Shown here: positions 1 through 64,000 of the stretch, piece after piece
How the letters are laid out: each line of letters opens with the position of its first letter
How positions within the stretch are numbered: position 1 is the first letter of the stretch
Source: Candidatus Zipacnadum vermilionense
GTDB lineage: Bacteria > Armatimonadota > Zipacnadia > Zipacnadales > Zipacnadaceae
DNA: 64,000 nucleotides
Reading direction: 5' to 3'
NCBI GenBank assembly: GCA_029821755.1
Contig: JALGSV010000010.1
Location: forward strand, 1-64,000
Translations under genes and position numbers: made by a program
Notes under the pieces: generated by a model
What the model saw: the letters and a program-made list of their open reading frames with translations, nothing else
What the model was told of the DNA's origin: nothing
Database searches by the model: none

Positions 1-2
1 AC

Positions 3-287
3 GACGCAGACGAGGAACTCCGCCGGAGGAACAGTGCGCTCATAGACAACCGGATTGAGAGCATCAGGCAGGCAGCACAGATCAAGATCCAGCAAGTAGA
101 GGGTATCCTGGGAAGACTGCGAGCAGACGGAAGGCCCGAGGATGACGGTATCGTTAGGCTACACAGGGGGCGAATTACCAACCTCAGGGAGAACCTGGAG
201 GAGAAGGTTCAGGAGCTGGAGAGCAAGCGGCGAGTGGTTGTGACCTTCAGCCTCATACTTGGCGGCCTGGTGCAGTTTGAGCCGTAG
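3..287 (+). CDS. C-terminal end of a coiled-coil protein, possibly an SNF2-type helicase (partial)
   Basis: An open frame enters from the left edge and stops at TAG 285-287, giving the last 94 residues of a protein absent from the ORF track. The segment is highly charged and Arg/Glu/Gln rich with heptad-like spacing, so it is probably coiled coil. It ends in a short hydrophobic strand (VVVTFSLILGGLVQFEP). That layout, a charged helical hairpin followed by a beta strand ending in E-P, resembles the tail of large SNF2/DUF3883-type helicases often found in defence loci. This is recognition by pattern only. The gene converges on the recombinase gene at 383. The upstream part lies outside the window, so function is unproven. 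Confidence 0.5.
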   Translation, partial: DADEELRRRNSALIDNRIESIRQAAQIKIQQVEGILGRLRADGRPEDDGIVRLHRGRITNLRENLEEKVQELESKRRVVVTFSLILGGLVQFEP

Positions 288-382
288 TCCGGGGGCCCGC
301 GCTACACCACGCCTCCTGAGACCGGCGTAGGTGATCAGCGATAATCATCCCAGGATTCCAGCGACACCACACTCAACGCCCT

Positions 383-1354
383 TCACGCCCTCGGGTGCTT
401 GGTCTCGTACGTCTCCCGCAGGTGCTCCGGGGAGACGTGGGTGTATATCTCCGTGGTGCTCAGGCTGGCGTGGCCGAGCATCTCCTGGATGGCGCGTAGG
501 TCAGCGCCGCCCTCCAGGAGGTGGGTGGCGAAGGAGTGGCGGAGGGTGTGCGGGCTGGTCTCGCGGGGGAGGCCGGTCTGGGCCAGGTAGTGCTTGAGTA
601 TCTGCCAGAAACGATTGCGGGTCATGGGCCGACCGCGCTGGGAGAGGAAGAGGGCAGGCTCATGCTCGGCGGGGGAGACCTGCTCGCGCGCGTACTGGAG
701 GTAGACCTGGACCAGCTCCAGCGCGGGCGCGGCGACCGGGACCAGGCGGGCCTTGCCGCCCTTGCCGCGGACGCGGACCAGGCCGGTGCGGAAGTCGAGG
801 CCGGAGGTCTCCAGACCCACCAGCTCCGAGACGCGCAGGCCGGAGGCGTACATCAGGGCGAGCATGGCGGCGTCGCGCAGGCCGAGGGAGGTGGTGCGGT
901 CGGGGGCCTGGAGCAGGCGGCGGCATTGGTCGGCGGTGAGCACGTGCGGCAGACGCGCGGGGAGCCTGGGGCTGTCCAGGTCGGCGCTGGGATCGACCTG
1001 CGAGAGGCCCTCGCGCACCAGGAAGCGATGCAGGCCGCGGAGACTGGCCAGCTTGCGCATGAGGCTGGAGGCGGCCAGCCGGCGCTCCCGGCGCAGTCGG
1101 CCGAGGTAGTCCTCCAGGTCGGCGCGGCCGACGGCGGTGAAGTCGTCGTGCCCGCGGCCGAAGAGGAAATGCGCGTAGTCGGTGAGGTCCACGTAGTAGG
1201 CCTCGGCGGTCTTCTCGGCGCGACCAAGCTCGACGAGGAGGTACTCGAGGAAGAAGTCGATCTGGTGCTGGAAGAGAGGGGGAGGAGTCGCGACTCGCGA
1301 GTCGCGACTCGCGGGTGAACGGCCGGGAGGGGACTGGTCGGATGGTCGTTTCAT
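383..1354 (-). CDS. xerC: Tyrosine recombinase XerC/XerD family
   Basis: A 323-residue site-specific tyrosine recombinase, probably resolving chromosome dimers at dif, although an integrase role cannot be excluded. The N-terminal SAM-like DNA-binding domain covers about 32-120 and the catalytic domain about 135-315. The catalytic set is complete: Arg174 (SGLRVSEL), Lys198 in a GKGGK turn, His269 and Arg272 (HTLRHSFATH), His295 (LGHASLSTTEIYTH) and the nucleophile Tyr304. Length matches XerC/D except for roughly 25 extra N-terminal residues, encoded partly by a 24-bp perfect palindrome. No internal Met offers a shorter start. It is followed upstream on the same strand by DUF4446 and yajC. XerC and XerD cannot be told apart here. 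Confidence 0.9.
   Translation of the reverse strand: MKRPSDQSPPGRSPASRDSRVATPPPLFQHQIDFFLEYLLVELGRAEKTAEAYYVDLTDYAHFLFGRGHDDFTAVGRADLEDYLGRLRRERRLAASSLMRKLASLRGLHRFLVREGLSQVDPSADLDSPRLPARLPHVLTADQCRRLLQAPDRTTSLGLRDAAMLALMYASGLRVSELVGLETSGLDFRTGLVRVRGKGGKARLVPVAAPALELVQVYLQYAREQVSPAEHEPALFLSQRGRPMTRNRFWQILKHYLAQTGLPRETSPHTLRHSFATHLLEGGADLRAIQEMLGHASLSTTEIYTHVSPEHLRETYETKHPRA
1286..1309. repeat. 24-bp perfect palindrome inside the xerC 5' end
   Basis: AGTCGCGACT-CGCG-AGTCGCGACT is its own reverse complement and contains nested smaller palindromes. It lies in the part of the recombinase gene that codes for non-conserved N-terminal residues. It could be a binding site for the recombinase or a regulator, or an inserted repeat unit. 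Confidence 0.75.
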
Positions 1355-1392
1355 CTAGATTCCGCGTATCTCGCCGACGCAAGAGAGGCGAG

Positions 1393-1890
1393 CTAAGGCG
1401 TGGGACGCTCCCCACTCGCGACTTTTAGCGCTTCGGCCTCCTCGGGCATCAGGTCGCGCTCGACCTGGCCGGCCTTGACGGGCCGCAGGTAGATGCGACT
1501 GCCCTGGAGGGTGCTCAGGGAGGTGAGGATGAAGCCGGTCCGCTGGTGGTCAAGCAAGGCTAGGGAGAAGCTGAGCTGGCCCTTGATCTCCTCGTTGGTG
1601 TCGAAGCGGGTGAAGCCGAGGCGGGAGTAGGCGTGCTCGCTGCGCTGAAGCAGTTCGAGGGTGCGGGTGTCGAGGGTCTGGAGCTTGCGGCCGACCTGTT
1701 CCAGGTAGCCGCCGAGTTGGCTGGCCGCTTCGGCCGGTTCCAGTTCTTTCCAGACGCTCAGGACCTGCTGCGTATCGGGCTGGATGGCCTGGGCCAGGCG
1801 GCGAGCACGGGCGGCGAGGTGCAGGGCGAAGGCGGCGACCACGAGGCCCGCCAAGCCGAGGACGGCTCCAGCGATGGTGAGGTAGAACAT
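1393..1890 (-). CDS. DUF4446 family membrane-anchored protein
   Basis: This 165-aa protein starts with one N-terminal transmembrane helix (about 3-28), followed by a coiled region and a conserved C-terminal domain. The segment around GQLSFSLALLDHQRTGFILTS and the later SRIYLRPVKAG match the DUF4446 pattern I know from Firmicutes and related bacteria, where the function is not established. The start has a good ribosome site (AAGGAAG). It sits between yajC and xerC on the same strand with short gaps, so co-transcription is likely. The topology suggests a small inner-membrane protein with a cytoplasmic domain. Confidence 0.75.
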   Translation of the reverse strand: MFYLTIAGAVLGLAGLVVAAFALHLAARARRLAQAIQPDTQQVLSVWKELEPAEAASQLGGYLEQVGRKLQTLDTRTLELLQRSEHAYSRLGFTRFDTNEEIKGQLSFSLALLDHQRTGFILTSLSTLQGSRIYLRPVKAGQVERDLMPEEAEALKVASGERPTP

Positions 1891-1930
1891 GGCGGACTTC
1901 TTCCTTAGGCGATACCGAGGTGTCTCTCCC

Positions 1931-2206
1931 CTAGTTCAGGCGCTTGCGGACGGCGCGGCGGTCGAAGATGGTACACACATCGGGCGCGATCTCCAGAACG
2001 AAGGTGTCCTCGCTGACCTTGACCACTCTGCCATGCATGCCGCCGGCGGTGACGACAAGGTCGCCGACCTGGAGACCGGCCACGAGCTCTTGGTGCTGGC
2101 GGGCGGCTTTGGCCTGCGGACGGATGACGACGCTCCAGAACACGACCACCATGAGGATCATGAAGACGAGGGCGGGAAGAACAAGGCGCAGATTGTCGGC
2201 GTCCAT
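1931..2206 (-). CDS. yajC: Preprotein translocase subunit YajC
   Basis: A 91-aa Sec accessory protein with one N-terminal membrane helix (about 7-24), the signature RPQAKAARQHQ just after it, then the beta domain with GDLVVTAGGMHGRVVKV. YajC associates with SecDF at the inner membrane. The ORF track begins 36 codons earlier. I chose the Met at 2206 because the conserved protein begins there and AAGAGAG lies just upstream. In most genomes yajC sits beside tgt or secD; neither is present here. Confidence 0.92.
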   Translation of the reverse strand: MDADNLRLVLPALVFMILMVVVFWSVVIRPQAKAARQHQELVAGLQVGDLVVTAGGMHGRVVKVSEDTFVLEIAPDVCTIFDRRAVRKRLN

Positions 2207-2399
2207 AGGTTTGCTCTCTTTGCGGGGCGGGGGGGATGATCCGCCCGCCGGGGTTGCCCTGATTGTACCACGTTGGGGCCTGGGGGCAAGAGATGACATG
2301 GGTCTCGCCACCACGGCCGGTGCTTCCTGCTCCTGAGGAAGGCGGTCGACCGGTCGTCCCTCAAAGGAATCTCCGGGGCGCGGCGCGAATTCCTCTCCT

Positions 2400-3527
2400 A
2401 TGCCTCCTCTAACCTACGTTGCAGTGGATACCTCGGCCCTGCGGCATAACCTGGCGCAGGTGCGGGGGTTGCTGGAGCCGGCCACGCGGGTGATGGCGGT
2501 AGTGAAGGCCAATGCCTATGGGCATGGACTGACGCTCGCGGCGCGGGTGTTTGCCGAGGCCGGGGCGAATTGGCTGGGGGTGTCTACGGTGGCGGAGGGG
2601 GTGGCGTTACGGGAGGCGGGGGTGACGCTGCCGGTGCTGGTGTTCCTACCGTTCCTCCCGCAGGAGGCGGGGGAGATCGTGGCGCAGGGGCTGTCGGGGA
2701 CGGTAGTGGGCGAGGAGGGGCTGGTGTCTCTGGCGCGAGAGGCAGAGGGAGCCGGGCGGGAGGCGCACTTCCACCTCTATATGGACGGGGGCCTGGGAAG
2801 ACCGGGGGTGGAGGACCTGGCGCGACTGGTGGAGATCGCGGCGGGGTTCCCGCAGCTGGCGCTGGACGGCGTGTACCTGCACATGGACGCGGCGGCGGAG
2901 CCGCACCTGGGGGGCCTGGACGCGCTGAAACCGGGGGCGGAGTTCCGGCTGTTTGCGGCGGCGACGCGGGAGATAACGGGGCGGCTGTTGGGAGAACGAG
3001 CGCCGGTGCATGCCGCCGCGAGCGGGCTGACGCTAACGCGGCCGGAGGCACGGCTGGATATGGTGCGGCTGGGGACGCTGCTGTATGGGCAGTACCCGGT
3101 GTCGGCGCCGGCGAACCGGCGGACGCTGGAACTGCGGCCGACGCTGTCGCTGCGGAGCACGGTAGTGGCGGTGGAGACGCTGGAGCGCGGGGCGACGGTG
3201 GGCTATGGGGCGCAGTACCGGTGTCGGCGCGAGACGCGAGTGGGACTGCTGCCGGTGGGATATGCGGCGGGGCTAGGGACGATGCCGGCGGACCTGGCGC
3301 GGCGACGGCACGCGGGCCTCCGGGGCCTGGCGCGGCGGGCGCTGCGTGGGGAGGAGAAGGTGGTGGCGACGGTGGGCGGCCAGCCGGCGCCGGTGCTGGG
3401 GCGGATCGCGATGGACTGGTGCTGCGTGGACCTGACGGACTTACCGGAGGCGGGGGTGGGGACGGAGGTGGCACTGCCGGTGAGGCAGGCACTGTTGGAT
3501 GAAGGGCTGGAGCGGGTGGAGGTGTAG
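2400..3527 (+). CDS. alr: Alanine racemase
   Basis: A PLP-dependent enzyme that converts L-alanine to D-alanine for peptidoglycan. It has 375 residues, normal for the family. The PLP lysine is Lys36 in VVKANAYGHG at the start of the TIM barrel. The C-terminal domain carries the catalytic tyrosine region TVGYGAQYRCRRETR and the MDW motif (RIAMDWCCVDLTD). No clear Shine-Dalgarno precedes the ATG, so a leaderless or weak start is possible. It is a single gene transcribed away from yajC. Confidence 0.95.
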   Translation: MPPLTYVAVDTSALRHNLAQVRGLLEPATRVMAVVKANAYGHGLTLAARVFAEAGANWLGVSTVAEGVALREAGVTLPVLVFLPFLPQEAGEIVAQGLSGTVVGEEGLVSLAREAEGAGREAHFHLYMDGGLGRPGVEDLARLVEIAAGFPQLALDGVYLHMDAAAEPHLGGLDALKPGAEFRLFAAATREITGRLLGERAPVHAAASGLTLTRPEARLDMVRLGTLLYGQYPVSAPANRRTLELRPTLSLRSTVVAVETLERGATVGYGAQYRCRRETRVGLLPVGYAAGLGTMPADLARRRHAGLRGLARRALRGEEKVVATVGGQPAPVLGRIAMDWCCVDLTDLPEAGVGTEVALPVRQALLDEGLERVEV

Positions 3528-3650
3528 GAGGTTCCCCGGAGGGGCCGCGTGGGGAAGCTACCGCCGTATGGCCTCAGCCCCAGCCCTCGGCAGACTCCGT
3601 CCCCGATGGGTTCGCGCCTATGACGTCAGGGTAGCGTTGAGCGTCTGGAC

Positions 3651-3707
3651 GGGGGCCGGCCTCCTCGCGTCTGCTTAGGCAGCCGCGACTCGACGCGGCC
3701 CCTCCGG
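3651..3707. repeat. Dispersed about 57-bp GC-rich repeat, copy 1
   Basis: It begins GGGGGCCGGCCTC and ends ACGCGGCCCCTCCGG. The same ends occur at 16790-16847 and, inverted, at 57761-57818, with variable middles of similar length. It lies in the 233-bp gap between alr and a convergent URO-D gene, where I see nothing else that codes. Confidence 0.6.
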
Positions 3708-3760
3708 CACGGGCCGGATTCGCCGCGCACTACGTGCGCCGCTCATCATGGCCCCTCCGG

Positions 3761-4879
3761 TCAGGTCCCCCACCTGATCGCTTCGTCCATCATCGCCAGG
3801 TAGTTGTCCACGCTCACGTAGCTGGGTATCGAGTTCCCCGAGCCGAAGGCGTATCTTCCCCTCGCGCAGACCTCCAGGATGCTACGCACGTAGTGCCGTA
3901 CCTCCTCCTCCGTTCCCCGCGCCAGTACGTCAATGTCCACTCCTCCCAGGATCGCGATCCGGTCGCCGTAGCGGCGGAACGCCTCCGTTACCGGGAGGAT
4001 GGCCTCCTCGAAGGAGTGCTTGGCGTCGATGCCTACGTCGGTGATGAGGTCCTCCATGATCGCGCCGAGGTTGCCGCAGGAGTGCAGGAAGTAGAGCAGG
4101 CCGCGCTCGTGGGCCTGGGTAGCGTAGCGGCGGTGCCAGGGGAGAGTGTAGCGGCGCAGGGCGTCGGGGGCGATCAGGGTGCCGGTGCGGAAGCCCATGT
4201 CGTCGCCCTGGAGGATCGCGATGAGGTTCGGCAGGTCGCGGACTTGGGTGTAGAACTGCTCGACCAAGCCGCCGACGCGGTCGGCTACGGCCTGCGCCAG
4301 AGCGGGCTCGTCGTGGAGCAGGAAGCACAGGCGCTCGTAGGAGAGGAGGGTGCTGGTCCACTCCAGGGGGCCGCCGGCGTGGTTGAGCATCAGGCCCATG
4401 CCCTCGGGGAGGTGCGTGGCCACGTACTCGCAGGCGGAGAAGTCGAAGGTCTCCACTACCGGCCAGGGGTAGCGGTCGAAGTCGTCCCAGGAGGCGAGGG
4501 GGCCGTGGTGCTGGTCGGTCCAGGCGCGGTCCTGACTCACCCCGGGGGCGGTGTCGGCGGCCAGCAGGCGCTGGACGGTGAAGGGCAGCGAGACGCGCAT
4601 CTGGACGAAGGGGTAGCCCATGCGGTACCAGAAATGGACGTAGTTGTCCCAGTAGGCGGCGCTGTCGGAGGAGGCGGCGCCGGTGGCCCAGCCGGTGGAG
4701 GCGGCGGCGGGAGGGACCCAGATGCGGCCGAGGGACTCGAGGATCGGGCGCATGACGGCTTCATCCACCAGGTACTCAAAAAGCTGGACGCGGGAGGGGG
4801 TCTGCTCGCCGCGCAGGACGGCGAGGAAGGTCGATACGTCCGGATGCGGGTGGGAGAGCGGGACCAGGTGGGTAGGCAT
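3761..4879 (-). CDS. URO-D superfamily protein (uroporphyrinogen decarboxylase / corrinoid methyltransferase fold), copy 1
   Basis: A 372-residue TIM-barrel protein of the URO-D superfamily (COG0407). In the family this fold covers haem-pathway decarboxylases and MtaA/MtbA-type methyltransferases. Visible hallmarks are FLHSCGNLGAIMEDL, DVGIDAKHSFEEAI and GGVDIDVLARGTEEE. It is close to the next gene upstream along its whole length, so the two look like a tandem duplication. The real haem enzyme is usually recognised by an N-terminal Arg-rich motif not seen here. In Armatimonadota and Planctomycetota many such paralogs occur near sugar genes and their substrates are unknown. The start at 4879 was chosen by alignment with the paralog. 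Confidence 0.8.
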   Translation of the reverse strand: MPTHLVPLSHPHPDVSTFLAVLRGEQTPSRVQLFEYLVDEAVMRPILESLGRIWVPPAAASTGWATGAASSDSAAYWDNYVHFWYRMGYPFVQMRVSLPFTVQRLLAADTAPGVSQDRAWTDQHHGPLASWDDFDRYPWPVVETFDFSACEYVATHLPEGMGLMLNHAGGPLEWTSTLLSYERLCFLLHDEPALAQAVADRVGGLVEQFYTQVRDLPNLIAILQGDDMGFRTGTLIAPDALRRYTLPWHRRYATQAHERGLLYFLHSCGNLGAIMEDLITDVGIDAKHSFEEAILPVTEAFRRYGDRIAILGGVDIDVLARGTEEEVRHYVRSILEVCARGRYAFGSGNSIPSYVSVDNYLAMMDEAIRWGT

Positions 4880-5045
4880 GGGTTGGGTTCCCAGACGCAC
4901 GCCAGCGGTCGCCGGAACGTAGCGTCCGCGGTCACCGCCGGCACAGGCTTTGTGGCGGTCTCCTCGTGGTCGCCGCGGGCGGAGGTGGCCCCGCCGACGG
5001 GCCAACCTCCGCCTCTACGAGCCAGTCCCCCCCACCGGGAGGGTG

Positions 5046-6167
5046 TCAGCTCCCCCAGCGCAACCCCTCGTCCAGCATCGCCAGGTAGTTTTCCATCGGG
5101 ATGTAGCTGGGGATGGAGTTGCCGGAGCCTAGCGCATACCTCCCGCCGGGGCCGCAGTGATCCAGGACGCGGCGGACGTAGGCGCGTAGCTCCTCCTCCG
5201 TCGACCGGGTCAGAACGTTGATGTCTACGCCGCCCAACAGACCCATGCGCTCGTGGTAAAGATCGTACATCTCCGTCACCGGCATGATCGCGTCCTCGTA
5301 GGAGTGCTTGGCGTCGATGCCGATGTCGTCGATCAGGTCATCCATGATGGAGGCGACATTGCCGCAGGAGTGCAGGAAGTAGAGCAAGCCCTTCTCGTGG
5401 GTCAAGGCCGCGAGGCGGCGGTGCCAGGGGAGGGTGTACCGGTGCAGGTCGTCGGGACGGATCAGCGTGCCGCTGCGGAAGCCCATGTCGTCGCCCTGGA
5501 AGACGGCGATCACACCGGGGAGGTCGACCAGTTGCTCGGTGAACTCCAGGATCAGGCCGCCGACCTTCTCGGCGACCGCGCCGACCAGGGCGGGATCGTC
5601 GTGCAGCAGCAAGGCCATGTGCTCATAGCCGAGCAGGTGGCTGGTCCACTCGAGCGGGCCGCCGCCGTGGTTGACGATGTAGCCCAGACCGTCGGGGAGG
5701 TGCTGCGAGATGTACTCGTACGGCCAGAAGTCGAAGTCGCTGACCAGCGGCCAAGGGTAAGTCTCGAAGTCCTCCCAGGTCTGCAGGCCGCCGTGGTGGT
5801 AGTCGGCCCACAGGCGATCGCTTTGCGCGCCCGGGGCAGTGTCGGCAGTGTGCAGGAGCGGGCGGGCGAAGGGGAGGGAAAGCTCCAGGCGGACATAGGG
5901 GTAGCCCATGCGGTACCAGAATTCGATGAAGTTGTCCCAGAAAGCGGGCTCGCGGGAGGGGGCGGCGTCGGCGGTGCCGTGGGAGCCCTCGGCAGGGGGC
6001 TCGACCCAGGTGCGGCCCATGCTCTCCAGGAGCGGCTTCATCAGCAGGTCGTCAACGAGGTACTCCACAAAGGGGACGCGCGTGGGGACGACTTCGCCCC
6101 GTAAACAGGCGACGAAGGCCTCGGCATCGGGTTGCGGGTGGGCGAGGGGGACAAGGTAGTTGGACAT
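5046..6167 (-). CDS. URO-D superfamily protein, copy 2
   Basis: A 373-residue paralog of the previous gene: MSNYLVPLAHPQPDAEAF here against MPTHLVPLSHPHPDVSTF there, and FLHSCGNVASIMDDL, DIGIDAKHSYEDAIM and GGVDINVLTRSTEEE in the same places. The Met at 6167 has AAGGAG upstream, so the longer ORF-track start is rejected. The cytoplasmic TIM barrel probably acts on a tetrapyrrole, corrinoid or an unknown carboxylated or methylated substrate; the sequence does not decide. A 166-bp gap separates it from copy 1. Confidence 0.82.
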   Translation of the reverse strand: MSNYLVPLAHPQPDAEAFVACLRGEVVPTRVPFVEYLVDDLLMKPLLESMGRTWVEPPAEGSHGTADAAPSREPAFWDNFIEFWYRMGYPYVRLELSLPFARPLLHTADTAPGAQSDRLWADYHHGGLQTWEDFETYPWPLVSDFDFWPYEYISQHLPDGLGYIVNHGGGPLEWTSHLLGYEHMALLLHDDPALVGAVAEKVGGLILEFTEQLVDLPGVIAVFQGDDMGFRSGTLIRPDDLHRYTLPWHRRLAALTHEKGLLYFLHSCGNVASIMDDLIDDIGIDAKHSYEDAIMPVTEMYDLYHERMGLLGGVDINVLTRSTEEELRAYVRRVLDHCGPGGRYALGSGNSIPSYIPMENYLAMLDEGLRWGS

Positions 6168-6211
6168 GGGTGGGGACTCCTTGGGGAATAGCGGAACGGC
6201 GGCTAGCCTGG

Positions 6212-7774
6212 TCAAGGAAGCAGGTTGATTTCCACCCCCGGCGGGAGGGTGGGGGCGAATTGTTGCAGGTGCCGGCGGAGGGTGGCCGGGTCCTCCTCGA
6301 GGGCGTAGAAGCCGATCTGCTCTCCGCCTACGGCCACACCGGCGTCCGGGGTGGTCCAGGTACCTACCAGGCGCCAGCCCTCCGGCCAATCGCCGCGAAG
6401 CCAGTTGGTATAGACCAGGGCGATCCGCGCGCCCTGCGAGCGGGCGGTCTGGTCCAGCAGGGCCGGCGTCATCCGGCCCTGCGAGCGGGCGGCGGCAATA
6501 GGATAGCAGCCCAGGCCGACCAAATCCACCAGGCGCGCCTGCGTGTAGTAGCTGACGGCACCGATGTCGTTGAGCGCGACGGTGGCGCTATTGTAGTAGG
6601 CATGCACGAAACGCGCCATCTGGTAATGCTGCCGGTAGATCTCGTCCCTGGCCACGGGAACCTCGCGGAGGGCGGTGAGACGTTCGGCGAAGGTGAAGCC
6701 GAGGGCCAGGGACAGCGCCAGCAGGGCGAGAGCGGCGGGGATCGAGGGCGGGCGAGCCGGTGCTGGTGCCGCGGCAGGCGGGGAAGGCCCGGGCGCATAG
6801 ACCTTGGCCAGCAGGACCACGCCCAGGCCGATCAGGTAGGCCTCGTAGCGGTAGAACCAGCCGACGGAGGCCAGAAGCAACTGCAGTAGCCCGGCGACGA
6901 CGAAGGCGCCGAGGGGCAGGGTTAGGGAGCGGGAGGCCCGGTGGCGACGCAGGAAGAGGACGCCACCGACGATTACCAGGAACATCGCCAGCGCCAGGGC
7001 CTGGCGGACATTGGAGACGAAGGCCCCTAGCTTGGCCGCGACGAGGGAGTGGCCGGGACCGGCGCTGAGGGCTTTGACGAGGAAAGTATTGGGGAGCAGG
7101 GACTCGCCATGCGCCACGTTGACGGCGCCGAAGGCGGCGACTACCGCCAGGCCGGCGGCGGCCAGCCCGAGACCGAGAGCCCAACGGCGCTGCAGCAGGC
7201 AGAACAGGGCCAGGCCGGCGATGACGAAGAGGCTCTCGTAACGGACCGTGGTGGCCGCGGCCGCCAGCAGCAGCGGCCAGACCAGGGAGGTGCGCTGCTC
7301 GACGGCGGCCAGACAGGTCAGGACCAGGGCCACTACTAGGGCCAGGTGCAGCAGATGCTCCATGCCGGTGAAGGCCAGGGGGATCACCGGGACCATGAAG
7401 ACGAAGGCGAGACCGAGGACAAGCGTCACCAGCGGAGAGTAGCCCCGCTGCAGCAAGAAGCCGGTCAGCCACCAGATCAGGCCCGCCGCTACCGCGAGGT
7501 TCAGCACCAAGGGCGCCAGCAGTTGATCGCCGGCCAGGAGATAGAGCCCCGCGAGCAGGACGGTCCAGGCGGGGGCGGAGGAGGCGCTGGACCACTCGCC
7601 GGAGTTGACGCCGACCAGGCCGGTGGTGGCCAGGTTGCGGGCGAGAGTGAGGTGGATGTAGGGATCGTCCAAGGCGTAGACGAAGGGGCGGTCCCCGAAG
7701 GCATGAAAGACCCACCAGACCTGGACGGTCAGGAGCAGCAGCAAGGCCAAGCGCAGCAGTAGGCGGGTAGTCAT
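6212..7774 (-). CDS. Polytopic membrane protein, GT-C/ArnT-like glycosyltransferase candidate
   Basis: A 520-aa protein with about ten or more hydrophobic helices and a short C-terminal soluble tail. The first extracytoplasmic loop holds ALDDPYIHLTLARNL, whose paired Asp resembles the acidic motif of lipid-linked-sugar-dependent GT-C enzymes (PMT/ArnT type). Towards the C-terminus, NDIGAVSYYT and LVDLVGLG are typical of bacterial mannosyltransferase-like proteins of this class. It would transfer a sugar from a polyprenyl carrier at the outer face of the inner membrane; the acceptor is unknown. Start at 7774 avoids 40 non-conserved residues. A similar but distant protein lies at 12451. Confidence 0.65.
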   Translation of the reverse strand: MTTRLLLRLALLLLLTVQVWWVFHAFGDRPFVYALDDPYIHLTLARNLATTGLVGVNSGEWSSASSAPAWTVLLAGLYLLAGDQLLAPLVLNLAVAAGLIWWLTGFLLQRGYSPLVTLVLGLAFVFMVPVIPLAFTGMEHLLHLALVVALVLTCLAAVEQRTSLVWPLLLAAAATTVRYESLFVIAGLALFCLLQRRWALGLGLAAAGLAVVAAFGAVNVAHGESLLPNTFLVKALSAGPGHSLVAAKLGAFVSNVRQALALAMFLVIVGGVLFLRRHRASRSLTLPLGAFVVAGLLQLLLASVGWFYRYEAYLIGLGVVLLAKVYAPGPSPPAAAPAPARPPSIPAALALLALSLALGFTFAERLTALREVPVARDEIYRQHYQMARFVHAYYNSATVALNDIGAVSYYTQARLVDLVGLGCYPIAAARSQGRMTPALLDQTARSQGARIALVYTNWLRGDWPEGWRLVGTWTTPDAGVAVGGEQIGFYALEEDPATLRRHLQQFAPTLPPGVEINLLP

Positions 7775-7912
7775 AGGCGGGCAGGTTAGCGAGGGGAGTT
7801 TCCCCCCAGGCACTCCGACAACCTGCCCCCAGGGGAGGGCCCGAGGGGCCGGAGGGGTCCCGCTAGCACCCGCATCGGGGGCGCTGACCCCCATGCGGCC
7901 ACCCGGCGTAAG

Positions 7913-8878
7913 TCAGATGCCGTCCTTGGCCATTTTGAGGCTGCGGGTGTCCTGTTCCAGGCCGGTGGGGACAGTCAGCGGACCGTAGAGTTCGGGGCGC
8001 CGGCTCTTGATCCAGCGGCGGCCAGTGCAGCGTTCGAGCAGGGAGGCGTCTAGGTCGGCGGTGACCATGTCGTCGCCAGCCTTGCCGGTCTCGCTGAGGA
8101 TGCGGCCGTAGCAATCGAGGATCATGGCGTTGCCGGTGCGAATCTCGTCGTCGTCAATGCCGACGCCGTTGGCGAAGACCAGGAACATGCCGTTGTCGTG
8201 GGCGCGGCTGGGGAGCCAGCGCAGCAGCCAGTCGCGGCCCTTGGGACCGGCCAACTCGGCCTCGATAGCGGTCGGGTCCTGCTCGCGACGGTCCCATAGC
8301 TCGCGGTCTACCAGGCCCATGAGGTGCGGGTTCTTGGAGTCCACGCCGCCGGTCTGGTGCGGAGCGAGAAGAATGTCCGCGCCCTGCAGGGCGGTGAGGC
8401 GGCAGTTCTCGATGATATTGCAGTCGTAGCAGATGAGGACGCCGACGCGGCAGCCGTGGGGGGTGTCGAAAACGGTGTACTGGTCGCCGGGGATGATCCA
8501 CTCGCTCTCGAAGGCGTGAATCTTGCGGTGCCATTTTACCTGGCCGTCGGGCATCGCCACCACATAGGTGTTGTGCATCAGCCCCTCGGGGTCCCTCTCC
8601 ACCAGCCCCGCCCCGATAGTCATGCCGTGCGTCGCGGAGAGGCGGAGCAACTCCTGGGTGGAAGGCCCGTCCGGAACGGGCTCCGACAGGGCCTCCAGTT
8701 GCTCCTTGCTGAGGGTGCGGAGGAACCAGTAGCCGGTGATGCAGCCCTCCGGGAAGGCGAGAATCTCCACGCCCTGGGCCGCGGCCTGTTCGGTGAAGGC
8801 GCGGATCTTGGCGAAGTTGGCCGCCTTATCCCCGGCGGCATGCTCGAACTGAACGGCAGCTACGCGCAGGTCGCGCAT
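7913..8878 (-). CDS. Carbon-nitrogen hydrolase (nitrilase superfamily)
   Basis: A 321-residue amidase/nitrilase-fold enzyme. The catalytic triad is Glu44 (AFPEG), Lys119 (HRKIH) and the nucleophile Cys150 (ICYDCN). Such enzymes hydrolyse amides or carbamoyl groups, for example N-carbamoylputrescine. The next gene upstream is a PatA-like class III aminotransferase, so amine or polyamine catabolism is a reasonable guess, but the substrate is not shown. GGAG lies 7 nt before the ATG. Length is slightly above the family norm because of a C-terminal extension. Confidence 0.85.
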   Translation of the reverse strand: MRDLRVAAVQFEHAAGDKAANFAKIRAFTEQAAAQGVEILAFPEGCITGYWFLRTLSKEQLEALSEPVPDGPSTQELLRLSATHGMTIGAGLVERDPEGLMHNTYVVAMPDGQVKWHRKIHAFESEWIIPGDQYTVFDTPHGCRVGVLICYDCNIIENCRLTALQGADILLAPHQTGGVDSKNPHLMGLVDRELWDRREQDPTAIEAELAGPKGRDWLLRWLPSRAHDNGMFLVFANGVGIDDDEIRTGNAMILDCYGRILSETGKAGDDMVTADLDASLLERCTGRRWIKSRRPELYGPLTVPTGLEQDTRSLKMAKDGI

Positions 8879-8898
8879 GGGGGTGTCTCCAATCGCGT

Positions 8899-8966
8899 GG
8901 GGCGGGCTTTCTAGCCCGCCCTGGTGGGGGGCGGCAGAGCGCGGGCGGGGAAGCCCGCGCCACGCG
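8899..8966. repeat. Inverted pair of REP-like palindromes
   Basis: Two hairpins stand head to head: GGGCGGGC-TTTCTA-GCCCGCCC, and GCGCGGGC-GGGGAA-GCCCGCGC followed by CACGC. GCGTGG before the first mirrors CCACGC after the second. They fill the gap between the nitrilase start and the aminotransferase stop and belong to the dispersed palindrome family described in the findings. Confidence 0.75.
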
Positions 8967-8969
8967 GAG

Positions 8970-10229
8970 TCATTCCTCCAGCAGCGCCGCCGTCATTTGC
9001 AGGACGTCATCTAGGGCGGTCAGGAGCGTGTCTACCTCGGCCTCGGTGATGATGGCGGGGGGCTCGAGGCGCAGGGTCTCCCGGGCATTCATGGCGAAGG
9101 CGGCGAGGATGTGGTTCTGCAGCAGACCGCCGATGACCAAGCCGCCCATGTCGGGGTCGGCGAACTGGATACCTACCAGCAGGCCGCGGCCCCGGGCCTC
9201 GACGATCAGGGAGGGATACTTCGCGGCCAGGCGCTGGCAGCCGGCTAGGAGTTGCTCGCCGCGGACCTGGCAGAGAGCAGCGACGTCTTGCGTCTGCAGG
9301 GCCTCCAGGGCGGCGAGGGCCGCGGCGCAGGCGAGCGGGTTGCCCCCGAAGGTGGAGGTGTGGATGTAGGGGTTCTTTGCGAAGACGTCCCAGATGGCCG
9401 GACGGGCGACCATCGCGCCGAGGGGCATGACACCGCCACCCAGGGCTTTGCCGAGGGTGAGGAGGTCGGGACAGACACCCTCCCAGTCGCAGGCGAGCCA
9501 CTTGCCGGTGCGGCCCAGGCCAGTCTGGATCTCGTCGAGGATGAGTAGCGCGCCGGTGCGGTCGCAGACCTCACGGGCGGCGGCGAGATAGCCGTCGGGC
9601 GGGACGATGATGCCGGCCTCGCACTGGATCGGTTCGAGGATCACCGCGGCGGTCTGGTCGTCCACCGCGGCGGCCAGGGCGTCGGCGTCGCCGAAGGGGA
9701 CGTGGGTGAAGCCGGAGAGCAGCGGCTGGAAGGGAGCCCGGTAGCTCTCGCGGCCGGAGGCGGACAGGGCGCCGAAGGTCTTGCCGTGGAAGGCGCCCTG
9801 GGCGGCGACGAAATGGGGACGTTGGGTGTGGGCACGGGCCAGCTTGAGCGCGCCCTCGACGGCCTCGGCGCCGGAGTTGCAGACGAAGGAGTATTGTAGG
9901 TCGCCCGGGGTCAGCTCCGCCAGGCGCTCGGCAAGCTCGGCCAGGACGGGGTCCGGGAGGATGTGGCTGGAGAGGGGCATCTCGTCGAGTTGACGCCGGA
10001 CGGCCGCGATCACCGAAGCCGGGCGATGGCCCAGGGTGAAGACGCCGGGGCCACCGAAGTAGTCCAGGTAGCGGGTGCCATCGGAAGCGATAACGTAGCA
10101 ACCCTCGGCGGAGACCTCGGCGATTTCCAGGCCCATGAACTTGAGCAAGGTCACCATACCGGGGTTGAGGTGGTCGTGGTAGCGCCGGAGGGTAAGAGCA
10201 CCGAGGTCGTCGGGAGAGGTTGGGGACAT
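8970..10229 (-). CDS. Class III (PatA/ornithine-type) PLP aminotransferase
   Basis: A 419-residue fold-type I aminotransferase. The PLP lysine lies in [32 protein letters not shown] holds the cofactor Asp, and [19 protein letters not shown] the phosphate-binding region. The N-terminal [19 protein letters not shown] is typical of PatA-like putrescine or ornithine aminotransferases rather than ArgD. It probably moves the terminal amino group of a diamine or omega-amino acid to 2-oxoglutarate. It is paired with the downstream nitrilase-family gene. AAGGAG lies ideally before the ATG at 10229. Confidence 0.88.
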
Positions 10230-10280
10230 GGGTGAGGCTCCTTAGGGCGAGATGCGAGACGCCTCCTGCGCTGCTCTGTA

Positions 10281-10430
10281 CCCTCTCCCGCGAAGCGGGA
10301 AGGGTGGCGGTGCGCAGCGGCACCGGGAGGGGGTCGCGCAGTGACGGTCGCGCCCCAGGCCTGGCCCCCTCTCGTCGGCCCGCGCCAGCGCGGTCCGACA
10401 CTCTTCCCCGCTAGCGGGGAGGAGAAGGGA
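10281..10430. repeat. Cluster of GC-rich palindromes upstream of the aminotransferase
   Basis: The gap between tRNA-Pro and the aminotransferase holds several hairpins: TCCCGC-GAA-GCGGGA (10286-10300), GTGC-GCAGCG-GCAC, and CTTCCCCGCTAGCGGGGAGG (10403-10422). The pyrimidine-rich CCCTCTCCC...GGGAG motif resembles the sequence inserted in der and nusB. I see no gene in this stretch. Confidence 0.55.
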
Positions 10431-10520
10431 GTCATGACAGGACATCCCGGCAAAGAAAAACAACATTCCCGACCGGGGGACGCACGCAGCGTTCCAGGGA
10501 GGATGCTGTCGGGAAGGGGT

Positions 10521-10598
10521 TGGTCGGGGCGGCCAGATTTGAACTGGCGACCTTTAGACCCCCAGTCTAACGCGCTAACCGGGCTGCGCTACGCCCCG
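10521..10598 (-). tRNA. tRNA-Pro (anticodon GGG), CCA encoded
   Basis: On the minus strand the acceptor CGGGGCG pairs with CGCCCCG, the anticodon stem TTAGA/TCTAA encloses the loop CTGGGGG (anticodon GGG, proline), and the T arm is GCCAG-TTCAAAT-CTGGC. Discriminator A and CCA are encoded. It stands alone between HU and the aminotransferase. Confidence 0.95.
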
Positions 10599-10713
10599 AC
10601 CAGAACTGTACGCCGCCAGCGCGGGGGTGGCGCCGGGCGTCGTCTCGGGTACCTTGTACCTACGTCCGCCGCGGGGGCGGAGTCAAGTAAGGTGTCCCCC
10701 GCAAATGACTGAA

Positions 10714-10998
10714 CTAGCTGACGGCCTTCTTGAGGTTGGCGCCAGCCTTGAACTTCGGGCTCTTGCGGGCCGCGATCTTGATCTTCTCCCCGGTTTGCGG
10801 GTTGACGCCAGTCCGGGCCTTCGACTTGACGACCGTGAAGGAACCAAAGCCGGTGAACTGCACGGTGTTGCCCTTCTTGAGGGCCGCCGTAATGGCGCCC
10901 AGTGCCGCGTCCACTGCCTGGCCCGCGCCAGCCTTGCTTAGCCCGGTCTCCTTCGCCACCGCCTCGATGATCTGCGTCTTGTTAACGGTTCCGGCCAT
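10714..10998 (-). CDS. hup: HU family DNA-binding protein
   Basis: A 94-aa histone-like nucleoid protein forming dimers that bend DNA. It shows the standard HU layout: helical N-terminus (NKTQIIEAVAKETGLS), GFGSFTV, and the beta-arm with the intercalating proline in GVNPQTGEKIKI, ending KFKAGANLKKAV. The Met at 10998 has the strong site AAGGGAGG, so the longer ORF-track start is rejected. It is a single gene, as is common for HU. Confidence 0.97.
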   Translation of the reverse strand: MAGTVNKTQIIEAVAKETGLSKAGAGQAVDAALGAITAALKKGNTVQFTGFGSFTVVKSKARTGVNPQTGEKIKIAARKSPKFKAGANLKKAVS

Positions 10999-11128
10999 GG
11001 TTAGTGCCTCCCTTTTGAGTGTGGGTGTCGCCGGGTGAGGGCGTCCACCGCCGACGGTCATATTCTGCGTACGGCGCGGTTTCTCCTGCGCCACCGCGGG
11101 GACAGCGTAGAATCCGGAGTAGGCGGCC

Positions 11129-11149
11129 TAGGCTGGGAAGCCTGGCTAC
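11129..11149. repeat. REP-like palindrome at the gpsA 3' end
   Basis: AGGCTGGGAAGCCTGGCTACC has the same core and GCTACC flank as other members of the dispersed palindrome family. It ends a few bases before the gpsA stop codon. Confidence 0.5.
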
Positions 11150-11151
11150 CC

Positions 11152-12177
11152 CTACCGGTCAAGGCCCCAGTTCTCTTCGGCCTTCTCGGGACGGGTCATG
11201 AGCGACTCAACGGCGCACTGGGCCGGGACGCCCTCGAAGAGCACCTGGCAGATGGCGTCGGTGATGGGCAGAGCTATGCCGTGCTCGTTACCCAGGCGCT
11301 GCGCGGCCTGGGCGGTGTAGACACCCTCAGCCACCGAGATGCTGCCGCGGTTGATTTCTTCCCAGGTCTCGCCGTGCGCCAGGCGCCAGCCGACGTTCCA
11401 GTTGCGGCTGTCGTGGCTGATGCTGGTAGCGACCAGGTCGCCGACGCCGGCCGCTCCCCAGAAGGTGGCCGGCTGGGCCCCCAGGCACAACCCCAGGCGA
11501 GTCATCTCGGCCAGGCCCCGCGTCACCAACGCGCCCTTGGCGTTGGCCCCAAACCCCAGGCCCTCACTGACACCGGCGCCGATGGCGATGACGTTCTTGA
11601 GGGCTCCACATAACTCGATGCCGATTATATCACAGTTCCGGTAAACACGGAAGAGGGGAGTGGTTAGGATTCTCTGCGCGCGAGCGGCTATCTCCTCGTC
11701 GGGAGAGGCGGCGACGCTCACGGCGGGCGTACCCAGAGCGATCTCCCGGGACAGGTTGGGTCCGCTCAGGGCTGCCAGGGGCAGGTCCTCGGGGAGGACC
11801 TGGCGGATGACCTGGCTCATACGCAGGCCCGTGGACTCCTCCAGGCCCTTGCTGGCGCTAATCAGCAGCGGGCGTCCGACCAGGTGCGGGCGGGCTTGCT
11901 CCAGCACCCCGCGCGCGAAACGCGAGGGCGGCGCTATCACTACGGTCTCCGCTCCCACGAGGGCGGTAGCCAGGTCGGTATGGACGCGCAGGTTGTCCGG
12001 GAGCTCGATCTCCGGGCGATAGCGGCCGTTGCGGCGAGTAGTGCGTATCTCCTCGGCCAGGTCGGGCTCGAGGCACCACAAGCGGACGGCGTGGCCCGAG
12101 GAGGCTAGCATCCAGGCGAGGGTGGTACCCCAGGCGCCAGCGCCGAGGACGGTGATATTGGAGGTGGGATCAGACAT
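11152..12177 (-). CDS. gpsA: Glycerol-3-phosphate dehydrogenase [NAD(P)+]
   Basis: A 341-residue cytoplasmic enzyme that reduces dihydroxyacetone phosphate to sn-glycerol 3-phosphate for phospholipid synthesis. The Rossmann motif is VLGAGAWGTTLAWML at the N-terminus. SKGLEESTG and LSGPNLSREIA follow, and the catalytic Lys is in ELCGALKNVIAIGAG. The product feeds PlsY, also encoded in this window (22466). Start 12177 is set by the Rossmann strand. Confidence 0.95.
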   Translation of the reverse strand: MSDPTSNITVLGAGAWGTTLAWMLASSGHAVRLWCLEPDLAEEIRTTRRNGRYRPEIELPDNLRVHTDLATALVGAETVVIAPPSRFARGVLEQARPHLVGRPLLISASKGLEESTGLRMSQVIRQVLPEDLPLAALSGPNLSREIALGTPAVSVAASPDEEIAARAQRILTTPLFRVYRNCDIIGIELCGALKNVIAIGAGVSEGLGFGANAKGALVTRGLAEMTRLGLCLGAQPATFWGAAGVGDLVATSISHDSRNWNVGWRLAHGETWEEINRGSISVAEGVYTAQAAQRLGNEHGIALPITDAICQVLFEGVPAQCAVESLMTRPEKAEENWGLDR

Positions 12178-12287
12178 GGATGATACGTAGTGCGAAGAAT
12201 TCGCCGAGGGAGGGTGGAATCCCTGCCGAGCCGAGGCGGTCGGCGACACCGGAGATTAGTGACCCCGGCGCGGGGACAAGGGCGCAA

Positions 12288-12316
12288 GCGGCGCGGGCTG
12301 AAAGCCCGCGCCACGC
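12288..12316. repeat. REP-like palindrome
   Basis: GCGCGGGCTGAAAGCCCGCGCCACGC: an 8-bp stem around TGAA with the CCACGC flank. It lies in the 273-bp gap between gpsA and the next membrane protein; the rest of that gap shows no gene. Confidence 0.7.
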
Positions 12317-12450
12317 AAGGGATTAACCATGCGGTTAGGGCAGCAGATGCAGTCCCACCGTGCAGTCGCTGATGAAGACCCGGTAGAGGCGCGCGTCCGG
12401 GACGCCGGGGGGCAGGGGCAGGATGGGGCGGATGGGAAGAAGCCTCCTCA

Positions 12451-14004
12451 TCAGGGCTTGACCCCTGCCGGGATGGCGACCGGTTGGGCCGGCGTCCGCC
12501 AGGTGGCGACCGTGAAAGGGCCTATCTCTTGTCGGGCGGCGCCGGATGGCAGGGGTTCAAGATCACGGTCCCGTTCCACGATCACCACGGGCCGACCAGG
12601 AGGAAGCTGCCTGAGAAGGGCGGTGAGTTCCACGGCGTCGCGGCAGACATAGGCGGTCTTGCTGGTGAGGCAGGTTACGTACGGGCTGGGCCAGGGATCG
12701 TCGCGGCGGGCGAGGTCGAGTTGCTCGTCCGTAAGCCGGCCCATGACGGCAACCGATCCCAGTATGGCGGTGTCGCCCTGCGCTGCTCGTCCCAGTGCAG
12801 TGGCCAGGTCCCGCAGTTGGTAATCGATTGGGCTGGGCAAGAGTTGTTCTCGGGCCGGCCAAGTGGCCGTGGCGAAGATCGCCATCAACAGCAAGACTGA
12901 CACAGCCGGCCGTAGTACCCGCGAACGCTTTGCGTTACCTAGGTGATCGTTTGCGGAGGCGGCAGCCAGTGCACAGGAGATCGCGACGAGTGGGGCAAAG
13001 AGCCCCAGGAAGCCATCGTGAAATGTTGCCATATTGGGGAGAAGCAAGGTGAAAGGCGTCCCGTACGCGGCGAGGGCGAGGAGCCAGCCGTCACCGCGGA
13101 CGGCCATACGCCGCGTCACTCGGGCGAAAAGCGCCCAGGCGAGGACGCCAGCAGTTAGCAGAGCAGCTAGCGTACCGAAGAAGGCATGCGGGTGGAAGGA
13201 CCAGATCAAGAAGCGATGGAGAAGGTCGAGGTGACTGAGAGTGCGTACTCCGGGGGCATACTGGTCGAACCCAAGGCGTTGCTGGAGGTGTGCGACGCTG
13301 GCTGCCACGGACGTGCCTGTGACAAGAACGGCGGCTACGGGAAGCAACACGGACACGCCAGCGACAGACGCGGCCACTGCGACGGCAGGCCCCCGATTGC
13401 CTCGCCGCCACTCCAGCCACATGCAGGGCAGGATCAACACGAGACTATACCACGACAACAGACTCGCCAGAAGGCCGCACATGATCATGCGTGCTGACCA
13501 GCCGGCCAAGTGAGGGCGAGGCAGTGTGTAAAGCGCCAAGAAACTGAAAAGAGGCGCCAACGCCATACCGTCTCCCGTGATGAGCGCGTATCGGAGGGTC
13601 ACAGGCAAGATTGCCAGGACTGCGACGGCGACGTTGGCGACCGGGCGACCCCATACGTTCCGAACGAAGAACCAGAAGGCAGCGAGGAACCACAGGAAGA
13701 AAAGGAACGAGACTGTGTGGACGGCCGGTTGGAAGGGCAAGCCAAGGGCCAGGGGAATCGCGACCAGCCAGGAGACCAGGGGGGAGAACGAGTAATAGAC
13801 GGTGGGCTTCCCACTGTAATTGACGGCCAGGATGTTCGCACCATGCGTCACTCCGAGCCCCAGCTTGAGGTGGTTGAGTGCAAAGGCGCCGTAGTGCGAA
13901 CTGATGTAGCTATCATGCCCCGCCTTGAAGGGCTGGACAATGCGCGGGGCATTACAGACCGCCCAGAGCACCAACACCACAAGTAACCAACGGTATTGCT
14001 TCAT
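12451..14004 (-). CDS. Polytopic membrane protein, GT-C-like glycosyltransferase candidate
   Basis: This 517-residue protein has a signal-anchor helix, about ten further hydrophobic segments and a C-terminal soluble part. The first external loop has KAGHDSYISSHYGAFALNH, where the Asp may be the catalytic acid of lipid-sugar-dependent GT-C enzymes. The overall shape resembles the protein at 6212, but identity is low. By eye the coding DNA looks less GC-rich than its neighbours, which could mean later acquisition. The function (sugar transfer to a surface glycan or protein) is inferred from topology alone. Confidence 0.6.
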   Translation of the reverse strand: MKQYRWLLVVLVLWAVCNAPRIVQPFKAGHDSYISSHYGAFALNHLKLGLGVTHGANILAVNYSGKPTVYYSFSPLVSWLVAIPLALGLPFQPAVHTVSFLFFLWFLAAFWFFVRNVWGRPVANVAVAVLAILPVTLRYALITGDGMALAPLFSFLALYTLPRPHLAGWSARMIMCGLLASLLSWYSLVLILPCMWLEWRRGNRGPAVAVAASVAGVSVLLPVAAVLVTGTSVAASVAHLQQRLGFDQYAPGVRTLSHLDLLHRFLIWSFHPHAFFGTLAALLTAGVLAWALFARVTRRMAVRGDGWLLALAAYGTPFTLLLPNMATFHDGFLGLFAPLVAISCALAAASANDHLGNAKRSRVLRPAVSVLLLMAIFATATWPAREQLLPSPIDYQLRDLATALGRAAQGDTAILGSVAVMGRLTDEQLDLARRDDPWPSPYVTCLTSKTAYVCRDAVELTALLRQLPPGRPVVIVERDRDLEPLPSGAARQEIGPFTVATWRTPAQPVAIPAGVKP

Positions 14005-14044
14005 CCTCGCGCCTCCATTCTGTCTGATTCGTTTCCGCCCCCCT

Positions 14045-15136
14045 TTACCCCTCCTCCCCCAGTATTGCCGCCACGTAGTTCTTCTCCCGGTATTCCTCCA
14101 CCATCTTCTCGTCCAGCGGATAGACGCCGAACTCGCGGGTGGCCCACATCATCGTTTTGTAGAGTTCCGGGTCTACCGCCGGGTGAATGGAGTTGCTGGA
14201 GGCCATGATGTGCCCGCCGCCGGGGGAGGCTTTCGCTATCGTCTCCTTGACGGCCTCGATGACCAGCTCCTTGCTGCCGCGGGTGAGGACTACGCTGCAG
14301 TCTACGTTGCCGCAGAGGCAGACGCGGTGGCCGTACTGCTGCTTCGCCTGGCCGATGTCCATGGTCGCGATCGGCTCCAACGGGTCGATGCCGTCGATGC
14401 CCGCCTCGTCCACCATCATGTCCAGGAGCGACCAGATGTTGCCGTCGGTGTGTTTGATGTAGGGGAAGCCCTGCGCGTGGGCCATGTCCACGATCTGCTT
14501 CAGGTAGGGCAGGATGAACTCGCGGAAGTGGGTAGGGGACATCATGGGAGCGTGGCGGTAGGCGTAGTCGTCGCCGGTGAGGGCTACATCCGCGCCCAGC
14601 TCCAGGGCCCGCTCGAGGACGCGGAGCTTGTAGTCGAGGGTGACCTGCGCCACGCGATGGGCCAGGTCGGGGTTGAGGGCGTAGTCCATCAGCAGGTTGT
14701 CCATGCCGCGCAGGTTGGCGGAGAACTCGTAGACATCGTGGCCGAGGAAGACGATGGCCCTCTCGCCCTTGAAGCGGCGGACAGCTTCCTCGAGAGTGAC
14801 GAGGCGGTGGTCGGCGTCGGGGTCGGGGGGGACGAGCTTATCCAGGTCGGCCTCGGAGTGGATGGGGTGCTGGGCGGGGTAGGGCACGTCGGCCTTGCCA
14901 TAGCCCCAGAGGATGCCCCACTCGTCATGGAAGTGGTTGTCGTCCACCGGGGTTTGGCGGAGGTCCTCGAAGACGCAGACGCCGTCGAGGTCTTCCTTCT
15001 CAGCGAAATCGAGGTAGGAGACCTCCGGGCCGTACATCTTATCGATGACGGGGCGGTTGACCAGGAGTTCCCAGATAGGGACGCGGTCGGGCTGCTCCCG
15101 GCGCAAGGCGGTCATAAAACGTTCGTAGCCGTTCAT
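14045..15136 (-). CDS. URO-D superfamily protein, copy 3 (divergent)
   Basis: A 363-residue URO-D-fold protein, distinct from the tandem pair at 3761-6167. It begins NGYERFMTALRREQPDRVP, which is close to the family N-terminus with its Arg-rich substrate region. It then shows GDDYAYRHAPMMSP, YIKHTDGNIWSLLDMMVDEAG, a GIDGIDPLEP turn and GNVDCSVVLTRGSKE. Family members decarboxylate uroporphyrinogen or transfer methyl groups from corrinoids; which one applies is not clear. The next upstream gene on the same strand is a fucose-isomerase-like protein, so a role in carbohydrate metabolism is possible. Start chosen at 15136, after GAAAGGACC. Confidence 0.82.
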   Translation of the reverse strand: MNGYERFMTALRREQPDRVPIWELLVNRPVIDKMYGPEVSYLDFAEKEDLDGVCVFEDLRQTPVDDNHFHDEWGILWGYGKADVPYPAQHPIHSEADLDKLVPPDPDADHRLVTLEEAVRRFKGERAIVFLGHDVYEFSANLRGMDNLLMDYALNPDLAHRVAQVTLDYKLRVLERALELGADVALTGDDYAYRHAPMMSPTHFREFILPYLKQIVDMAHAQGFPYIKHTDGNIWSLLDMMVDEAGIDGIDPLEPIATMDIGQAKQQYGHRVCLCGNVDCSVVLTRGSKELVIEAVKETIAKASPGGGHIMASSNSIHPAVDPELYKTMMWATREFGVYPLDEKMVEEYREKNYVAAILGEEG

Positions 15137-15189
15137 GGTGAGGGTCCTTTCGGTTGGGTGTGACGAGCGGGGGTCAGGAAGCGCGGTCC

Positions 15190-16614
15190 TTACCGCCACC
15201 ACCAATCCTCCAACTCCTCCGCCTCTTTGTCAACCGGGTCGGCCTTTACCCCCGGCATATAACGGCAGGCCTCCCAGAGGATCGGGGCTAGCTGGCCGTG
15301 AATGCCGGCGATATGGTGGAGGTAGGGGCCGCGGATGAACTTGCGCTCCCAGCGCAGCCAGTCGTCTACCTCCATCCACACATAGGTGCCGACCGTCTCG
15401 GGACCGGTGGTGCCGCGGCCCTCACCGAAGGCCAGAAAGTACTCGCCGCGGAGAGAGGCCAGACGGGCTACCGTGAGGTCGCCACCCTTGATCCGCCAGT
15501 GGCCGACCCCGGCGGCGTTCTCGGGCATGATGAAGTGCTCGCCGAGCAGCGGCTGGGTGCCCTCGTCCGCGAGGCTGACCGGGAAGGACCCGCAGTGCCA
15601 GAGCAGCTCGGCGTTGTCGTTGTCCGGGTGGCGGATGGTCAGGTCGGCGAAGAAGGGCGGCGTCTCGCCCAGGGCGGCGGCCTGGAGCAGGACGGAAGTC
15701 ATGGCGCCGTGGATGTCGGTCTCGCAGATGACGGGGACGCCCTCCATAGTGAGCAGGCTGTTGGCGTAGCAGGGGTAGATGCCGAAGCGCTTCTGCAAGC
15801 CGGGGAAGCATTGCAGGGCGATGGCGCTGAGGTGCTCGCGAGCGGCGAGGTCGGTGAGGACCAGCTTGAGAGCGGCGATGGCGGCCAGTTGGGTCTGATC
15901 GAGAGAGCGGAAGGCGACCTCGGCGGCCATGCGGGCGAGGAGGGCCTGCAAGTCGGCGGTGGGTGCTTCGACCAGGGCCTCTACGCGATCGAGGATTTCG
16001 TCGTCATAGACCTGCCAGACCTGGGTGCCGAAGCGCTCGAGCATCTCCGCCTCGTTGACCATGGTCGTCCAGAAGAAGTCGATGCGCTGGCCGATCTGGC
16101 CGATCTTCATCCCCCGCCAGGCGCGGACGACGGCGGCCACCCGCCGGAAAGCCAGGACGCCGCGGGAGAAGACGGGGTCCTCCAGGCGGCAGTTGGGGAG
16201 GTAAGTGAAGGGGACGCCGAGGCGCTGGAGGATCTGGCTGGTGGCGAAGAGGCCGCACTGGGTGTCGCGCAGGCGGGTGCCGTCGGGGAGGGGAGCTTCG
16301 TCGCGCGGGCCCCAGAGGAGATAGGGCAGGCCCATCTCCTGGCCCAGGAGCGCGGCCACGTCCTCGGTGCCGAAGTTGCAGTGCGGGCAGAAGAGAGCGT
16401 CCACCCGGTGGTCGCGGAGGTGGCGCAGGACGGCGGGGAGGTCCTCGTGGCGGTACAACATGCCGTCGCTAGTGATACCCTCCAGGTCCACGAAGTCTAC
16501 ACCGAGGCCGCGCAGGGAGGCAGCGGTGAGGTTGGCGTAGCGGCGAGCGTTCTCCTGGCTGAAGACGAACTTACCGATGGGCACGAGACCGAGCTTAACA
16601 GGCGGGACGGGCAT
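15190..16614 (-). CDS. L-fucose/L-arabinose isomerase-like protein
   Basis: A 474-residue cytoplasmic protein of the fucose isomerase-like superfamily (COG2407). The N-terminal half has LGLVPIGKFVFSQENA, FCPHCNFGTEDVAALLG and LLWGPRDEAPLPDG, the beta-alpha units of this fold. The C-terminal half carries VPVICETDIHGAMTSVLLQAA, corresponding to the metal-binding part of the active site. Family enzymes interconvert aldoses and ketoses, but many members have unknown substrates. GGGAGG precedes the Met at 16614. It lies directly upstream of URO-D copy 3 on the same strand. Confidence 0.8.
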   Translation of the reverse strand: MPVPPVKLGLVPIGKFVFSQENARRYANLTAASLRGLGVDFVDLEGITSDGMLYRHEDLPAVLRHLRDHRVDALFCPHCNFGTEDVAALLGQEMGLPYLLWGPRDEAPLPDGTRLRDTQCGLFATSQILQRLGVPFTYLPNCRLEDPVFSRGVLAFRRVAAVVRAWRGMKIGQIGQRIDFFWTTMVNEAEMLERFGTQVWQVYDDEILDRVEALVEAPTADLQALLARMAAEVAFRSLDQTQLAAIAALKLVLTDLAAREHLSAIALQCFPGLQKRFGIYPCYANSLLTMEGVPVICETDIHGAMTSVLLQAAALGETPPFFADLTIRHPDNDNAELLWHCGSFPVSLADEGTQPLLGEHFIMPENAAGVGHWRIKGGDLTVARLASLRGEYFLAFGEGRGTTGPETVGTYVWMEVDDWLRWERKFIRGPYLHHIAGIHGQLAPILWEACRYMPGVKADPVDKEAEELEDWWWR

Positions 16615-16738
16615 GGGCGGGACCTCCCGGGAGGGTGTGGGGAGATAATTGGACGTGTGAGGGGATGGTTCCTGCCTGGGAGAGGGAGGTGGAACGTGGA
16701 AGGTGGAACGTGGGGGAGGGGGAAGTGGGAGGACAGCC

Positions 16739-16774
16739 GGTAGCGGTAGCGGTAGCGGTAGCGGTAGCGGTAGC
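16739..16774. repeat. GGTAGC hexamer, six tandem copies
   Basis: Six perfect copies of GGTAGC occupy 36 bp between the divergent fucose-isomerase-like gene and pyrF. Two imperfect copies of GGTGGAACGTGGAA stand just left of it. The perfect array could change length by slippage. It lies too far upstream to be within the pyrF core promoter. Confidence 0.9.
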
Positions 16775-16789
16775 GCAGGGCACTGGGGC

Positions 16790-16847
16790 GGGGGCCGGCC
16801 TCGCGTCCCGCGACGCTGGCGCGGGCCACTCGACACGGCCCCTCCGG
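16790..16847. repeat. Dispersed about 57-bp GC-rich repeat, copy 2
   Basis: It starts GGGGGCCGGCCTCGCG and ends CTCGACACGGCCCCTCCGG, like the copy at 3651 (CTCGACGCGGCCCCTCCGG). It abuts the pyrF promoter. Confidence 0.65.
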
Positions 16848-16861
16848 GGGAGCGGCCTTTT

Positions 16862-16891
16862 TTGACACCCCAAGGGAGCCACAGGTATAAT
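16862..16891 (+). promoter_or_regulatory. Sigma70-type promoter of pyrF
   Basis: TTGACA at 16862-16867 and TATAAT at 16886-16891, 18 bp apart, are both perfect consensus boxes. Transcription would start near 16898, about 20 bp before the RBS. The -35 overlaps a T-run that follows a GGCC...GGAGCGGCC hairpin, so a terminator-like element runs directly into the promoter. Confidence 0.85.
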
Positions 16892-16919
16892 CCGCGCACC
16901 CCAGCACAGGAGTGAGACC

Positions 16920-17804
16920 ATGGCCACTAACTTCGCGGATCGCTTGTTTGGAGCGGTGGAAGAGAAGAACAGCCGGGTTTGCGTGGGGCTGGATCCGCGG
17001 GTAAGCCAACTGCCGCCGCCGATACTGGAGCAATACCCCAATGCCGCAGAGGCCGTGGTGGCCTTCTGCCGGGATATCTGCGCCGCAGTGGCGGAGCATG
17101 CGGCGGTGGTGAAGCTCCAGTCGGCTTACTTTGAGACGCTGGGGAGGTCGGCGTTCAGTACCTTGTGGGCGGTGGTGGCGGAGGCGCATCGGGCGGGGCT
17201 GCCGGCCATCGTGGATGCCAAGCGCGGCGACATCGGACCGACCGCGGAGGCCTACGCGCAGGCGTTTTTCGGCGGGGAAATCGCCGCGGACGCGCTGACG
17301 GTCAACCCGTACCTGGGTAGTGACGGGATCATGCCCTTTGTGGACGCGGCGGAGGAGAAGGGAGCCGGCGTGTTCGTGCTGGTCAAGACCTCCAACCCCT
17401 CCTCCGGCGACCTGCAAGACCTGCGGCTGGAGGGGGGATACCACCGGGTGTACCAGCACGTGGGGGAGGAAGTGCGGTTGATGGGGGCGCACCTGCGCGG
17501 GGAGTGCGGGTACTCGGCGGTGGGGGCGGTGGTGGGGGCGACCTACCCGGAGCAGTTGGCGGAGTTGCGCCGGGACCTGCCGGGCGTGCCCTTCTTGGTG
17601 CCGGGCTACGGGGCGCAGGGGGCGGGGCCGGAGGAGGTTGTCGCGGCCTTCGACAAGGACGGGTGGGGGGCGGTAGTTAACGCCTCTCGCAGCATCATCT
17701 TCGCGTACCAGGGAGGAGACGGGGAGCCGGAGCAATTCGCGCAGGCGGCCGGGGAGGCGGCGCGGGAGATGAAGGACGCGATCAACGGGGCGATAGGGGG
17801 ATAG
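16920..17804 (+). CDS. pyrF: Orotidine 5'-phosphate decarboxylase (type 2)
   Basis: A 294-residue enzyme that converts OMP to UMP, the last step of de novo UMP synthesis. The catalytic motif VDAKRGDIG holds Asp99, Lys101 and Asp104. FVLVKTSNPSS and LVPGYGAQGAGPEE are the phosphate-binding parts. The size matches the longer type 2 PyrF. AGGAG lies before the ATG and a consensus promoter stands just upstream. pyrB follows on the same strand after 192 bp. Confidence 0.96.
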   Translation: MATNFADRLFGAVEEKNSRVCVGLDPRVSQLPPPILEQYPNAAEAVVAFCRDICAAVAEHAAVVKLQSAYFETLGRSAFSTLWAVVAEAHRAGLPAIVDAKRGDIGPTAEAYAQAFFGGEIAADALTVNPYLGSDGIMPFVDAAEEKGAGVFVLVKTSNPSSGDLQDLRLEGGYHRVYQHVGEEVRLMGAHLRGECGYSAVGAVVGATYPEQLAELRRDLPGVPFLVPGYGAQGAGPEEVVAAFDKDGWGAVVNASRSIIFAYQGGDGEPEQFAQAAGEAAREMKDAINGAIGG

Positions 17805-17996
17805 GGGGGAGGGGAAGTCGGAAGTCGAAAGTGTCAGGGGGAGGGGAGTGGAAGGTGGCGAGGGGAAGCAGTAGTTGCGTGTGGGGACGGCGAGGCCGCA
17901 TGACCGGCGGCAGGGGCGAAATGGCACTGCGCGACTTTCTGGAATTGGCTCACTCCTCACACTTCCTGGAGAGGGCCACACGCTAAGGAGAGAACC

Positions 17997-18962
17997 ATGT
18001 CCCTCACCGGCCGAGACCTTATATCCCTCGACGACTACTCCCTCGAAGAAATCACCTGCCTCCTCGACCTGGCGGAGAAGATGGCCGCGGCCTTGGCCGA
18101 GGAGGAACCCTCGACCTTCACCCCGCTGGATCGCATCCTCGCCACCTGCTTCTACGAGCCCTCGACGCGTACCCGGATGTCCTTTGCCTCGGCGATGCTG
18201 CGGCTGGGGGGCAGCACCATCTGCATGCAGGACGTGAAGATGTCCAGCGCCTCCAAGGGGGAGAGCCTGGCGGACACCATGCGGATGATGAGCGCGTACA
18301 GCGATGTCATCGTCATTCGCCATGCGCAGGAGGGAGCGGCCGCGGAGGCGGCGGAGGCGGCGTCGGTGCCCGTGATCAACGCCGGAGACGGGACGCGCAA
18401 CCACCCTACGCAGGCCCTGACCGACCTGTTCGCCCTGCGACGGCGCAAAGGGACGCTGCAGGGGCTGAAGGTCGGGCTGTGCGGGGACCTGAAGAACGGG
18501 CGGACGGTGCATTCGCTGGCGCCGGTGCTGGCGCGGCTGGGGAACGAGATGGTGTGCATCGCGCCGCAGGCGCTGGCCCTGCCGGAAGAGTACCTGGAAG
18601 AGGTGGAGCGGGCTGGCGGGAAGCGACCGGCGGAGACGGAGGACCTGGCCGGGGCGTTGGCGGGGCTGGATATGCTGTACATGACCCGCATCCAGCAGGA
18701 GCGCTTCCCCAGCCCGGAGGAGTACGAGAAGTACAAGGGCGTGTACATGCTGGACGCGACGGTGATGGCGCAGGCGCCGGAGGGGATGATCGTGCTGCAC
18801 CCGCTCCCCCGGGTGGCCGAGATCACCGAGCAGGTGGACGCCGACCCGCGGGCGGCGTACTTCGAGCAGGCCGCCGGCGGGGTGCCGGTGCGGATGGCGC
18901 TGATCGCGTTGCTGCTGGGGTTGGTGGAGGAAGGCGGGGGGAAGAAGAAGTATGCGTTCTGA
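17997..18962 (+). CDS. pyrB: Aspartate carbamoyltransferase catalytic subunit
   Basis: A 321-residue enzyme that joins carbamoyl phosphate and aspartate, the first committed step of pyrimidine synthesis. The carbamoyl-phosphate loop is FYEPSTRTRMSF. KMSSASKGESLADT, HPTQALTDLF and LHPLPRVAEI follow in order. AAGGAG lies in front of the ATG. No pyrI regulatory gene is beside it. The 192-bp gap after pyrF contains no recognisable attenuator or PyrR site. Confidence 0.95.
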   Translation: MSLTGRDLISLDDYSLEEITCLLDLAEKMAAALAEEEPSTFTPLDRILATCFYEPSTRTRMSFASAMLRLGGSTICMQDVKMSSASKGESLADTMRMMSAYSDVIVIRHAQEGAAAEAAEAASVPVINAGDGTRNHPTQALTDLFALRRRKGTLQGLKVGLCGDLKNGRTVHSLAPVLARLGNEMVCIAPQALALPEEYLEEVERAGGKRPAETEDLAGALAGLDMLYMTRIQQERFPSPEEYEKYKGVYMLDATVMAQAPEGMIVLHPLPRVAEITEQVDADPRAAYFEQAAGGVPVRMALIALLLGLVEEGGGKKKYAF

Positions 18963-18979
18963 GAACTCTCAAGTCTGCG

Positions 18980-19141
18980 TTGGATGACACTGCCGTCGCT
19001 GACACGCGTTTCCGGATCACGATCCCCAAGAGCGTTAGACAGAGGTTGGGGCCGCGGCCTGGGCAGAAGCTCGATTGGCTAAGCACGGGTGGGTATCTCG
19101 AGGCAGTTCCCCTCCCCCGCGCGCCGCGCCGCCCGGAGTGA
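18980..19141 (+). CDS. AbrB/MazE-like swapped-hairpin DNA-binding ORF, orphan
   Basis: A 53-codon frame from TTG 18980 to TGA 19141 encodes DTRFRITIPKSVRQRLGPRP and then GQKLDW, the signature of AbrB/SpoVT-type antitoxins and regulators (R-I-T-I-P-K-x-V-R then G-x-x-L-x-W). It lies between pyrB and the GH2 gene. There is no ATG and no toxin partner beside it, so it is either a real small regulator with a rare start or a leftover antitoxin. It appears in the ORF track only as the tail of a longer shadow frame. Confidence 0.5.
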   Translation: MDDTAVADTRFRITIPKSVRQRLGPRPGQKLDWLSTGGYLEAVPLPRAPRRPE

Positions 19142-19159
19142 AAAAGTAGAGGAACCGGC

Positions 19160-20893
19160 ATGACTAATATGGCTGACTTTCCCCGTCCCGAATACCCCCG
19201 CCCCCAGTTCGTCCGCGACCAGTGGCTGAACCTGAACGGTTGGTGGGAGTTCGCCTATGATCCCGGGAAGTCGGGCGCGACGCGGGGGCTGACCGGAGAG
19301 GCAGCCTATCCCGAGCGAATCCTGGTGCCGTTCTGCCCGGAGAGTGAGCTGTCGGGGATCGGGAATACCGACTTCATGCCCTGCGTGTGGTACCGGCGCA
19401 ACTTTACCGTGCCGGGGGACTGGGCGGGGCAGCGAGTGCTGCTGCACTTCGGGGCGGTGGACTATGAGGCGACCGTGTGGGTGAATGGGGCGAAGGTGGG
19501 CTCGCACCGGGGCGGGTATACGCCGTTCTCGTTCGACATCACCGAGCAGTTGCGGGCCGGGGAGAACGTGGTGTGCGTGCGGGCGGTGGACGATACGCGC
19601 AGCCCCCTGCAACCGAGCGGCAAACAGAGCCAGCAGTACGCCAGCTACGCATGTCTGTACACGCGCACAACGGGCATCTGGCAGACGGTGTGGCTGGAGG
19701 CGGCGCCAGAGACGCGGATCGAGAAGCTGCGGCTGCGCGGGAGTCCGACACGGGGGAGCTTGCTGGTAGAGGCAGCCGTGACCGGACGGTCGCAGGAAAC
19801 ATGGCTGCAGGTGATCGCTTCTCTGGAGGGGGAGATCGTCGGGGAGTTGGCTGTACCGGCTGCTGCTCACACTTGCGTCGAGGTCCCTCTGGCTCAGGTC
19901 GAGCCCTGGTCGCCCGGCGCCCCGACGCTGTACGACCTGCGGCTGACGCTGCGGGACGAGCAGGGGCGAACGGTGGACGAGGTCGGCAGCTACTGCGGTC
20001 TGCGGGAGATCGAGGTGGCTGACGACCGACTGCTGCTAAACGGGGAGCCGCTCTTTATGCGCCTGGTGTTGGACCAAGGCTTCTACCCTGAGGGCATCTA
20101 TACGGCGCCCCGCGACGAGGACCTGCGGGGGGATGTGGAGCGAGGGCTAGCGATGGGGTTTAACGGGGCGCGGTTGCATCAGAAAGTGTTTGAGCCTCGG
20201 TTCCTCTACTGGGCGGATAAACTGGGCTACCTGGTGTGGGGAGAGTATGCCGACTGGGGGCTGGACGTGTCGCGGCCGGAGGCGCTGGCGGCAATGCTGC
20301 CCGAGTGGCTGGAGGCGGTCGAGCGCGACCGGAATCACCCGGCGCTAATCGGCTGGTGTCCCTTCAATGAGACGCCGGCCCAGCGCGATCCGGAGGTGCT
20401 GCGGACGGTGTACCGGGTCACTAAGGCTCTGGACCCGACGCGGCCGGTGATCGACACCAGCGGCTACCACCATGTGGAGACGGACCTGTACGACAGCCAC
20501 AACTATGAGCAGGACCCGGAGAAGTTCGCGGCGGCCTTCGCGGAGTTTCGGGAGGGTGGAGCGCCTCCCCACGGGGAGCCGGGGAAGGAAGCGGATTACG
20601 CCGGGCAGCCGTACTTCGTAAGCGAGTATGGGGGGATCTGGTGGAATCCGGGGCAGACCGACGAGCAGGCGTGGGGCTATGGCAACCGACCGCAGAGCCA
20701 AGAGGAGTTCTTCGCCCGCTACCGGGCGTTGACCGAGACGCTGCTGTCTAACTCGCGGATGTGCGGATTCTGTTATACTCAACTGTACGACGTCGAACAG
20801 GAAGTGAACGGGCTATACACGTACGTGCGGGAGGAAAAGTTCTCCCCCGACCCCATCGCAGACATCAACCGGCAGCAGGCGGCGTCTGAATAG
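19160..20893 (+). CDS. Glycoside hydrolase family 2 protein (beta-galactosidase/glucuronidase type)
   Basis: A 577-residue glycosidase with the GH2 order: sugar-binding jelly-roll (about 10-180, with GWWEFAYDPG and VWVNGAKVG), Ig-like domain (about 185-285) and TIM barrel. The acid/base is Glu404 after Asn403 (WCPFNETP) and the nucleophile is Glu489 (YFVSEYGG). There is no signal peptide, so it should act in the cytoplasm on imported oligosaccharides. It is shorter than LacZ and near the size of beta-glucuronidases. The specificity cannot be read from the sequence. Confidence 0.92.
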   Translation: MTNMADFPRPEYPRPQFVRDQWLNLNGWWEFAYDPGKSGATRGLTGEAAYPERILVPFCPESELSGIGNTDFMPCVWYRRNFTVPGDWAGQRVLLHFGAVDYEATVWVNGAKVGSHRGGYTPFSFDITEQLRAGENVVCVRAVDDTRSPLQPSGKQSQQYASYACLYTRTTGIWQTVWLEAAPETRIEKLRLRGSPTRGSLLVEAAVTGRSQETWLQVIASLEGEIVGELAVPAAAHTCVEVPLAQVEPWSPGAPTLYDLRLTLRDEQGRTVDEVGSYCGLREIEVADDRLLLNGEPLFMRLVLDQGFYPEGIYTAPRDEDLRGDVERGLAMGFNGARLHQKVFEPRFLYWADKLGYLVWGEYADWGLDVSRPEALAAMLPEWLEAVERDRNHPALIGWCPFNETPAQRDPEVLRTVYRVTKALDPTRPVIDTSGYHHVETDLYDSHNYEQDPEKFAAAFAEFREGGAPPHGEPGKEADYAGQPYFVSEYGGIWWNPGQTDEQAWGYGNRPQSQEEFFARYRALTETLLSNSRMCGFCYTQLYDVEQEVNGLYTYVREEKFSPDPIADINRQQAASE

Positions 20894-20912
20894 AGGCAGG
20901 CACGGCCGAACA

Positions 20913-20928
20913 CCGGTCTGGAGACCGG
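20913..20928. repeat. REP-like palindrome
   Basis: CCGGTCT-GG-AGACCGG followed by CGTCAC. Same architecture as the other short hairpins, located between the GH2 gene and der. Confidence 0.6.
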
Positions 20929-20992
20929 CGTCACTGGACACGCTTAGTCGTGGCGAGCGCAGGCCCCAACTGCACACTATTAGCCATAGACC

Positions 20993-22432
20993 ATGCCACC
21001 AATCATCGCCATAATCGGTCGTACCAACGTGGGCAAATCGGCCCTCTTCAACCGCCTGGTCGGGCAGCGGCGCACTATCGTGGAGGACTTCCCGGGAGTC
21101 ACGCGGGATCGCGTGTACTCCGAGATTGGCCTGAAGGGAAAGACGGCCGTGCTGGTGGACACCGGAGGGCTGGTGGGGGCGGAGAACGATGCGCTGATCG
21201 GGCAGGTCAAGGAGCAGGCGGCGCAGGCACTGGCCGAGGCGGACCTGCTGCTGCTACTCTTTGATGGGCAGGAGGGGATCGTGGCGCTGGATTACGAGGT
21301 GGCCGAGGCGGCTCGGCGCAGCGGCAAACCGGTGTTGGCCGTGGTCAACAAGATGGAATCGGGACGGGGGGATGTGACGCAGTTCGCGGAGTTGGGGTTC
21401 GGGCTGCCGCTGGCTATATCGGCGCTGCATGGGAAGGGCGGGGCGGCGCTGGAGGAGGCCCTGGCGGAGATGCTGCCGGAGGAGGAAGAAGAGGAGAGGG
21501 CGGAGGCGCCGCCGGGGGCGGTGTCGGTGGCGATCGTGGGGCGGCCGAACGTAGGCAAGTCGGCGCTGGTGAATGCGTTGCTGGGCCAGCCGCGGATGAT
21601 CGTTAGCGAGATTCCCGGCACCACCCGCGACACGGTTGACACGCTGCTGCGGGCCGGGGAGCAGCAGTACCAGCTAGTGGATACACCGGGCCTGCGGCGG
21701 CGGGGCAAGCGCTCGCAGGGGGTGGAGTTCTACAGCAGCCTGCGCAGCATCAAGGCCCTGCAGCGGGCGGAGGTAGGCGTGGTGGTGTTTGATGCGGGGG
21801 AGGGTCTGACCCAGCAGGACGCGGCGATTGCCCTGGAGGTGGACACGGCGCGGCGGCCGCTGGTCATGGTCGCCAACAAGTGGGACCTGGTACTAGAGCG
21901 GGCCTTTGGTGAGGGGGTGCCTCCCCCCCCTGTGCCCCTCACGGGAGAGGGGGAAGAGATACCTCCCCCCCCGGTCCCCCTGTCTGCGCAGGAGAGGAAA
22001 GTGGCGGAGCGGCTGCTGAGGAAGGATTTCGAGACCATAGCGCGCTCGCGGCTGAGGTTTGCCGCGCAGGCACCGCTGGTCTTCACCTGCGCGCTGACCG
22101 GGGAGAGGGTGGAGGAGATTCTGCCGCTGGCGGCCAAGATCAGCGTGCAGTTCAAGCGACGGCTGGACACCGGCAAGCTCAACCGGGCGCTGGCGGAGGC
22201 CATGGACAAGCACAACCCGCCCACCCGGGGCGGGAAGCAACTGCGCATCTACTATGCGACCCAGGTGAAGGCAGCGCCGCCGACCTTCGTGTTGTTCGTC
22301 AACGACCCCAAGCTGATGCACTTCTCCTACGAGCGCTATCTGCTCAACTTCCTGAGAGATAAGTTCGGCTTCGATATGGTGCCGCTGACCTTGAGGGTAA
22401 GGCAGTCGACGGGGAAAGAGAAGCGAAGGTAA
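20993..22432 (+). CDS. der: Ribosome-associated GTPase Der (EngA)
   Basis: A 479-residue essential GTPase of 50S assembly. It has two G domains, with P-loops GRTNVGKS (9-16) and GRPNVGKS (183-190), and base-recognition motifs NKMES and NKWDL (295-299). A C-terminal KH-like domain follows (FKRRLDTGKLNRALAEA, then PPTRGGKQLRIYYATQVKAAPP). Unusually, about 28 Pro-rich residues (305-332, twice PPPPVPL) interrupt the second G domain just after NKWDLVLE. Their DNA looks like an intergenic repeat. plsY follows 33 bp downstream, as in many genomes. Confidence 0.96.
   Translation: MPPIIAIIGRTNVGKSALFNRLVGQRRTIVEDFPGVTRDRVYSEIGLKGKTAVLVDTGGLVGAENDALIGQVKEQAAQALAEADLLLLLFDGQEGIVALDYEVAEAARRSGKPVLAVVNKMESGRGDVTQFAELGFGLPLAISALHGKGGAALEEALAEMLPEEEEEERAEAPPGAVSVAIVGRPNVGKSALVNALLGQPRMIVSEIPGTTRDTVDTLLRAGEQQYQLVDTPGLRRRGKRSQGVEFYSSLRSIKALQRAEVGVVVFDAGEGLTQQDAAIALEVDTARRPLVMVANKWDLVLERAFGEGVPPPPVPLTGEGEEIPPPPVPLSAQERKVAERLLRKDFETIARSRLRFAAQAPLVFTCALTGERVEEILPLAAKISVQFKRRLDTGKLNRALAEAMDKHNPPTRGGKQLRIYYATQVKAAPPTFVLFVNDPKLMHFSYERYLLNFLRDKFGFDMVPLTLRVRQSTGKEKRR
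21905..21990. repeat. Repeat-like insertion inside der
   Basis: GTGCCTCCCCCCCC...CCCCTCACGGGAGAGGGGG, then CCTCCCCCCCCGGTCCCCC. Two related C-runs flank a CCCTC...GAGGG hairpin. The stretch is in frame and adds about 28 residues at a surface position where Der proteins normally have none. Confidence 0.65.
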
Positions 22433-22465
22433 GAGGCGTCACGGGACAGGGAGGCGAGGACCGTC

Positions 22466-23140
22466 ATGTATCTGCCGTGGATACTCATAGCTGGGGGCTA
22501 TCTGGTGGGGGGCATCCCCATCGGGTTCATGGTGGGGCGGAGGCGGGGGGTAGACCTGACTCAGGTGGGGAGTGGGAACATCGGCGCCAGCAACGTCATG
22601 CGGACGCTGGGGGCGAAGCTGGGGATTGTGGTGTGGCTGGCCGACCTGCTCAAGGGTCTGGTGCCGGTGATCTGGGCCCGGCAGTTCCTGCATACCATGG
22701 ACAACCCCTGGCCGTACCTGGCCGGGGTGGCCCTGGCCGCGGTGCTGGGGCACTGTTTCTCGCCGTATCTGCGGATGCGGGGAGGGCGGGGAGTATCCAC
22801 CTCGCTGGGGGCGGTGCTGGCACTAGACTGGCGCGTGGGGCTGATCGCCTTCGGCGCGTGGGTCTTCGTCCTGATCATCTCCCGCTTTATCTCCGTGTCG
22901 TCAATGGTGGCGGCGATCACCGTGGCAGTATGCTTTGGGCTGATCAAGCCGGAGGACCCCGCCGCCCACGGGCCTTTCCTCGCCGCCGGCGTCGCCCTGG
23001 CCTTGCTGGTCGTGCTCAAGCATCTCCCCAACGTGAAGCGGCTGCTAGCCGGCACCGAGAGTCGGGTCGGGGAGAAACCGGACTTGCCACAGCCGGAGGG
23101 GATTGAGGGCGGACCGGAGAGCGAGACGGAGTATCGCTAG
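22466..23140 (+). CDS. plsY: Glycerol-3-phosphate acyltransferase PlsY
   Basis: A 224-residue inner-membrane enzyme that moves an acyl group from acyl-phosphate to glycerol 3-phosphate. It has five to six hydrophobic helices and the family motifs GSGNIGASNVMRTLG, the KG in ADLLKGLVPV, GHCFSPYLRMRGGRGV and LKHLPNVKRLLAGTE. The C-terminus has about 25 extra charged residues. It probably shares a transcript with der. Its substrate comes from GpsA. Confidence 0.95.
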   Translation: MYLPWILIAGGYLVGGIPIGFMVGRRRGVDLTQVGSGNIGASNVMRTLGAKLGIVVWLADLLKGLVPVIWARQFLHTMDNPWPYLAGVALAAVLGHCFSPYLRMRGGRGVSTSLGAVLALDWRVGLIAFGAWVFVLIISRFISVSSMVAAITVAVCFGLIKPEDPAAHGPFLAAGVALALLVVLKHLPNVKRLLAGTESRVGEKPDLPQPEGIEGGPESETEYR

Positions 23141-23210
23141 GGACGACAGGCCCAACGACAGGCACGACGGCAGCGTCGCTCAGCGCTGGGGTAACCCCGC
23201 CAATTCTTCG

Positions 23211-26200
23211 ATGAAGGTGATCTCCTTGTCAAGAACCCGTTTCCCACTCGTTCTCGCCCTCCTTACGGTGGTCGGAGCGGCGCTGGCGGCGCCGGCCGTC
23301 CCTCCCTCGCCTTCTCTGCTCTTCATCGGCAAGCCCCAGATCTACATGGAGGCAGCCTACCTGGAGGAGTTGCAGGCGCATGGATTCCAGGTGGACGCGG
23401 CGCCCTGGGACATCATCACCCCCGACCTAATGCGGCGATACAACGCCGTCATCATTACCGGCTACTGGCGGGAGTACTCCAAGGGCAACGTGGAGCAGGG
23501 CATCCAGGAGGGCTTCGCTGGAGTGGTGCAGCGGTATATCGCCGAGTACATGAAAGCCGGCGGCGGGGTACTGGTGGACCTGAACAGCATGGGCGCCTAC
23601 GGCGAGGGGCGACTGGGCGAGGTGCCGGACTGGCTCAAGCAGTTCGACTGCAACTTCTGGGTGGAGGCGATCACCGATCCCGCGCGGGAGGTCCTGGCTA
23701 CGCCGCCCTCCCTTCGGCGCTATTCGACGAAGCTGGCCTGGACCGACGATTTGGCCAAGCACCCGATCACTGAGGGCGTCAAGAACCTGTGGTACCCGAC
23801 CGGCTGGGGCGGGCATGAGGCCTTCTGGTCGGGGCCGGTGGACTGCGGGCACCAGTGGACCGCCATCGTGCGCACCGGCCCGCAGGCCAAGTCGGCAGGG
23901 ACCGACACCGTCTGGGCGGACATGTGGCGCCCGCAGCCGCTGCCGGGACCCTACAGCCTACTGTCGGTGCGCAACGTCAACAACGGGCGGATGGCAGTCT
24001 TGGGCGTGAACTCGATGTGGCTCCTGTGGTCGCCGTACCACGACGCCCTGGGGCAAGTGGTGATGAAGAAGGGCGAGCAAGGCAAGCCGAGCGACTGGTG
24101 GAAGCTGCTGGAGAATACCTATCGGTGGCTAGCGGAACCCTCGCTGCAGATGGGCACGAATGGTCTGCAGGTGGCCAAGTACCCGCCAGTGGCCGGCGAT
24201 ACCCCCGCCGTGGCCTGGGACCAACAGGCCTTCCCGGAGAAGCCCTCGCACTACTACCGGGGGCTGGTGGGGGCGCATACGGCGCTGTCTACCGGCAAGG
24301 GCACAGTCGGCGACTGGGCGGCGGCGGCCGAGGCGGCAGGCTGGGACTTCCTGGTGTTCACCGAGGACCTCGCGGCCCTGAACGCCGACAAGTGGGCGGA
24401 GCTGAAAAAGCAGTGCCAGGGGGCCACAAGCGACACCTTTGTAGCCTACCCGGGGATCGAGTACATGAACGCCTCGAACCACCGCGGCTTTGCGCCACTG
24501 GGGTATGTCGACTGGTTCCCCGCCGACTGGCTCACCGACGACGGCAAGCGCATCAACACCGACCGGGGCTGGACGCCACAGAAGGGTTGGGGGGCTACCC
24601 AGCACAAGTCCGGGCAGATCATGATGTTCCTGACCTGGGGGATGAACGGGTATCTCAACTACGAGAAGAATCCCTCGCCGTACTGGGACTACAAGCTGTA
24701 CAACCTCTTCCCCATCTGGTCGATGGAGCGCGGAGAGGTCGTGGACAGCTCCATCCAGGACTACCTGGAGGTCTGCCAGGCGGACCACAACCCGGCGGCG
24801 TATGCGGTGAACCTGATGTACGACCCGGCGGAGCTGGCCACGGCGCGGGCGGAGGGGCGGCCGCACCTGGTGGTGTCGGCCGATCCCGACCCGCGCGCTC
24901 CCGACAAGCCCGGCCTGCGGGCGACCTTTGACCGCATGGTTGTGGACGACGTGCCCTACGGCCTGGGGGCGGGCTGCTATCGCGGATGGACCGGGCCAGT
25001 GGCGACGCAGGGGCCGGCGATGCGCTGGATGTTCCGCGGCGGGTACCTGTGGGAGGGCGTGGAGTTCCCCCGCTACTGGATCGAGCGCCATGCCGCGCCG
25101 CAGGAGAAGGACTGGTACATGCCGAGTTGGTACCGGCTGAAGCTGCGGCTGGACGCGGAGAGCGAGACGGGGCTGCAGGAGATAACCATCTACGACGGCC
25201 CGGAGGCCATCCGCCGCTTTGACCCTAAGGGGCAGAAGCAATACACGGTGGAGATGGACGTAGCCCAGGCGCCAACGCGGCACCTGGTGGCGGTGGTGAC
25301 CGACAACCAGGGGCGGCAGGCGGTCAGTCGGGAGATGTGGGTGGAGCAGCAGATGATCCTGCACAACTACTGCGGAGACCGGGTGAATATCCCCGGCCCG
25401 ATCTTCAGCGCGATGCACGGCCATCCCTGGAAGACCTTCGACGGCCGGGACGTGGAGGTGCGGCGTTTCTTCACCGACATGGTCAGCCCGGATTTGCTGA
25501 TCGAGCGCTACCTCACGGATTGGGTGTACAAGTACGAGGAACTGACCGACACGATGTCCTGGCACAACTGGGCCCCGCACTACGAGCGGGACGACTACAG
25601 CTTCGAGCAGCGCGGGTATCTGTGGTACAGCCGCCACGGGGGGCAGGTCAGCTATGCCTCCCATCCCAGCCAGGCCGTGTACTGGGACGGCTTTGCGGCG
25701 GTGGAGGAAGTCAAGGCGAAGCAGCTTCCCCCGGCGAAGCTGGAAGTCTTCGAGAGCACGATGACGCTGAAGAAGCCGTACAAGCTGGACGCGGAGGGGT
25801 TCCTGCCGCCGAGTGCGATCGTCTGGGAGCACAAGTTGGTGAAGGGCGAAGACGGGGCGTTGACGATTATCTCCCCCAGCCGGAGAAACAGGTTCGATTT
25901 CCTGGGAGACATTACGGAGCCGACCAGGGGCGATCTGCCTTCGGGCTCCGTGGTCGTCTGCTCCGCAGGGGGCCTCCCCGCCGGGCAGAGCGTCAAGTGG
26001 ACGGGCGAGCACCTGGGGTACGCCGTGTCGGTCAAAGACGGGACGGTTACCGTCAAAGTGGGGGTCCTGCCCGGTGAGCTGAACCAGGCTGGGCAGCAGT
26101 TCACCTGGCGCACCGAGAAGATCAACCGGGCGGCCCTCGACGTGGTCAAACCGACCTGGTTCGCGGTCAAGATCGGGACAGCGCAGCCTGCGCCGCTCGC

Positions 26201-26642
26201 CGACCTGCACCTGACCGCCAAGGACGGGGTGGCCCAGGTGGACCTCAAGCGGGCGGCCTTCGACACCAATAGCCAGGGGATCGTGGTGGACGGGGTGAAC
26301 GGGAACTGGACGGCGGTGTACTACGAGAAGCCGCAGGGGCTGATCCGCCCCATTGGGGTGTGGGAGGGGAAGGCCTTCGCGCAACTGCCGGGGACAAAGA
26401 AGGACGTGACCATCACCATCGGCAACCTGGTTCGCTGCGACCAGCCCGAGGTGATGATTGAGGCTCTCCAACTCACCGACGACGCGGGCAAGCCGACCGG
26501 CCAGTGGCAGGTGGAGGCGCACAATCCCACGGATCAGGCGCTAACCGTCAACTTCCAGGTGCTGGCGGCGTTTGACCTGATAGAGACGAAGACACACACG
26601 GAGCAGATCGCGCCCCGGAGCAGCGTGAAGTTTGCGTTGTAA
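23211..26642 (+). CDS. Large exported protein with degenerate PHP-like region, function unknown
   Basis: 1143 residues, beginning with a signal peptide (about 1-24, ending ALAAPA). Residues about 30-330 resemble a ThuA/GATase-like flavodoxin fold (MRRYNAVIITGYW, GGGVLVDLNSMGAYG). Around 340-560 the spacing resembles a PHP hydrolase: GLVGAHTALSTGKG, then AGWDFLVFTED and AYPGIEYMN. The usual His-x-His metal ligands are missing, so catalysis there is doubtful. The remainder looks beta-rich. I chose 23211 because the signal peptide starts there; the ORF-track start overlaps plsY. Neighbouring carbohydrate genes hint at glycan handling, but no function can be claimed. Confidence 0.75.
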   Translation: MKVISLSRTRFPLVLALLTVVGAALAAPAVPPSPSLLFIGKPQIYMEAAYLEELQAHGFQVDAAPWDIITPDLMRRYNAVIITGYWREYSKGNVEQGIQEGFAGVVQRYIAEYMKAGGGVLVDLNSMGAYGEGRLGEVPDWLKQFDCNFWVEAITDPAREVLATPPSLRRYSTKLAWTDDLAKHPITEGVKNLWYPTGWGGHEAFWSGPVDCGHQWTAIVRTGPQAKSAGTDTVWADMWRPQPLPGPYSLLSVRNVNNGRMAVLGVNSMWLLWSPYHDALGQVVMKKGEQGKPSDWWKLLENTYRWLAEPSLQMGTNGLQVAKYPPVAGDTPAVAWDQQAFPEKPSHYYRGLVGAHTALSTGKGTVGDWAAAAEAAGWDFLVFTEDLAALNADKWAELKKQCQGATSDTFVAYPGIEYMNASNHRGFAPLGYVDWFPADWLTDDGKRINTDRGWTPQKGWGATQHKSGQIMMFLTWGMNGYLNYEKNPSPYWDYKLYNLFPIWSMERGEVVDSSIQDYLEVCQADHNPAAYAVNLMYDPAELATARAEGRPHLVVSADPDPRAPDKPGLRATFDRMVVDDVPYGLGAGCYRGWTGPVATQGPAMRWMFRGGYLWEGVEFPRYWIERHAAPQEKDWYMPSWYRLKLRLDAESETGLQEITIYDGPEAIRRFDPKGQKQYTVEMDVAQAPTRHLVAVVTDNQGRQAVSREMWVEQQMILHNYCGDRVNIPGPIFSAMHGHPWKTFDGRDVEVRRFFTDMVSPDLLIERYLTDWVYKYEELTDTMSWHNWAPHYERDDYSFEQRGYLWYSRHGGQVSYASHPSQAVYWDGFAAVEEVKAKQLPPAKLEVFESTMTLKKPYKLDAEGFLPPSAIVWEHKLVKGEDGALTIISPSRRNRFDFLGDITEPTRGDLPSGSVVVCSAGGLPAGQSVKWTGEHLGYAVSVKDGTVTVKVGVLPGELNQAGQQFTWRTEKINRAALDVVKPTWFAVKIGTAQPAPLADLHLTAKDGVAQVDLKRAAFDTNSQGIVVDGVNGNWTAVYYEKPQGLIRPIGVWEGKAFAQLPGTKKDVTITIGNLVRCDQPEVMIEALQLTDDAGKPTGQWQVEAHNPTDQALTVNFQVLAAFDLIETKTHTEQIAPRSSVKFAL

Positions 26643-26866
26643 GTGGTCCGGGTCACCTACGTGTTTCCCGTCTCCAAGCAGGAGTGTCGGTCGGAGATCG
26701 CGCAAGACCCGAGAGGGCTGTTGCGCACCGGCGCCGATACGTTGGAGGCGTGCCGTCCGGTCTAGAACGCCCGCCCCGCGATCTTCCCCAGCCGATGAAC
26801 CCTGGGCTTACTCTGAGTGTCTGTATCAGCACTGTTCATCCTACGGAGGGACGGGAGCGATCATCC

Positions 26867-27589
26867 ATGGAACTGCAACCGGACAGCAAGGTGCATGACC
26901 TGCCGGAGTTGCGGGACCGGGCGCCAGTATTTGAGAACCGGGAGCAGGTGGGGGAGCTATTGGCGGAGATGCTCAAAGAGTATGAGGGCAGCGGGGCGCT
27001 GGTGCTGGCCATCCCGCGTGGCGCGCTGGTGATCGGGGCGGCAATCGCGCGGGAGCTGAAGCTGGACCTGGACATTGTGGTGGTGGCCAAGGTCACGCCC
27101 CCGTGGAACCCGGAATTCGGGTTCGGGGGGGTGGCCTGGGAGGGGACGGTGTGGCTGGATCAGGCCATCGTGCCCGGACTGGGCCTGAGCAGAGAGCAGA
27201 TCGAGGCGGCGGTGTGGCGGGCGAGCGACAAGGTGGAGCGGCGGTCGCGGATTCTGCGGGGCGACCGACCCTTCCCCAAGCTGGAGGGCCGACCGGTCAT
27301 CATCGTAGACGATGGCCTGGCCACGGGCTCGACCATGCGGGTAACGGTCCAGGCGCTGCGCAAAGCCGGCGCCCAGCAACTGGTGGCGGCCGTTGGCACC
27401 GGCCATCACGAGGCGCTCTGGTCCCTGGCCCAACTGGTAGACGCCGTCTATTGTCCCAACCTGCGCGAGACCCGCCATTTCTCCGCGGTAGGCGAGGCGT
27501 ACTACCGCTTCGACCAGGTCAGCGACGAGGAGGCGGCGCGGATACTGCGGGAGTTCGTGCCATCGGAGGAAGGGGCCGGGACAGCCTAA
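26867..27589 (+). CDS. Phosphoribosyltransferase family protein
   Basis: A 240-residue type I PRTase-fold protein. The PRPP loop is VIIVDDGLATGSTM. The N-terminal LVLAIPRGALVIGAAIA and VVVAKVTPPWNPEFGFGGV are typical of the stand-alone PRTase family often annotated as a putative phosphoribosyl transferase beside dienelactone hydrolase domains. Its substrate is unknown. The Met at 26867 fits the conserved N-terminus; the earlier ORF-track Met adds 61 residues without similarity. The 224-bp gap before it shows nothing I recognise. Confidence 0.85.
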   Translation: MELQPDSKVHDLPELRDRAPVFENREQVGELLAEMLKEYEGSGALVLAIPRGALVIGAAIARELKLDLDIVVVAKVTPPWNPEFGFGGVAWEGTVWLDQAIVPGLGLSREQIEAAVWRASDKVERRSRILRGDRPFPKLEGRPVIIVDDGLATGSTMRVTVQALRKAGAQQLVAAVGTGHHEALWSLAQLVDAVYCPNLRETRHFSAVGEAYYRFDQVSDEEAARILREFVPSEEGAGTA

Positions 27590-27878
27590 GAGCGCGTGCG
27601 AGAAGTCGCGCCGAGCCCCCCCCCGAAGCCGCCGGGGCTTCCCCCTCCCGCCCTAGGCGGCGCCCAGCGGTGGCACAGCAGTCTCCCCTACTCGATCTCC
27701 CGGACGACGGTCGCCCCTGCCCCTACCTCTCCCTTCAGCCCCTCCGGGTTGGCCAGGTCGAACCATCGCAAGCGGGTGATCCCTTCGCCGTGCGGCGGCG
27801 GACCCCGGCAGGTCCGCAGGCGAGCAGCGGGGAAACGTGCGCTGGACCGCATCCCGGCCCGCCGCGGGGCATCCGCCT

Positions 27879-29804
27879 ATGGAGCGAGAGCCGCTCGCCG
27901 CAAGAACCGCTGTTGTGGCCCTGTTCTTCGTCCTGTGTGTGGCGGCGGGGGGAGCCGTAGCGGCATTGGTGCGCTATGACCTCATCGGCTTTGGTCACCT
28001 GCCCCGCACCGCCCTCATCGCCCTGGTCCTGCTGCTGCTCGTTAACCTGTTCGCCCGCCCCCTGGTACGGCGCAACCTGTTCAGCGCCGGCCAATTGTTG
28101 TACGTTTACGTGGCCGTGCTAGTCGTTTCCGGCTTCCCGGGGCAGCAGTTGGTTACGCACCTTTACGTCGGGCTGGTCGGCCCAGCCCACTACGCCAGCC
28201 CGGAGAACCACTACCGCGACCAGTTCTTCGAGCACATTCCCAAGTGGAGCGTGCCCTCCCTCGCGTCGGAGAATCCGGCGGTCAAGTGGGCCTTTTGGGG
28301 GCTGCCCTCCGGAGCGACGCTGCCCTGGCAAGAGTGGGTTGTGCCTCTGGCCTGTTGGAGCGGGTTCTTCCTCTTGTTGTTCCTCAACTACCTCTGCCTG
28401 GCAGGGCTATTCCGGCGCCAATGGGTAGACCGTCAGCGGATGCTCTTCCCCCTGGCGGAGATCCCCTTCCAGATGGCGCGCTACCGGGGCGGCGAGTGGG
28501 TTCCCGGCCCGTTCCGCAGTGGCTGGTTCTGGTTGGCCTTCCTCATCCCGCTGACCATCCACAGCCTCAACGGCCTGCACGCGCATTACCCTCAGGTCCG
28601 GGGCATCGACATCTACCCCTTGTATCTGCGGAGCGCGTTCAGCGGCCGCCCCTGGGATCAGCTCAACGCGATAGCCTTCTACTTCTACTTTGACGTGATC
28701 GGCATCACCTACCTGCTGCCAGCGGATGTGAGCCTCAGTCTGTGGTTCTTCTGGCTGCTCCGATTCGGGCTGCGGGTAGCCCGCAGCGCGACAGGTCGCA
28801 CGGAAACCGAAGTGTTCTTCACGCACGTCGGGATTGGCTCTTACCTACTGGTAGCCGCGCTGAGCGTGTACCAGGCGTGGGGGAGTTTGCGGGCAATCGG
28901 GCGCGAAGCGGTGAGGCGCCTGCGCGGGGAAGCCCCGAGCCAGACGAACGCAGACGAGTCGGTGCTCTTCTGGGGCTTCTGGGCTACCGCCGCAGGGCTG
29001 ATCCTGTTCTACCGGGCTTTGGGGGCGGACTGGGGACCCGCATTTCTGGGGCTGGGGCTGTTTCTGGTCAGTGCACTGGTGGTGGCGCGCATCGTGTCGG
29101 AAGCGGGCATCTACGCCGTATGGTCGCCGTTCTGGGGCAGTAACAGCCTCTTGGGAGCGATCTTCGGACCGGCGCGGTTGGGTGCGAGGAATGTCACGGC
29201 CCTGGCCATGGTCTCCTTCCAGAACGGCGATACCGCCTCCCTGACGCTGGCCAGCATCTTCCAGGGGCTGAAGCTGCAGGAGCTGGGGAGGCTGCGCGCT
29301 TCCCACGTGCTGGGGCTGATAGCGGCGGCGCTGGCGTTGGGGATCGTCGGGTCGCACCCCACGGCACTGTACTCCATCTACTCCCGAGGCATCCCGGGCC
29401 TGGGCTGGTGGATGCGCGGGGCGGGGGCGGCGCTGCCGGCGGACATCGCCAACCAGCTCAACTATCCCGAGAGCGTCTACACCGCGGGCCATTACGGCAA
29501 CATGGCAGTGGGCGCGGCGGTAGTGATGACGCTGAGCCTGCTGCACATCCGTTATCTATGGTGGCCGCTGCACCCGCTGGGTTGGGCCGCGGCTTTTTCG
29601 CCTATCGTCGCTGACCGCTTCGGGTTCTCCTTCTTGCTGGGCTGGATTCTGCACCGGCTAGCCCTCAAGGCGGGTGGGTATCCCGGCTACCGGCGCTTCC
29701 AGCCGCTGATCCTGGGCCTGATCATCGGCAACGGCCTGACGCTGCTGGTCTGGACGGTCATCCACTACTTCTACCCGATCACCGGAGCGTTGGTGATTGA
29801 GTAG
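27879..29804 (+). CDS. Polytopic membrane protein, DUF6784/DUF6785-like (OPT-type transporter fold)
   Basis: 641 residues with about 14 or more hydrophobic helices. The central segment EAGIYAVWSPFWGSNSLLGA, followed by a C-terminal block of helices (ending VWTVIHYFYPITG), fits the DUF6785-DUF6784 pair. That pair is frequent in Armatimonadota and Planctomycetota and related to oligopeptide transporters. It is probably a transporter; the cargo is unknown. The Met at 27879 directly precedes the first helix. The 289-bp gap before it is GC-rich, with no gene seen. Confidence 0.65.
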   Translation: MEREPLAARTAVVALFFVLCVAAGGAVAALVRYDLIGFGHLPRTALIALVLLLLVNLFARPLVRRNLFSAGQLLYVYVAVLVVSGFPGQQLVTHLYVGLVGPAHYASPENHYRDQFFEHIPKWSVPSLASENPAVKWAFWGLPSGATLPWQEWVVPLACWSGFFLLLFLNYLCLAGLFRRQWVDRQRMLFPLAEIPFQMARYRGGEWVPGPFRSGWFWLAFLIPLTIHSLNGLHAHYPQVRGIDIYPLYLRSAFSGRPWDQLNAIAFYFYFDVIGITYLLPADVSLSLWFFWLLRFGLRVARSATGRTETEVFFTHVGIGSYLLVAALSVYQAWGSLRAIGREAVRRLRGEAPSQTNADESVLFWGFWATAAGLILFYRALGADWGPAFLGLGLFLVSALVVARIVSEAGIYAVWSPFWGSNSLLGAIFGPARLGARNVTALAMVSFQNGDTASLTLASIFQGLKLQELGRLRASHVLGLIAAALALGIVGSHPTALYSIYSRGIPGLGWWMRGAGAALPADIANQLNYPESVYTAGHYGNMAVGAAVVMTLSLLHIRYLWWPLHPLGWAAAFSPIVADRFGFSFLLGWILHRLALKAGGYPGYRRFQPLILGLIIGNGLTLLVWTVIHYFYPITGALVIE

Positions 29805-29886
29805 GGGAGGATTTCCTCGGGGCAGCCCTTTCTCTGGGTTGTGCCTCTTCCGGGGGCCGCCGGCGGCGGAACACGGATGGTTCTCC

Positions 29887-31338
29887 TCAAGGCGCCAGGC
29901 TGAAGGCCCGCCACTTCTTGCCGTCGTAGAACATCGGCCCGGGCTGCTGGTCGGGGGTGTTAAGGCCACTGTCTACGGCCAGGTCACCGAGCTGGGGATT
30001 CGGTATCTTGGTTACGTCGCATGGGGGCATGTTCAGCAGGGCGGGCAGGCCGCCGGAGCCCTGGTAGGTGCGCATCACGCCGCCGTCCTCGAGCGCGCGG
30101 ATTAGGTTGCCGGTGTCCTCGCCGGTAAACTCCACGTCAGCGCGGCGGCGGACGGTGATCTCGTTGCCGCCGGCGCCGGCCTCAAACACTATCGCCTTGC
30201 CCGGCGGGTAGGAGGCCTCGAACTCGCCCTGGTCGTTCTTCGTGAACAGGGTGGGGTAGTTGTCCATGATCTCCAGCTTGCTATCGCGCAGGGGAGAGGC
30301 GAAGCGGGCCATGCGGTAGTGCTCCTGCCCCGGCGCGTATTTCACGTAGATGCCGTCGTAAATGATCAGGCCCAGGCCGCTGATATCCCAGTAGCGGCCG
30401 GCGCCGCCCGGCTCGAAGAAGATGGGCTCGGCAGAGCCGGATATCCAGTGACCGTTGCGGGCGCGTACGTCATCCACGTTCCCCCGGGCCAGCAGGCAGT
30501 GCTGGGCCCGCTCGCCCTCGATGCGCACGCCGTCGATCGAGACAGCGGCCACCCGCCCCCCGCCCTTCGTCCCGTCCAGCAGAATCCCGGCCAGCCCCGT
30601 GGCCGAGATGTACCCACCGAACAGGCTCACGTCACTCGTTGAGGGCCCGCAGATCCACAGGTCTACACAGTTGCCTCCGCCCCAGGCCGCGAAAGTGCAC
30701 CCGTAGAACTTGAACTCCGTGTTGGAGCAGCCAGTAGTCAGTTCGTTATAGGGGCTCTTGAGGTCCCAGTAGTTGTGCGGGGTGATGATGAAGCAGACGC
30801 CATCCTTGAGGTTGTTCTGGAAATAGCAGTTGTACCAGCGGCAGACCTCCGCCGCGTAGCAGTAGACGCTGGCTACCGAGAAGGAGCCATCTACCATAAT
30901 GTTGGTGAAGAAGCCGTTGCTACCGCCGTTGCCTTTTTCGCGGGCCAGAAGAATCCCAACGTTGGCGGTGTTGGACATGATCTTCAGGTCGCGCATGGTG
31001 CAGTAGGTGGTGTCGGTGAGGTCCACTACCGGCTGGTCCTTCATCGTGCCGTAGATGGTGGTGTTGAGCATCCCGGAGCCGGTGAGGGTGATGAAGTCGC
31101 CGGACCGGGGATACTGCTCGGTGCGCGGGCGGGTGTTGCGCCCCGTCAGGTCGAGGGTCTTGTCGAGGTTGTAGGTCCCCGGCGGCAGGAAGACCTCGCC
31201 GCCACCCTCTGGAAGAGCGTCGACCGCCGCCTGGAGATTGGGGAAATCGGCGGCATTGACGCGAGCGGGCGTGGCCTCGGCAGCGAGGGCGAGGGAAGGG
31301 AGGAGCAGGCAAAGGAAGACGGGGTAGAATCTGTGCAT
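29887..31338 (-). CDS. Secreted right-handed beta-helix (pectate-lyase-like) protein
   Basis: A 483-residue protein with a signal peptide (about 1-20, LLLPSLALAAEA). VNAADFPNLQAAVDALPEGG and GEVFLPPGTYNLDKTLDL follow, the classic entry into the pectate lyase 3/GH28-like parallel beta-helix. The middle consists of short repeated coils rich in Asn, Gly and Cys. Such proteins bind or cleave polysaccharides in the periplasm or outside the cell. I do not see an obvious GH28 catalytic Asp set, so lyase, hydrolase or binding protein remain open. GAGGTGATC precedes the Met. Confidence 0.8.
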   Translation of the reverse strand: MHRFYPVFLCLLLPSLALAAEATPARVNAADFPNLQAAVDALPEGGGEVFLPPGTYNLDKTLDLTGRNTRPRTEQYPRSGDFITLTGSGMLNTTIYGTMKDQPVVDLTDTTYCTMRDLKIMSNTANVGILLAREKGNGGSNGFFTNIMVDGSFSVASVYCYAAEVCRWYNCYFQNNLKDGVCFIITPHNYWDLKSPYNELTTGCSNTEFKFYGCTFAAWGGGNCVDLWICGPSTSDVSLFGGYISATGLAGILLDGTKGGGRVAAVSIDGVRIEGERAQHCLLARGNVDDVRARNGHWISGSAEPIFFEPGGAGRYWDISGLGLIIYDGIYVKYAPGQEHYRMARFASPLRDSKLEIMDNYPTLFTKNDQGEFEASYPPGKAIVFEAGAGGNEITVRRRADVEFTGEDTGNLIRALEDGGVMRTYQGSGGLPALLNMPPCDVTKIPNPQLGDLAVDSGLNTPDQQPGPMFYDGKKWRAFSLAP

Positions 31339-31410
31339 AGCGATCACCTCAGGTCGAAATGGGGACGTCTTGGCAGTAGCGGGCGCAAGCGGAGACCGCA
31401 GCATTCGTCC

Positions 31411-33153
31411 CTATCCGGAGCGGAGAGCCCCCCGCTTTTCCCTCGCCCGCGCCAGCATCTCCTCGGCGTGGTGGAGGGCTTTCTCCTGGCCCTCGCGGGC
31501 ACCCATCATGCGGGCAATTTCGGCTATGCGCTCCTCCTCGGTCAGCTCGCGGGCAGTGATGACCGTGCGGCCGTCCTGGACCGCCTTGCTCACGTGGATC
31601 TGGTGGTCGGCGAGGCTAGCGATCTGGGGGAGGTGGGTGACGCAGAGAACCTGGGCCGAGGCGGCGACCTGGGCCAGCTTCTCGGCGACGGCGTGGGCGG
31701 TGACGCCGCCGATGCCGACGTCTATCTCGTCGAAGACCAGGGTGGGGACGCCGAGGGCCGGGGTGCAGACCGACTTGAAGGCCAGCATGAGCCGCGACAG
31801 CTCCCCGCCACTGGCAACGGCGGAGAGGGGGCGGAGCGGCTCCCCAGCATTGGCCGACAGCAGGAAGCGGACGCGGTCCATACCGCGGGCAGTGGCGGCG
31901 TAGCGGTGGCCATCGGCGCCAGGCAGGCCGTCCGCGTCGGGCTCGCGCTCGAACTCCACGCCGAAGCGGCCCTGCTCCATCCCCAGCTTCCTGATCTCCT
32001 TGACCATCGCCTTTTGCAGCGCAGTCGCCTGCTTATGGCGCAGGGAGGAGAGGGCCTCGGCGGCCTGGCCGGCGATAGTGCGGGCGGCTTCCACCTCGGC
32101 CTCGATCTCGGCGCGGCGGCTGTCGAGGGACTGTAGCTCGGCCAGCTCCTCCGCAGCGCGCTGGTGATAGGCGAGGATCTCCTCCACCGTCTCGCCATAC
32201 TTGCGGCGCAGGCGGTCGAGTAGGGCCAGGCGCTCCTCGGCCTGAGCCAGCTTACGCGGGTCGAAGTGCAGCCCGGCCGCGTAGTCGCGCAGGGAGCGGG
32301 CGACCTCGCGCAGGACGGTCTCGGCGGTGGTCAGCTCTTCGGTGAGGGGCAGGAGGGACTCGTCGTACTTGGCCGTGGCGACCAGGGCGGCGGCGGCGGC
32401 GGCGGTGGACTCGGCGGCGCCTCGGCCCTCACCCCATTCACCCTCCAGGGATTGCAGGGCCTCTTCGACTGATTCGCGCAGGCGCTCGGCATGGGCGAGG
32501 CGGCGGTGCTCGGTGGGGAGGGCGCTATCGCGCTCGACGTCGAGGCTTGCCTCCTCCAACTCCTGCACCTGAAAGGCCAGAAGATCAAGGCGCTGCGCCC
32601 GGTCGCGCTCGGCGGCGCGCAAGCGCTGGAGTTCCTCGCACAGGACCTGGTACTCGCCCCCGGCCGCCTCCCAGGCGGCGTGCGGCGCGGCGAGGACGGG
32701 ACCGCCGCACGCGTCGAGGAAGTCCAGGTGGGTCTGCTCGTGGATGAGCGTCTGGTGCTGGTGCTGGCCGTGGATGTCCACCAGCTTCTCGCCCAGGTTG
32801 CGGACGAGGCCCCGCGTGGCGGCATGGCCGACGACATAGTAGTAGCTGCGGCCCTCCTCGATGCGGCGGGCCAGGAGCAGGAGGCCGTCGTCGGCCTCTA
32901 CTCCGGTCTCCTCGAGGGCGGCCTGCAGGTCCGGGCGCTCGGCGATCTCAAAGACGCCCTCCACCCGAGCCCGGCTCTCCCCGGCACGGATGATTTCCGC
33001 CCCGACCTGCTCACCCAGCAGGGCGTTGAGCGCGTCGATGATAATGGACTTGCCCGCCCCCGTCTCGCCGGAAAGCACGGTGAACCCGCCGCGGAGGGAA
33101 AGGCGGAGGGTGGTGATAAGGGCGAAGTTGGAGATGGCTAGTTCGCGGAGCAT
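31411..33153 (-). CDS. recN: DNA repair protein RecN
   Basis: A 580-residue SMC-like ATPase for double-strand break repair. Walker A is GETGAGKSIIIDALNALLG near the N-terminus. Two coiled-coil arms flank a central region. The C-terminal lobe has ASGGELSRLMLA (ABC signature), TLVFDEIDVGIGG (Walker B) and the H-loop CVTHLPQIAS. The length is normal. It sits at the downstream end of the nusB-xse-dxs-nadK-recN neighbourhood, a common bacterial order. No argR is present between nadK and recN. Confidence 0.95.
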   Translation of the reverse strand: MLRELAISNFALITTLRLSLRGGFTVLSGETGAGKSIIIDALNALLGEQVGAEIIRAGESRARVEGVFEIAERPDLQAALEETGVEADDGLLLLARRIEEGRSYYYVVGHAATRGLVRNLGEKLVDIHGQHQHQTLIHEQTHLDFLDACGGPVLAAPHAAWEAAGGEYQVLCEELQRLRAAERDRAQRLDLLAFQVQELEEASLDVERDSALPTEHRRLAHAERLRESVEEALQSLEGEWGEGRGAAESTAAAAAALVATAKYDESLLPLTEELTTAETVLREVARSLRDYAAGLHFDPRKLAQAEERLALLDRLRRKYGETVEEILAYHQRAAEELAELQSLDSRRAEIEAEVEAARTIAGQAAEALSSLRHKQATALQKAMVKEIRKLGMEQGRFGVEFEREPDADGLPGADGHRYAATARGMDRVRFLLSANAGEPLRPLSAVASGGELSRLMLAFKSVCTPALGVPTLVFDEIDVGIGGVTAHAVAEKLAQVAASAQVLCVTHLPQIASLADHQIHVSKAVQDGRTVITARELTEEERIAEIARMMGAREGQEKALHHAEEMLARAREKRGALRSG

Positions 33154-33173
33154 GGTCTGTGGTGGGCAGGAGC

Positions 33174-33191
33174 ACAGGCTAGAAAGCCTGT
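33174..33191. repeat. REP-like palindrome between recN and nadK
   Basis: ACAGGCT-AGAA-AGCCTGT, a perfect 7-bp stem, placed in the 54-bp gap between the two genes. Confidence 0.65.
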
Positions 33192-33207
33192 GGTCCTGTC
33201 CTCCTCT

Positions 33208-34089
33208 CTACCTCTGCGCTCCCCAGTGCAGCTTTTCTCTGAGCCTCCCGTAGAAGCCGCTGCCGCCCAGCCGGACTAGTTTCGCCCGGTGCTCAGCGGC
33301 GGTGATTACTACTTGCTCTTCGCTGCCGACCATGGTGTCTAGCTGGCCGTCTACCGTGAGGCGGACCGGGGGGGCGGGCCGGGCGCGCGGGGAGAGGGCC
33401 AGACGGAGGGTGGCCGTCGCCGGGACCACGAGGGGCCGGGTGTAGAGAGTGTGCGCACAGATGGCGGTGAGGATGAAGCAGTCCACCTGAGGGTCCACCA
33501 GGGGGCCGCCGGCAGAGAGGTTGTAGGCGGTGGAGCCGGTGGGGGTGGCGACGATCAGGCCGTCCGCCGGGTACTCGGTGACGAAGCTGTCATTTACCCA
33601 GACGTCCAACTGCACCAGGCGCACCGGCTCGTGCTTGCCGATGACCGCGTCGTTGAGTCCCAGGAACTCCTGGCGCACGGTGTTCTCGGCCCCTACGCGG
33701 GCGCGGAGCATGAGGCGCTCCTCCATCTCGAAGTCGCCCTGCAAGAGCCGGGGAACGGCGTCCAACACGCGGTCGAACTCCTGCTCGGCCAGGAAGCCGA
33801 AGCCGCCCAGGTCCACGCCGAGGACGGGCGTACCGGTCAGAGCGGCCGCACGGGCCGCGGCGAGCAGCGTACCGTCCCCGCCCATGGCGATGACCAAGTC
33901 ACTGGTCTGGCCCCACTCGGCGTCGGAGCAGATGTCGCCATCCCTCAGCTCCGAGCCGCCCATACGTTCGTGCAGGAGCACCTGCACCCCGGCCGCCTGC
34001 AGGGCGTGCACCAGCGCGACGGTGCGCTCCTGTGCCAGGGGCTTATGCAGGGCCGTCAGGAGGCCCACGCGGCGGATTGGGTGGGGCAT
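33208..34089 (-). CDS. nadK: NAD kinase
   Basis: A 293-residue cytoplasmic enzyme that phosphorylates NAD to NADP. The P-loop-like motif is AMGGDGTLLAAAR (GGDGT at about 70-74). GVDLGGFGFLAE, the nucleotide-binding LNDAVIGKHEP and TPTGSTAYNLSAGGPLVDP follow in canonical order. Start 34089 is fixed by AGGAG upstream and removes 26 unsupported residues. It is probably co-transcribed with recN. Confidence 0.95.
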   Translation of the reverse strand: MPHPIRRVGLLTALHKPLAQERTVALVHALQAAGVQVLLHERMGGSELRDGDICSDAEWGQTSDLVIAMGGDGTLLAAARAAALTGTPVLGVDLGGFGFLAEQEFDRVLDAVPRLLQGDFEMEERLMLRARVGAENTVRQEFLGLNDAVIGKHEPVRLVQLDVWVNDSFVTEYPADGLIVATPTGSTAYNLSAGGPLVDPQVDCFILTAICAHTLYTRPLVVPATATLRLALSPRARPAPPVRLTVDGQLDTMVGSEEQVVITAAEHRAKLVRLGGSGFYGRLREKLHWGAQR

Positions 34090-34220
34090 AGTAGACTCCT
34101 GGGAGGCTGTGGGACCGGATAGGTGGGCGGGCCGGATGCTAGCGGGCGGCGCGCTGCTGCGCAACACGCCGTCCTCGTATTCGGCCCCCCCCCGGAGCAG
34201 AGCCAGTGAGAGCCGCCTCC

Positions 34221-35687
34221 CTAGGCCGGGGCGCGGGCGGTGGTGGGCGCCTGCAGTTGCTCCAGGTTCTTCCTAGCCGGCTCGTAGTTGGGGTCTGCGT
34301 CAAGGGCCTTGAGGTACTGCGCTTTGGCCTTCGCCAGGTTCCCCTGCTTCTGGTAGACCACGCCCAGGTTGTTCAGCGCCGGGGGGAACCGGGGCGCGAC
34401 CACCAGCGCGGCCTGGAAATACTGGAGCGCCTCGGCAAGCTTGTTGCGATCCAGGTAGATGAGGCCGGCGTTGTTCTGCGCGGCGGCGTTGGCGGGGTTA
34501 AGCTTGACCACTGCCAGATACTCCGGCAAGGCATGGTCGCGGTCGTTCTGGTCGTAGTAAGCGTCGGCCAGGCCCAGGTGGCCCCCCTCGCTCTTGGGGA
34601 AGAGGCGGGTGATAGTCAGCCAGACCTGCAGCGCCGAGTTGCGCTCGCCGGCCTTGGCCAGGGAGCGGGCGCGGTTGAGGTAGGCCAGCTCTAGCTGCGG
34701 GTTGACCTGGATGGCCTTCTGGAAGGTCTCGGCGGCCTCCTGGTACTTGCCCTGCTCGAACTGCAGCGCGCCGAGGTTGTTCAGGCAATTGGCGTTGTTG
34801 AGGCGCAGCTCCAGCGCCCGGCCGTAGGACTCCTCCGCCGCCGGGTAGTCCCTCATCGCCGACTGGGCCAGGGCTAGGTTGTACTGGGCCTCGAAGCTCT
34901 GGGGGAGGACCGCGGCGGCGGCCTGCAAGGCGCCAATAGCCTCCTCGTTCTTGCCCAGGTTATACAGGCCCGTCCCCATACCCAGCAGGGCCTCGGGCTG
35001 GCCGGGCTCCTTCAGCAGCACGCCCCGATAGGTCTCCACCGCCTCGAGGTCCCGCTTAGCCTCCAGCAGCAGCACGCCCAGGCTCATCTGGGTCTCGATC
35101 CGGTCCGGCTCCAGCTTGACCGCCAGGCCGTACTCGCGGATGGCCTTGTCCAGGACCCCGGCCTTGCGCAGGTTGAAGCCGAAGTTCAGGTGTACTCCCG
35201 GATCGTTGGGATTGGCCTTAGCAGCCCGACTGTATTCGTTGAAGGCCACCTCCCATTCGCTTTGGGCCGCCTTGAGGTTGGCGAGGTTGAAGTGGGCGTC
35301 AAAGTAGTTGGGGGCGAGGAAGAGCGCTGCGCGGTAGGCGGCCTCGGCCTTTTCCTTCTGCCCGTCCGCAGCGTAAGCGTTGCCCAGGTTATTGAAGTAG
35401 ACCTTGGACTTGGGGTCTTCCTTGGTGGCCGCGTTCAGGTACTTGATGGCCTCGGGGAGGCGCCCCAGCTCCAGAGCTACCGTGCCGCACCAGGCGAGGA
35501 TCACCGGGTCCTTGGGCTGAGCTTGCAGAGCGGCCAGGAACTGCCTCAGCGCGTCGGGCAGGTCGCCTTGCTCGTGGAGCGCGAGACCCTTCTGGAAGGG
35601 GGTCTGCGGCTCCTGGGCCAGGGCGAGACTGGTGGCCAGGACAGCCAGCAGCAGGCAAGTGAGCAGCAGGCGGGCAGTTATGGGCAT
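34221..35687 (-). CDS. Exported tetratricopeptide-repeat protein
   Basis: 488 residues with a signal peptide (about 1-25, ending ALAQEPQ) followed by about twelve TPR units in the standard 34-residue spacing (for example YFNNLGNAYAADGQKEKAEAAYRAAL and NNLGALQFEQGKYQEAAETF). TPRs fold as an alpha-solenoid that binds partner proteins, here probably in the periplasm. No catalytic domain is attached. It separates nadK from dxs in a cluster where tlyA or argR would be more usual, so it looks like a lineage-specific addition. Confidence 0.85.
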   Translation of the reverse strand: MPITARLLLTCLLLAVLATSLALAQEPQTPFQKGLALHEQGDLPDALRQFLAALQAQPKDPVILAWCGTVALELGRLPEAIKYLNAATKEDPKSKVYFNNLGNAYAADGQKEKAEAAYRAALFLAPNYFDAHFNLANLKAAQSEWEVAFNEYSRAAKANPNDPGVHLNFGFNLRKAGVLDKAIREYGLAVKLEPDRIETQMSLGVLLLEAKRDLEAVETYRGVLLKEPGQPEALLGMGTGLYNLGKNEEAIGALQAAAAVLPQSFEAQYNLALAQSAMRDYPAAEESYGRALELRLNNANCLNNLGALQFEQGKYQEAAETFQKAIQVNPQLELAYLNRARSLAKAGERNSALQVWLTITRLFPKSEGGHLGLADAYYDQNDRDHALPEYLAVVKLNPANAAAQNNAGLIYLDRNKLAEALQYFQAALVVAPRFPPALNNLGVVYQKQGNLAKAKAQYLKALDADPNYEPARKNLEQLQAPTTARAPA

Positions 35688-35767
35688 GGTTGTGTCCTCC
35701 AGGAACGGCGAACGGCAGGTTGGGGGGGCGGACTGAGAATCCGTATCCCCGTGCCCGTATAAACACC

Positions 35768-35915
35768 TCAAGCGGTCTCGGAGTTCGGCAGCGACAGGGT
35801 GAGGGTGAAGGTCGCGCCGGCCCGGGAGCGCTCTCCACCCAGATACGGCCTCCGTGGGCCTCTACGGCCAGCTTGGAGAATACCCACTCAGGCCCACGCG
35901 GGAGGGGGGCCGGCA
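35768..35915 (-). pseudogene. Decayed histidine kinase C-terminus
   Basis: In the 305-bp gap between the TPR gene and dxs, one frame reads VFSKLAVEAHGGRIWVES, the G2-box region of a HATPase domain. After a frame change it continues GATFTLTLSLPNSETA and then TGA at 35768. Upstream frames also hold kinase-like scraps but are broken by stops. No intact H-box or N-box is present. This is a remnant of a sensor kinase gene. Confidence 0.55.
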
Positions 35916-35992
35916 AGGTGGTCAGCCGCCGCCATCAGATCCACCAGTGTCAGGGGTCTCGATTCGAGCGCCCACCTCACCATTTGTGTCGC

Positions 35993-37909
35993 CTACCCCT
36001 CTCCCCGCACCCCTCGCTCCGCCGCCCGCGCAATCCCGGCAGCATCTAGCCCCGCCGCGGCCAGCAGGGAGCCACGCTCCCCATGCTCGACGAAAGCGTC
36101 GGCCAGGCCCAGCCGCGTCAGACGGGTGTCGTGCAAGCCCCGATCCTCCAGGAACTCCGCCACCGCCGCCCCGTAGCCTCCCGCCAGCGCGTTTTCCTCG
36201 ATAGTCACCAGGCAGCCGGTCTCGCGGGCCAGCCGCTCGAGGAGTTCCTCGTCCAGGGGTTTGATGAAGCGGACATCGACGACCGCACAACTTATCTCCT
36301 TCTTCGCCAGCAGGTCCGCGGCCTCCTTCGCGGGCTGCAGCCTGGTGCCCACGGCCAGCAGGGCGCAGTCGGTCCCCTCCCGGACCACCCGGGAGCGACC
36401 GAGGGGGAGAGCGCCGTCGCCAGCCGGGCCGGATTCGCCCAGCGCGTCCGCGCGCAACTCATCCGGTCCCTCCTGGGGCGCGAGGCCGCGGGGATAGCGA
36501 ATCGCCGCCGGGCCGGGCAGGGCCAGGGCGGTGGCCAGCATCCGCCTCAGCTCCTCGGCGCCGGACGGGGCCATGACCGTCAGGCCAGGGATGTGTCGCA
36601 GAAGACTAAGGTCAAAGACGCCGTGGTGGGTGGGGCCATCGTCACCGACCAGGCCGGCGCGGTCCAGACAGAACGTGACGGGCAGGTTTTGCAGCGCCAC
36701 GTCGTGCATGATCTGGTCATAAGCGCGCTGCATGAAAGTGGAGTAGACCGCCACCACCGGGCGTAGGCCCGCTGCGGCCAGGCCGGCTGCGTAGCAGACC
36801 GCGTGCTCTTCCGCCATCCCCACGTCGAAGCACCGGTCAGGGAAGTTGCGCTTGAACTCCGCCAGCCCGGTTCCGTCGAGCATCGCCGCCGACACCGCGA
36901 CGATCCGCTGGTCCTGGGCCGCCAACTCTCCCAGCGCCTGACCGAAGGCCTGGCTGAAGGTCAGCCCCTCCGTTGGTTCGCACTCGCCGTTGTCCAGGGC
37001 GAAGGGGGCGGTCCCGTGGAAGCGACGCGGGTCCTTCTCCGCCGGGGAGTAGCCGCGTCCCTTCTGGGTGAGAGTGTGGACCAGCACCGGTCCGGGCAGG
37101 CGGCGGGCGGATTCGAGCACCTCCACGGTCTGGCGCACGTCGTGGCCGTCTATCGGCCCCAGGTAGGTGAAGCCCAGCTCCTCAAAGAGCATCCCCGGCA
37201 CCACCAGGTGCTTGAGGCCGTCCTTGAAGCGGTCGAGGGCATCCAGGACCGAGTCACCCAGCGGCCAGGAGGAGAGGAAGCGAGCGGTCTCGGCGCGGGC
37301 CCAGCGGACATGGGGTTCGACGGCAGTGCGCAGGGAGGTGAGGTAGGCCGAGAGGGCGCCGGTGTTGCGGCCGATGGACATCTCGTTGTCGTTGAGCACC
37401 ACCAGCAGATCGCGCCCGGCGTGGCCGGCCTGGTTGAGTCCGGCCAAGGCCAGGCCGCCGGTGAGGGCGCCGTCACCGATGATCGCCACGACGCTCTCCG
37501 TCCCCCCGCGCAGATCGCGGGCGGTGGCAAAGCCCAGCGCGGCGGAGATGGAGGTGGAGCCGTGCCCCGCGCCAAAGGGATCGTGCTCGGACTCGTCGCG
37601 CCGGGTGAAGCCCGACAGCCCGCCGGCCTGGCGGATAGTGGAGAACTGCTCGCGCCGACCGGTTAGTAACTTGTGCGCATAGGACTGGTGCCCTACGTCC
37701 CAGATGAGCTTGTCGGTGGGCGAGTTGAAGACGCGATGCAGGGCGATGGTGAGCTCCACCACGCCCAGACTAGGCGCCAGATGCCCGCCCGCGTAGGAGG
37801 TGACCTCCAGGATACGGTCGCGAATTTCCTGCGCGAGGTCCTCCAGCGCGTCCAGCGGGAGGCGCTTGAGATCGGCGGGGGAGTTGATGGTGTCGAGATA
37901 GTTGGACAT
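35993..37909 (-). CDS. dxs: 1-deoxy-D-xylulose-5-phosphate synthase
   Basis: A 638-residue thiamine-diphosphate enzyme that makes DXP from pyruvate and glyceraldehyde 3-phosphate, the first step of the MEP isoprenoid pathway. It shows GHQSYAHKLLTGR, SISAALGFATARDL, the ThDP motif GDGALTGGLALAGLNQAG...LNDNEMSI, and in the pyrimidine domain DRAGLVGDDGPTHHG. The size is usual. Its start lies only 7 nt after the restriction endonuclease stop and has no clear Shine-Dalgarno, so translation may depend on coupling to the gene before it. Confidence 0.96.
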   Translation of the reverse strand: MSNYLDTINSPADLKRLPLDALEDLAQEIRDRILEVTSYAGGHLAPSLGVVELTIALHRVFNSPTDKLIWDVGHQSYAHKLLTGRREQFSTIRQAGGLSGFTRRDESEHDPFGAGHGSTSISAALGFATARDLRGGTESVVAIIGDGALTGGLALAGLNQAGHAGRDLLVVLNDNEMSIGRNTGALSAYLTSLRTAVEPHVRWARAETARFLSSWPLGDSVLDALDRFKDGLKHLVVPGMLFEELGFTYLGPIDGHDVRQTVEVLESARRLPGPVLVHTLTQKGRGYSPAEKDPRRFHGTAPFALDNGECEPTEGLTFSQAFGQALGELAAQDQRIVAVSAAMLDGTGLAEFKRNFPDRCFDVGMAEEHAVCYAAGLAAAGLRPVVAVYSTFMQRAYDQIMHDVALQNLPVTFCLDRAGLVGDDGPTHHGVFDLSLLRHIPGLTVMAPSGAEELRRMLATALALPGPAAIRYPRGLAPQEGPDELRADALGESGPAGDGALPLGRSRVVREGTDCALLAVGTRLQPAKEAADLLAKKEISCAVVDVRFIKPLDEELLERLARETGCLVTIEENALAGGYGAAVAEFLEDRGLHDTRLTRLGLADAFVEHGERGSLLAAAGLDAAGIARAAERGVRGEG

Positions 37910-37916
37910 AAATGAT

Positions 37917-38906
37917 TTAGAGCCGGCACAGCCACCTGCACAAGGCAGAAAGTTGTTTTTGGTTTGTCAGATTAGCTGCATTACTAAGCTCGCCGCTACC
38001 CAGTCTTTCCCATATCTCGTCCGCCATGTCGTCAACTATCGCTGCTCCCGTAAAGAAAATGCCAGGGCCGGCGTCCACCTCTGCAAAAGCCTTCTTGACT
38101 CGGTCCAAGGCCGATCTTGCCGTCTTCCAGTGTTCATCAGCACCGGCGGGGTCAATGCCGCCCTTGAGTTCGCCAACTGACAGATATGCGGCTGGGCGTA
38201 GCAACGCACCTTGGGCGTCGGTGGGTCCGGAGGAGAGTAGGACAAAGTCAACATTCTTTCTTACAAAAGGAATTGTACGGTTGTAGAGGGCGGTCCTCTC
38301 GCCGTTATCTCCGACCCAGCTTAGCGCCTTGACTCGCCCTGCCAGCGCGGGGGCCTCCGAGTCGGCGCGAATCCATCTCGTGCTGCCGGAGCATTGGCAC
38401 TGGCAGGGCCATCCGGCCAGGCTGATCGTCGCGAGTAGGCAGGCTGTAAACTTTCTCTCGGCAATTTCGCCGCCCAGATTACGCATTTGCCCACCTAAGG
38501 CATCCCCTTTGGTAAGGAGAAATCGGTAGACCAACTCCTCCGCAAATGACTGGCCCGCGGGCATCAAGAACTTCTCGACCAACTCCAGGATCGCCTTGTC
38601 CTTATCCCCTTGCGTGAGATGGCTTGCCGCCTTGTCTGATATACCGGCGGCTTGCAAGAGCGCTCGTTGCACTCCCTTCATCCCGATCAGTTCATCAGGA
38701 CTGCGTAGTTCCGACACCGCAGACATTAGCGCTCGGCCTTCCTCCACGGCAGGTGTAGCTCGTCGATTTTTCTCCAGCGCCAGAGCCACGAATCCCGCTC
38801 GGATCGCCTCGTGAGGCGTGACCAAATCCGCGCTTGTTCGCAGGTGTGCGGGGAATTTAACCCTTTCTCCAGACGTAGACGCACTTACGGAGAACCTCGC
38901 GCCCAT
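37917..38906 (-). CDS. AvaI/BsoBI-family type II restriction endonuclease
   Basis: A 329-residue protein recognised by GELKGGIDPAGADEHW. Glu246, Lys248 and His259 have the same spacing as the BsoBI active-site Glu240, Lys242 and His253 (family knowledge), and Asp220 (KNVDFVLL) fits the upstream acidic residue. BsoBI and AvaI cut C^YCGRG and are about the same length. The N-terminal LRTSADLVTPHEAIRAGF and LALEKN also fit the family. The frame is open from 38942. I chose 38906, preceded by a G-rich site, which overlaps the methyltransferase 3' end by about 50 bp. By eye the base composition is more AT-rich than the neighbours. Confidence 0.85.
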   Translation of the reverse strand: MGARFSVSASTSGERVKFPAHLRTSADLVTPHEAIRAGFVALALEKNRRATPAVEEGRALMSAVSELRSPDELIGMKGVQRALLQAAGISDKAASHLTQGDKDKAILELVEKFLMPAGQSFAEELVYRFLLTKGDALGGQMRNLGGEIAERKFTACLLATISLAGWPCQCQCSGSTRWIRADSEAPALAGRVKALSWVGDNGERTALYNRTIPFVRKNVDFVLLSSGPTDAQGALLRPAAYLSVGELKGGIDPAGADEHWKTARSALDRVKKAFAEVDAGPGIFFTGAAIVDDMADEIWERLGSGELSNAANLTNQKQLSALCRWLCRL

Positions 38907-40299
38907 GCGCCCCCATCTGTTGGCTGCTGTTACCCTTGCCATTGGGCAGCAGCAGGATGTTCTGCACGTTGAATCCCAGTTCTTGTGCGAGGTCCGACAG
39001 TATCAGGTCAACCGAGACGCTTGCGCCCGCATACCGAACGTTGTCGTTCACCATGACCACGACTCCGCCCGGCTTCAGGACTCGGTGACACTCCGCCATG
39101 ACGCACGCCATTTCGTAGAAATACCCGCGGACCATACGGGGAATGCCATTGTTGTTGAGTTTCCCCGCAAGCTTCTGCCCTTCCAGATAGCCAATGACCA
39201 GCTGGAGCAGAGCTTGGCTATCGGCAGCGTGAATGGCGCGTTCCCACCCCTCGTTCATTGGCAGCAGTTCCTTGCCCCGGCTCTCCACGGTGCAGGTAAG
39301 CATTGCCTGCCGGAGCTCACTGATGGCCGTTTCGTCAACCCCGAGCAGCGCCAACTCCAACGCATAGGTCCGCGTGTAGTCGTATCGATTGCAGTACGGC
39401 GGAGAGGTGAAAACCACATCATATCCAGTGTCGGGCAGCGTTGGCATGACGTCCAGGCACGATCCCTCCAGCAGCGAGACCGAACCTGTCGGCGTAGCCT
39501 CACCAAACAACGTCGTCTGCGTGCTATTCACGTCGACAAGTATCTCGTGTAGCTTGGAGGTATATGCCTCATCAAACGGCGGAATCCGTCCCTTGTCGAA
39601 TATCCTTGCGCGAACGCGCCGCCCTGCGCGGTGGTCCCACCGGAGGTACTGACCGTCCTTCCTCGTGTAACTTACTGCCTCCAATATGCACAATAGGGCG
39701 AACCGGAGAACTTGGCGCACGGTCGGGGACTCGTCCTGCATCGCCTTGAGGCACGCTCGAATCGCCCACTCCGTATCGGGTGGATATGCCCCGCGAGTTA
39801 TTCTTAGCTCCTCAAGGGGCTCATCCGGCGTCACGGTGCGCCAAGGTCGAGAGTTGGTCCAGTACCGCAGAGCCTGCAAGTCCTCTGCTCTCAGGCCCCG
39901 TTGAGCCGCCAACCGGGTACTGATGACCTCGATGCCGATGGGCAGAAGCTCAATGCCTGCAGCGTCCATGCCGCGCTCACCTGCAACAAAGAGGGCGGTC
40001 CCGGTGCCTGCGAACGGGTCGAGTAGCGTGCCGGAGGTGCCCCCCACCTCATCGAGCATATACCTGACCAACGCCGCCGCAAATCCCTCCTTGTACTTGT
40101 ACCACCTATATACCGGTCTCGCCTTGTTGTCTTGGAAGCTGACGAGTTGGCGCGTCAGCTTCCTGTCGGTTCGCATGATGTCTGCATACTGCTGCCCCAG
40201 AGCGGCATCTGCTGCCGCAATGTCGCCCAGGGTGGCGGCCTCGAGCGGCCACTCCACGCCCTCCGCCACTCCGACAAAGCTGCGTTGTTTGGCTGCCAT
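38857..40299 (-). CDS. DNA methyltransferase (N4-cytosine type) of the BsoBI/AvaI-like R-M system
   Basis: A 480-residue class I methyltransferase. The AdoMet motif is LLDPFAGTGTALFVAG (about 92-107) and the catalytic motif is TSPPY (298-302). Ser-Pro-Pro-Tyr is usual for N4-cytosine enzymes, while Asp-Pro-Pro-Tyr is usual for adenine enzymes. It precedes and overlaps the endonuclease gene on the same strand, so it should protect the same CYCGRG-type site (inference). The ORF track extends 94 codons upstream across the truncated RAYT gene. I start at Met 40299, where the protein becomes methyltransferase-like. Codon use looks less GC-rich than the flanking operon. Confidence 0.87.
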   Translation of the reverse strand: MAAKQRSFVGVAEGVEWPLEAATLGDIAAADAALGQQYADIMRTDRKLTRQLVSFQDNKARPVYRWYKYKEGFAAALVRYMLDEVGGTSGTLLDPFAGTGTALFVAGERGMDAAGIELLPIGIEVISTRLAAQRGLRAEDLQALRYWTNSRPWRTVTPDEPLEELRITRGAYPPDTEWAIRACLKAMQDESPTVRQVLRFALLCILEAVSYTRKDGQYLRWDHRAGRRVRARIFDKGRIPPFDEAYTSKLHEILVDVNSTQTTLFGEATPTGSVSLLEGSCLDVMPTLPDTGYDVVFTSPPYCNRYDYTRTYALELALLGVDETAISELRQAMLTCTVESRGKELLPMNEGWERAIHAADSQALLQLVIGYLEGQKLAGKLNNNGIPRMVRGYFYEMACVMAECHRVLKPGGVVVMVNDNVRYAGASVSVDLILSDLAQELGFNVQNILLLPNGKGNSSQQMGAHGREVLRKCVYVWRKG

Positions 40300-40319
40300 A
40301 GTGATCACCAGAAGCTGGC

Positions 40320-40667
40320 CTACCACAGCGGGCCCCGGAACGTGTCCTTCGTCGATCGGGTCGCCTGGGCCTTCAAGTAACTGACGAAGGTACGCAGGTG
40401 ACCGCCCTCCCGCGCCACGGTCGCCACCAGGTGCAGGTGATTCGGCATCAAGCAGTAGGCATAGAGCCGCACGCCACAATGCTCCGCCGCGCCCGGGATG
40501 AGGTCCCAGACCAACCTCGCCAAGTCCCGTCGGTGTGCGAAGGTACACTCTCCGCGATGAGTGCGCACGTTTAGGTGGCACGCGTATCCCGACTTGCCGT
40601 AGACCCAGTCATCCAGGCGCGGTGCGCGGTTCCGACGGCGGGGACGGGGCTTGTCGCGCATGGTCAT
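40320..40667 (-). pseudogene. REP-associated tyrosine transposase (RAYT, Y1/IS200-like), truncated
   Basis: A 115-residue protein with the HUH motif in YCLMPNHLHLVA (His77, His79) of Y1 transposases, and the N-terminal YHLNVRTHRG-type start of RAYTs (here ACHLNVRTHRG). It stops at FRGPLW. In the family a short WQRxYYDxxxR-like segment with the catalytic Tyr normally follows, so the enzyme has lost its nucleophile. The methyltransferase begins 20 nt past the stop. GGAGG precedes the Met, and a hairpin of the dispersed family lies directly upstream (40678-40697). Confidence 0.8.
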
Positions 40668-40677
40668 AGCCACCTCC

Positions 40678-40697
40678 GGGTGCGGTAAACCGCACCC
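40678..40697. repeat. REP-like palindrome upstream of the RAYT
   Basis: GGGTGCGGT-AA-ACCGCACCC followed by CTACG. A perfect 9-bp stem between the RAYT ribosome site and the amidohydrolase stop. Hairpins flanking the transposase gene are the known arrangement of RAYT/REP systems. Confidence 0.8.
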
Positions 40698-41531
40698 CTA
40701 CGAGAGCCCCAGCAGCCTTTGGGCGTTGCCGGCGGCTATCGCCTCCCGGACTTCCTCCTCCACCTGCAGCTCCTGCAGCCACTTGATGATCGGCATACCC
40801 ATGCCCGCGCCGAGGTAGTCGGTGCCGAAGAGCAGCTTGCGCCAGTGGCGCTGGACGAAGCCGCGGGTGTACTCCGGGTCGCGGGTCATGGCGTTGAAAC
40901 CGGACCAGGCGGAGAGGTCCACCCAGAGGTTGTCGTACTCGCTCAGCAGCCGGTCCACCGCGCCGCCGGGGGTGATGGGGCCCTTGGCGTACATGGGCGT
41001 TCCCTCGGCATCCGTATCGTCGCCCGAAATCGCCGCCCAGAAGCGCGGACCGTGGCCGACAAAGGTGACGTTGCGATAGTCCTTCAGGCAGCTCTCCAGC
41101 CGCGGCAGGCCCACGGTATCCCAGCACAGCCCGACCGTCATGTCCAGCACCAGCGGCAGGCCATACTCGTCGCACTTGGCGTACAGCACCCGGTTGAGCG
41201 GGTCGTCGAAGGCCAGGCCATTGATGTGCTCGCCGAAGCCTTTGCATCCGAGGTGGTTGACCGCGTAGTCAATCAACTGGGTCGCCTCCGGGTAGCGCGG
41301 ATCGGCGCAGCAAAAGGCGATGAGCCGCTCGGGGAACAGGTCGCGGGCGGCGGCGGCTTCCTCGGTGAGGAAGTAGCCCCAGTTGCCCTCCGGGCTCTCC
41401 AGGGGGAGCAAGACGCCCATCTCGATCCCCTCGCGATCCATCTTGTCAAGCAACTGATGGACCGACATAGGCTGCAGCCGGGGGTAGTGCGGGCGGAACA
41501 TGTTACCGATATGCAGGTGGAAGTCGATCAT
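40698..41531 (-). CDS. Amidohydrolase family 2 (TIM-barrel metal-dependent hydrolase)
   Basis: 277 residues. It begins MIDFHLHIGN with the His-x-His metal pair on strand 1. VTFVGHGPRFWAAI supplies a later His, and KLLFGTDYLGAG the terminal Asp, as in amidohydrolase_2 enzymes (hydrolases and decarboxylases). The insert GDDTDAEGTPMYAKGP resembles Armatimonadota and Planctomycetota homologues of unknown substrate. It starts 33 bp after xseB on the same strand, so it is probably co-transcribed, although it is not part of the usual xse-dxs cluster. Confidence 0.8.
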   Translation of the reverse strand: MIDFHLHIGNMFRPHYPRLQPMSVHQLLDKMDREGIEMGVLLPLESPEGNWGYFLTEEAAAARDLFPERLIAFCCADPRYPEATQLIDYAVNHLGCKGFGEHINGLAFDDPLNRVLYAKCDEYGLPLVLDMTVGLCWDTVGLPRLESCLKDYRNVTFVGHGPRFWAAISGDDTDAEGTPMYAKGPITPGGAVDRLLSEYDNLWVDLSAWSGFNAMTRDPEYTRGFVQRHWRKLLFGTDYLGAGMGMPIIKWLQELQVEEEVREAIAAGNAQRLLGLS

Positions 41532-41564
41532 GGTTATCTGGGTGGCGCTCCGCCGCGGGTGCCG

Positions 41565-41789
41565 CTACTCCTTTTCCGCAGTGTCCTCCCCCGCCTCCTC
41601 CGTCAACTCCTCAATCCGCGCCTCAGCCTTGGCCAATAGCTCCTCGCACTGCTTCTTGAGACGCATGGCCAGCTCGAACTTCTCCAGGGCCTGCTCCACG
41701 GGGAGGCCGCCGGACTCCAGTTCGGTGACGATAGTCTCCAGTTGGCTCAGGGCTTCCTCGAAGGCAAGCTCGGTGTTGTCGTCGGGCAT
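41565..41789 (-). CDS. xseB: Exodeoxyribonuclease VII small subunit
   Basis: A 74-residue, mostly helical protein with the conserved FEEALSQLETIVTELESGGLPVEQALEKFE pattern, the XseB signature. Several copies bind one XseA to form ExoVII, a single-strand nuclease. A good AAGGAG lies before the ATG. It follows xseA by 39 bp. Confidence 0.95.
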   Translation of the reverse strand: MPDDNTELAFEEALSQLETIVTELESGGLPVEQALEKFELAMRLKKQCEELLAKAEARIEELTEEAGEDTAEKE

Positions 41790-41828
41790 GGTATCTCCTT
41801 GGAGGCGCGGTGGACTGCGCCCCGGTGC

Positions 41829-43046
41829 TTAGAACAGGCTCTCCTGTGCCTGGCCGCCGACCACCCGTGCCGGGATGACGCCGTCGCTGACGGCGATGGT
41901 CAGCTCCTCGCCGGGCGAGGCCAGCGCCACCTGGCTCACCAGGGCTCCGTCGCGGGTCCTTTGTACCAGCGCGTAGCCGCGACTGAGGACCTCCCGGGGG
42001 TCGAGGGCGCGGAGGCTGGCCTCGAGGCGCTGCAGCACTTGGCCGGCGCGCTCCAGGCGGCGACGGAGGGTGTCCACCGCCCGCTCGGCGGCCAGGTCTA
42101 TCCGCTGCAGCCAGGGGGTGAGCAGGGCCTCCGGACGGGTGAAGATCGGGTTCTGGTCGAGGCGGGCCAGGCGCAGGCCCCGGCTGCGGGCCAGGCTCTC
42201 CAACCCGGCGCGGGCCTCGCGGCCCAGGGCGGACAAGTGCGCCCGCAGCTCGGCCTGATCCGGCACGACCAACTCCGCCGCCGCCGAGGGCGTGGGCGCC
42301 CGCAGGTCGGCCACCAGGTCGGCGATAGTAATGTCGGTCTCATGGCCCACTGCGCTGACCACCGGGACCGGGCTGGCGAAAATGGCGCGGGCTACCGCCT
42401 CCTCGTTGAAGGCCCACAAATCCTCCAACGAGCCGCCGCCGCGCCCGGCGATGATGACCTCCGCCCCGGAGCGGGCGGCCCGGCGCAGGGAGTTGACGAT
42501 ACCGGCCGTGGCCGCCTCGCCCTGCACGAGAGTGGGCACAATCAGCACTCGCGCCAGGGGGTAGCGGCGGCTGAGGATGTTGAGCAGATCCCGGATGGCC
42601 GCGCCGGTGGGGGAAGTGACCAGGGCAATGGTGCGCGGGAAGCGGGGCAGCGGGCGCTTGCGCTCCGGGGCGAAGAGGCCCTCCGCTTCCAGGCGTGCCT
42701 TGAGCGCCTCGAAGCGCTGGTGCAACTCGCCGAGGCCGTCCGGCTGCATGAAGGTGACGATCAGTTGGTACTTGCCCTGCGGTTCGTAGACGGAGATGTT
42801 GCCCCAGGCCACCACCTGCTCGCCCTCGTGGGGGTCTAAGGGCAACTTGCCGGCCGACCCGCGGAAGCAGACGCAGGAGAGCAGGGCCTTGTCATCTTTC
42901 AAGGAGAAGTACAGGTGGCCGGAGGAGTGGCGCTTGAAGTTGGATATCTCCCCACGCACCTGAACCTGGGAGAGCAAGGCGTCGCTCTCCAGCAGGCGCT
43001 TGAGATAGGAGGTAAGCTCACCGACACTCCAGATGGCGACAGCCAC
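41829..43046 (-). CDS. xseA: Exodeoxyribonuclease VII large subunit
   Basis: A 405-residue protein with an N-terminal OB fold (VRGEISNFKRHSSGHLYFSLKD) and a central catalytic domain (LVTSPTGAAIRDLLNILSRR, GRGGGSLEDLWAFNEEAVARAI, SAVGHETDITIADLVAD). A coiled-coil C-terminus binds XseB. It starts at GTG 43046, 2 nt after the nusB stop, with GGAGG inside nusB, so the two are translationally linked. Confidence 0.95.
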   Translation of the reverse strand: MAVAIWSVGELTSYLKRLLESDALLSQVQVRGEISNFKRHSSGHLYFSLKDDKALLSCVCFRGSAGKLPLDPHEGEQVVAWGNISVYEPQGKYQLIVTFMQPDGLGELHQRFEALKARLEAEGLFAPERKRPLPRFPRTIALVTSPTGAAIRDLLNILSRRYPLARVLIVPTLVQGEAATAGIVNSLRRAARSGAEVIIAGRGGGSLEDLWAFNEEAVARAIFASPVPVVSAVGHETDITIADLVADLRAPTPSAAAELVVPDQAELRAHLSALGREARAGLESLARSRGLRLARLDQNPIFTRPEALLTPWLQRIDLAAERAVDTLRRRLERAGQVLQRLEASLRALDPREVLSRGYALVQRTRDGALVSQVALASPGEELTIAVSDGVIPARVVGGQAQESLF

Positions 43047-43048
43047 GG

Positions 43049-43231
43049 TTAGTCCGCCTCCGCCAGAGGGACATCGGGGTCGGCGTCGGGGGGGGCGGCA
43101 TCCAGACCAGGGCCCGGCTCCTCTCCCCCTCTTTCTGGAGAGGGGGCGGGGGGACAGGGGGCGACGGGCGAGACGTCCGTCGTACCGGGAGGCACGGAGG
43201 CTTGGAGGCCAGCGCTACCCGGAGTGGCCAC
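43049..43231. repeat. Repeat-derived 3' extension of nusB
   Basis: It contains GAGGCTTGGAGGCCAGCGCTACC, a degenerate member of the palindrome family, and CCCCTCTTTCTGGAGAGGGGG, a pyrimidine-type hairpin like that in der. Together they account for most of the NusB tail. Confidence 0.55.
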
Positions 43232-43729
43232 CTTCCGCGTTTGCTGTAGTTCGCGCGCTACCGTGCCCAGGATGCCGTTAACGAACTTGCCGCTTTCGGA
43301 GGTACCGTACTCCTTGGCCAGATCCACCGCCTCGTCAATGGTGGCGCCGATGGGGATATCTCCGAGGTAGAGCAGCTCCGCCATGGCCATGCGCAGGATG
43401 TTGCGGTCCACCACGGGCATGCGCTCGAGGGTCCAGCCCTGGGAGAGGCGGTCAATGCGCTGGTCGATGTCCTCCCGGTGGCTGAGGTACTCCTCACACA
43501 GGGCACGGCCGAACTCACTAACCGCGGGGCGCAACTTGCGGGTCTCCAGCGGGGAGAAACGCCATTCTTCCACCAGCGAGGTGAGGATGTCCTCGGCCTG
43601 GGCCCAAGCTCGGGCCGTGCCGCCCACCCCGGCATCGGAGGCGTACAGCAGGGCCAGGCAGAACTCGCGGCCGCGCCGCCGAGCGCCTGCTCTTTCCCGC
43701 TTGCTGATGGCCGACTGTTCAGGTCGCAT
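43049..43729 (-). CDS. nusB: Transcription antitermination factor NusB with extra C-terminal tail
   Basis: 226 residues. The all-helical NusB core runs from RRRGREFCLALLYASD to KFVNGILGTVAREL, with MRMAMAELLYLGDIPIGATIDEAVDLAKEYG-type conserved helices in between. It binds boxA RNA with NusE for rRNA antitermination. Beyond the usual end (about residue 166) a 60-residue tail (GSAGLQAS, APCPPAPSPERGGEE) is encoded by what look like two intergenic repeats. The start is uncertain: 43750 or 43729, neither with a clear RBS. Confidence 0.9.
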   Translation of the reverse strand: MRPEQSAISKRERAGARRRGREFCLALLYASDAGVGGTARAWAQAEDILTSLVEEWRFSPLETRKLRPAVSEFGRALCEEYLSHREDIDQRIDRLSQGWTLERMPVVDRNILRMAMAELLYLGDIPIGATIDEAVDLAKEYGTSESGKFVNGILGTVARELQQTRKVATPGSAGLQASVPPGTTDVSPVAPCPPAPSPERGGEEPGPGLDAAPPDADPDVPLAEAD

Positions 43730-43796
43730 GGTGAATGTACAGGTGCGCATCAGGCTGTCCGCAGAGCCGCAGGGCGTGAGGGAAGGACCGCCGCAG

Positions 43797-43815
43797 ACGG
43801 CGGAAGCTCCGCCGT
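43797..43815. repeat. REP-like palindrome between DUF2273-like gene and nusB
   Basis: ACGGCGGA-AGC-TCCGCCGT then ACCGG, an 8-bp perfect stem in the roughly 120-bp gap. Confidence 0.65.
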
Positions 43816-43848
43816 ACCGGAGGGGGCGCGAGGCATCGTGCCTCTAGC

Positions 43849-44046
43849 TCACCTCTCGCCTACCCAGAGCCTCCCGACCATCCCGCCTACTACCGCGAAG
43901 AGCACGGCTACCAGGAATTGCCAGAAGCCACCGAACGCCAGGATAGCCGCCAGGGCGATCCCCATCCCGGCCCCTATCAGGGCGGCCGTGCCATTGCGGC
44001 GCGGCTTGCTGATGATACCCGGTCCGAAGTCCTCGAAATCCTCCAC
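43849..44046 (-). CDS. Small membrane protein, DUF2273-like
   Basis: 65 residues: a charged N-terminus, then two hydrophobic helices (about 20-40 and 42-60) and a short basic end. Size, two-helix form and position between accC and nusB match the small DUF2273 proteins that accompany Asp23/AmaP in Firmicutes, but no Asp23 gene is here. It starts at GTG 44046 with AAGGAGG located in the end of accC; the gap to accC is 3 nt. It is probably an envelope protein of unknown role. Confidence 0.6.
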   Translation of the reverse strand: MEDFEDFGPGIISKPRRNGTAALIGAGMGIALAAILAFGGFWQFLVAVLFAVVGGMVGRLWVGER

Positions 44047-44049
44047 GTT

Positions 44050-45405
44050 CTAACCTCCTTCTGCCATGCCGAAGCGACGCTCCAAGAAGTGTGTGTCGAT
44101 CTCGCCCCGGCGGAAGTACGCATTACCTAAGACGCGCAGGTGGAAACTCAGGTTCGTACGGATGCCCTCCACCTTCATCCCGGCCAGAGTCGCCTCCATC
44201 CGGGCAATGGCCCGGTCCCGATCCGGCGCCCAGCAGATGACCTTGGCGACCATGGGGTCGTAGTAGGTGGACACCTCCGACCCGGACACCACGCCGCTGT
44301 CTACTCGCACGCCGGGGCCGAAGGGGACCTCCCAGCGGGTGATTCTCCCCGGCGAGGGCAGGAAGTTGCGCTCCCCGTCCGCCGCCAGGATCCGGCATTC
44401 GAGGGCGTGCCCGTTGAACCAGATCTGTCCTTGCTCCAGATCCAGCTCCTCCCCCGCGGCGATGCGAATCTGCCAGGCGACCAGGTCGACCCCGGTGAGC
44501 ATTTCCGTGACCGCATGCTCCACCTGGATGCGCGTGTTCATCTCGATGAAGTAGAAGCGCCCGCGGTCGTCAAGCAGGAACTCTACCGTCCCGGCGTTAC
44601 GGTAGCCCGCGGCCTGAGCGGCCTTGATCGCAGCCTCCCCCAGGCGCCGCCGCAGGGAACTATTCACCGCTGCGGAGGGCGACTCCTCGACGAGCTTCTG
44701 GTGGCGGTGTTGGATGGAACAATCGCGCTCACCTAGATGGATGGTGTTGCCGTGCTCGTCGGCTAGGATCTGGACCTCGATATGGCGCGGCTCGGCCAGG
44801 TACTTCTCTATGTAGACCTCGCCGGAGCCAAACGCCGCCCGCGCCTCCATGCGCGCCTGCTCCAGGACGGAGCCGATAGACTCGGGGTTGTGTGCGACGC
44901 GAATGCCGCGGCCGCCGCCACCGAGGGCCGCCTTGATCATGACGGGGTAGCCCAATTCGGCAGCGATGGCGCGGGCGGCCCGAGCGTCGCGCACGTTGTC
45001 CTCGCTCCCCGGCACCACGGGCACCCCCGCCTCGCGCACGGTTCGCCGGGCTACCGCCTTGTCGCCCATCTTCTCGATCACGTCCGAGGGAGGGCCGATG
45101 AACTTGAGCTTACAGGCCTCGCAGGCCTCGGCGAGGTTCGAGTCCTCTGACAGGTTCCCGTAGCCGGGATGGAGGGCCTCCGCGCCGGTGATCACCGCCG
45201 CGGAGAGAATATTGGCCGCGTTGAGATACGAGTCGCGGTTCTGTGAGGACCCGATGCAGACGGCCTCGTCGGCCATGCGTACGTGCAGCGACTCACGGTC
45301 CGCCTCGGAGTAGACGGCCACGGTCTTGATCTTCAGTTCGCGGCAAGCCTGCAGGACGCGGCAGGCAATCTCGCCTCGATTGGCTACCAGGACTTTCTCG
45401 AACAT
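44050..45405 (-). CDS. accC: Biotin carboxylase (acetyl-CoA carboxylase subunit)
   Basis: A 451-residue ATP-grasp enzyme that carboxylates biotin on BCCP. MFEKVLVANRGEIACRV opens the protein. ALGGGGRGIRVAH is the glycine-rich ATP lid, HQKLVEESPS follows, and EMNTRIQVEHAVTE holds the catalytic Glu/Arg region. All expected active-site segments are present and the length is normal. AGGAG precedes the Met at 45405. The BCCP-like gene upstream lacks the biotin lysine, which makes the partner of this enzyme uncertain. Confidence 0.96.
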   Translation of the reverse strand: MFEKVLVANRGEIACRVLQACRELKIKTVAVYSEADRESLHVRMADEAVCIGSSQNRDSYLNAANILSAAVITGAEALHPGYGNLSEDSNLAEACEACKLKFIGPPSDVIEKMGDKAVARRTVREAGVPVVPGSEDNVRDARAARAIAAELGYPVMIKAALGGGGRGIRVAHNPESIGSVLEQARMEARAAFGSGEVYIEKYLAEPRHIEVQILADEHGNTIHLGERDCSIQHRHQKLVEESPSAAVNSSLRRRLGEAAIKAAQAAGYRNAGTVEFLLDDRGRFYFIEMNTRIQVEHAVTEMLTGVDLVAWQIRIAAGEELDLEQGQIWFNGHALECRILAADGERNFLPSPGRITRWEVPFGPGVRVDSGVVSGSEVSTYYDPMVAKVICWAPDRDRAIARMEATLAGMKVEGIRTNLSFHLRVLGNAYFRRGEIDTHFLERRFGMAEGG

Positions 45406-45457
45406 GGCTCTCCTAGCACTGAGAGTCAGGGACAAAGGGGCAAGATCAGCGGCGGCC

Positions 45458-45583
45458 CTACTGGCGTAGAGTGATGAACTCCTCGACAGTCAGGCCGGGT
45501 TGCTGGAGCATGACCGCGGGCTGGATGCGCCGGTAGGGCGCCGAGGTTTCTTCAGCAGCCGGAAGCCCGTCAGAACTTCTCAT
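45458..45583 (-). CDS. Small ORF of 41 codons between accC and the pilin-like gene
   Basis: An ATG frame (45583) overlapping the end of the pilin-like gene by 14 bp encodes a 41-residue peptide ending LQQPGLTVEEFITLRQ. It fills most of the 164-bp gap before accC. Absent from the ORF track because of its length. The ribosome site is weak and I recognise no family. It may be real because gene spacing in the operon is otherwise tight. Confidence 0.35.
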   Translation of the reverse strand: MRSSDGLPAAEETSAPYRRIQPAVMLQQPGLTVEEFITLRQ

Positions 45584-45953
45584 GCCCCGGCGTAGGGTCC
45601 CAGACCCTTCCCGTGGTCGGGTCGTACCCGAAGTCCTGGCCGCTGACGCTGCACTTAAGCGGCACCCCCCACTTGGGGTCCAGTTGGGCGGGGTACTCCC
45701 CGGTAGAGTCCTTCTCCATCTGGATGAAGGAGCGCAGTTGCTGCAGGTACTGCTGGCATTCGACGCTCTTGCCCTTCTGCAGGGCCTGGCCCAGCGGAGT
45801 TTGCGCCTCGCCCTCGAAGCGCGGCTTTTTCTCCACCCCGCCCTGCGGCCGCAGCCAAACCCACCAGACGACTACCATGATGATGGCGATCGCCACCAGC
45901 AGACCGATCAGCGTGGCCTGACCCGCGCGCGAGTCGAACCGGGTGCGCGTCAT
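45570..45953 (-). CDS. Pilin-like single-pass membrane protein
   Basis: 127 residues. The N-terminus RAGQATLIGLLVAIAIIMVVV resembles a type IV pilin/pseudopilin leader helix (G, then TLIELLVAIAII), but Gly replaces the usual Glu5 and no cleavage-competent context is certain. The C-terminal part has SGQDFGYDPTTGRVWDP, reminiscent of the GYDPxTG... ends of bacterial pseudopilins. It sits inside the acc operon between accB and accC, where it would not be expected. It may be a minor pseudopilin or just a membrane-anchored protein. Confidence 0.55.
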   Translation of the reverse strand: MTRTRFDSRAGQATLIGLLVAIAIIMVVVWWVWLRPQGGVEKKPRFEGEAQTPLGQALQKGKSVECQQYLQQLRSFIQMEKDSTGEYPAQLDPKWGVPLKCSVSGQDFGYDPTTGRVWDPTPGHEKF

Positions 45954-45960
45954 CGTCCCC

Positions 45961-46398
45961 TCAGTCCTCCCTATCCGGGCGCAAGATGATCAGGGCATCG
46001 CCGAATTGCACCGGCTGATGCTCCTGGGCAATGACCTCCTCCACCGTGCCGTTCACCGGCGCGGTGACGGCCGTGATCTGGCGGAGCGATTCGATAGTCC
46101 CGATAGTCTGGCCCTGCGCAACATGGTCGCCGGCCTCGACCAGCGGTTCGCTGTCCGGCCCCTGGCCCGGATGGAAAAACCCCACCAGGCGCGCCCCGAC
46201 CACCACGGTCTTGGCGACGGGGGCGGTCAGCCCGGGAACCACGGCCATGCCGGGGGTCGGCGGCGCCTCCTCCGGCGCGGCGGGCACCGCGGGGGCGCGG
46301 CGCAGGCGTGCGTAGGAGTCCCCCTCCCGCACCGCCAACTCCGCGGCGTCGGAGGACTTCAGCAGGTCGAGTAGGCTCAGGATGCGCTCTCGGTCCAC
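45961..46398 (-). CDS. AccB-like biotinyl-domain protein lacking the biotin lysine
   Basis: 145 residues. The N-terminus (RERILSLLDLLKSSDAAELAV) and the Ala/Pro linker are those of the biotin carboxyl carrier protein. The lipoyl/biotinyl fold at about 65-140 is clear (LVGFFHPG, VEAGDHVAQGQTIGTIE, APVNGTVEEVIAQEHQPVQFGD). Where BCCP has E-A/S-M-K-M, this has E103-S-L-R106-Q, so the biotin-accepting Lys is Arg. Start GTG 46398 has AGGAG at ideal spacing. It lies between efp and accC, the standard accB position. It could be a non-biotinylated regulator or scaffold, as plant BADC proteins are, or a degenerate copy. Confidence 0.85.
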   Translation of the reverse strand: MDRERILSLLDLLKSSDAAELAVREGDSYARLRRAPAVPAAPEEAPPTPGMAVVPGLTAPVAKTVVVGARLVGFFHPGQGPDSEPLVEAGDHVAQGQTIGTIESLRQITAVTAPVNGTVEEVIAQEHQPVQFGDALIILRPDRED

Positions 46399-46529
46399 GA
46401 TGGTTCTCCTGTCTGCCGCATGACGTGGGGCCGGTCTGGGTGGCACCGGCATCTCGCCGGCCAGGAAGGGCAAGCCGCAATCGGAATTCGCTCCAGGTCC
46501 ACCCCACGCGGGCAGCGGGTGAAGCTCCC

Positions 46530-47093
46530 CTATTTCGCCCGCGTCATGTACTCCCCGCTGCGGGTATCCACTACGATGGCCTCGCCGGTCTCGATGAACA
46601 GCGGTACGGTTACCTTGATGTCGCCCTCGATGGTCGCCGGCTTGGAGCCGCCCTGGGCGGTGTCGCCCTTCAGGCCCGGCTCGGCATAGACGATCTCGCG
46701 CTGCACCGTGTTGGGCAGCTCCAGGCCGACGATGCGGGTCTCGTAGATGGTGATGAAGAGGTCCTCGCCCTCCTTGAGCCACGGCAGGGACTCGCCTATC
46801 TGTGCCGCGGTCAATTCACGCTCCTCGTAGGTCTCATTGTCGAGAAAGTGGTAGATCTCCCCGTCGGTCCACAGGTACTGATGGGGACGCTTCTCCAGAC
46901 GCGCGGGCTCCAGGCGGTCCTCGGGATTGAAGGTCTTGTCGAAGGACTCTCCGCTGATCACGTCGCGCAGCTTGGTGCGGATCATGGCGGAGCCGCGGCC
47001 TACGCCCATGTGATGGTCGGCAGACAGCACCCGCAGAATACGCCCGTCCATGTCGACAGTTGTGCCTTCCCGAAGTTTCGTAGCCAGAATCAA
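46530..47093 (-). CDS. efp: Translation elongation factor P
   Basis: A 187-residue protein that binds between ribosomal P and E sites and relieves stalling at polyproline. It has three beta-barrel domains: KLREGTTVDMDGRILRVL at the N-terminus, GLELPNTVQREIVYAEPGLKGDT in the middle, and a C-terminal OB fold ending VDTRSGEYMTRAK. The loop tip reads GVGRGSA, so Arg33 stands where E. coli has modified Lys34. The start is TTG 47093, with AGGAGG about 8 nt upstream. The ORF-track start adds 15 unsupported residues. accB-like follows downstream, a common pairing. Confidence 0.95.
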   Translation of the reverse strand: MILATKLREGTTVDMDGRILRVLSADHHMGVGRGSAMIRTKLRDVISGESFDKTFNPEDRLEPARLEKRPHQYLWTDGEIYHFLDNETYEERELTAAQIGESLPWLKEGEDLFITIYETRIVGLELPNTVQREIVYAEPGLKGDTAQGGSKPATIEGDIKVTVPLFIETGEAIVVDTRSGEYMTRAK

Positions 47094-47294
47094 GACGCCA
47101 ACCTCCTGCCTAAGCCGCAACGCCGCCCACCCACGCAACTACTCCCGTCAACCCGACCGGGAGACGAGAGGGGGGAATGGTGCGGCGATGAGTGCGACGA
47201 TGAATGTATGAAGGAGTGTACAAGAACGGGGGGGAGATTGTAAAGGCAGGGGAACCGGCGCCGGCACAACCGCAGCGGCTGATACCGTGGACCC

Positions 47295-47328
47295 GAAAGC
47301 GCCCACGGTCATGGAGGCCGTGGGCGCT
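47295..47328 (-). terminator. Terminator hairpin after the RRM protein gene
   Basis: On the minus strand AGCGCCCACGG-CCTCCATGA-CCGTGGGCGCT is followed by TTCGGG. Strong 11-bp stem, short T-run. Confidence 0.55.
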
Positions 47329-47376
47329 GAGTCTACTGCTAGATTGTCTGAGTCAGTGTTTGGCGCTTAGCGACTA

Positions 47377-47694
47377 TTACCAGCCGCGACCGCCACCACC
47401 GCCACCACCGCCGCCGAAGCCGCCGCGGCCACCGCGGCCGCCGCCGCGGTTGCCCTGCGGGCGCGCCTCATTGACCGTCAGCGCACGGCCCTCTAGCTCG
47501 GTGCCGTTCAGACCGGCGATGGCCCGCTGGGCCTCCTCAAGGTCGCCCATCTCGACGAACCCGAAGCCTCGGGACCGCCCGGTCTCGTTGTCCTGCATGA
47601 CGATGGCATCGTCGACGGTGCCAAACTTCTCGAACTCATCACGCAACGTGCTACTGGTGGTCGAATACGGCAGATTCCCTACGTAGATACGCAT
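47377..47694 (-). CDS. RRM RNA-binding protein with glycine-rich tail
   Basis: 105 residues with a single RNA-recognition motif: RNP2 is IYVGNLPY and RNP1 is RGFGFVEM. A Gly/Arg tail (RGGRGGFGGGGGG) follows. Bacterial proteins of this type bind RNA and, in cyanobacteria, rise in the cold. A consensus-like promoter lies about 150 bp upstream, leaving a long 5' leader that could be regulatory. Single gene with its own terminator. Confidence 0.93.
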   Translation of the reverse strand: MRIYVGNLPYSTTSSTLRDEFEKFGTVDDAIVMQDNETGRSRGFGFVEMGDLEEAQRAIAGLNGTELEGRALTVNEARPQGNRGGGRGGRGGFGGGGGGGGGRGW

Positions 47695-47847
47695 TCCGCT
47701 TCTCTCCTTCGCGTCTCAGGGACGCTCCGACAAGTATGGGTGGGTCACCAAACGAGAAGCAAAGGAGCAGGAATCCGGGCAGGAACCTGATGTTCCGGGG
47801 TTCTGCTGACGAGTCGCCGGCCGCTTTTCTTCGCGAAGGTACGCGCT

Positions 47848-47876
47848 ATTATCCACAAAACCCGTACGGAATGCAA
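47848..47876 (-). promoter_or_regulatory. Sigma70-type promoter of the RRM protein gene
   Basis: On the minus strand TTGCAT (47871-47876) and GATAAT (47848-47853) are 17 bp apart. The predicted start near 47841 gives a leader of about 147 nt. Confidence 0.65.
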
Positions 47877-47966
47877 GACCCTACCCCATTTCTGGCGTGT
47901 TCATCTTCCTAAGGGGGAGCCGCACGAGTGGCTTGCTCGCATGGGCTGCGCGCGAGACCAGACACC

Positions 47967-47994
47967 GAAAAGCGCGGGCCTGACGGCCCGCGCT
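47967..47994 (-). terminator. Rho-independent terminator of the 181-aa membrane protein gene
   Basis: On the minus strand AGCGCGGGCC-GTCA-GGCCCGCGCT is followed by TTTCGG. It lies 34 bp past the stop of the gene at 48028. Confidence 0.65.
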
Positions 47995-48027
47995 CGAAGG
48001 AACTGTTCGGCTTGTGGCTGCGCTACT

Positions 48028-48573
48028 CTATGCAGAATCAGGCAGGTGCAGCAAGTCGGCGGTCCGCGCCTCCTCCTCGCGCTTCAGCTCTTCTTCGGCT
48101 TGCCAGTATTCGAACACCAGCAATTCGGGCCTGTAGATCAGCGTTCGCGCCCACATGACATTGACGGCCACCAGCGGGCCTCCGAGCGGCGGGAAAACCC
48201 ACACCCAACCCACTGCAAAGGCCACCACGGAAGCTGCCAGCCAGGGCCAAGGCCCAGCCAGCCACGGATCCAGCGTCAGCAACGTCTGCACCGGCGCCCC
48301 GCGCTCCACCCGCGCCACCCGCGACCGCAGGTACGCCGCTTGCAGCCCCGCAATGGGTAGCCCAAACAGCACCCCGAGGAGCATGCACACGAAAAGCCCC
48401 GCCCAGCCCCATGACACGACAAATAGCATTCCCCCACCTCGTAGGACCAGCGTCCCGCCGAGAGGGAACAAGTCTTTCATGTGCACCGCACACAGCACGT
48501 TGATGGCGAGCGGCACCACCAAGTACAGCAGCAAGTGTACAGTGGGGTGGGGTGGGAAATGCTTGGGCTTCAC
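48028..48573 (-). CDS. Hypothetical membrane protein
   Basis: 181 residues with about four hydrophobic helices (around 12-32, 40-75 and 105-135) and a charged C-terminal tail (EYWQAEEELKREEEAR). No family recognised. GGAGG lies upstream of the ATG. Between tRNA-Val and the RRM gene, apparently its own transcript, with a terminator behind it. Confidence 0.65.
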   Translation of the reverse strand: MKPKHFPPHPTVHLLLYLVVPLAINVLCAVHMKDLFPLGGTLVLRGGGMLFVVSWGWAGLFVCMLLGVLFGLPIAGLQAAYLRSRVARVERGAPVQTLLTLDPWLAGPWPWLAASVVAFAVGWVWVFPPLGGPLVAVNVMWARTLIYRPELLVFEYWQAEEELKREEEARTADLLHLPDSA

Positions 48574-48889
48574 TGCAAACCTCCTGGACAGTGCGGAGTA
48601 TGCGTCGTTAGACGTTTCTCCCCCCTCGGCTTCGCTGCCCTAGAACACCCGGCCCGGAAACGCAAAAAGTCTGAAGGATTGCTCCCCCCAGACTCTAACA
48701 GGACAATACTCAGTATCGGCCACCCGGTCAACGCACTTGAGAGAAACATGAGTAAAACCAGATAGCAACGATACTTTGTCTGGGGACCATAACCGTCCCC
48801 CGGCACCGTCGCCAAGCAGTAATCTCCGTCCCCAACACGGCTGCCGGCCGCACTCACCGGGCGGGCTGGCGACTTCCGGCTCCCTCACC
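48574..48889. other. Intergenic stretch without a recognisable gene
   Basis: Lower GC than average. It contains AGTCT...AGACT and similar short hairpins and several out-of-frame stops. The 95- and 166-codon ORFs called here run antisense over the tRNA promoter or tRNA and look like shadows. Confidence 0.4.
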
Positions 48890-48918
48890 TTGCCTCCGCC
48901 TCTTCCCTCTGCTATACT
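48890..48918 (+). promoter_or_regulatory. Promoter of tRNA-Val
   Basis: TTGCCT (48890-48895) and TATACT (48913-48918) with a 17-bp spacer. The start would fall only a few bases before the mature tRNA 5' end at 48930. Confidence 0.65.
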
Positions 48919-48929
48919 TGCCCTAGTTC

Positions 48930-49005
48930 GGGCGCTTAGTTCAGGGGCTAGAACGCTACCTTGACACGGTAGAGGTCGGTGGTTCAATTCCACCAGCGCC
49001 CACCA
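48930..49005 (+). tRNA. tRNA-Val (anticodon GAC), CCA encoded
   Basis: Acceptor GGGCGCT/AGCGCCC, anticodon stem CTACC/GGTAG with loop TTGACAC (anticodon GAC), T arm GGTGG-TTCAATT-CCACC, discriminator A and encoded CCA. Confidence 0.95.
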
Positions 49006-49018
49006 TTTTGCCGAATCC

Positions 49019-49051
49019 GCCGCGGCCGGCCCTACCGGGCGCGGCATTTTT
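49019..49051 (+). terminator. Terminator after tRNA-Val
   Basis: GCCGCG-G-CCGG-CCCTA-CCGG-G-CGCGGC, then ATTTTTG. It starts 14 bp past the tRNA. Confidence 0.8.
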
Positions 49052-49075
49052 GTATGCCTGGCAGTAGGCCCGGGG

Positions 49076-49132
49076 GACAGGCTCTGCTGCCTGTCTTTCC
49101 CCCTCGGCGCAGGCTTGGAAGCCTGCGCTACC
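49076..49132. repeat. Two REP-like palindromes upstream of thrS
   Basis: GACAGGC-TCTGCT-GCCTGTC (49076-49095), then GCGCAGGC-TTGGAA-GCCTGCGC plus TACC (49107-49132). The second is the clearest example of the family core. Confidence 0.8.
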
Positions 49133-49154
49133 CAGACCAAAGGAGGTTGCCCCG

Positions 49155-51065
49155 ATGAGCAAGATTGCGCTAACGCTGCCCGACGGCTCTCTCAAAGAAG
49201 TGGATCGGGGCACCACCGCCCTCGAGGTCGCGCAGCAGATCGGCCCTCGCCTCGCCGCGGCCGCCGTGGCTTGCGTCTACCAGGGCGAGCCGCGCGATCT
49301 CACGCGCCCCCTGGAGGAGGATGGCGATTTCTCCATCCTCACCTTCAAGGACGAGCTGGGCCAGCAGGTGTACTGGCACACCGCCGCCCATGTCATGGCC
49401 GCCGCGGTGCTGCAGGTCTTCCCCGAGGCCAAGCCCACCATCGGCCCGGCCATCGCCGACGGCTTCTACTACGACTTTGACGTCCACCGCCCCTTCACAG
49501 ACGAGGACCTGGAGCGTATCCACGCCCGCATGCACGAGCTGGTCAAGGCCGACTTGCCCGTCGAGCGCCGGGAGGTCTCTCGCGACGAGGCGCTGGCCCT
49601 CTTCGCCGACAACCCCTACAAGGTGGAATTGATCGAGGAGTTGGAGGAGGGCGTGCCCCTCACGCTGTACACGGTAGGCGACTTCACCGACCTGTGCCGG
49701 GGGCCGCACCTGCCCTCCACGAGTCGGGTGAAGGCCTTCCAGTTGACCTCGGTGGCCGCCTCTTACTGGCGCGGGGACGAGAACCGGGCCAGCCTGCAGC
49801 GCATCTACGGCACGGCTTACCCCGACGCCCGCCAGCTCCAGGAGCACCTGGATCGCCTGGAGGAGGCCAAGCGCCGCGACCACCGCCGCCTGGGGCGCGA
49901 GTTGGAGCTATTCACCTTCTTCGAGGAAGCCGGCGCGGGGCTGCCCTACTACTTGCCCAACGGCGCCATGCTCCGCCAGCTCGTCTGCGACTACGCCACC
50001 CAGCAGCACCTGCGCCGGGGCTACCAGCTCCTACGCACGCCCCACCTGATCCGCGCCGACATCTGGCAAACCTCCGGCCACGCCCAGCAGGGCTACCCGA
50101 TGTACTACACCGATGTGGAGGGCGTCTCCTACGGCATCAAGCCGATGAACTGCCCCGGCCACATCCTGCTCTACAAGCACAAGACGCGCTCGTACCGCGA
50201 CCTGCCTCTGCGCTTCTTCGAACTGGGTACGGTGTACCGCCACGAACGCAGCGGCGTTCTGCACGGTCTGCTTCGAGTGCGAGGCTTCACGCAGGATGAC
50301 GCGCATATCTTCTGCACGCCCGAGCAGCTCACGGACGAATTGGTCGGCGTGCTGTCTTTCGCGCGGGATATTCTGGGCGTCTTCGGTTTCTCCGACTTGG
50401 AGACAGACCTGGCGACGCGCCCCGAGAAGTCCATTGGCGATGACGAGAGCTGGGAGAAGGCTACCGCCGCCCTCGCTCACGCTCTAGAGGTCGCCGGCCT
50501 GGAGTATCACGTCGACGAGGGCCAGGGCGCTTTCTACGGCCCCAAGATCGACATCAAGCTCAAGGACGCTATCGGCCGGCTCTGGCAGGGCCCGACGATC
50601 CAGTGCGATTTCAACCTTCCGGAGCGCTTCGACGTCAGTTATGTAGGAGAGGACGGCGGCGAGCATCGGGCCGTCATGATCCACCGCGTAGTCTTGGCCG
50701 GGATTGAGCGTTTCCTGGGCGTGCTCATCGAGCATTACGCCGGCGCTTTCCCCATGTGGCTGGCGCCGGTACAGGCGCGGATTCTGCCCATCACCGACCG
50801 GGCGGTGGAATACGGCCGCCGCGTCCGCGACCGGCTACGGGAGGCGGGCCTGCGGGTGGAACTGGACGAGTCCCACGGCACGCTCAACTCCAAAGTGCGC
50901 GACGCAGAAATCCTGCGCCTGCCCTACATGCTGGTGGTAGGCGACCGCGAGGCCGAGGCGGAGACGGTAGCCGTCCGGCACCGCGCCGAGGGTGACCTGG
51001 GCCCGCAACCTTTGGAGGAGGTTGTGGCGCGGTTGGTGAAGGAGAATACGCCGCCCCAGTCGTAA
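49155..51065 (+). CDS. thrS: Threonyl-tRNA synthetase
   Basis: A 636-residue class II synthetase that charges tRNA-Thr. Domains: TGS (1-62), the editing domain with HTAAHVMAAAVLQVFP, then the catalytic core with the zinc Cys in MNCPGHILLY, motif 2 RHERSGVLHGLLRVRGFTQDD, and motif 3 HRVVLAGIERFLGVL. The anticodon-binding domain starts near PMWLAPVQARILP. AGGAGG precedes the ATG. No T-box leader is visible upstream. Confidence 0.97.
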   Translation: MSKIALTLPDGSLKEVDRGTTALEVAQQIGPRLAAAAVACVYQGEPRDLTRPLEEDGDFSILTFKDELGQQVYWHTAAHVMAAAVLQVFPEAKPTIGPAIADGFYYDFDVHRPFTDEDLERIHARMHELVKADLPVERREVSRDEALALFADNPYKVELIEELEEGVPLTLYTVGDFTDLCRGPHLPSTSRVKAFQLTSVAASYWRGDENRASLQRIYGTAYPDARQLQEHLDRLEEAKRRDHRRLGRELELFTFFEEAGAGLPYYLPNGAMLRQLVCDYATQQHLRRGYQLLRTPHLIRADIWQTSGHAQQGYPMYYTDVEGVSYGIKPMNCPGHILLYKHKTRSYRDLPLRFFELGTVYRHERSGVLHGLLRVRGFTQDDAHIFCTPEQLTDELVGVLSFARDILGVFGFSDLETDLATRPEKSIGDDESWEKATAALAHALEVAGLEYHVDEGQGAFYGPKIDIKLKDAIGRLWQGPTIQCDFNLPERFDVSYVGEDGGEHRAVMIHRVVLAGIERFLGVLIEHYAGAFPMWLAPVQARILPITDRAVEYGRRVRDRLREAGLRVELDESHGTLNSKVRDAEILRLPYMLVVGDREAEAETVAVRHRAEGDLGPQPLEEVVARLVKENTPPQS

Positions 51066-51114
51066 GGATGGAGGGCGACGTCCGGGCCACGTGGGAGGGG
51101 GAGGCGAGTTCGAT

Positions 51115-51621
51115 ATGGTAGAGATGTTCGTCTATCGAGTAGCTCTGGACCCCGAGCAGGGCACCGCGGTGGTGCTGCTCACCGACGAGGCGGTGCAGCG
51201 GCTCCTACCCATCTGGATTCGCGTCTTTGAGGCGCAGGCCATCGCCATGGAGCTGCAGGGCGAGACCTCCCCGCGTCCGTACACCCACGACCTCCTGGCC
51301 GCGGTGGTGCGGGACACCGGCTGGCAGCTCGACCGCGTCACCGTCACCGACGTGCGCGATAGCACCTTCTACGCGCTGCTGACTCTCAGCCGCGACGACG
51401 AGGTCGTCGAGACCGACGCTCGGCCCAGCGACGGCATCGCGCTGGCCCTGCGCCTGGACGCTAAAATCTATGTCGCGAACGAAGTCCTGGCCCAGGCCGA
51501 GATCCGCCCGGACATGATCACCCCAGGTGACGATGTCGAAGCCTTCCAGCGGATCATGGACGGGGTCCAGATTACCGACCACCCCATGGACGAGGAGTCG
51601 CCACCCAACAACGAAGGCTAA
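51115..51621 (+). CDS. Bifunctional nuclease family protein (DUF151)
   Basis: 168 residues with the BFN/DUF151 domain: VVLLTDEAVQRLLPIWIRVFEAQAIAMELQG, then PRPYTHDLLAAVV and RPSDGIALALRLDAKIYV. Plant and some bacterial members have been reported to have RNase and DNase activity; the role in bacteria is open. Start 51115 follows GGGGGAGGCG. It stands 49 bp after thrS and is probably co-transcribed. Confidence 0.9.
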   Translation: MVEMFVYRVALDPEQGTAVVLLTDEAVQRLLPIWIRVFEAQAIAMELQGETSPRPYTHDLLAAVVRDTGWQLDRVTVTDVRDSTFYALLTLSRDDEVVETDARPSDGIALALRLDAKIYVANEVLAQAEIRPDMITPGDDVEAFQRIMDGVQITDHPMDEESPPNNEG

Positions 51622-51789
51622 GGGAGGGACCGGATCGACGCCGTCCCGGCGCGCGGGACGAGGATCCAGCCCGCCCTTCCATTACTAAGCGGTCCCCAGG
51701 ACTGATGGGAAGCTTGCCCCGCCCAGAAGACGCGGACGCAGGACGCATCCGACTTGGCCCCGCCGTCTGACTCCCGGAGGACACATATC

Positions 51790-54700
51790 GTGACAAAAAC
51801 CAATCGGCTCTTCGCCTGGATACTAGGTCTATTCTTGGTAGTCCTGGCCCTCATGCGCCTGCTCACCGTCTACACCGATTACCTGTGGATGGGCTCGATC
51901 GACCAGCAGGCCGTCTTCACCAAGCTCCTGTGGACCAAGGGTGCCCTCGGCCTGGTGATGGGCGCCGTCTTCTTCATTTGGCTGTGGTTCAACGTCCGCC
52001 TGGCCCGGCGCAAGCCCATCGAGGACGTCCCCCTTATCGGTAAGCGCCTGCTGCCCGATGAGGACCGCGAGCAGATCGAGATCTACGCCGACAAGGCGCT
52101 GCTCATCTTCTGCCTCATTGGCGCCATCTTCGCCGCCGTCTACGCTGCTGCCCAAGCCCTGCCCCTGCTCCAGTTCTTCAACGCTGTGCCGTTCGGCAAG
52201 ACCGACGCCATGTTCGGGAAGGACGTGGGCTTCTACATCTTCCGCCTGCCCTTCATTCTCTACCTATACCGGACGGCCATGTATATGATCGTCTTCGCCC
52301 TGATCACCTCGTTGCTGATCCACCTCTACCAGGAGAACATCCGCCTGGTCGGCAACACCATCCACGCCGACTCCCGCGCCCGCCGGCAGCTCCTGCTGCT
52401 GCTGGGGGCGGCGCTGGTCGTCAAGATCTACGGCTATCGCCTGGCCATGTACAACCTGCTCTACTCCGGCACCGGCAAGGTCTTCTGGGGCGCCTCCTAC
52501 ACCGATGTCTACGCTCGCCTGCCCGTGCTCTGGCTGATGATGTTGGTGGCCCTGGGCACTGCCGTAGTCATTTTTCTCTCCGTCAAGCGCCGCAGTTTCA
52601 AGGCCGCTGGTTGGTCGTTGGGCCTACTGATCGTGGCGTCACTGCTGGGGGGCACGGTCTACCCGGCGGCCATCCAGAAGCTAGTCGTCGGCCCCAACCA
52701 GCTCGAGAAGGAGCAGCTTTACATCCGCCGCAACATCGAGGCCACGCGCGACGCCTTCGGCCTGACCCAGGTGCATCGCAGCACTTACACGGTGGAGACC
52801 AGCATAACGCCTGCTCGTCTGGACGCCAACCGCGAGACGCTTAAGTCCATCCGCCTGTGGGACTACCGGCCCGTGGAGACCACCTTCGACATGCTCCAGA
52901 CGCTGCGCTCCTACTACAGCTTCCCCGGCGTGGATGTGGACCGCTACCGCGTGGGCGGGGAGCTGCGCCAGGTCTCCATCTCCGCCCGGCAACTGGACTA
53001 TACAAAGCTGCCCTCCACCAACTGGCTCAACGAGCGCCTCATCTACACCCACGGCTACGGCGCGGTAGTCTCGCCGGTCAACGAGGCCGACTCCCGCGGG
53101 CTGCCGATCTTCTGGGTCAGCGGCCTGCCTCCGACCAGCACCGTGCCGCAAATGGAGATCAAGCAGCCGGCGATCTACTACATGTCCGCCTCTCTGCCGC
53201 CGCTAATCGAGCTGGTCTCCTCGCCGCCTTCCCTGGAGGGTCCCCTGTCCGACGGGCAGTCCCCGGCCATGCCCGGCGGCTCCGCCGCCGGTCCGGGAGC
53301 CGCACCGCCTCCCGCCCTCACCGGACCGCTTTCCAAGCAGCCCGCCGGCGAGGTTTCCTACGTCCTGGTCAACACCAAACAACAGGAGTTGGACTACCCC
53401 TCGCTGGCCTCGGGCGACAGCACGCCCACCGGCGGCGACCAGAACCAGATGACCAGCTATAAGGGCCAGGGGGGTGTCTTGCTTAATTCCTTCTTCCGCC
53501 GCGTGGCTTTCGCCGCCCGCTTCTCCGACTTGCAGATTCTGTTGACCGCCTATCTCAAGTCGGACAGCCGCATCCAGATCAACCGCTATCTGCCGCAGTC
53601 TCTCACGGCCGCAGCCTCCTTTATGATCTACGACCCTGACCCTTACCTGGTCATGGAGGACGGCAACCTGCGCTGGATCTGCGATGCCTACACCGCCTCC
53701 AGTCGTTACCCGTACGCCACCCTGGCCTCGGAGATCGCCGCCGACTCGGTCAACCTGCCACGCGTCAACTATCTGCGCAACTCCGTCAAGGTCGTGGTGG
53801 ACGCCTACGAGGGCAAGCCTACCTTCTACGTGGTCGACCCCCAGGACCCCATCGTCCAGTGCTACCGTAAGATCTTCCCCACGCTCTTCACGGACGCGGG
53901 ACAGATGACGCCCACCATCCGCCGGCACCTGCGCTACCCGCTGCTGCAGTTCCTGACCCAGGCCAAGGTCTACGGCCTGTACCACATCGAGGACCCCACT
54001 ACCTACTTCAGCCGCGAGGATCAGTGGGCGGTGCCGCCGGAGGTCTACCAGGGCGCGCCGCGCCCCACCGAGCCGTACTACGTGGTCATGCAACTCCCCG
54101 GTACTGACCAGCAGCAGTTCTTGGTCATGCTTCCCTTCGTGCTCAAGGGCCGCGAGGAGCGCGTGGCGGTCGCCTGGATGGCCGCCATCTGCGACGACCC
54201 CGATTACGGCAAGCTGGTGGTCTACGACTTCCCCAAGGGCGAGGCGGTGATGGGCCCGATGCAGTTTGAGGGCCTCATCGACCAGAACCCGCAGATCTCC
54301 CAGGACTTCACCCTGTGGGGACAGTCGGGGTCGCGGGTGGTGCGGGGCAACACGCTGATGATCCCGATTGACGGGAACATGTTGTACATCGAGCCGGTGT
54401 ACCTGGTCTCAACGGAGAAGAACGCCATTCCCCAGCTCCAGCGGGTGATTGTCGCGCACGGCGAGAAGATCGTCATGGAACCGACGCTGGATCAGGCGCT
54501 CACCAGCTTGTTCGGCGTGGAGTTGAATCTGGCGGAGGGCGGCCCGAAGAAGATCATCGTCTCCGGCTTCGGCGCCACTACCGCCTCCCCCGCGGTAGCC
54601 CCGCCGGCGGTCCCCGGTAGCGCCGCCGTCTCGCCCGTGCCCGCCACCGGCACCAACCAGGAGCTGATCAAGCGCGCCAGCCAGACCTTCCAGGAGGGCG

Positions 54701-54795
54701 ACGCCGCCCGCCAGAAGGGCGATCTGGCCACCTATCAGCAGAAGATGAAGGAGGTCGGCCAGATCCTGAGGCAGCTGGAGGGCAGCGGAGGATAG
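51790..54795 (+). CDS. UPF0182 family membrane protein
   Basis: 1001 residues. Seven hydrophobic helices fill the first 290 residues (LFAWILGLFLVVLALMRLL and others), followed by a large external domain. YLWMGSIDQQAVF, RNIEATRDAFGL, LPSTNWLNERLIYTHGYG and LNLMDAF-like C-terminal order (LDQALTSLFG) fit the UPF0182/COG1615 family, known from Actinobacteria, Firmicutes and Cyanobacteria; function unknown. Start is GTG 51790 with GGAGG 9 nt upstream. A Pro/Ala-rich linker precedes the final helical segment. Confidence 0.9.
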   Translation: MTKTNRLFAWILGLFLVVLALMRLLTVYTDYLWMGSIDQQAVFTKLLWTKGALGLVMGAVFFIWLWFNVRLARRKPIEDVPLIGKRLLPDEDREQIEIYADKALLIFCLIGAIFAAVYAAAQALPLLQFFNAVPFGKTDAMFGKDVGFYIFRLPFILYLYRTAMYMIVFALITSLLIHLYQENIRLVGNTIHADSRARRQLLLLLGAALVVKIYGYRLAMYNLLYSGTGKVFWGASYTDVYARLPVLWLMMLVALGTAVVIFLSVKRRSFKAAGWSLGLLIVASLLGGTVYPAAIQKLVVGPNQLEKEQLYIRRNIEATRDAFGLTQVHRSTYTVETSITPARLDANRETLKSIRLWDYRPVETTFDMLQTLRSYYSFPGVDVDRYRVGGELRQVSISARQLDYTKLPSTNWLNERLIYTHGYGAVVSPVNEADSRGLPIFWVSGLPPTSTVPQMEIKQPAIYYMSASLPPLIELVSSPPSLEGPLSDGQSPAMPGGSAAGPGAAPPPALTGPLSKQPAGEVSYVLVNTKQQELDYPSLASGDSTPTGGDQNQMTSYKGQGGVLLNSFFRRVAFAARFSDLQILLTAYLKSDSRIQINRYLPQSLTAAASFMIYDPDPYLVMEDGNLRWICDAYTASSRYPYATLASEIAADSVNLPRVNYLRNSVKVVVDAYEGKPTFYVVDPQDPIVQCYRKIFPTLFTDAGQMTPTIRRHLRYPLLQFLTQAKVYGLYHIEDPTTYFSREDQWAVPPEVYQGAPRPTEPYYVVMQLPGTDQQQFLVMLPFVLKGREERVAVAWMAAICDDPDYGKLVVYDFPKGEAVMGPMQFEGLIDQNPQISQDFTLWGQSGSRVVRGNTLMIPIDGNMLYIEPVYLVSTEKNAIPQLQRVIVAHGEKIVMEPTLDQALTSLFGVELNLAEGGPKKIIVSGFGATTASPAVAPPAVPGSAAVSPVPATGTNQELIKRASQTFQEGDAARQKGDLATYQQKMKEVGQILRQLEGSGG

Positions 54796-54806
54796 GGCTG
54801 CCGTTA

Positions 54807-54855
54807 GTAGGGCGGACATGCCGCGGAGTATTGTCCCGCGAAATGTCCGCCCTAC
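54807..54855. repeat. Long REP-like inverted repeat
   Basis: GTAGGGCGGACAT ... ATGTCCGCCCTAC, 13-bp perfect arms with an inner CCGCGG...CCCGCG pair. It lies between the UPF0182 gene and the HAD gene and could also end transcription. Confidence 0.75.
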
Positions 54856-54895
54856 GGGACCCAGATTCGACTTCACATACGCCCCTCACGCACTC

Positions 54896-55567
54896 ATGAC
54901 TCCCAACCGCCTTCCCCAGGCCGTCGTCTTCGACTTCGACGGTACTCTCGTCGATTCGCAGATCGACTTTGGCCTCATGCGCCGTCGAGTCGTGGAGCAC
55001 CTCGCCGACTGGCGCTTTGAGCCCGACCCCGCGGCAGCCCGCATGATTCTGGAGGCGGTGCACTGGGCCCGCGAGCGCCTGGCGGAGCGGTCGCGGGAGG
55101 AGGCCGAGCGCTACTACCGTGAGGCTCAGGCGATCATCTGGGAGGTGGAGCGCCCCTTCTGTGAGCGCGCTCAGCCCTTCCCCGGCGTGCCGGAAGCCCT
55201 CGAGCGCGCTCACGCCGCCGGTCTGCGCCTGGCGGTTATCACTCGCAACTCCCACGCCGGGGTCGACCTGGTGCTGCAGCGTCATCCCTTGCGCCTCGAG
55301 ACCTTCGTCACCCGGGAGGACGTCTCCCAAGTCAAGCCCCACCCGGCCCATCTGCTGCTGGCCTTGGACCAACTGGGCGTGGCGGTGCAGAATACCTGGA
55401 TGATCGGCGATCATCCTACCGACATCACGTGCGGTCGCGAGGCCGGCGCTCACACCGGCGCCGTTCTTACCACCGGCACCTGCGCCGACGAGTTCCGTCG
55501 CCTGGGCGCCGACCTAGTCTGCGACACCACGCCGGAACTGGTGGATTGTTTGCTAACCATATGTTAG
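54896..55567 (+). CDS. HAD-superfamily phosphatase (phosphoglycolate phosphatase-like)
   Basis: 223 residues of the HAD hydrolase fold. Motif I is VFDFDGTLVDS with both catalytic Asp residues, motif II is LAVITRNS, the Lys of motif III is in SQVKPHPAHLL, and motif IV is MIGDHPTDITCGREAG. A helical cap lies between I and II. The substrate could be 2-phosphoglycolate or a sugar phosphate. Start 54896 is set by the first strand. Confidence 0.88.
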   Translation: MTPNRLPQAVVFDFDGTLVDSQIDFGLMRRRVVEHLADWRFEPDPAAARMILEAVHWARERLAERSREEAERYYREAQAIIWEVERPFCERAQPFPGVPEALERAHAAGLRLAVITRNSHAGVDLVLQRHPLRLETFVTREDVSQVKPHPAHLLLALDQLGVAVQNTWMIGDHPTDITCGREAGAHTGAVLTTGTCADEFRRLGADLVCDTTPELVDCLLTIC

Positions 55568-55651
55568 CCGCAACGCTTGCGGCTCGGGCCGCAGAGGCGG
55601 CACCGTCGCCGAACTCAGTTCGTATGCTGGCGAAACGGCGGTGACGGCCGA

Positions 55652-55709
55652 CGCAGGCTTGGAAGCCTGCGCTACCCCAGAGGGCGGGCTGGAAGCCCGC
55701 CCCACGCGG
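55652..55709. repeat. Tandem pair of REP-like palindromes
   Basis: CGCAGGCT-TGGA-AGCCTGCG plus CTACC (55652-55676), directly followed by GGGCGGGCT-GGA-AGCCCGCCC plus CACGC (55682-55707). The two stems differ yet each pairs fully, and both flank types of the family are represented. Confidence 0.85.
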
Positions 55710-55719
55710 AGCATTGACC

Positions 55720-56718
55720 ATGACCGCCTGCCACCTGCCTACCGGCAAGCTCCCGCACGATCTCCTTTGCCGCCTGCTCGTCGGCCTCCCGCCTGACCCC
55801 AGCGTCGTAGTCGGCCCCGGCTGGGGGCGGGATGTAGCCGTGCTGGAGGTCGGGGCCGGCCCCGACTACCTCGCCGCCACCGCCGACCCGATCACCTTCG
55901 CCACCGACGCCCTGGGTGAATACGCCCTCGCCGTCAACCTCAACGACCTGGCCACCAGCGGCGGCGAGCCGCGCTGGTTCCTGGTGACGCTGCTTCTCCC
56001 CGCCGGCCCGGCCACCGAGCAGACCGCCGCGGACCTTTTCGGCCAGTTGCGCCGGGCTGCCGAGCGCTACGGCGTCTCCCTGGTGGGCGGGCATACCGAG
56101 GTCACCCCGGCGGTGACGCAGCCAGTGGTCTGTGGAACGATGCTGGGAACAGTGCCACGGGGCGGCTACCTCACCTCCGCCGGTACGCAAGCGGGGGACG
56201 AGATCCTGGTCCTGGGCGCCGTGCCGGTGGAAGGGACCTCTCTGCTGGCGCGGGAGCAGGGAGAGAAGCTCCAGGAGTTGGGGTTCACCGCAGCGGATAT
56301 CGCCGAGGCCGCAGCGCTGCTGTACGACCCGGGGATCTGCGTGCTTGCCTACGCCCGGCTGCTGCGGGAGGCGGGGGCGCAGGTCCACGCCTTGCACGAC
56401 CCGACCGAGGGTGGCCTGGCCACGGGCTTGTGGGAAATGGCTGGGGCTTCCGGCGTCCAGATCGACGCGGACCTGGCGGCAGCCCCGCTACTGCCGCTGG
56501 CCGAGCGCTTCTGCACGGCGTTGGGGCTGGACTGGCAAGGCCTCATCGCCTCCGGCTGTCTGCTGGCCGCGGTAGCGCCGGGGGGAGCAGCGGCGGTGGG
56601 AGTCGCGGCAGCGCAGCGGGGCATCCCGGTTGCACAAATAGGGACGGCAAGCAAAGCCGCACAACCAGGCGTGCCGGGTGTGCCACTGTTCGAACAGGAT
56701 GAGCTGACCAGACTGTGA
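55720..56718 (+). CDS. AIR synthase-related protein (HypE/PurM/ThiL-like)
   Basis: 332 residues of the PurM-fold ATPase superfamily. LAATADPITFATDALGEYALAVNLNDLATSGGEP is the conserved ATP/metal segment, with SLVGGHTEVT and LHDPTEGGLATGLWEMA (close to HypE and its archaeal relatives). No hyp or hydrogenase genes are near, so it is probably one of the stand-alone AIR-synthase-like proteins of unknown substrate. Start 55720 (ATG) with CGGAG upstream. Confidence 0.83.
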   Translation: MTACHLPTGKLPHDLLCRLLVGLPPDPSVVVGPGWGRDVAVLEVGAGPDYLAATADPITFATDALGEYALAVNLNDLATSGGEPRWFLVTLLLPAGPATEQTAADLFGQLRRAAERYGVSLVGGHTEVTPAVTQPVVCGTMLGTVPRGGYLTSAGTQAGDEILVLGAVPVEGTSLLAREQGEKLQELGFTAADIAEAAALLYDPGICVLAYARLLREAGAQVHALHDPTEGGLATGLWEMAGASGVQIDADLAAAPLLPLAERFCTALGLDWQGLIASGCLLAAVAPGGAAAVGVAAAQRGIPVAQIGTASKAAQPGVPGVPLFEQDELTRL

Positions 56719-57084
56719 CCCTCGGTGAGGCCGGCCCCCGAGCGCCGGCAGATTTCCCGCCTGTCGCCAGGCCAGGCACCCTGACTCGACCTAACCCTCC
56801 CCGAGGTTGTCAGATTCCTGAACGCGACCTGCTTCATTTAGAGTTGACCCCTTGATGTAAGCCGGATTTCACTATATAATCATAGTGTTGTCGAGCCAGT
56901 GTCCATCTGCGGGGGCCTCCCACCCTCCGCCTGGGCTATCCCGATCATCCCTATTTGAACTGACTCGTACCGGAAGGCACGCTGTACCGGGGCCTTCCTG
57001 ATGCCAGTTGGGCGCCGATTGCCACTCGCCATCGGCTTGTATCGTTGTGCCCAGTGCTATCGCGTCGGTCCGGAGTGGATCAGG
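56719..57084. other. 366-bp intergenic region with promoter and long leader
   Basis: It contains the promoter at 56852-56880 and about 200 nt of leader before the regulator gene. An in-frame ATG at 57001 would add 28 residues to that protein. No terminator for the gene at 55720 was certain. Confidence 0.45.
56852..56880 (+). promoter_or_regulatory. Sigma70-type promoter of the exopolysaccharide operon
   Basis: TTGATG (56852-56857), a 17-bp spacer and a perfect TATAAT (56875-56880). A second TTGACC lies 8 bp further upstream but is too far for a normal spacer. It would drive the regulator gene and the genes behind it. Confidence 0.75.
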
Positions 57085-57738
57085 ATGAGTGTAAGCGCCG
57101 CAGTCATCGGTATGCTGCCCGAGAGCCCGGACTTCACCGAACTGGAGGAACTGGCCGGGGATCACCTTTCCCACCTGCACTTCGCTCGCGATCTGGGGGA
57201 GGCGGGCGAGTTCGTGCCCGGCTCCGATTACGTGCTGGTGCTCGCCGCCCACCTGTGCCATGCCTCCGAGGCCCAGATGCTGGCCGTGCGCGCCAACTCG
57301 AACGCCACCTGGGTGCTGCTACAAGGCGACGCCGACGGCGTACTCCCCTCCTGGGCCCGCGGTCTCCAGTTCGACCATCGACTTCACTGTGGATACGACT
57401 CATCTGCGCCCTGCCCTTCTTCGCCAATGCGGTTCTCCTCCCACTTACTGCGCGTAGGTTCCCTCGCCCTCAACACGCGCAGCGGCGAGCTCGAAGTCGG
57501 CGACCGCACCGTCCAGCTCACCCCGCGTGAGTGCCGCCTGCTCAGCGTCTTCCTCAGCCGCCCCAACGAGGTGCTGAAGAAGGAGGAGCTGATGGAGGGC
57601 TGCTGGGGCGAGACCAATCACCACATCAATCTCGTCCAGGTGACGATCCGCCGCCTACGCCAGAAGCTATCCGCACTGGCCGATACCTCCGATCTGATCG
57701 AGAACTGTCGGGGCTTCGGCTACAAGCTGAACGCCTAG
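57085..57738 (+). CDS. Winged-helix (OmpR/PhoB-type) regulator with unusual N-terminal domain
   Basis: 217 residues. The C-terminal domain (about 120-217) is a trans_reg_C winged helix: QLTPRECRLLSVFLSRPNEVLKKEELMEGCW, VQVTIRRLRQKL and CRGFGYKLNA. The N-terminal 100 residues look like a receiver-type alpha/beta domain, but the strand SDYVLVLAAH has no Asp at the phosphorylation position. It is therefore an atypical regulator, probably not controlled by a kinase in the usual way. It heads the polysaccharide gene group. Confidence 0.82.
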   Translation: MSVSAAVIGMLPESPDFTELEELAGDHLSHLHFARDLGEAGEFVPGSDYVLVLAAHLCHASEAQMLAVRANSNATWVLLQGDADGVLPSWARGLQFDHRLHCGYDSSAPCPSSPMRFSSHLLRVGSLALNTRSGELEVGDRTVQLTPRECRLLSVFLSRPNEVLKKEELMEGCWGETNHHINLVQVTIRRLRQKLSALADTSDLIENCRGFGYKLNA

Positions 57739-57760
57739 ATACGGCAGGCCCGACGGTTCT

Positions 57761-57818
57761 CCGGCGAGGCCGCGTCGCGCGGCCTGCAATGAGGGTCGCG
57801 GGCCGGGAGGCCGGCCCC
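57761..57818. repeat. Dispersed about 57-bp GC-rich repeat, copy 3 (inverted)
   Basis: Reverse complement begins GGGGCCGGCC and ends GCGACGCGGCCTCGCCGG, matching the ends of the copies at 3651 and 16790. Confidence 0.5.
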
Positions 57819-57869
57819 TCCGCTCCTGAAGGTTACAGCCCGCCCCAAGTCGAATCACCCTCCTCGGCC

Positions 57870-58463
57870 ATGTACCTGCGTTACGGCAAGCGCCTTCTCG
57901 ATTTCACTGTCGCGCTAGTGTCCCTGCCTTTCCTGCTTCTGCCGGGGGCCTTGCTGGCCGTCGCCGTTTGGGCCGGCTCCGGACGCCCAGTCTTCTACCG
58001 CCAGGAGCGCGTGGGCCGGGGCGGGAAGCCCTTCCGCATCGCCAAGTTCCGCACCATGGTCGTGCGCGCTCCCGGCGACAGCACCGTTACCGTCGCCGGC
58101 GACACCCGCATGACTTCGGTCGGCCGCTTCCTGCGCCGCTGCAAGCTGGACGAGCTGCCGCAGTTGTGGAACGTCTTGGTCGGCGACATGAGCCTGGTCG
58201 GCCCCCGCCCGGACGTCCCCGGCTACGCCGACCGCCTGCAGGGCGAGGCCCGGCGCGTGCTGGAGTTGCGCCCCGGGATCACCGGCCCCGCCACCCTCGC
58301 TTACCGCAACGAGGAAGACATCCTCTCCCACCAACCCGATCCGGTGCGGTATAATGACGAGGTCATCTGGCCGGACAAGGTCCGGCTGAACCTGGAGTAC
58401 CTCGACGCCGCGAGCCTGGGGAAGGACCTGGGCTACGTGTGGCGGACCGCCCTGGGAAAATAG
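57870..58463 (+). CDS. Sugar transferase (undecaprenyl-phosphate sugar phosphotransferase, bacterial sugar transferase family)
   Basis: 197 residues. One N-terminal helix (LLDFTVALVSLPFLLLPGALLAVAV) is followed by the catalytic domain PVFYRQERVGRGGKPFRIAKFRTM and KLDELPQLWNVLVGDMSLVGPRP, the WcaJ/PglC-type monotopic phosphoglycosyl transferase signature with its Asp-Glu dyad. It puts the first sugar phosphate on the polyprenyl carrier. Minimal form without the long N-terminal membrane domain of WcaJ. Confidence 0.93.
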   Translation: MYLRYGKRLLDFTVALVSLPFLLLPGALLAVAVWAGSGRPVFYRQERVGRGGKPFRIAKFRTMVVRAPGDSTVTVAGDTRMTSVGRFLRRCKLDELPQLWNVLVGDMSLVGPRPDVPGYADRLQGEARRVLELRPGITGPATLAYRNEEDILSHQPDPVRYNDEVIWPDKVRLNLEYLDAASLGKDLGYVWRTALGK

Positions 58464-58471
58464 CGCAGGAG

Positions 58472-58496
58472 CGCGGGCGAAAAGCCCGCCCCCTGC
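58472..58496. repeat. REP-like palindrome
   Basis: GCGGGC-GAAAA-GCCCGC within outer CGCAGG...CCTGCG arms, in the 45-bp gap between sugar transferase and aminotransferase genes. Confidence 0.6.
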
Positions 58497-58508
58497 GAAG
58501 AAGACACC

Positions 58509-59651
58509 ATGCCCCTCCCGCTCTCCCAACCTGATCTGACCGACGCCGAGATCACCGCGGTCCTGGAGGTCCTGCGCTCACCCCGCCTGGCGCTGGGACC
58601 CAAGGTCACCGCGTTCGAGCAGGCCCTGGCCGACTACTCCGGCTGCCGCTTTGGCGTGGCCGTCAACAGTGGCACCAGCGCTCTGCACCTGATCGTCCGT
58701 GCCCTGGGGATCGGCGAGGGCGACGAGGTCCTCACCACCCCCTTCAGCTTCGTCGCCTCCGCCAACTGCATCCTGTTCGAGCGTGCCGTCCCGGTCTTCG
58801 TGGACATTGATCCGATCACCCTGAACCTCGATGTTGACCGCGTCGAAGCCGCCATCACTCCCCGCACCCGTGCCATTCTGGCCGTGGACATCTTCGGCCG
58901 GCCCGCGGACTGGGCACGCCTACAGGAGATCTCCCGCCGCCACGGTCTGCTGCTCATCGAGGACTCTTGCGAAGCGATTGGGGCCCGCTATCGCCAGCCG
59001 GACGGGGCCTGGGCCCGCTGCGGCTCCCTGGCCGACGCCGGCTGCTTCGCCTTCTACCCCAACAAGCAGATGACCACCGGCGAGGGCGGCATGATCGTCA
59101 CCGACAACGAGGAAACCGCCCGCCTGTGCCGGAGCATGTCCAACCAGGGGCGCGACGAGGGCGCCGGCTGGCTGCAGCATGCTCGTTTGGGCTATAACTA
59201 CCGCCTCTCCGACCTCAACTGCGCCCTGGGGATTGCCCAGCTTCAGCGCCTGCCGGAGATGCTGGCGGCCCGCGCGCAGGTGGCCACCTGGTACAACGAG
59301 GCCCTGGCCGACCTGCCCCAGATCGAGACCCCCGCCGAGCGCGAGGGCGAGGAGATCAGTTGGTTCGTCTACGTCGTGCGCCTCACTGAGGGCCACACTC
59401 GCGCCGACCGCGACGCCGTCCTGGCCCACCTGCGCGCGCGGGAAATCGGTTGCAGCGACTACTTCACGCCCATCCATCTGCAGCCGTATCTCCGGGAGCA
59501 ACTGAGCCACGCCCCGGGCGACTTCCCCGTCACCGAGAGCGTCTCCGCCCGTACGGTCGCCCTACCTTTCTACAACCGCCTGACCCGGGAGCAGGTTGCC
59601 GAGGTGTCGGCGGCGCTGCAGGAGGGGCTGGCTACCCGGAGCCCCCGATGA
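58509..59651 (+). CDS. DegT/DnrJ/EryC1/StrS family sugar aminotransferase
   Basis: A 380-residue PLP enzyme that aminates a nucleotide-linked keto-sugar. It shows VNSGTSALHLIVRALGI and TTPFSFVASANCILF, then the cofactor Asp in LLIEDSCEAIGARY, and the PLP Lys in FYPNKQMTTGEGGMI. NYRLSDLNCALGIAQL is also conserved. With the transferase before it, it suggests an amino-sugar in the surface polymer. VanZ overlaps its stop (ATGA). Confidence 0.94.
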   Translation: MPLPLSQPDLTDAEITAVLEVLRSPRLALGPKVTAFEQALADYSGCRFGVAVNSGTSALHLIVRALGIGEGDEVLTTPFSFVASANCILFERAVPVFVDIDPITLNLDVDRVEAAITPRTRAILAVDIFGRPADWARLQEISRRHGLLLIEDSCEAIGARYRQPDGAWARCGSLADAGCFAFYPNKQMTTGEGGMIVTDNEETARLCRSMSNQGRDEGAGWLQHARLGYNYRLSDLNCALGIAQLQRLPEMLAARAQVATWYNEALADLPQIETPAEREGEEISWFVYVVRLTEGHTRADRDAVLAHLRAREIGCSDYFTPIHLQPYLREQLSHAPGDFPVTESVSARTVALPFYNRLTREQVAEVSAALQEGLATRSPR

Positions 59652-60127
59652 GGCGCGGGCTGTCGGCGCTGGCGCCCGTCGCGGCCTGGCTGGGCCTCAT
59701 CGCCTTGTGGTCCAGCGGGGTCGGCGCGCATGACCACATCACCCGTTGGGTGATCGAGCGCCTGGGCGGCTGGTTCCCCGGCTTGTGGTCCGACACCGCC
59801 GCCTGCGCCCACCTCTCCAACGCTCTGTGGGACCTGCGCAAGCCGGCGCACCTGCTCGAGTACGCCGTCCTGGCGCTGCTTACCTACCGCGCCGCGGCCA
59901 TACTCACCTCGGCGAGTCGCCGGCGCCTAGCCGTCACGGCGGTAGTTTTCTGCAGTCTGGTCGGTGCGCTGGACGAACTCCACCAATCCCTCGACCCGAT
60001 TCGCACCGGCCTCCCCACCGACGCGCTGGTGGACGTCCTGGGCGCAGTGCTAGGCCTGGCCTGCGGCGCGTTGGTGAGGCGCTGGCGGGATACGCGCCGA
60101 CGATCATGCTCCCCCTCCTCCACATAG
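59648..60127 (+). CDS. VanZ family protein
   Basis: A 159-residue membrane protein with four hydrophobic helices. LRKPAHLLEYAVLALL and the conserved DELHQSLDPIRTGLPTDALVDVLGAVLG are VanZ motifs. VanZ-like proteins occur widely beside polysaccharide genes. It starts inside the stop of the aminotransferase (ATGA), so translation is coupled. Its end overlaps lipB by 22 bp. Confidence 0.9.
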   Translation: MRRGLSALAPVAAWLGLIALWSSGVGAHDHITRWVIERLGGWFPGLWSDTAACAHLSNALWDLRKPAHLLEYAVLALLTYRAAAILTSASRRRLAVTAVVFCSLVGALDELHQSLDPIRTGLPTDALVDVLGAVLGLACGALVRRWRDTRRRSCSPSST

Positions 60128-60798
60128 CCGACCTGGCGTGTCGTGACTTCGCGCAAGTCCGAGGCCTGCAGGAGCGCCTGGTGCAGGCGCGCCGGGCGGG
60201 GCGGATTCCGGACACCCTGCTGTTCTGCTCCCACCCCCCCGTCGTAACCGCCGGCCGCGCCACTACCCCCGCCGAGCTCGCCGCCGCCCACCCGGCCCTG
60301 GAGGCCGCCGGGATTCCCCTCCTCCGCTGCGAGCGCGGGGGGCAGCTCACCTACCACAACCCCGGCCAGGTCATTCTCTACCCTATCGTCCGGCTGGAGG
60401 GCGCCGAGCGCGATCTGCACGCCTTCCAGCACGGCCTGGAGGAGACGACCCTCGCGGCGCTGGCGGAGGCCGGCGTCACCGCGGCTCGGCGCAAGGGGTA
60501 CCCTGGCGTCTGGATGGGCTCCGCCAAGCTCGCCTCCCTGGGGATCGCGGTGCGCGGCTGGGTCACCTGGCACGGCCTGGCGCTCAATCTGGAGGGCGAC
60601 CTTTCCCCCTTCCGTCTCTTCGATCCCTGCGGAATCAGCGCCCTAACCGTAACGTCTCTGGAGGTGGAGAGGGGCGTTGCGCCGAATCGCCGGCGGCTGC
60701 AGGAACTGCTGGCCGCCGCCTTTTGTCACCACTTCCGGCGTGAAGGCTGCTGGGTCCCGGCGGAGGAGATCTGCTCCGAAGAAGTGCACGTCGGCTAG
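60106..60798 (+). CDS. lipB: Octanoyl-[ACP]:protein octanoyltransferase
   Basis: A 230-residue enzyme that moves octanoyl from ACP to lipoyl domains, the first step of lipoate synthesis. ERGGQLTYHNPGQVILYP is the LipB signature. The catalytic pair is Lys141 (GSAKLASLGIAVRGWVTWHG) and Cys175 (FDPCGI). It overlaps vanZ and lies inside a polysaccharide gene group, which is unusual; lipA is not in the window. Confidence 0.95.
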   Translation: MLPLLHIADLACRDFAQVRGLQERLVQARRAGRIPDTLLFCSHPPVVTAGRATTPAELAAAHPALEAAGIPLLRCERGGQLTYHNPGQVILYPIVRLEGAERDLHAFQHGLEETTLAALAEAGVTAARRKGYPGVWMGSAKLASLGIAVRGWVTWHGLALNLEGDLSPFRLFDPCGISALTVTSLEVERGVAPNRRRLQELLAAAFCHHFRREGCWVPAEEICSEEVHVG

Positions 60799-60844
60799 GA
60801 ACCTCTGCCGCCGGTAATGTGTCATAAACAACAGTTGCCGACCG

Positions 60845-60873
60845 GGCCCGTCCTCATCGGGACGGGCCTTGTT
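60845..60873 (+). terminator. Terminator-like hairpin after lipB
   Basis: GGCCCGTCC-TCATCG-GGACGGGCC followed by TTGTTAT. It is 46 bp past the lipB stop and may separate lipB from the next genes. Confidence 0.6.
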
Positions 60874-60902
60874 ATCGTCATCAAGCGCAGGGAGGAGCGC
60901 CA

Positions 60903-61604
60903 GTGGCCACCGCAGTAGACAGCGCCGTCGTGCCTTCGCCGCCACGAGGGCTGCCTGCGGCCTGGGGGATTCACCTTGGGTTGTTGCTGCTGGCAGGTTC
61001 GGCCTTGTATAGCAGGCAGATACCCCCGCTGCACCTCAAGCAGATCGGGGTGCTGGGCGTGGTGGGGCTGGCGTTGATAATCTGGGCGGCACTAGACAGC
61101 CGCCGCACCTATCTCGCCCGGGGTCTGCGCTTGCTCATGGGCCTGGCGGCGGCGCTGCTCTTCGGCTTGGCCCACGCGCCCCGCGCCATGTCCTGGGTGG
61201 CGGAGGGCAGCACCCGCGACCTGCTGGAGTACCTGCAGGTGAACCTGGGCACCCTCGCGATTCTCGTGCTCTTCCTGTCCTGGCTGGCCTACTACGCCAC
61301 GGGCGGGGAGCGTTCTCGCCCGCCCGCCCCGCTGCGTCCCGCGGCATTGGCGACGGGCGGCCTTATCGTCTTTCTCGCGCTGTTCGCGTATGTCGCGCTC
61401 TTTAACATGTACGGACGCAAGGGCGACCTGGGTACCGGCCTGGTGATCTTCCAGGCCTTGCAGTTCATGGCCCTGCTCGCGGCGGTGTTGGGTAGCTCCG
61501 GCGGACCCCTAGTCCGCCGCGCCCCGGCCTACTATCTGGGGGCGGCCCTGCTCGGAGTCGCCGCCCTGAGCTTGCTGGCGCTGAAGGCGGGTGCCCTCGG
61601 ATGA
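60903..61604 (+). CDS. Hypothetical polytopic membrane protein
   Basis: 233 residues with about seven hydrophobic helices and no recognised family. It starts at GTG 60903 after GGAGGAG, and overlaps the next gene by 4 bp (ATGA), so it probably works with the O-antigen-ligase-like protein. It might be an accessory to polymer assembly. Confidence 0.7.
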   Translation: MATAVDSAVVPSPPRGLPAAWGIHLGLLLLAGSALYSRQIPPLHLKQIGVLGVVGLALIIWAALDSRRTYLARGLRLLMGLAAALLFGLAHAPRAMSWVAEGSTRDLLEYLQVNLGTLAILVLFLSWLAYYATGGERSRPPAPLRPAALATGGLIVFLALFAYVALFNMYGRKGDLGTGLVIFQALQFMALLAAVLGSSGGPLVRRAPAYYLGAALLGVAALSLLALKAGALG

Positions 61605-62905
61605 GCGCCGCACCGCTGCGCAAGCCCTCCGCCCCCTTGCCCGACTGGGCCTTCTACGCCGCCCTGGTCATCATCTTCCTGTCGCCGTCTCAGTTGGCCT
61701 ACCCGATCACCAAGAAGGACGGCCCCTTCATCGGGTATGCCGATGTGCTGGCCGGGCTGGTTTGTCTGGTGGCCTTCGTCGCGGTGCTGGTCCGCCGCAA
61801 CTGGGGTGACCTCGCCCCGGCGCCGCTCGCGGCCTGGGCCCTGCTGGTGCTACTCGCGCTCTCGGTCAGCCAGGCCGTGCACCCCCAGAGCGCGGTCATC
61901 GAGACCATCCAGTGGGGCCTGTACCTGATCGCCGTCTACATGCTCTTTGCCAACGTGTTGACCGACCGTCGGCGGATCCGGATTGCGTTGCTGGCTCTGG
62001 CGGCCTCCACCACGCTTGTGGTAGTATGGGCCTTCTGGCAGTACCTGCGGGAGTCCGACCCGGCCCAAGTCTGCGCGGGTTTCACCAACCGCAACACCTA
62101 CAGCGCCTTCCTGGCCGTCGTCTTGCCGCTGTTGCTGGGAGGAGCCCTGCACGCCAGCCGTCGGGCCCAGCGGCTCTGGTGGCTGGTCGTGGTGGCTCTG
62201 GGGCTGGTGACCATGCTCTCCGGCCCGCTGATCTGGATCACGATCCTGGCCCTGGCGCTGGTGGCGTTCACCGTCCCCGGCGTCCGGCGCTGGGCGACTC
62301 TGGCCGTACTGGCCGGATTCGTTGCGGCCATGCCCTGGGCCCTGCCGCGCAACTACGAGGCGGCGGTTACCGAGCAGCTCAACCCGTACGAGTCGGTCGT
62401 GCTGCACGCTCTATTCGGGCAGGAGAGCAAGTCCGCCGTGGTCGTGAAGAAGCGCTGGCTGGAGTGGGCCCCAGCCCTGCGCATGCTCAGCGCCAACCCG
62501 GTCCTGGGCGTCGGCGCCGGGAACTACCAGGCCAACATCGGCCAGTACTATGAGGGTAGCCAGAGTGGCGCCCTCACCGGAGCTACGCTGCCCAACGTCA
62601 AGAAGAGCGAACCTGACAGCAACAACTTGTACCTGGTCATCGCCGGTTCGCTAGGCTTCTGCGGGCTGGCGGCCCTGCTGGGGGTCCTCGGGTATTTCTG
62701 GCGATGCAGCCGTCGGCTGCTCCCGGCGGCGCATGACCGTCTCGGCCGGGGCCTGGCCGCCGGCCTCCCGGCGGCGATGCTAGCCCTGGTGGTAGGCAAC
62801 CTATTCACCGCCATGTTTGTCAGAGGACTGAGCCTGGTGCTTATCTTGCTCTTCGCTCTGGCCTACGTCGCATCGAAGCTCTGGCTCGAGGCGAAATCCG
62901 GGTAG
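61601..62905 (+). CDS. O-antigen ligase/polymerase family membrane protein
   Basis: 434 residues with about eleven hydrophobic helices and a large external loop (NPVLGVGAGNYQANIGQYY, SEPDSNNLYLVIAGSLG), the hallmark of Wzy/WaaL-type (Wzy_C) proteins, including the conserved H/N region in the loop. It would polymerise or ligate lipid-linked sugars in the periplasm. It ends the polysaccharide gene group. Confidence 0.88.
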   Translation: MSAAPLRKPSAPLPDWAFYAALVIIFLSPSQLAYPITKKDGPFIGYADVLAGLVCLVAFVAVLVRRNWGDLAPAPLAAWALLVLLALSVSQAVHPQSAVIETIQWGLYLIAVYMLFANVLTDRRRIRIALLALAASTTLVVVWAFWQYLRESDPAQVCAGFTNRNTYSAFLAVVLPLLLGGALHASRRAQRLWWLVVVALGLVTMLSGPLIWITILALALVAFTVPGVRRWATLAVLAGFVAAMPWALPRNYEAAVTEQLNPYESVVLHALFGQESKSAVVVKKRWLEWAPALRMLSANPVLGVGAGNYQANIGQYYEGSQSGALTGATLPNVKKSEPDSNNLYLVIAGSLGFCGLAALLGVLGYFWRCSRRLLPAAHDRLGRGLAAGLPAAMLALVVGNLFTAMFVRGLSLVLILLFALAYVASKLWLEAKSG

Positions 62906-62976
62906 CCCGCACCGGCCAAATCAGAACAAGCCGTCTGTATGGCTCTCGCGACTCTCTCTCGAAGAAAGGGTTCAAC

Positions 62977-63537
62977 ATGTGGAAACTAACTCTCGCCCTG
63001 ATCGTATCACTCGTCCTGGGCGTGGTGCTGGTCAATGCCGCTGGCGCCGTCACCCTCGTCTTTGAGGGCGAAAACTACTCGTGGATCAAGCCCACCATGA
63101 CGGTCGGCACCGGCGACTTCAAGGGGAACGACTCTGGCGGCCACGTGTACATCAAGCTGCGACGCCCCCACGCCGAGAACGAGACCGGCCCCGGCGACGA
63201 CGGTAACACGACTTACAAGGTCTACGTGCCTGTGGCGGAGGACTATACGCTCTGGAGCCTGGTGCGCTGGTATGATGGCTGCGGCAACTCCTTCTTCACC
63301 CTGGTCGACGACATGTCCCCGGAAACCCCAGCCTACATCACCGACGCGCGCTACCAGGAGTGGCACTGGGTCAAGGGTAAGAAGTTCCATCTCACCGTGG
63401 GCTGGCACCTCATCCGCTTCCAGAACCGCGAGGACGGCGCCAAGCTCGATCAGTTCTTGATCACCACCGCCGACGAGTTTACTCCGACCCGCCGCATGCC
63501 CGAGACCTCCGCATACCTCTGGCGGCCGTCGGAGTAG
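62977..63537 (+). CDS. Exported protein of unknown function, possible carbohydrate-binding fold
   Basis: 186 residues with a signal peptide (about 1-23, ending NAAGA). The mature part is rich in beta-strands and aromatic residues (VFEGENYSWIKPTM, VAEDYTLWSLVRWYDGCGNSF, GWHLIRFQNREDGAKLDQFLIT). The pattern of E-x-E-x-Y near the start and LDQFLIT near the end recalls carbohydrate-binding modules of the galactose-binding type. No enzyme domain. RBS AAAGGG precedes the ATG. Confidence 0.65.
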   Translation: MWKLTLALIVSLVLGVVLVNAAGAVTLVFEGENYSWIKPTMTVGTGDFKGNDSGGHVYIKLRRPHAENETGPGDDGNTTYKVYVPVAEDYTLWSLVRWYDGCGNSFFTLVDDMSPETPAYITDARYQEWHWVKGKKFHLTVGWHLIRFQNREDGAKLDQFLITTADEFTPTRRMPETSAYLWRPSE

Positions 63538-63539
63538 TA

Positions 63540-63595
63540 ACACAGGCACGACTACCGGCACAGGGACAGGCACAGGGACAGATTCAACGACGGCA
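63540..63595. repeat. Low-complexity repeats before the last gene
   Basis: CACAGG(C/G)ACGAC-like and GGCACAGGGACA units follow each other, then ACGGCAACGGCGACAACGGCAG. Possibly slippage-derived; no coding frame of interest. Confidence 0.6.
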
Positions 63596-63659
63596 ACGGC
63601 GACAACGGCAGCAACAGTCCGATGTCGTTGTGCCTGATTTGCTCAGGGGTAGGTACAAC

Positions 63660-64000
63660 GTGAAAGACAGACCGCTTATCTTGTTGGTGCTCTGCTCGGC
63701 CCTCCTGGCCGGGCTGATCCTGCCTGCGTGGGCACAGCCCCCCCCTGCGGTGCCCACCGCGCCCGAAGTCGAGATCCCCGGCGTCGGCAAGCTGGAGATG
63801 CTCCCCGACATGGCCGACGGCGACTGGGTCTTCTTCGGCAAGCTCACCCCCGATGACCCCGAGGCCCTCAAGCTCACCGTCGCCTTGCTCTACAGCGAGA
63901 ACGGCGACCACTATCAGCTCCGCCTGAGCGCCAAGGAGGCTCAGTTCTTCCTGGTGCGCGGCGGCAAAGCCCTCCCCCTGGGCCGTGCCGGTAATCCCGG
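63660..64000 (+). CDS. Exported protein, N-terminal part (cut by the window end)
   Basis: A GTG at 63660, with AGGGG 10 nt upstream, opens a frame that runs off the window (113 codons visible). It encodes a signal peptide (KDRPLILLVLCSALLAGLI, then LPAWAQ), a Pro-rich spacer and a beta-rich region (GDWVFFGKLTPDDPEALKL). Not in the ORF track because of the GTG start and missing stop. Function unknown. Confidence 0.65.
   Translation, partial: MKDRPLILLVLCSALLAGLILPAWAQPPPAVPTAPEVEIPGVGKLEMLPDMADGDWVFFGKLTPDDPEALKLTVALLYSENGDHYQLRLSAKEAQFFLVRGGKALPLGRAGNP

Follow-up and report, generated by a model that had tools for sequence, protein, structure and literature searches.

A lysine-less AccB paralogue in the acc gene cluster of Candidatus Zipacnadum vermilionense, probably a BADC-like subunit of acetyl-CoA carboxylase

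The acc gene cluster of Candidatus Zipacnadum vermilionense (Armatimonadota) encodes a protein that is, by its architecture, a full type-I biotin carboxyl carrier protein (BCCP, AccB) paralogue and that carries an arginine in place of the biotinylated lysine. By analogy with plant BADC, it would be, with a probability of about two in three, a non-catalytic and non-biotinylated subunit that pairs with AccC and AccB and assembles or tunes acetyl-CoA carboxylase (ACC), which catalyses the step that commits carbon to fatty acid synthesis. The lysine-less protein has the features of a pseudo-subunit: it possesses the parts of a carrier without the cofactor, and it is retained in addition to the true carrier and the enzyme.

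Results and discussion

Gene, motif and neighbourhood

The window analysed is a stretch of 64,000 nucleotides at the start of contig JALGSV010000010.1. The open reading frame of the lysine-less AccB encodes 145 aa, and its GTG start codon is closely preceded by an AGGAG ribosome site. The features of this locus are the following:

46530-47138, minus strand: efp, elongation factor P, upstream of the lysine-less gene (Pfam EFP_N, EFP and Elong-fact-P_C; probable start near 47093)
45961-46398, minus strand: lysine-less AccB paralogue, with N-terminal helix and hairpin, Pro/Ala linker, thumb and biotinyl barrel; Arg106 tips the biotin turn
46075-46098 (approximate), minus strand: biotin-site hairpin I-E-S-L-R-Q-I of the lysine-less AccB (I-E-A-M-K-L-F in canonical AccB)
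45570-45953, minus strand: pilin-like protein with a single transmembrane segment, between the lysine-less gene and accC, conserved in most of the Armatimonadota operons that could be read; no Pfam match
44050-45435, minus strand: accC, intact biotin carboxylase with a probable start at 45405; no other was found in the genome
43849-44046, minus strand: small membrane protein continuing the operon (weak DUF2273 match, 21.6 bits, below the cut-off)
43049-43750, minus strand: nusB
41829-43046, minus strand: xseA-like gene, identified by reading its translation

The biotin turn reads T-I-E-S-L-R106-Q, which bears out the preliminary description of an arginine at the biotinyl-lysine position of a protein in the accB place. 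The acceptor lysine of E-A-M-K-M is thus missing, and the lysines of the protein are confined to the N-terminal helix and the linker, with none in the barrel. The assignment of the fold and of the N-terminal segment to the carrier type also held, as Pfam Biotin_lipoyl matches at 44.5 bits (cut-off 22.1) and the TIGR00531 BCCP model spans the whole length (E=9.9e-17, 61.8 bits, under the equivalog cut-off of 115 bits). A lipoyl domain was considered and rejected, since the site has no lysine.

Concerning the operon, the order efp - accB - accC had been proposed. The efp gene is indeed upstream and accC downstream, but the small gene at 45570-45953, which had gone unmentioned, intervenes before accC. 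AccC itself is full length (PRK08591, 670 bits), in agreement with the earlier view that it is intact. The xseA gene is a usual member of the efp-accB-accC-nusB-xseA neighbourhood. Upstream of efp, the window also encodes a small glycine-rich RRM RNA-binding protein (47377-47694, minus strand).

Acetyl-CoA carboxylase genes of the genome

The assembly (4.39 Mb, 95% complete) holds two AccB-like proteins, the lysine-less one and a canonical AccB with the motif EAMKLFNEI on contig 45 (G000:C45:2137-2547). The separate biotinylatable AccB that had been predicted to exist elsewhere was therefore found, and the same is true of nearly all relatives. The other Biotin_lipoyl matches of the genome look lipoyl-type or efflux-type. 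One AccD/AccA pair is encoded on contig 20, two proteins belong to the biotin/lipoate ligase class, and the only biotin carboxylase found is the AccC of this cluster. A second carboxylase with its own biotin carboxylase was rejected, because the genome has only one Biotin_carb_C domain. A true BCCP and a heteromeric ACC are thus present together with the lysine-less protein.

Loss of the lysine across Armatimonadota

The search covered 61 genomes (60 relatives and the genome itself), and the biotin site was compared in both AccB copies wherever these were available. AccB-type matches appeared in all of them, two in most, and the general gene order is efp, the lysine-less AccB, usually the pilin-like gene, and accC. 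Within the order of Ca. Z. vermilionense, the lysine is absent in 36/36 readable copies linked to efp or accC (23 Arg, 11 Gly and 2 Ser); five further genomes of this order have no linked copy among those read, and in at least one of them (G015) a contig end truncates the gene. Elsewhere in the phylum, in other orders and classes, the lysine is missing from 11 of 19 linked copies (four Gly, three Arg, and one each of Thr, Asp, His and Ser). An unlinked AccB with the lysine occurs in 58/58 genomes where it was read, and in the stretches read it never adjoins efp or accC. The loss of the lysine is not due to chance, as it is common to close and distant relatives.

These data also bear on the possibility that the arginine is a sequencing error or a point mutation of the only AccB. 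The preliminary description had named lysine in close relatives as the sign of such an origin, and these relatives have Arg, Gly or Ser instead. Both congeners, with 69 and 64% identity, have arginine there too, and the genome has its separate EAMK AccB. Since the loss is shared by relatives, an error or private mutation was rejected, and its probability is negligible. The arginine itself did not turn out to be a conserved residue, since Gly, Ser, Asn, Gln, Thr, Asp and His also occur. A conserved function of this side chain was accordingly discarded, and the property shared by the family is the absence of lysine.

The remaining 8 of the 19 linked copies outside the order keep the lysine. Biotinylation may therefore persist in some members of the family, and these copies possibly represent an intermediate state. 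They (L030, L091, L093, L104, L106, L113, L115 and L123) share the same neighbourhood and show altered motifs such as ETLKM and ESLKV.

Constraint and predicted structure

The variety of replacements (R, G, S, T, D, H, N, Q) indicates a side chain free to change, as would be expected if the gene were a decaying relic of a former AccB after takeover by the second one. This explanation is very improbable in view of the constraint observed. The dN/dS values of close pairs (0.15-0.48) are similar to those of canonical AccB, so the gene is under purifying selection; no broken frames were found among the 30 closest copies, and the gene survives across the phylum. Moreover, there are conserved residues specific to the subfamily (V71, G72, F74, T108 and Y/F131-G132). 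The residue before the site is Leu in 35/35 of the lysine-less proteins compared and Met in 39/39 canonical AccB, a comparison in which only the lysine-less side is independent, as the canonical set was picked by motif.

The AlphaFold model, built with 23 homologues, has a pLDDT of 89.8, near 98 in the barrel; residues 3-33 form a helix and a hairpin at the N-terminus, and the linker is poorly ordered. Among PDB structures it comes closest to the biotinyl domain of E. coli, 1bdo (TM 0.90), to the BCCP in the BC-BCCP complex of the same species, 4hr7 (TM 0.93), and to Arabidopsis BCCP1 (9a87). R106 lies in the turn between strands 98-104 and 107-112, at the place of biotin. The predicted structure and the alignment thus give the protein the barrel-sandwich fold, the thumb and the N-terminal domain of a functional AccB. 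The lysine-less protein shares the fold, the N-terminal domain, the length of the thumb and the place in the operon with canonical AccB (E. coli 1bdo/4hr7), but it lacks the acceptor lysine, has Leu for the preceding Met and falls under the TIGR00531 cut-off. In this family a His mostly stands in place of the thumb Tyr found in canonical BCCP, so contacts may differ.

The main rival to a BADC-like role is autoregulation through the N-terminal domain, as the N-terminal domain of AccB autoregulates in E. coli (PMC3896788). The lysine-less protein could be a regulator of expression or of biotin, acting through this domain or through unmodified occupancy of the biotin ligase, and tune the acc and bio operons. 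The good conservation of the N-terminal domain fits such a role, but the barrel residues G72, F74, G89, G116 and G132 are also conserved, which a pure N-terminal regulator would not need, and the domain search found no DNA-binding domain. We consider this function unlikely.

The pilin-like protein

The pilin-like protein of 45570-45953 has invariant C66, R74, P88, C101, Y110 and H124 and a C-terminal motif CPVSG..Y.YDP.TG.V.C.TPGHE, whose last Cys is lost in the genus of Ca. Z. vermilionense. It may be a membrane anchor of the carboxylase. The presence of its gene between the lysine-less gene and accC across the phylum also raises the idea that the lysine-less protein was recruited to another function, such as that of a soluble partner to the pilin-like protein, anchoring AccC or another protein at the membrane. 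Nevertheless, all the AccB domains are kept and the proximity of the two genes may just reflect the operon, which makes such a recruitment quite unlikely.

Spread in Chloroflexota and other phyla

A Ktedonobacterales genome has a similar arrangement. The AccB gene that comes after efp encodes Asn at the site, an xseA-like gene lies downstream of it, and the canonical AccB is encoded elsewhere. From 101 Chloroflexota genomes drawn, the best match was read in 50, and a lysine-less copy, with N, G, Q, R or D at the site, is present in 30 of these, mostly adjoining efp; this fraction is not a census, because the 50 are best matches to a lysine-less query. The canonical copy with lysine lies elsewhere in 28 of the 30, and the lysine-less copy is usually without accC alongside. 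The mostly efp-linked lysine-less loci of this phylum are L065, L175-L184, L196, L199, L200 and L203-L223. Several Chloroflexota that have no lysine-less copy carry an ordinary EAMK AccB next to efp. In a search seeded with an alignment of the closer copies, the matches outside Armatimonadota (Verrucomicrobia, Proteobacteria and Bipolaricaulota) are nearly all ordinary AccB of the EAMK/EVMK type.

A tree of 127 rows, whose support is modest because it rests on only 147 columns, requires a minimum of nine switches between the presence and the absence of Lys. One clade of Chloroflexota with Gln is placed among canonical AccB, apart from the other lysine-less copies. The loss of the lysine has therefore probably been repeated.

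Comparison with known systems

To our knowledge, plant BADC is the only described case of such a carrier-derived pseudo-subunit. It is a BCCP homologue without the AMKL motif that binds BCCP and BC; it has been proposed as an assembly glue and, earlier, as an inhibitor, which is debated, and a 2025 paper presents the non-catalytic BADC subunits as unique to the plant enzyme (PMC11926652). Like BADC1-3, the Armatimonadota protein is a BCCP homologue without the biotinylated lysine motif that exists alongside a true BCCP and a heteromeric ACC (PMC11926652), but it is bacterial and encoded in the acc gene cluster with accC, a link at the level of gene order. The likeness to BADC drawn in the preliminary description stands for the anatomy (full BCCP architecture, lost motif, coexisting true BCCP, link to biotin carboxylase); a regulatory or assembly function is proposed by analogy. 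We file the protein as BADC-like and not as BADC, on a likeness that is anatomical and leaves descent aside.

The epsilon-type subunits of certain bacterial acyl-CoA carboxylases are small proteins unrelated in sequence to BCCP. They are non-catalytic helpers that promote assembly (PMC11926652), as the lysine-less AccB may also be. A search of the open-access literature for a bacterial or cyanobacterial BADC, a non-biotinylated BCCP or an Armatimonadota ACC precedent found no bacterial case; in passages of a paper on the Chloroflexus ACC, only EAMKM carriers are described (PMC11077971).

Possible mechanism and meaning

The points counted for the BADC-like role are the absence of lysine in the 36 linked copies, the Leu before the site, the residues specific to the subfamily, the conserved linkage, the single AccC and AccA/AccD pair, the separate canonical AccB, purifying selection, the match of the predicted barrel to E. 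coli BCCP and the precedent of plant BADC; those counted against it are the lysine kept in 8/19 distant copies, the usual absence of accC linkage in Chloroflexota and the thumb Tyr being mostly His. Under this role, the protein would be produced along with AccC, which is encoded in the same cluster, and could join the biotin carboxylase/carrier subcomplex through its conserved N-terminal domain and carrier-like barrel. There it would take places beside or instead of the biotinylated AccB encoded elsewhere, and it may assemble, stabilise or limit the activity of the only acetyl-CoA carboxylase of the cell, either as glue or as inhibitor.

In a wider sense, the chances are about even that, in Armatimonadota and Chloroflexota, lysine-less AccB is a widespread and repeatedly evolved regulatory or scaffold subunit of ACC that emerged at the accB position linked to efp, with the catalytic AccB elsewhere, and that BADC-type control is not a plant invention; in Armatimonadota the pilin-like membrane protein may join the complex. 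For both phyla, an annotation that relies on the efp-accB-accC position mistakes this gene for that of the biotin carrier. If the bacterial counterpart of BADC holds, carrier-derived pseudo-subunits evolve repeatedly, and an operon-encoded one that has just one AccC and one AccB as partners would be a simple system for the question of glue versus inhibitor.
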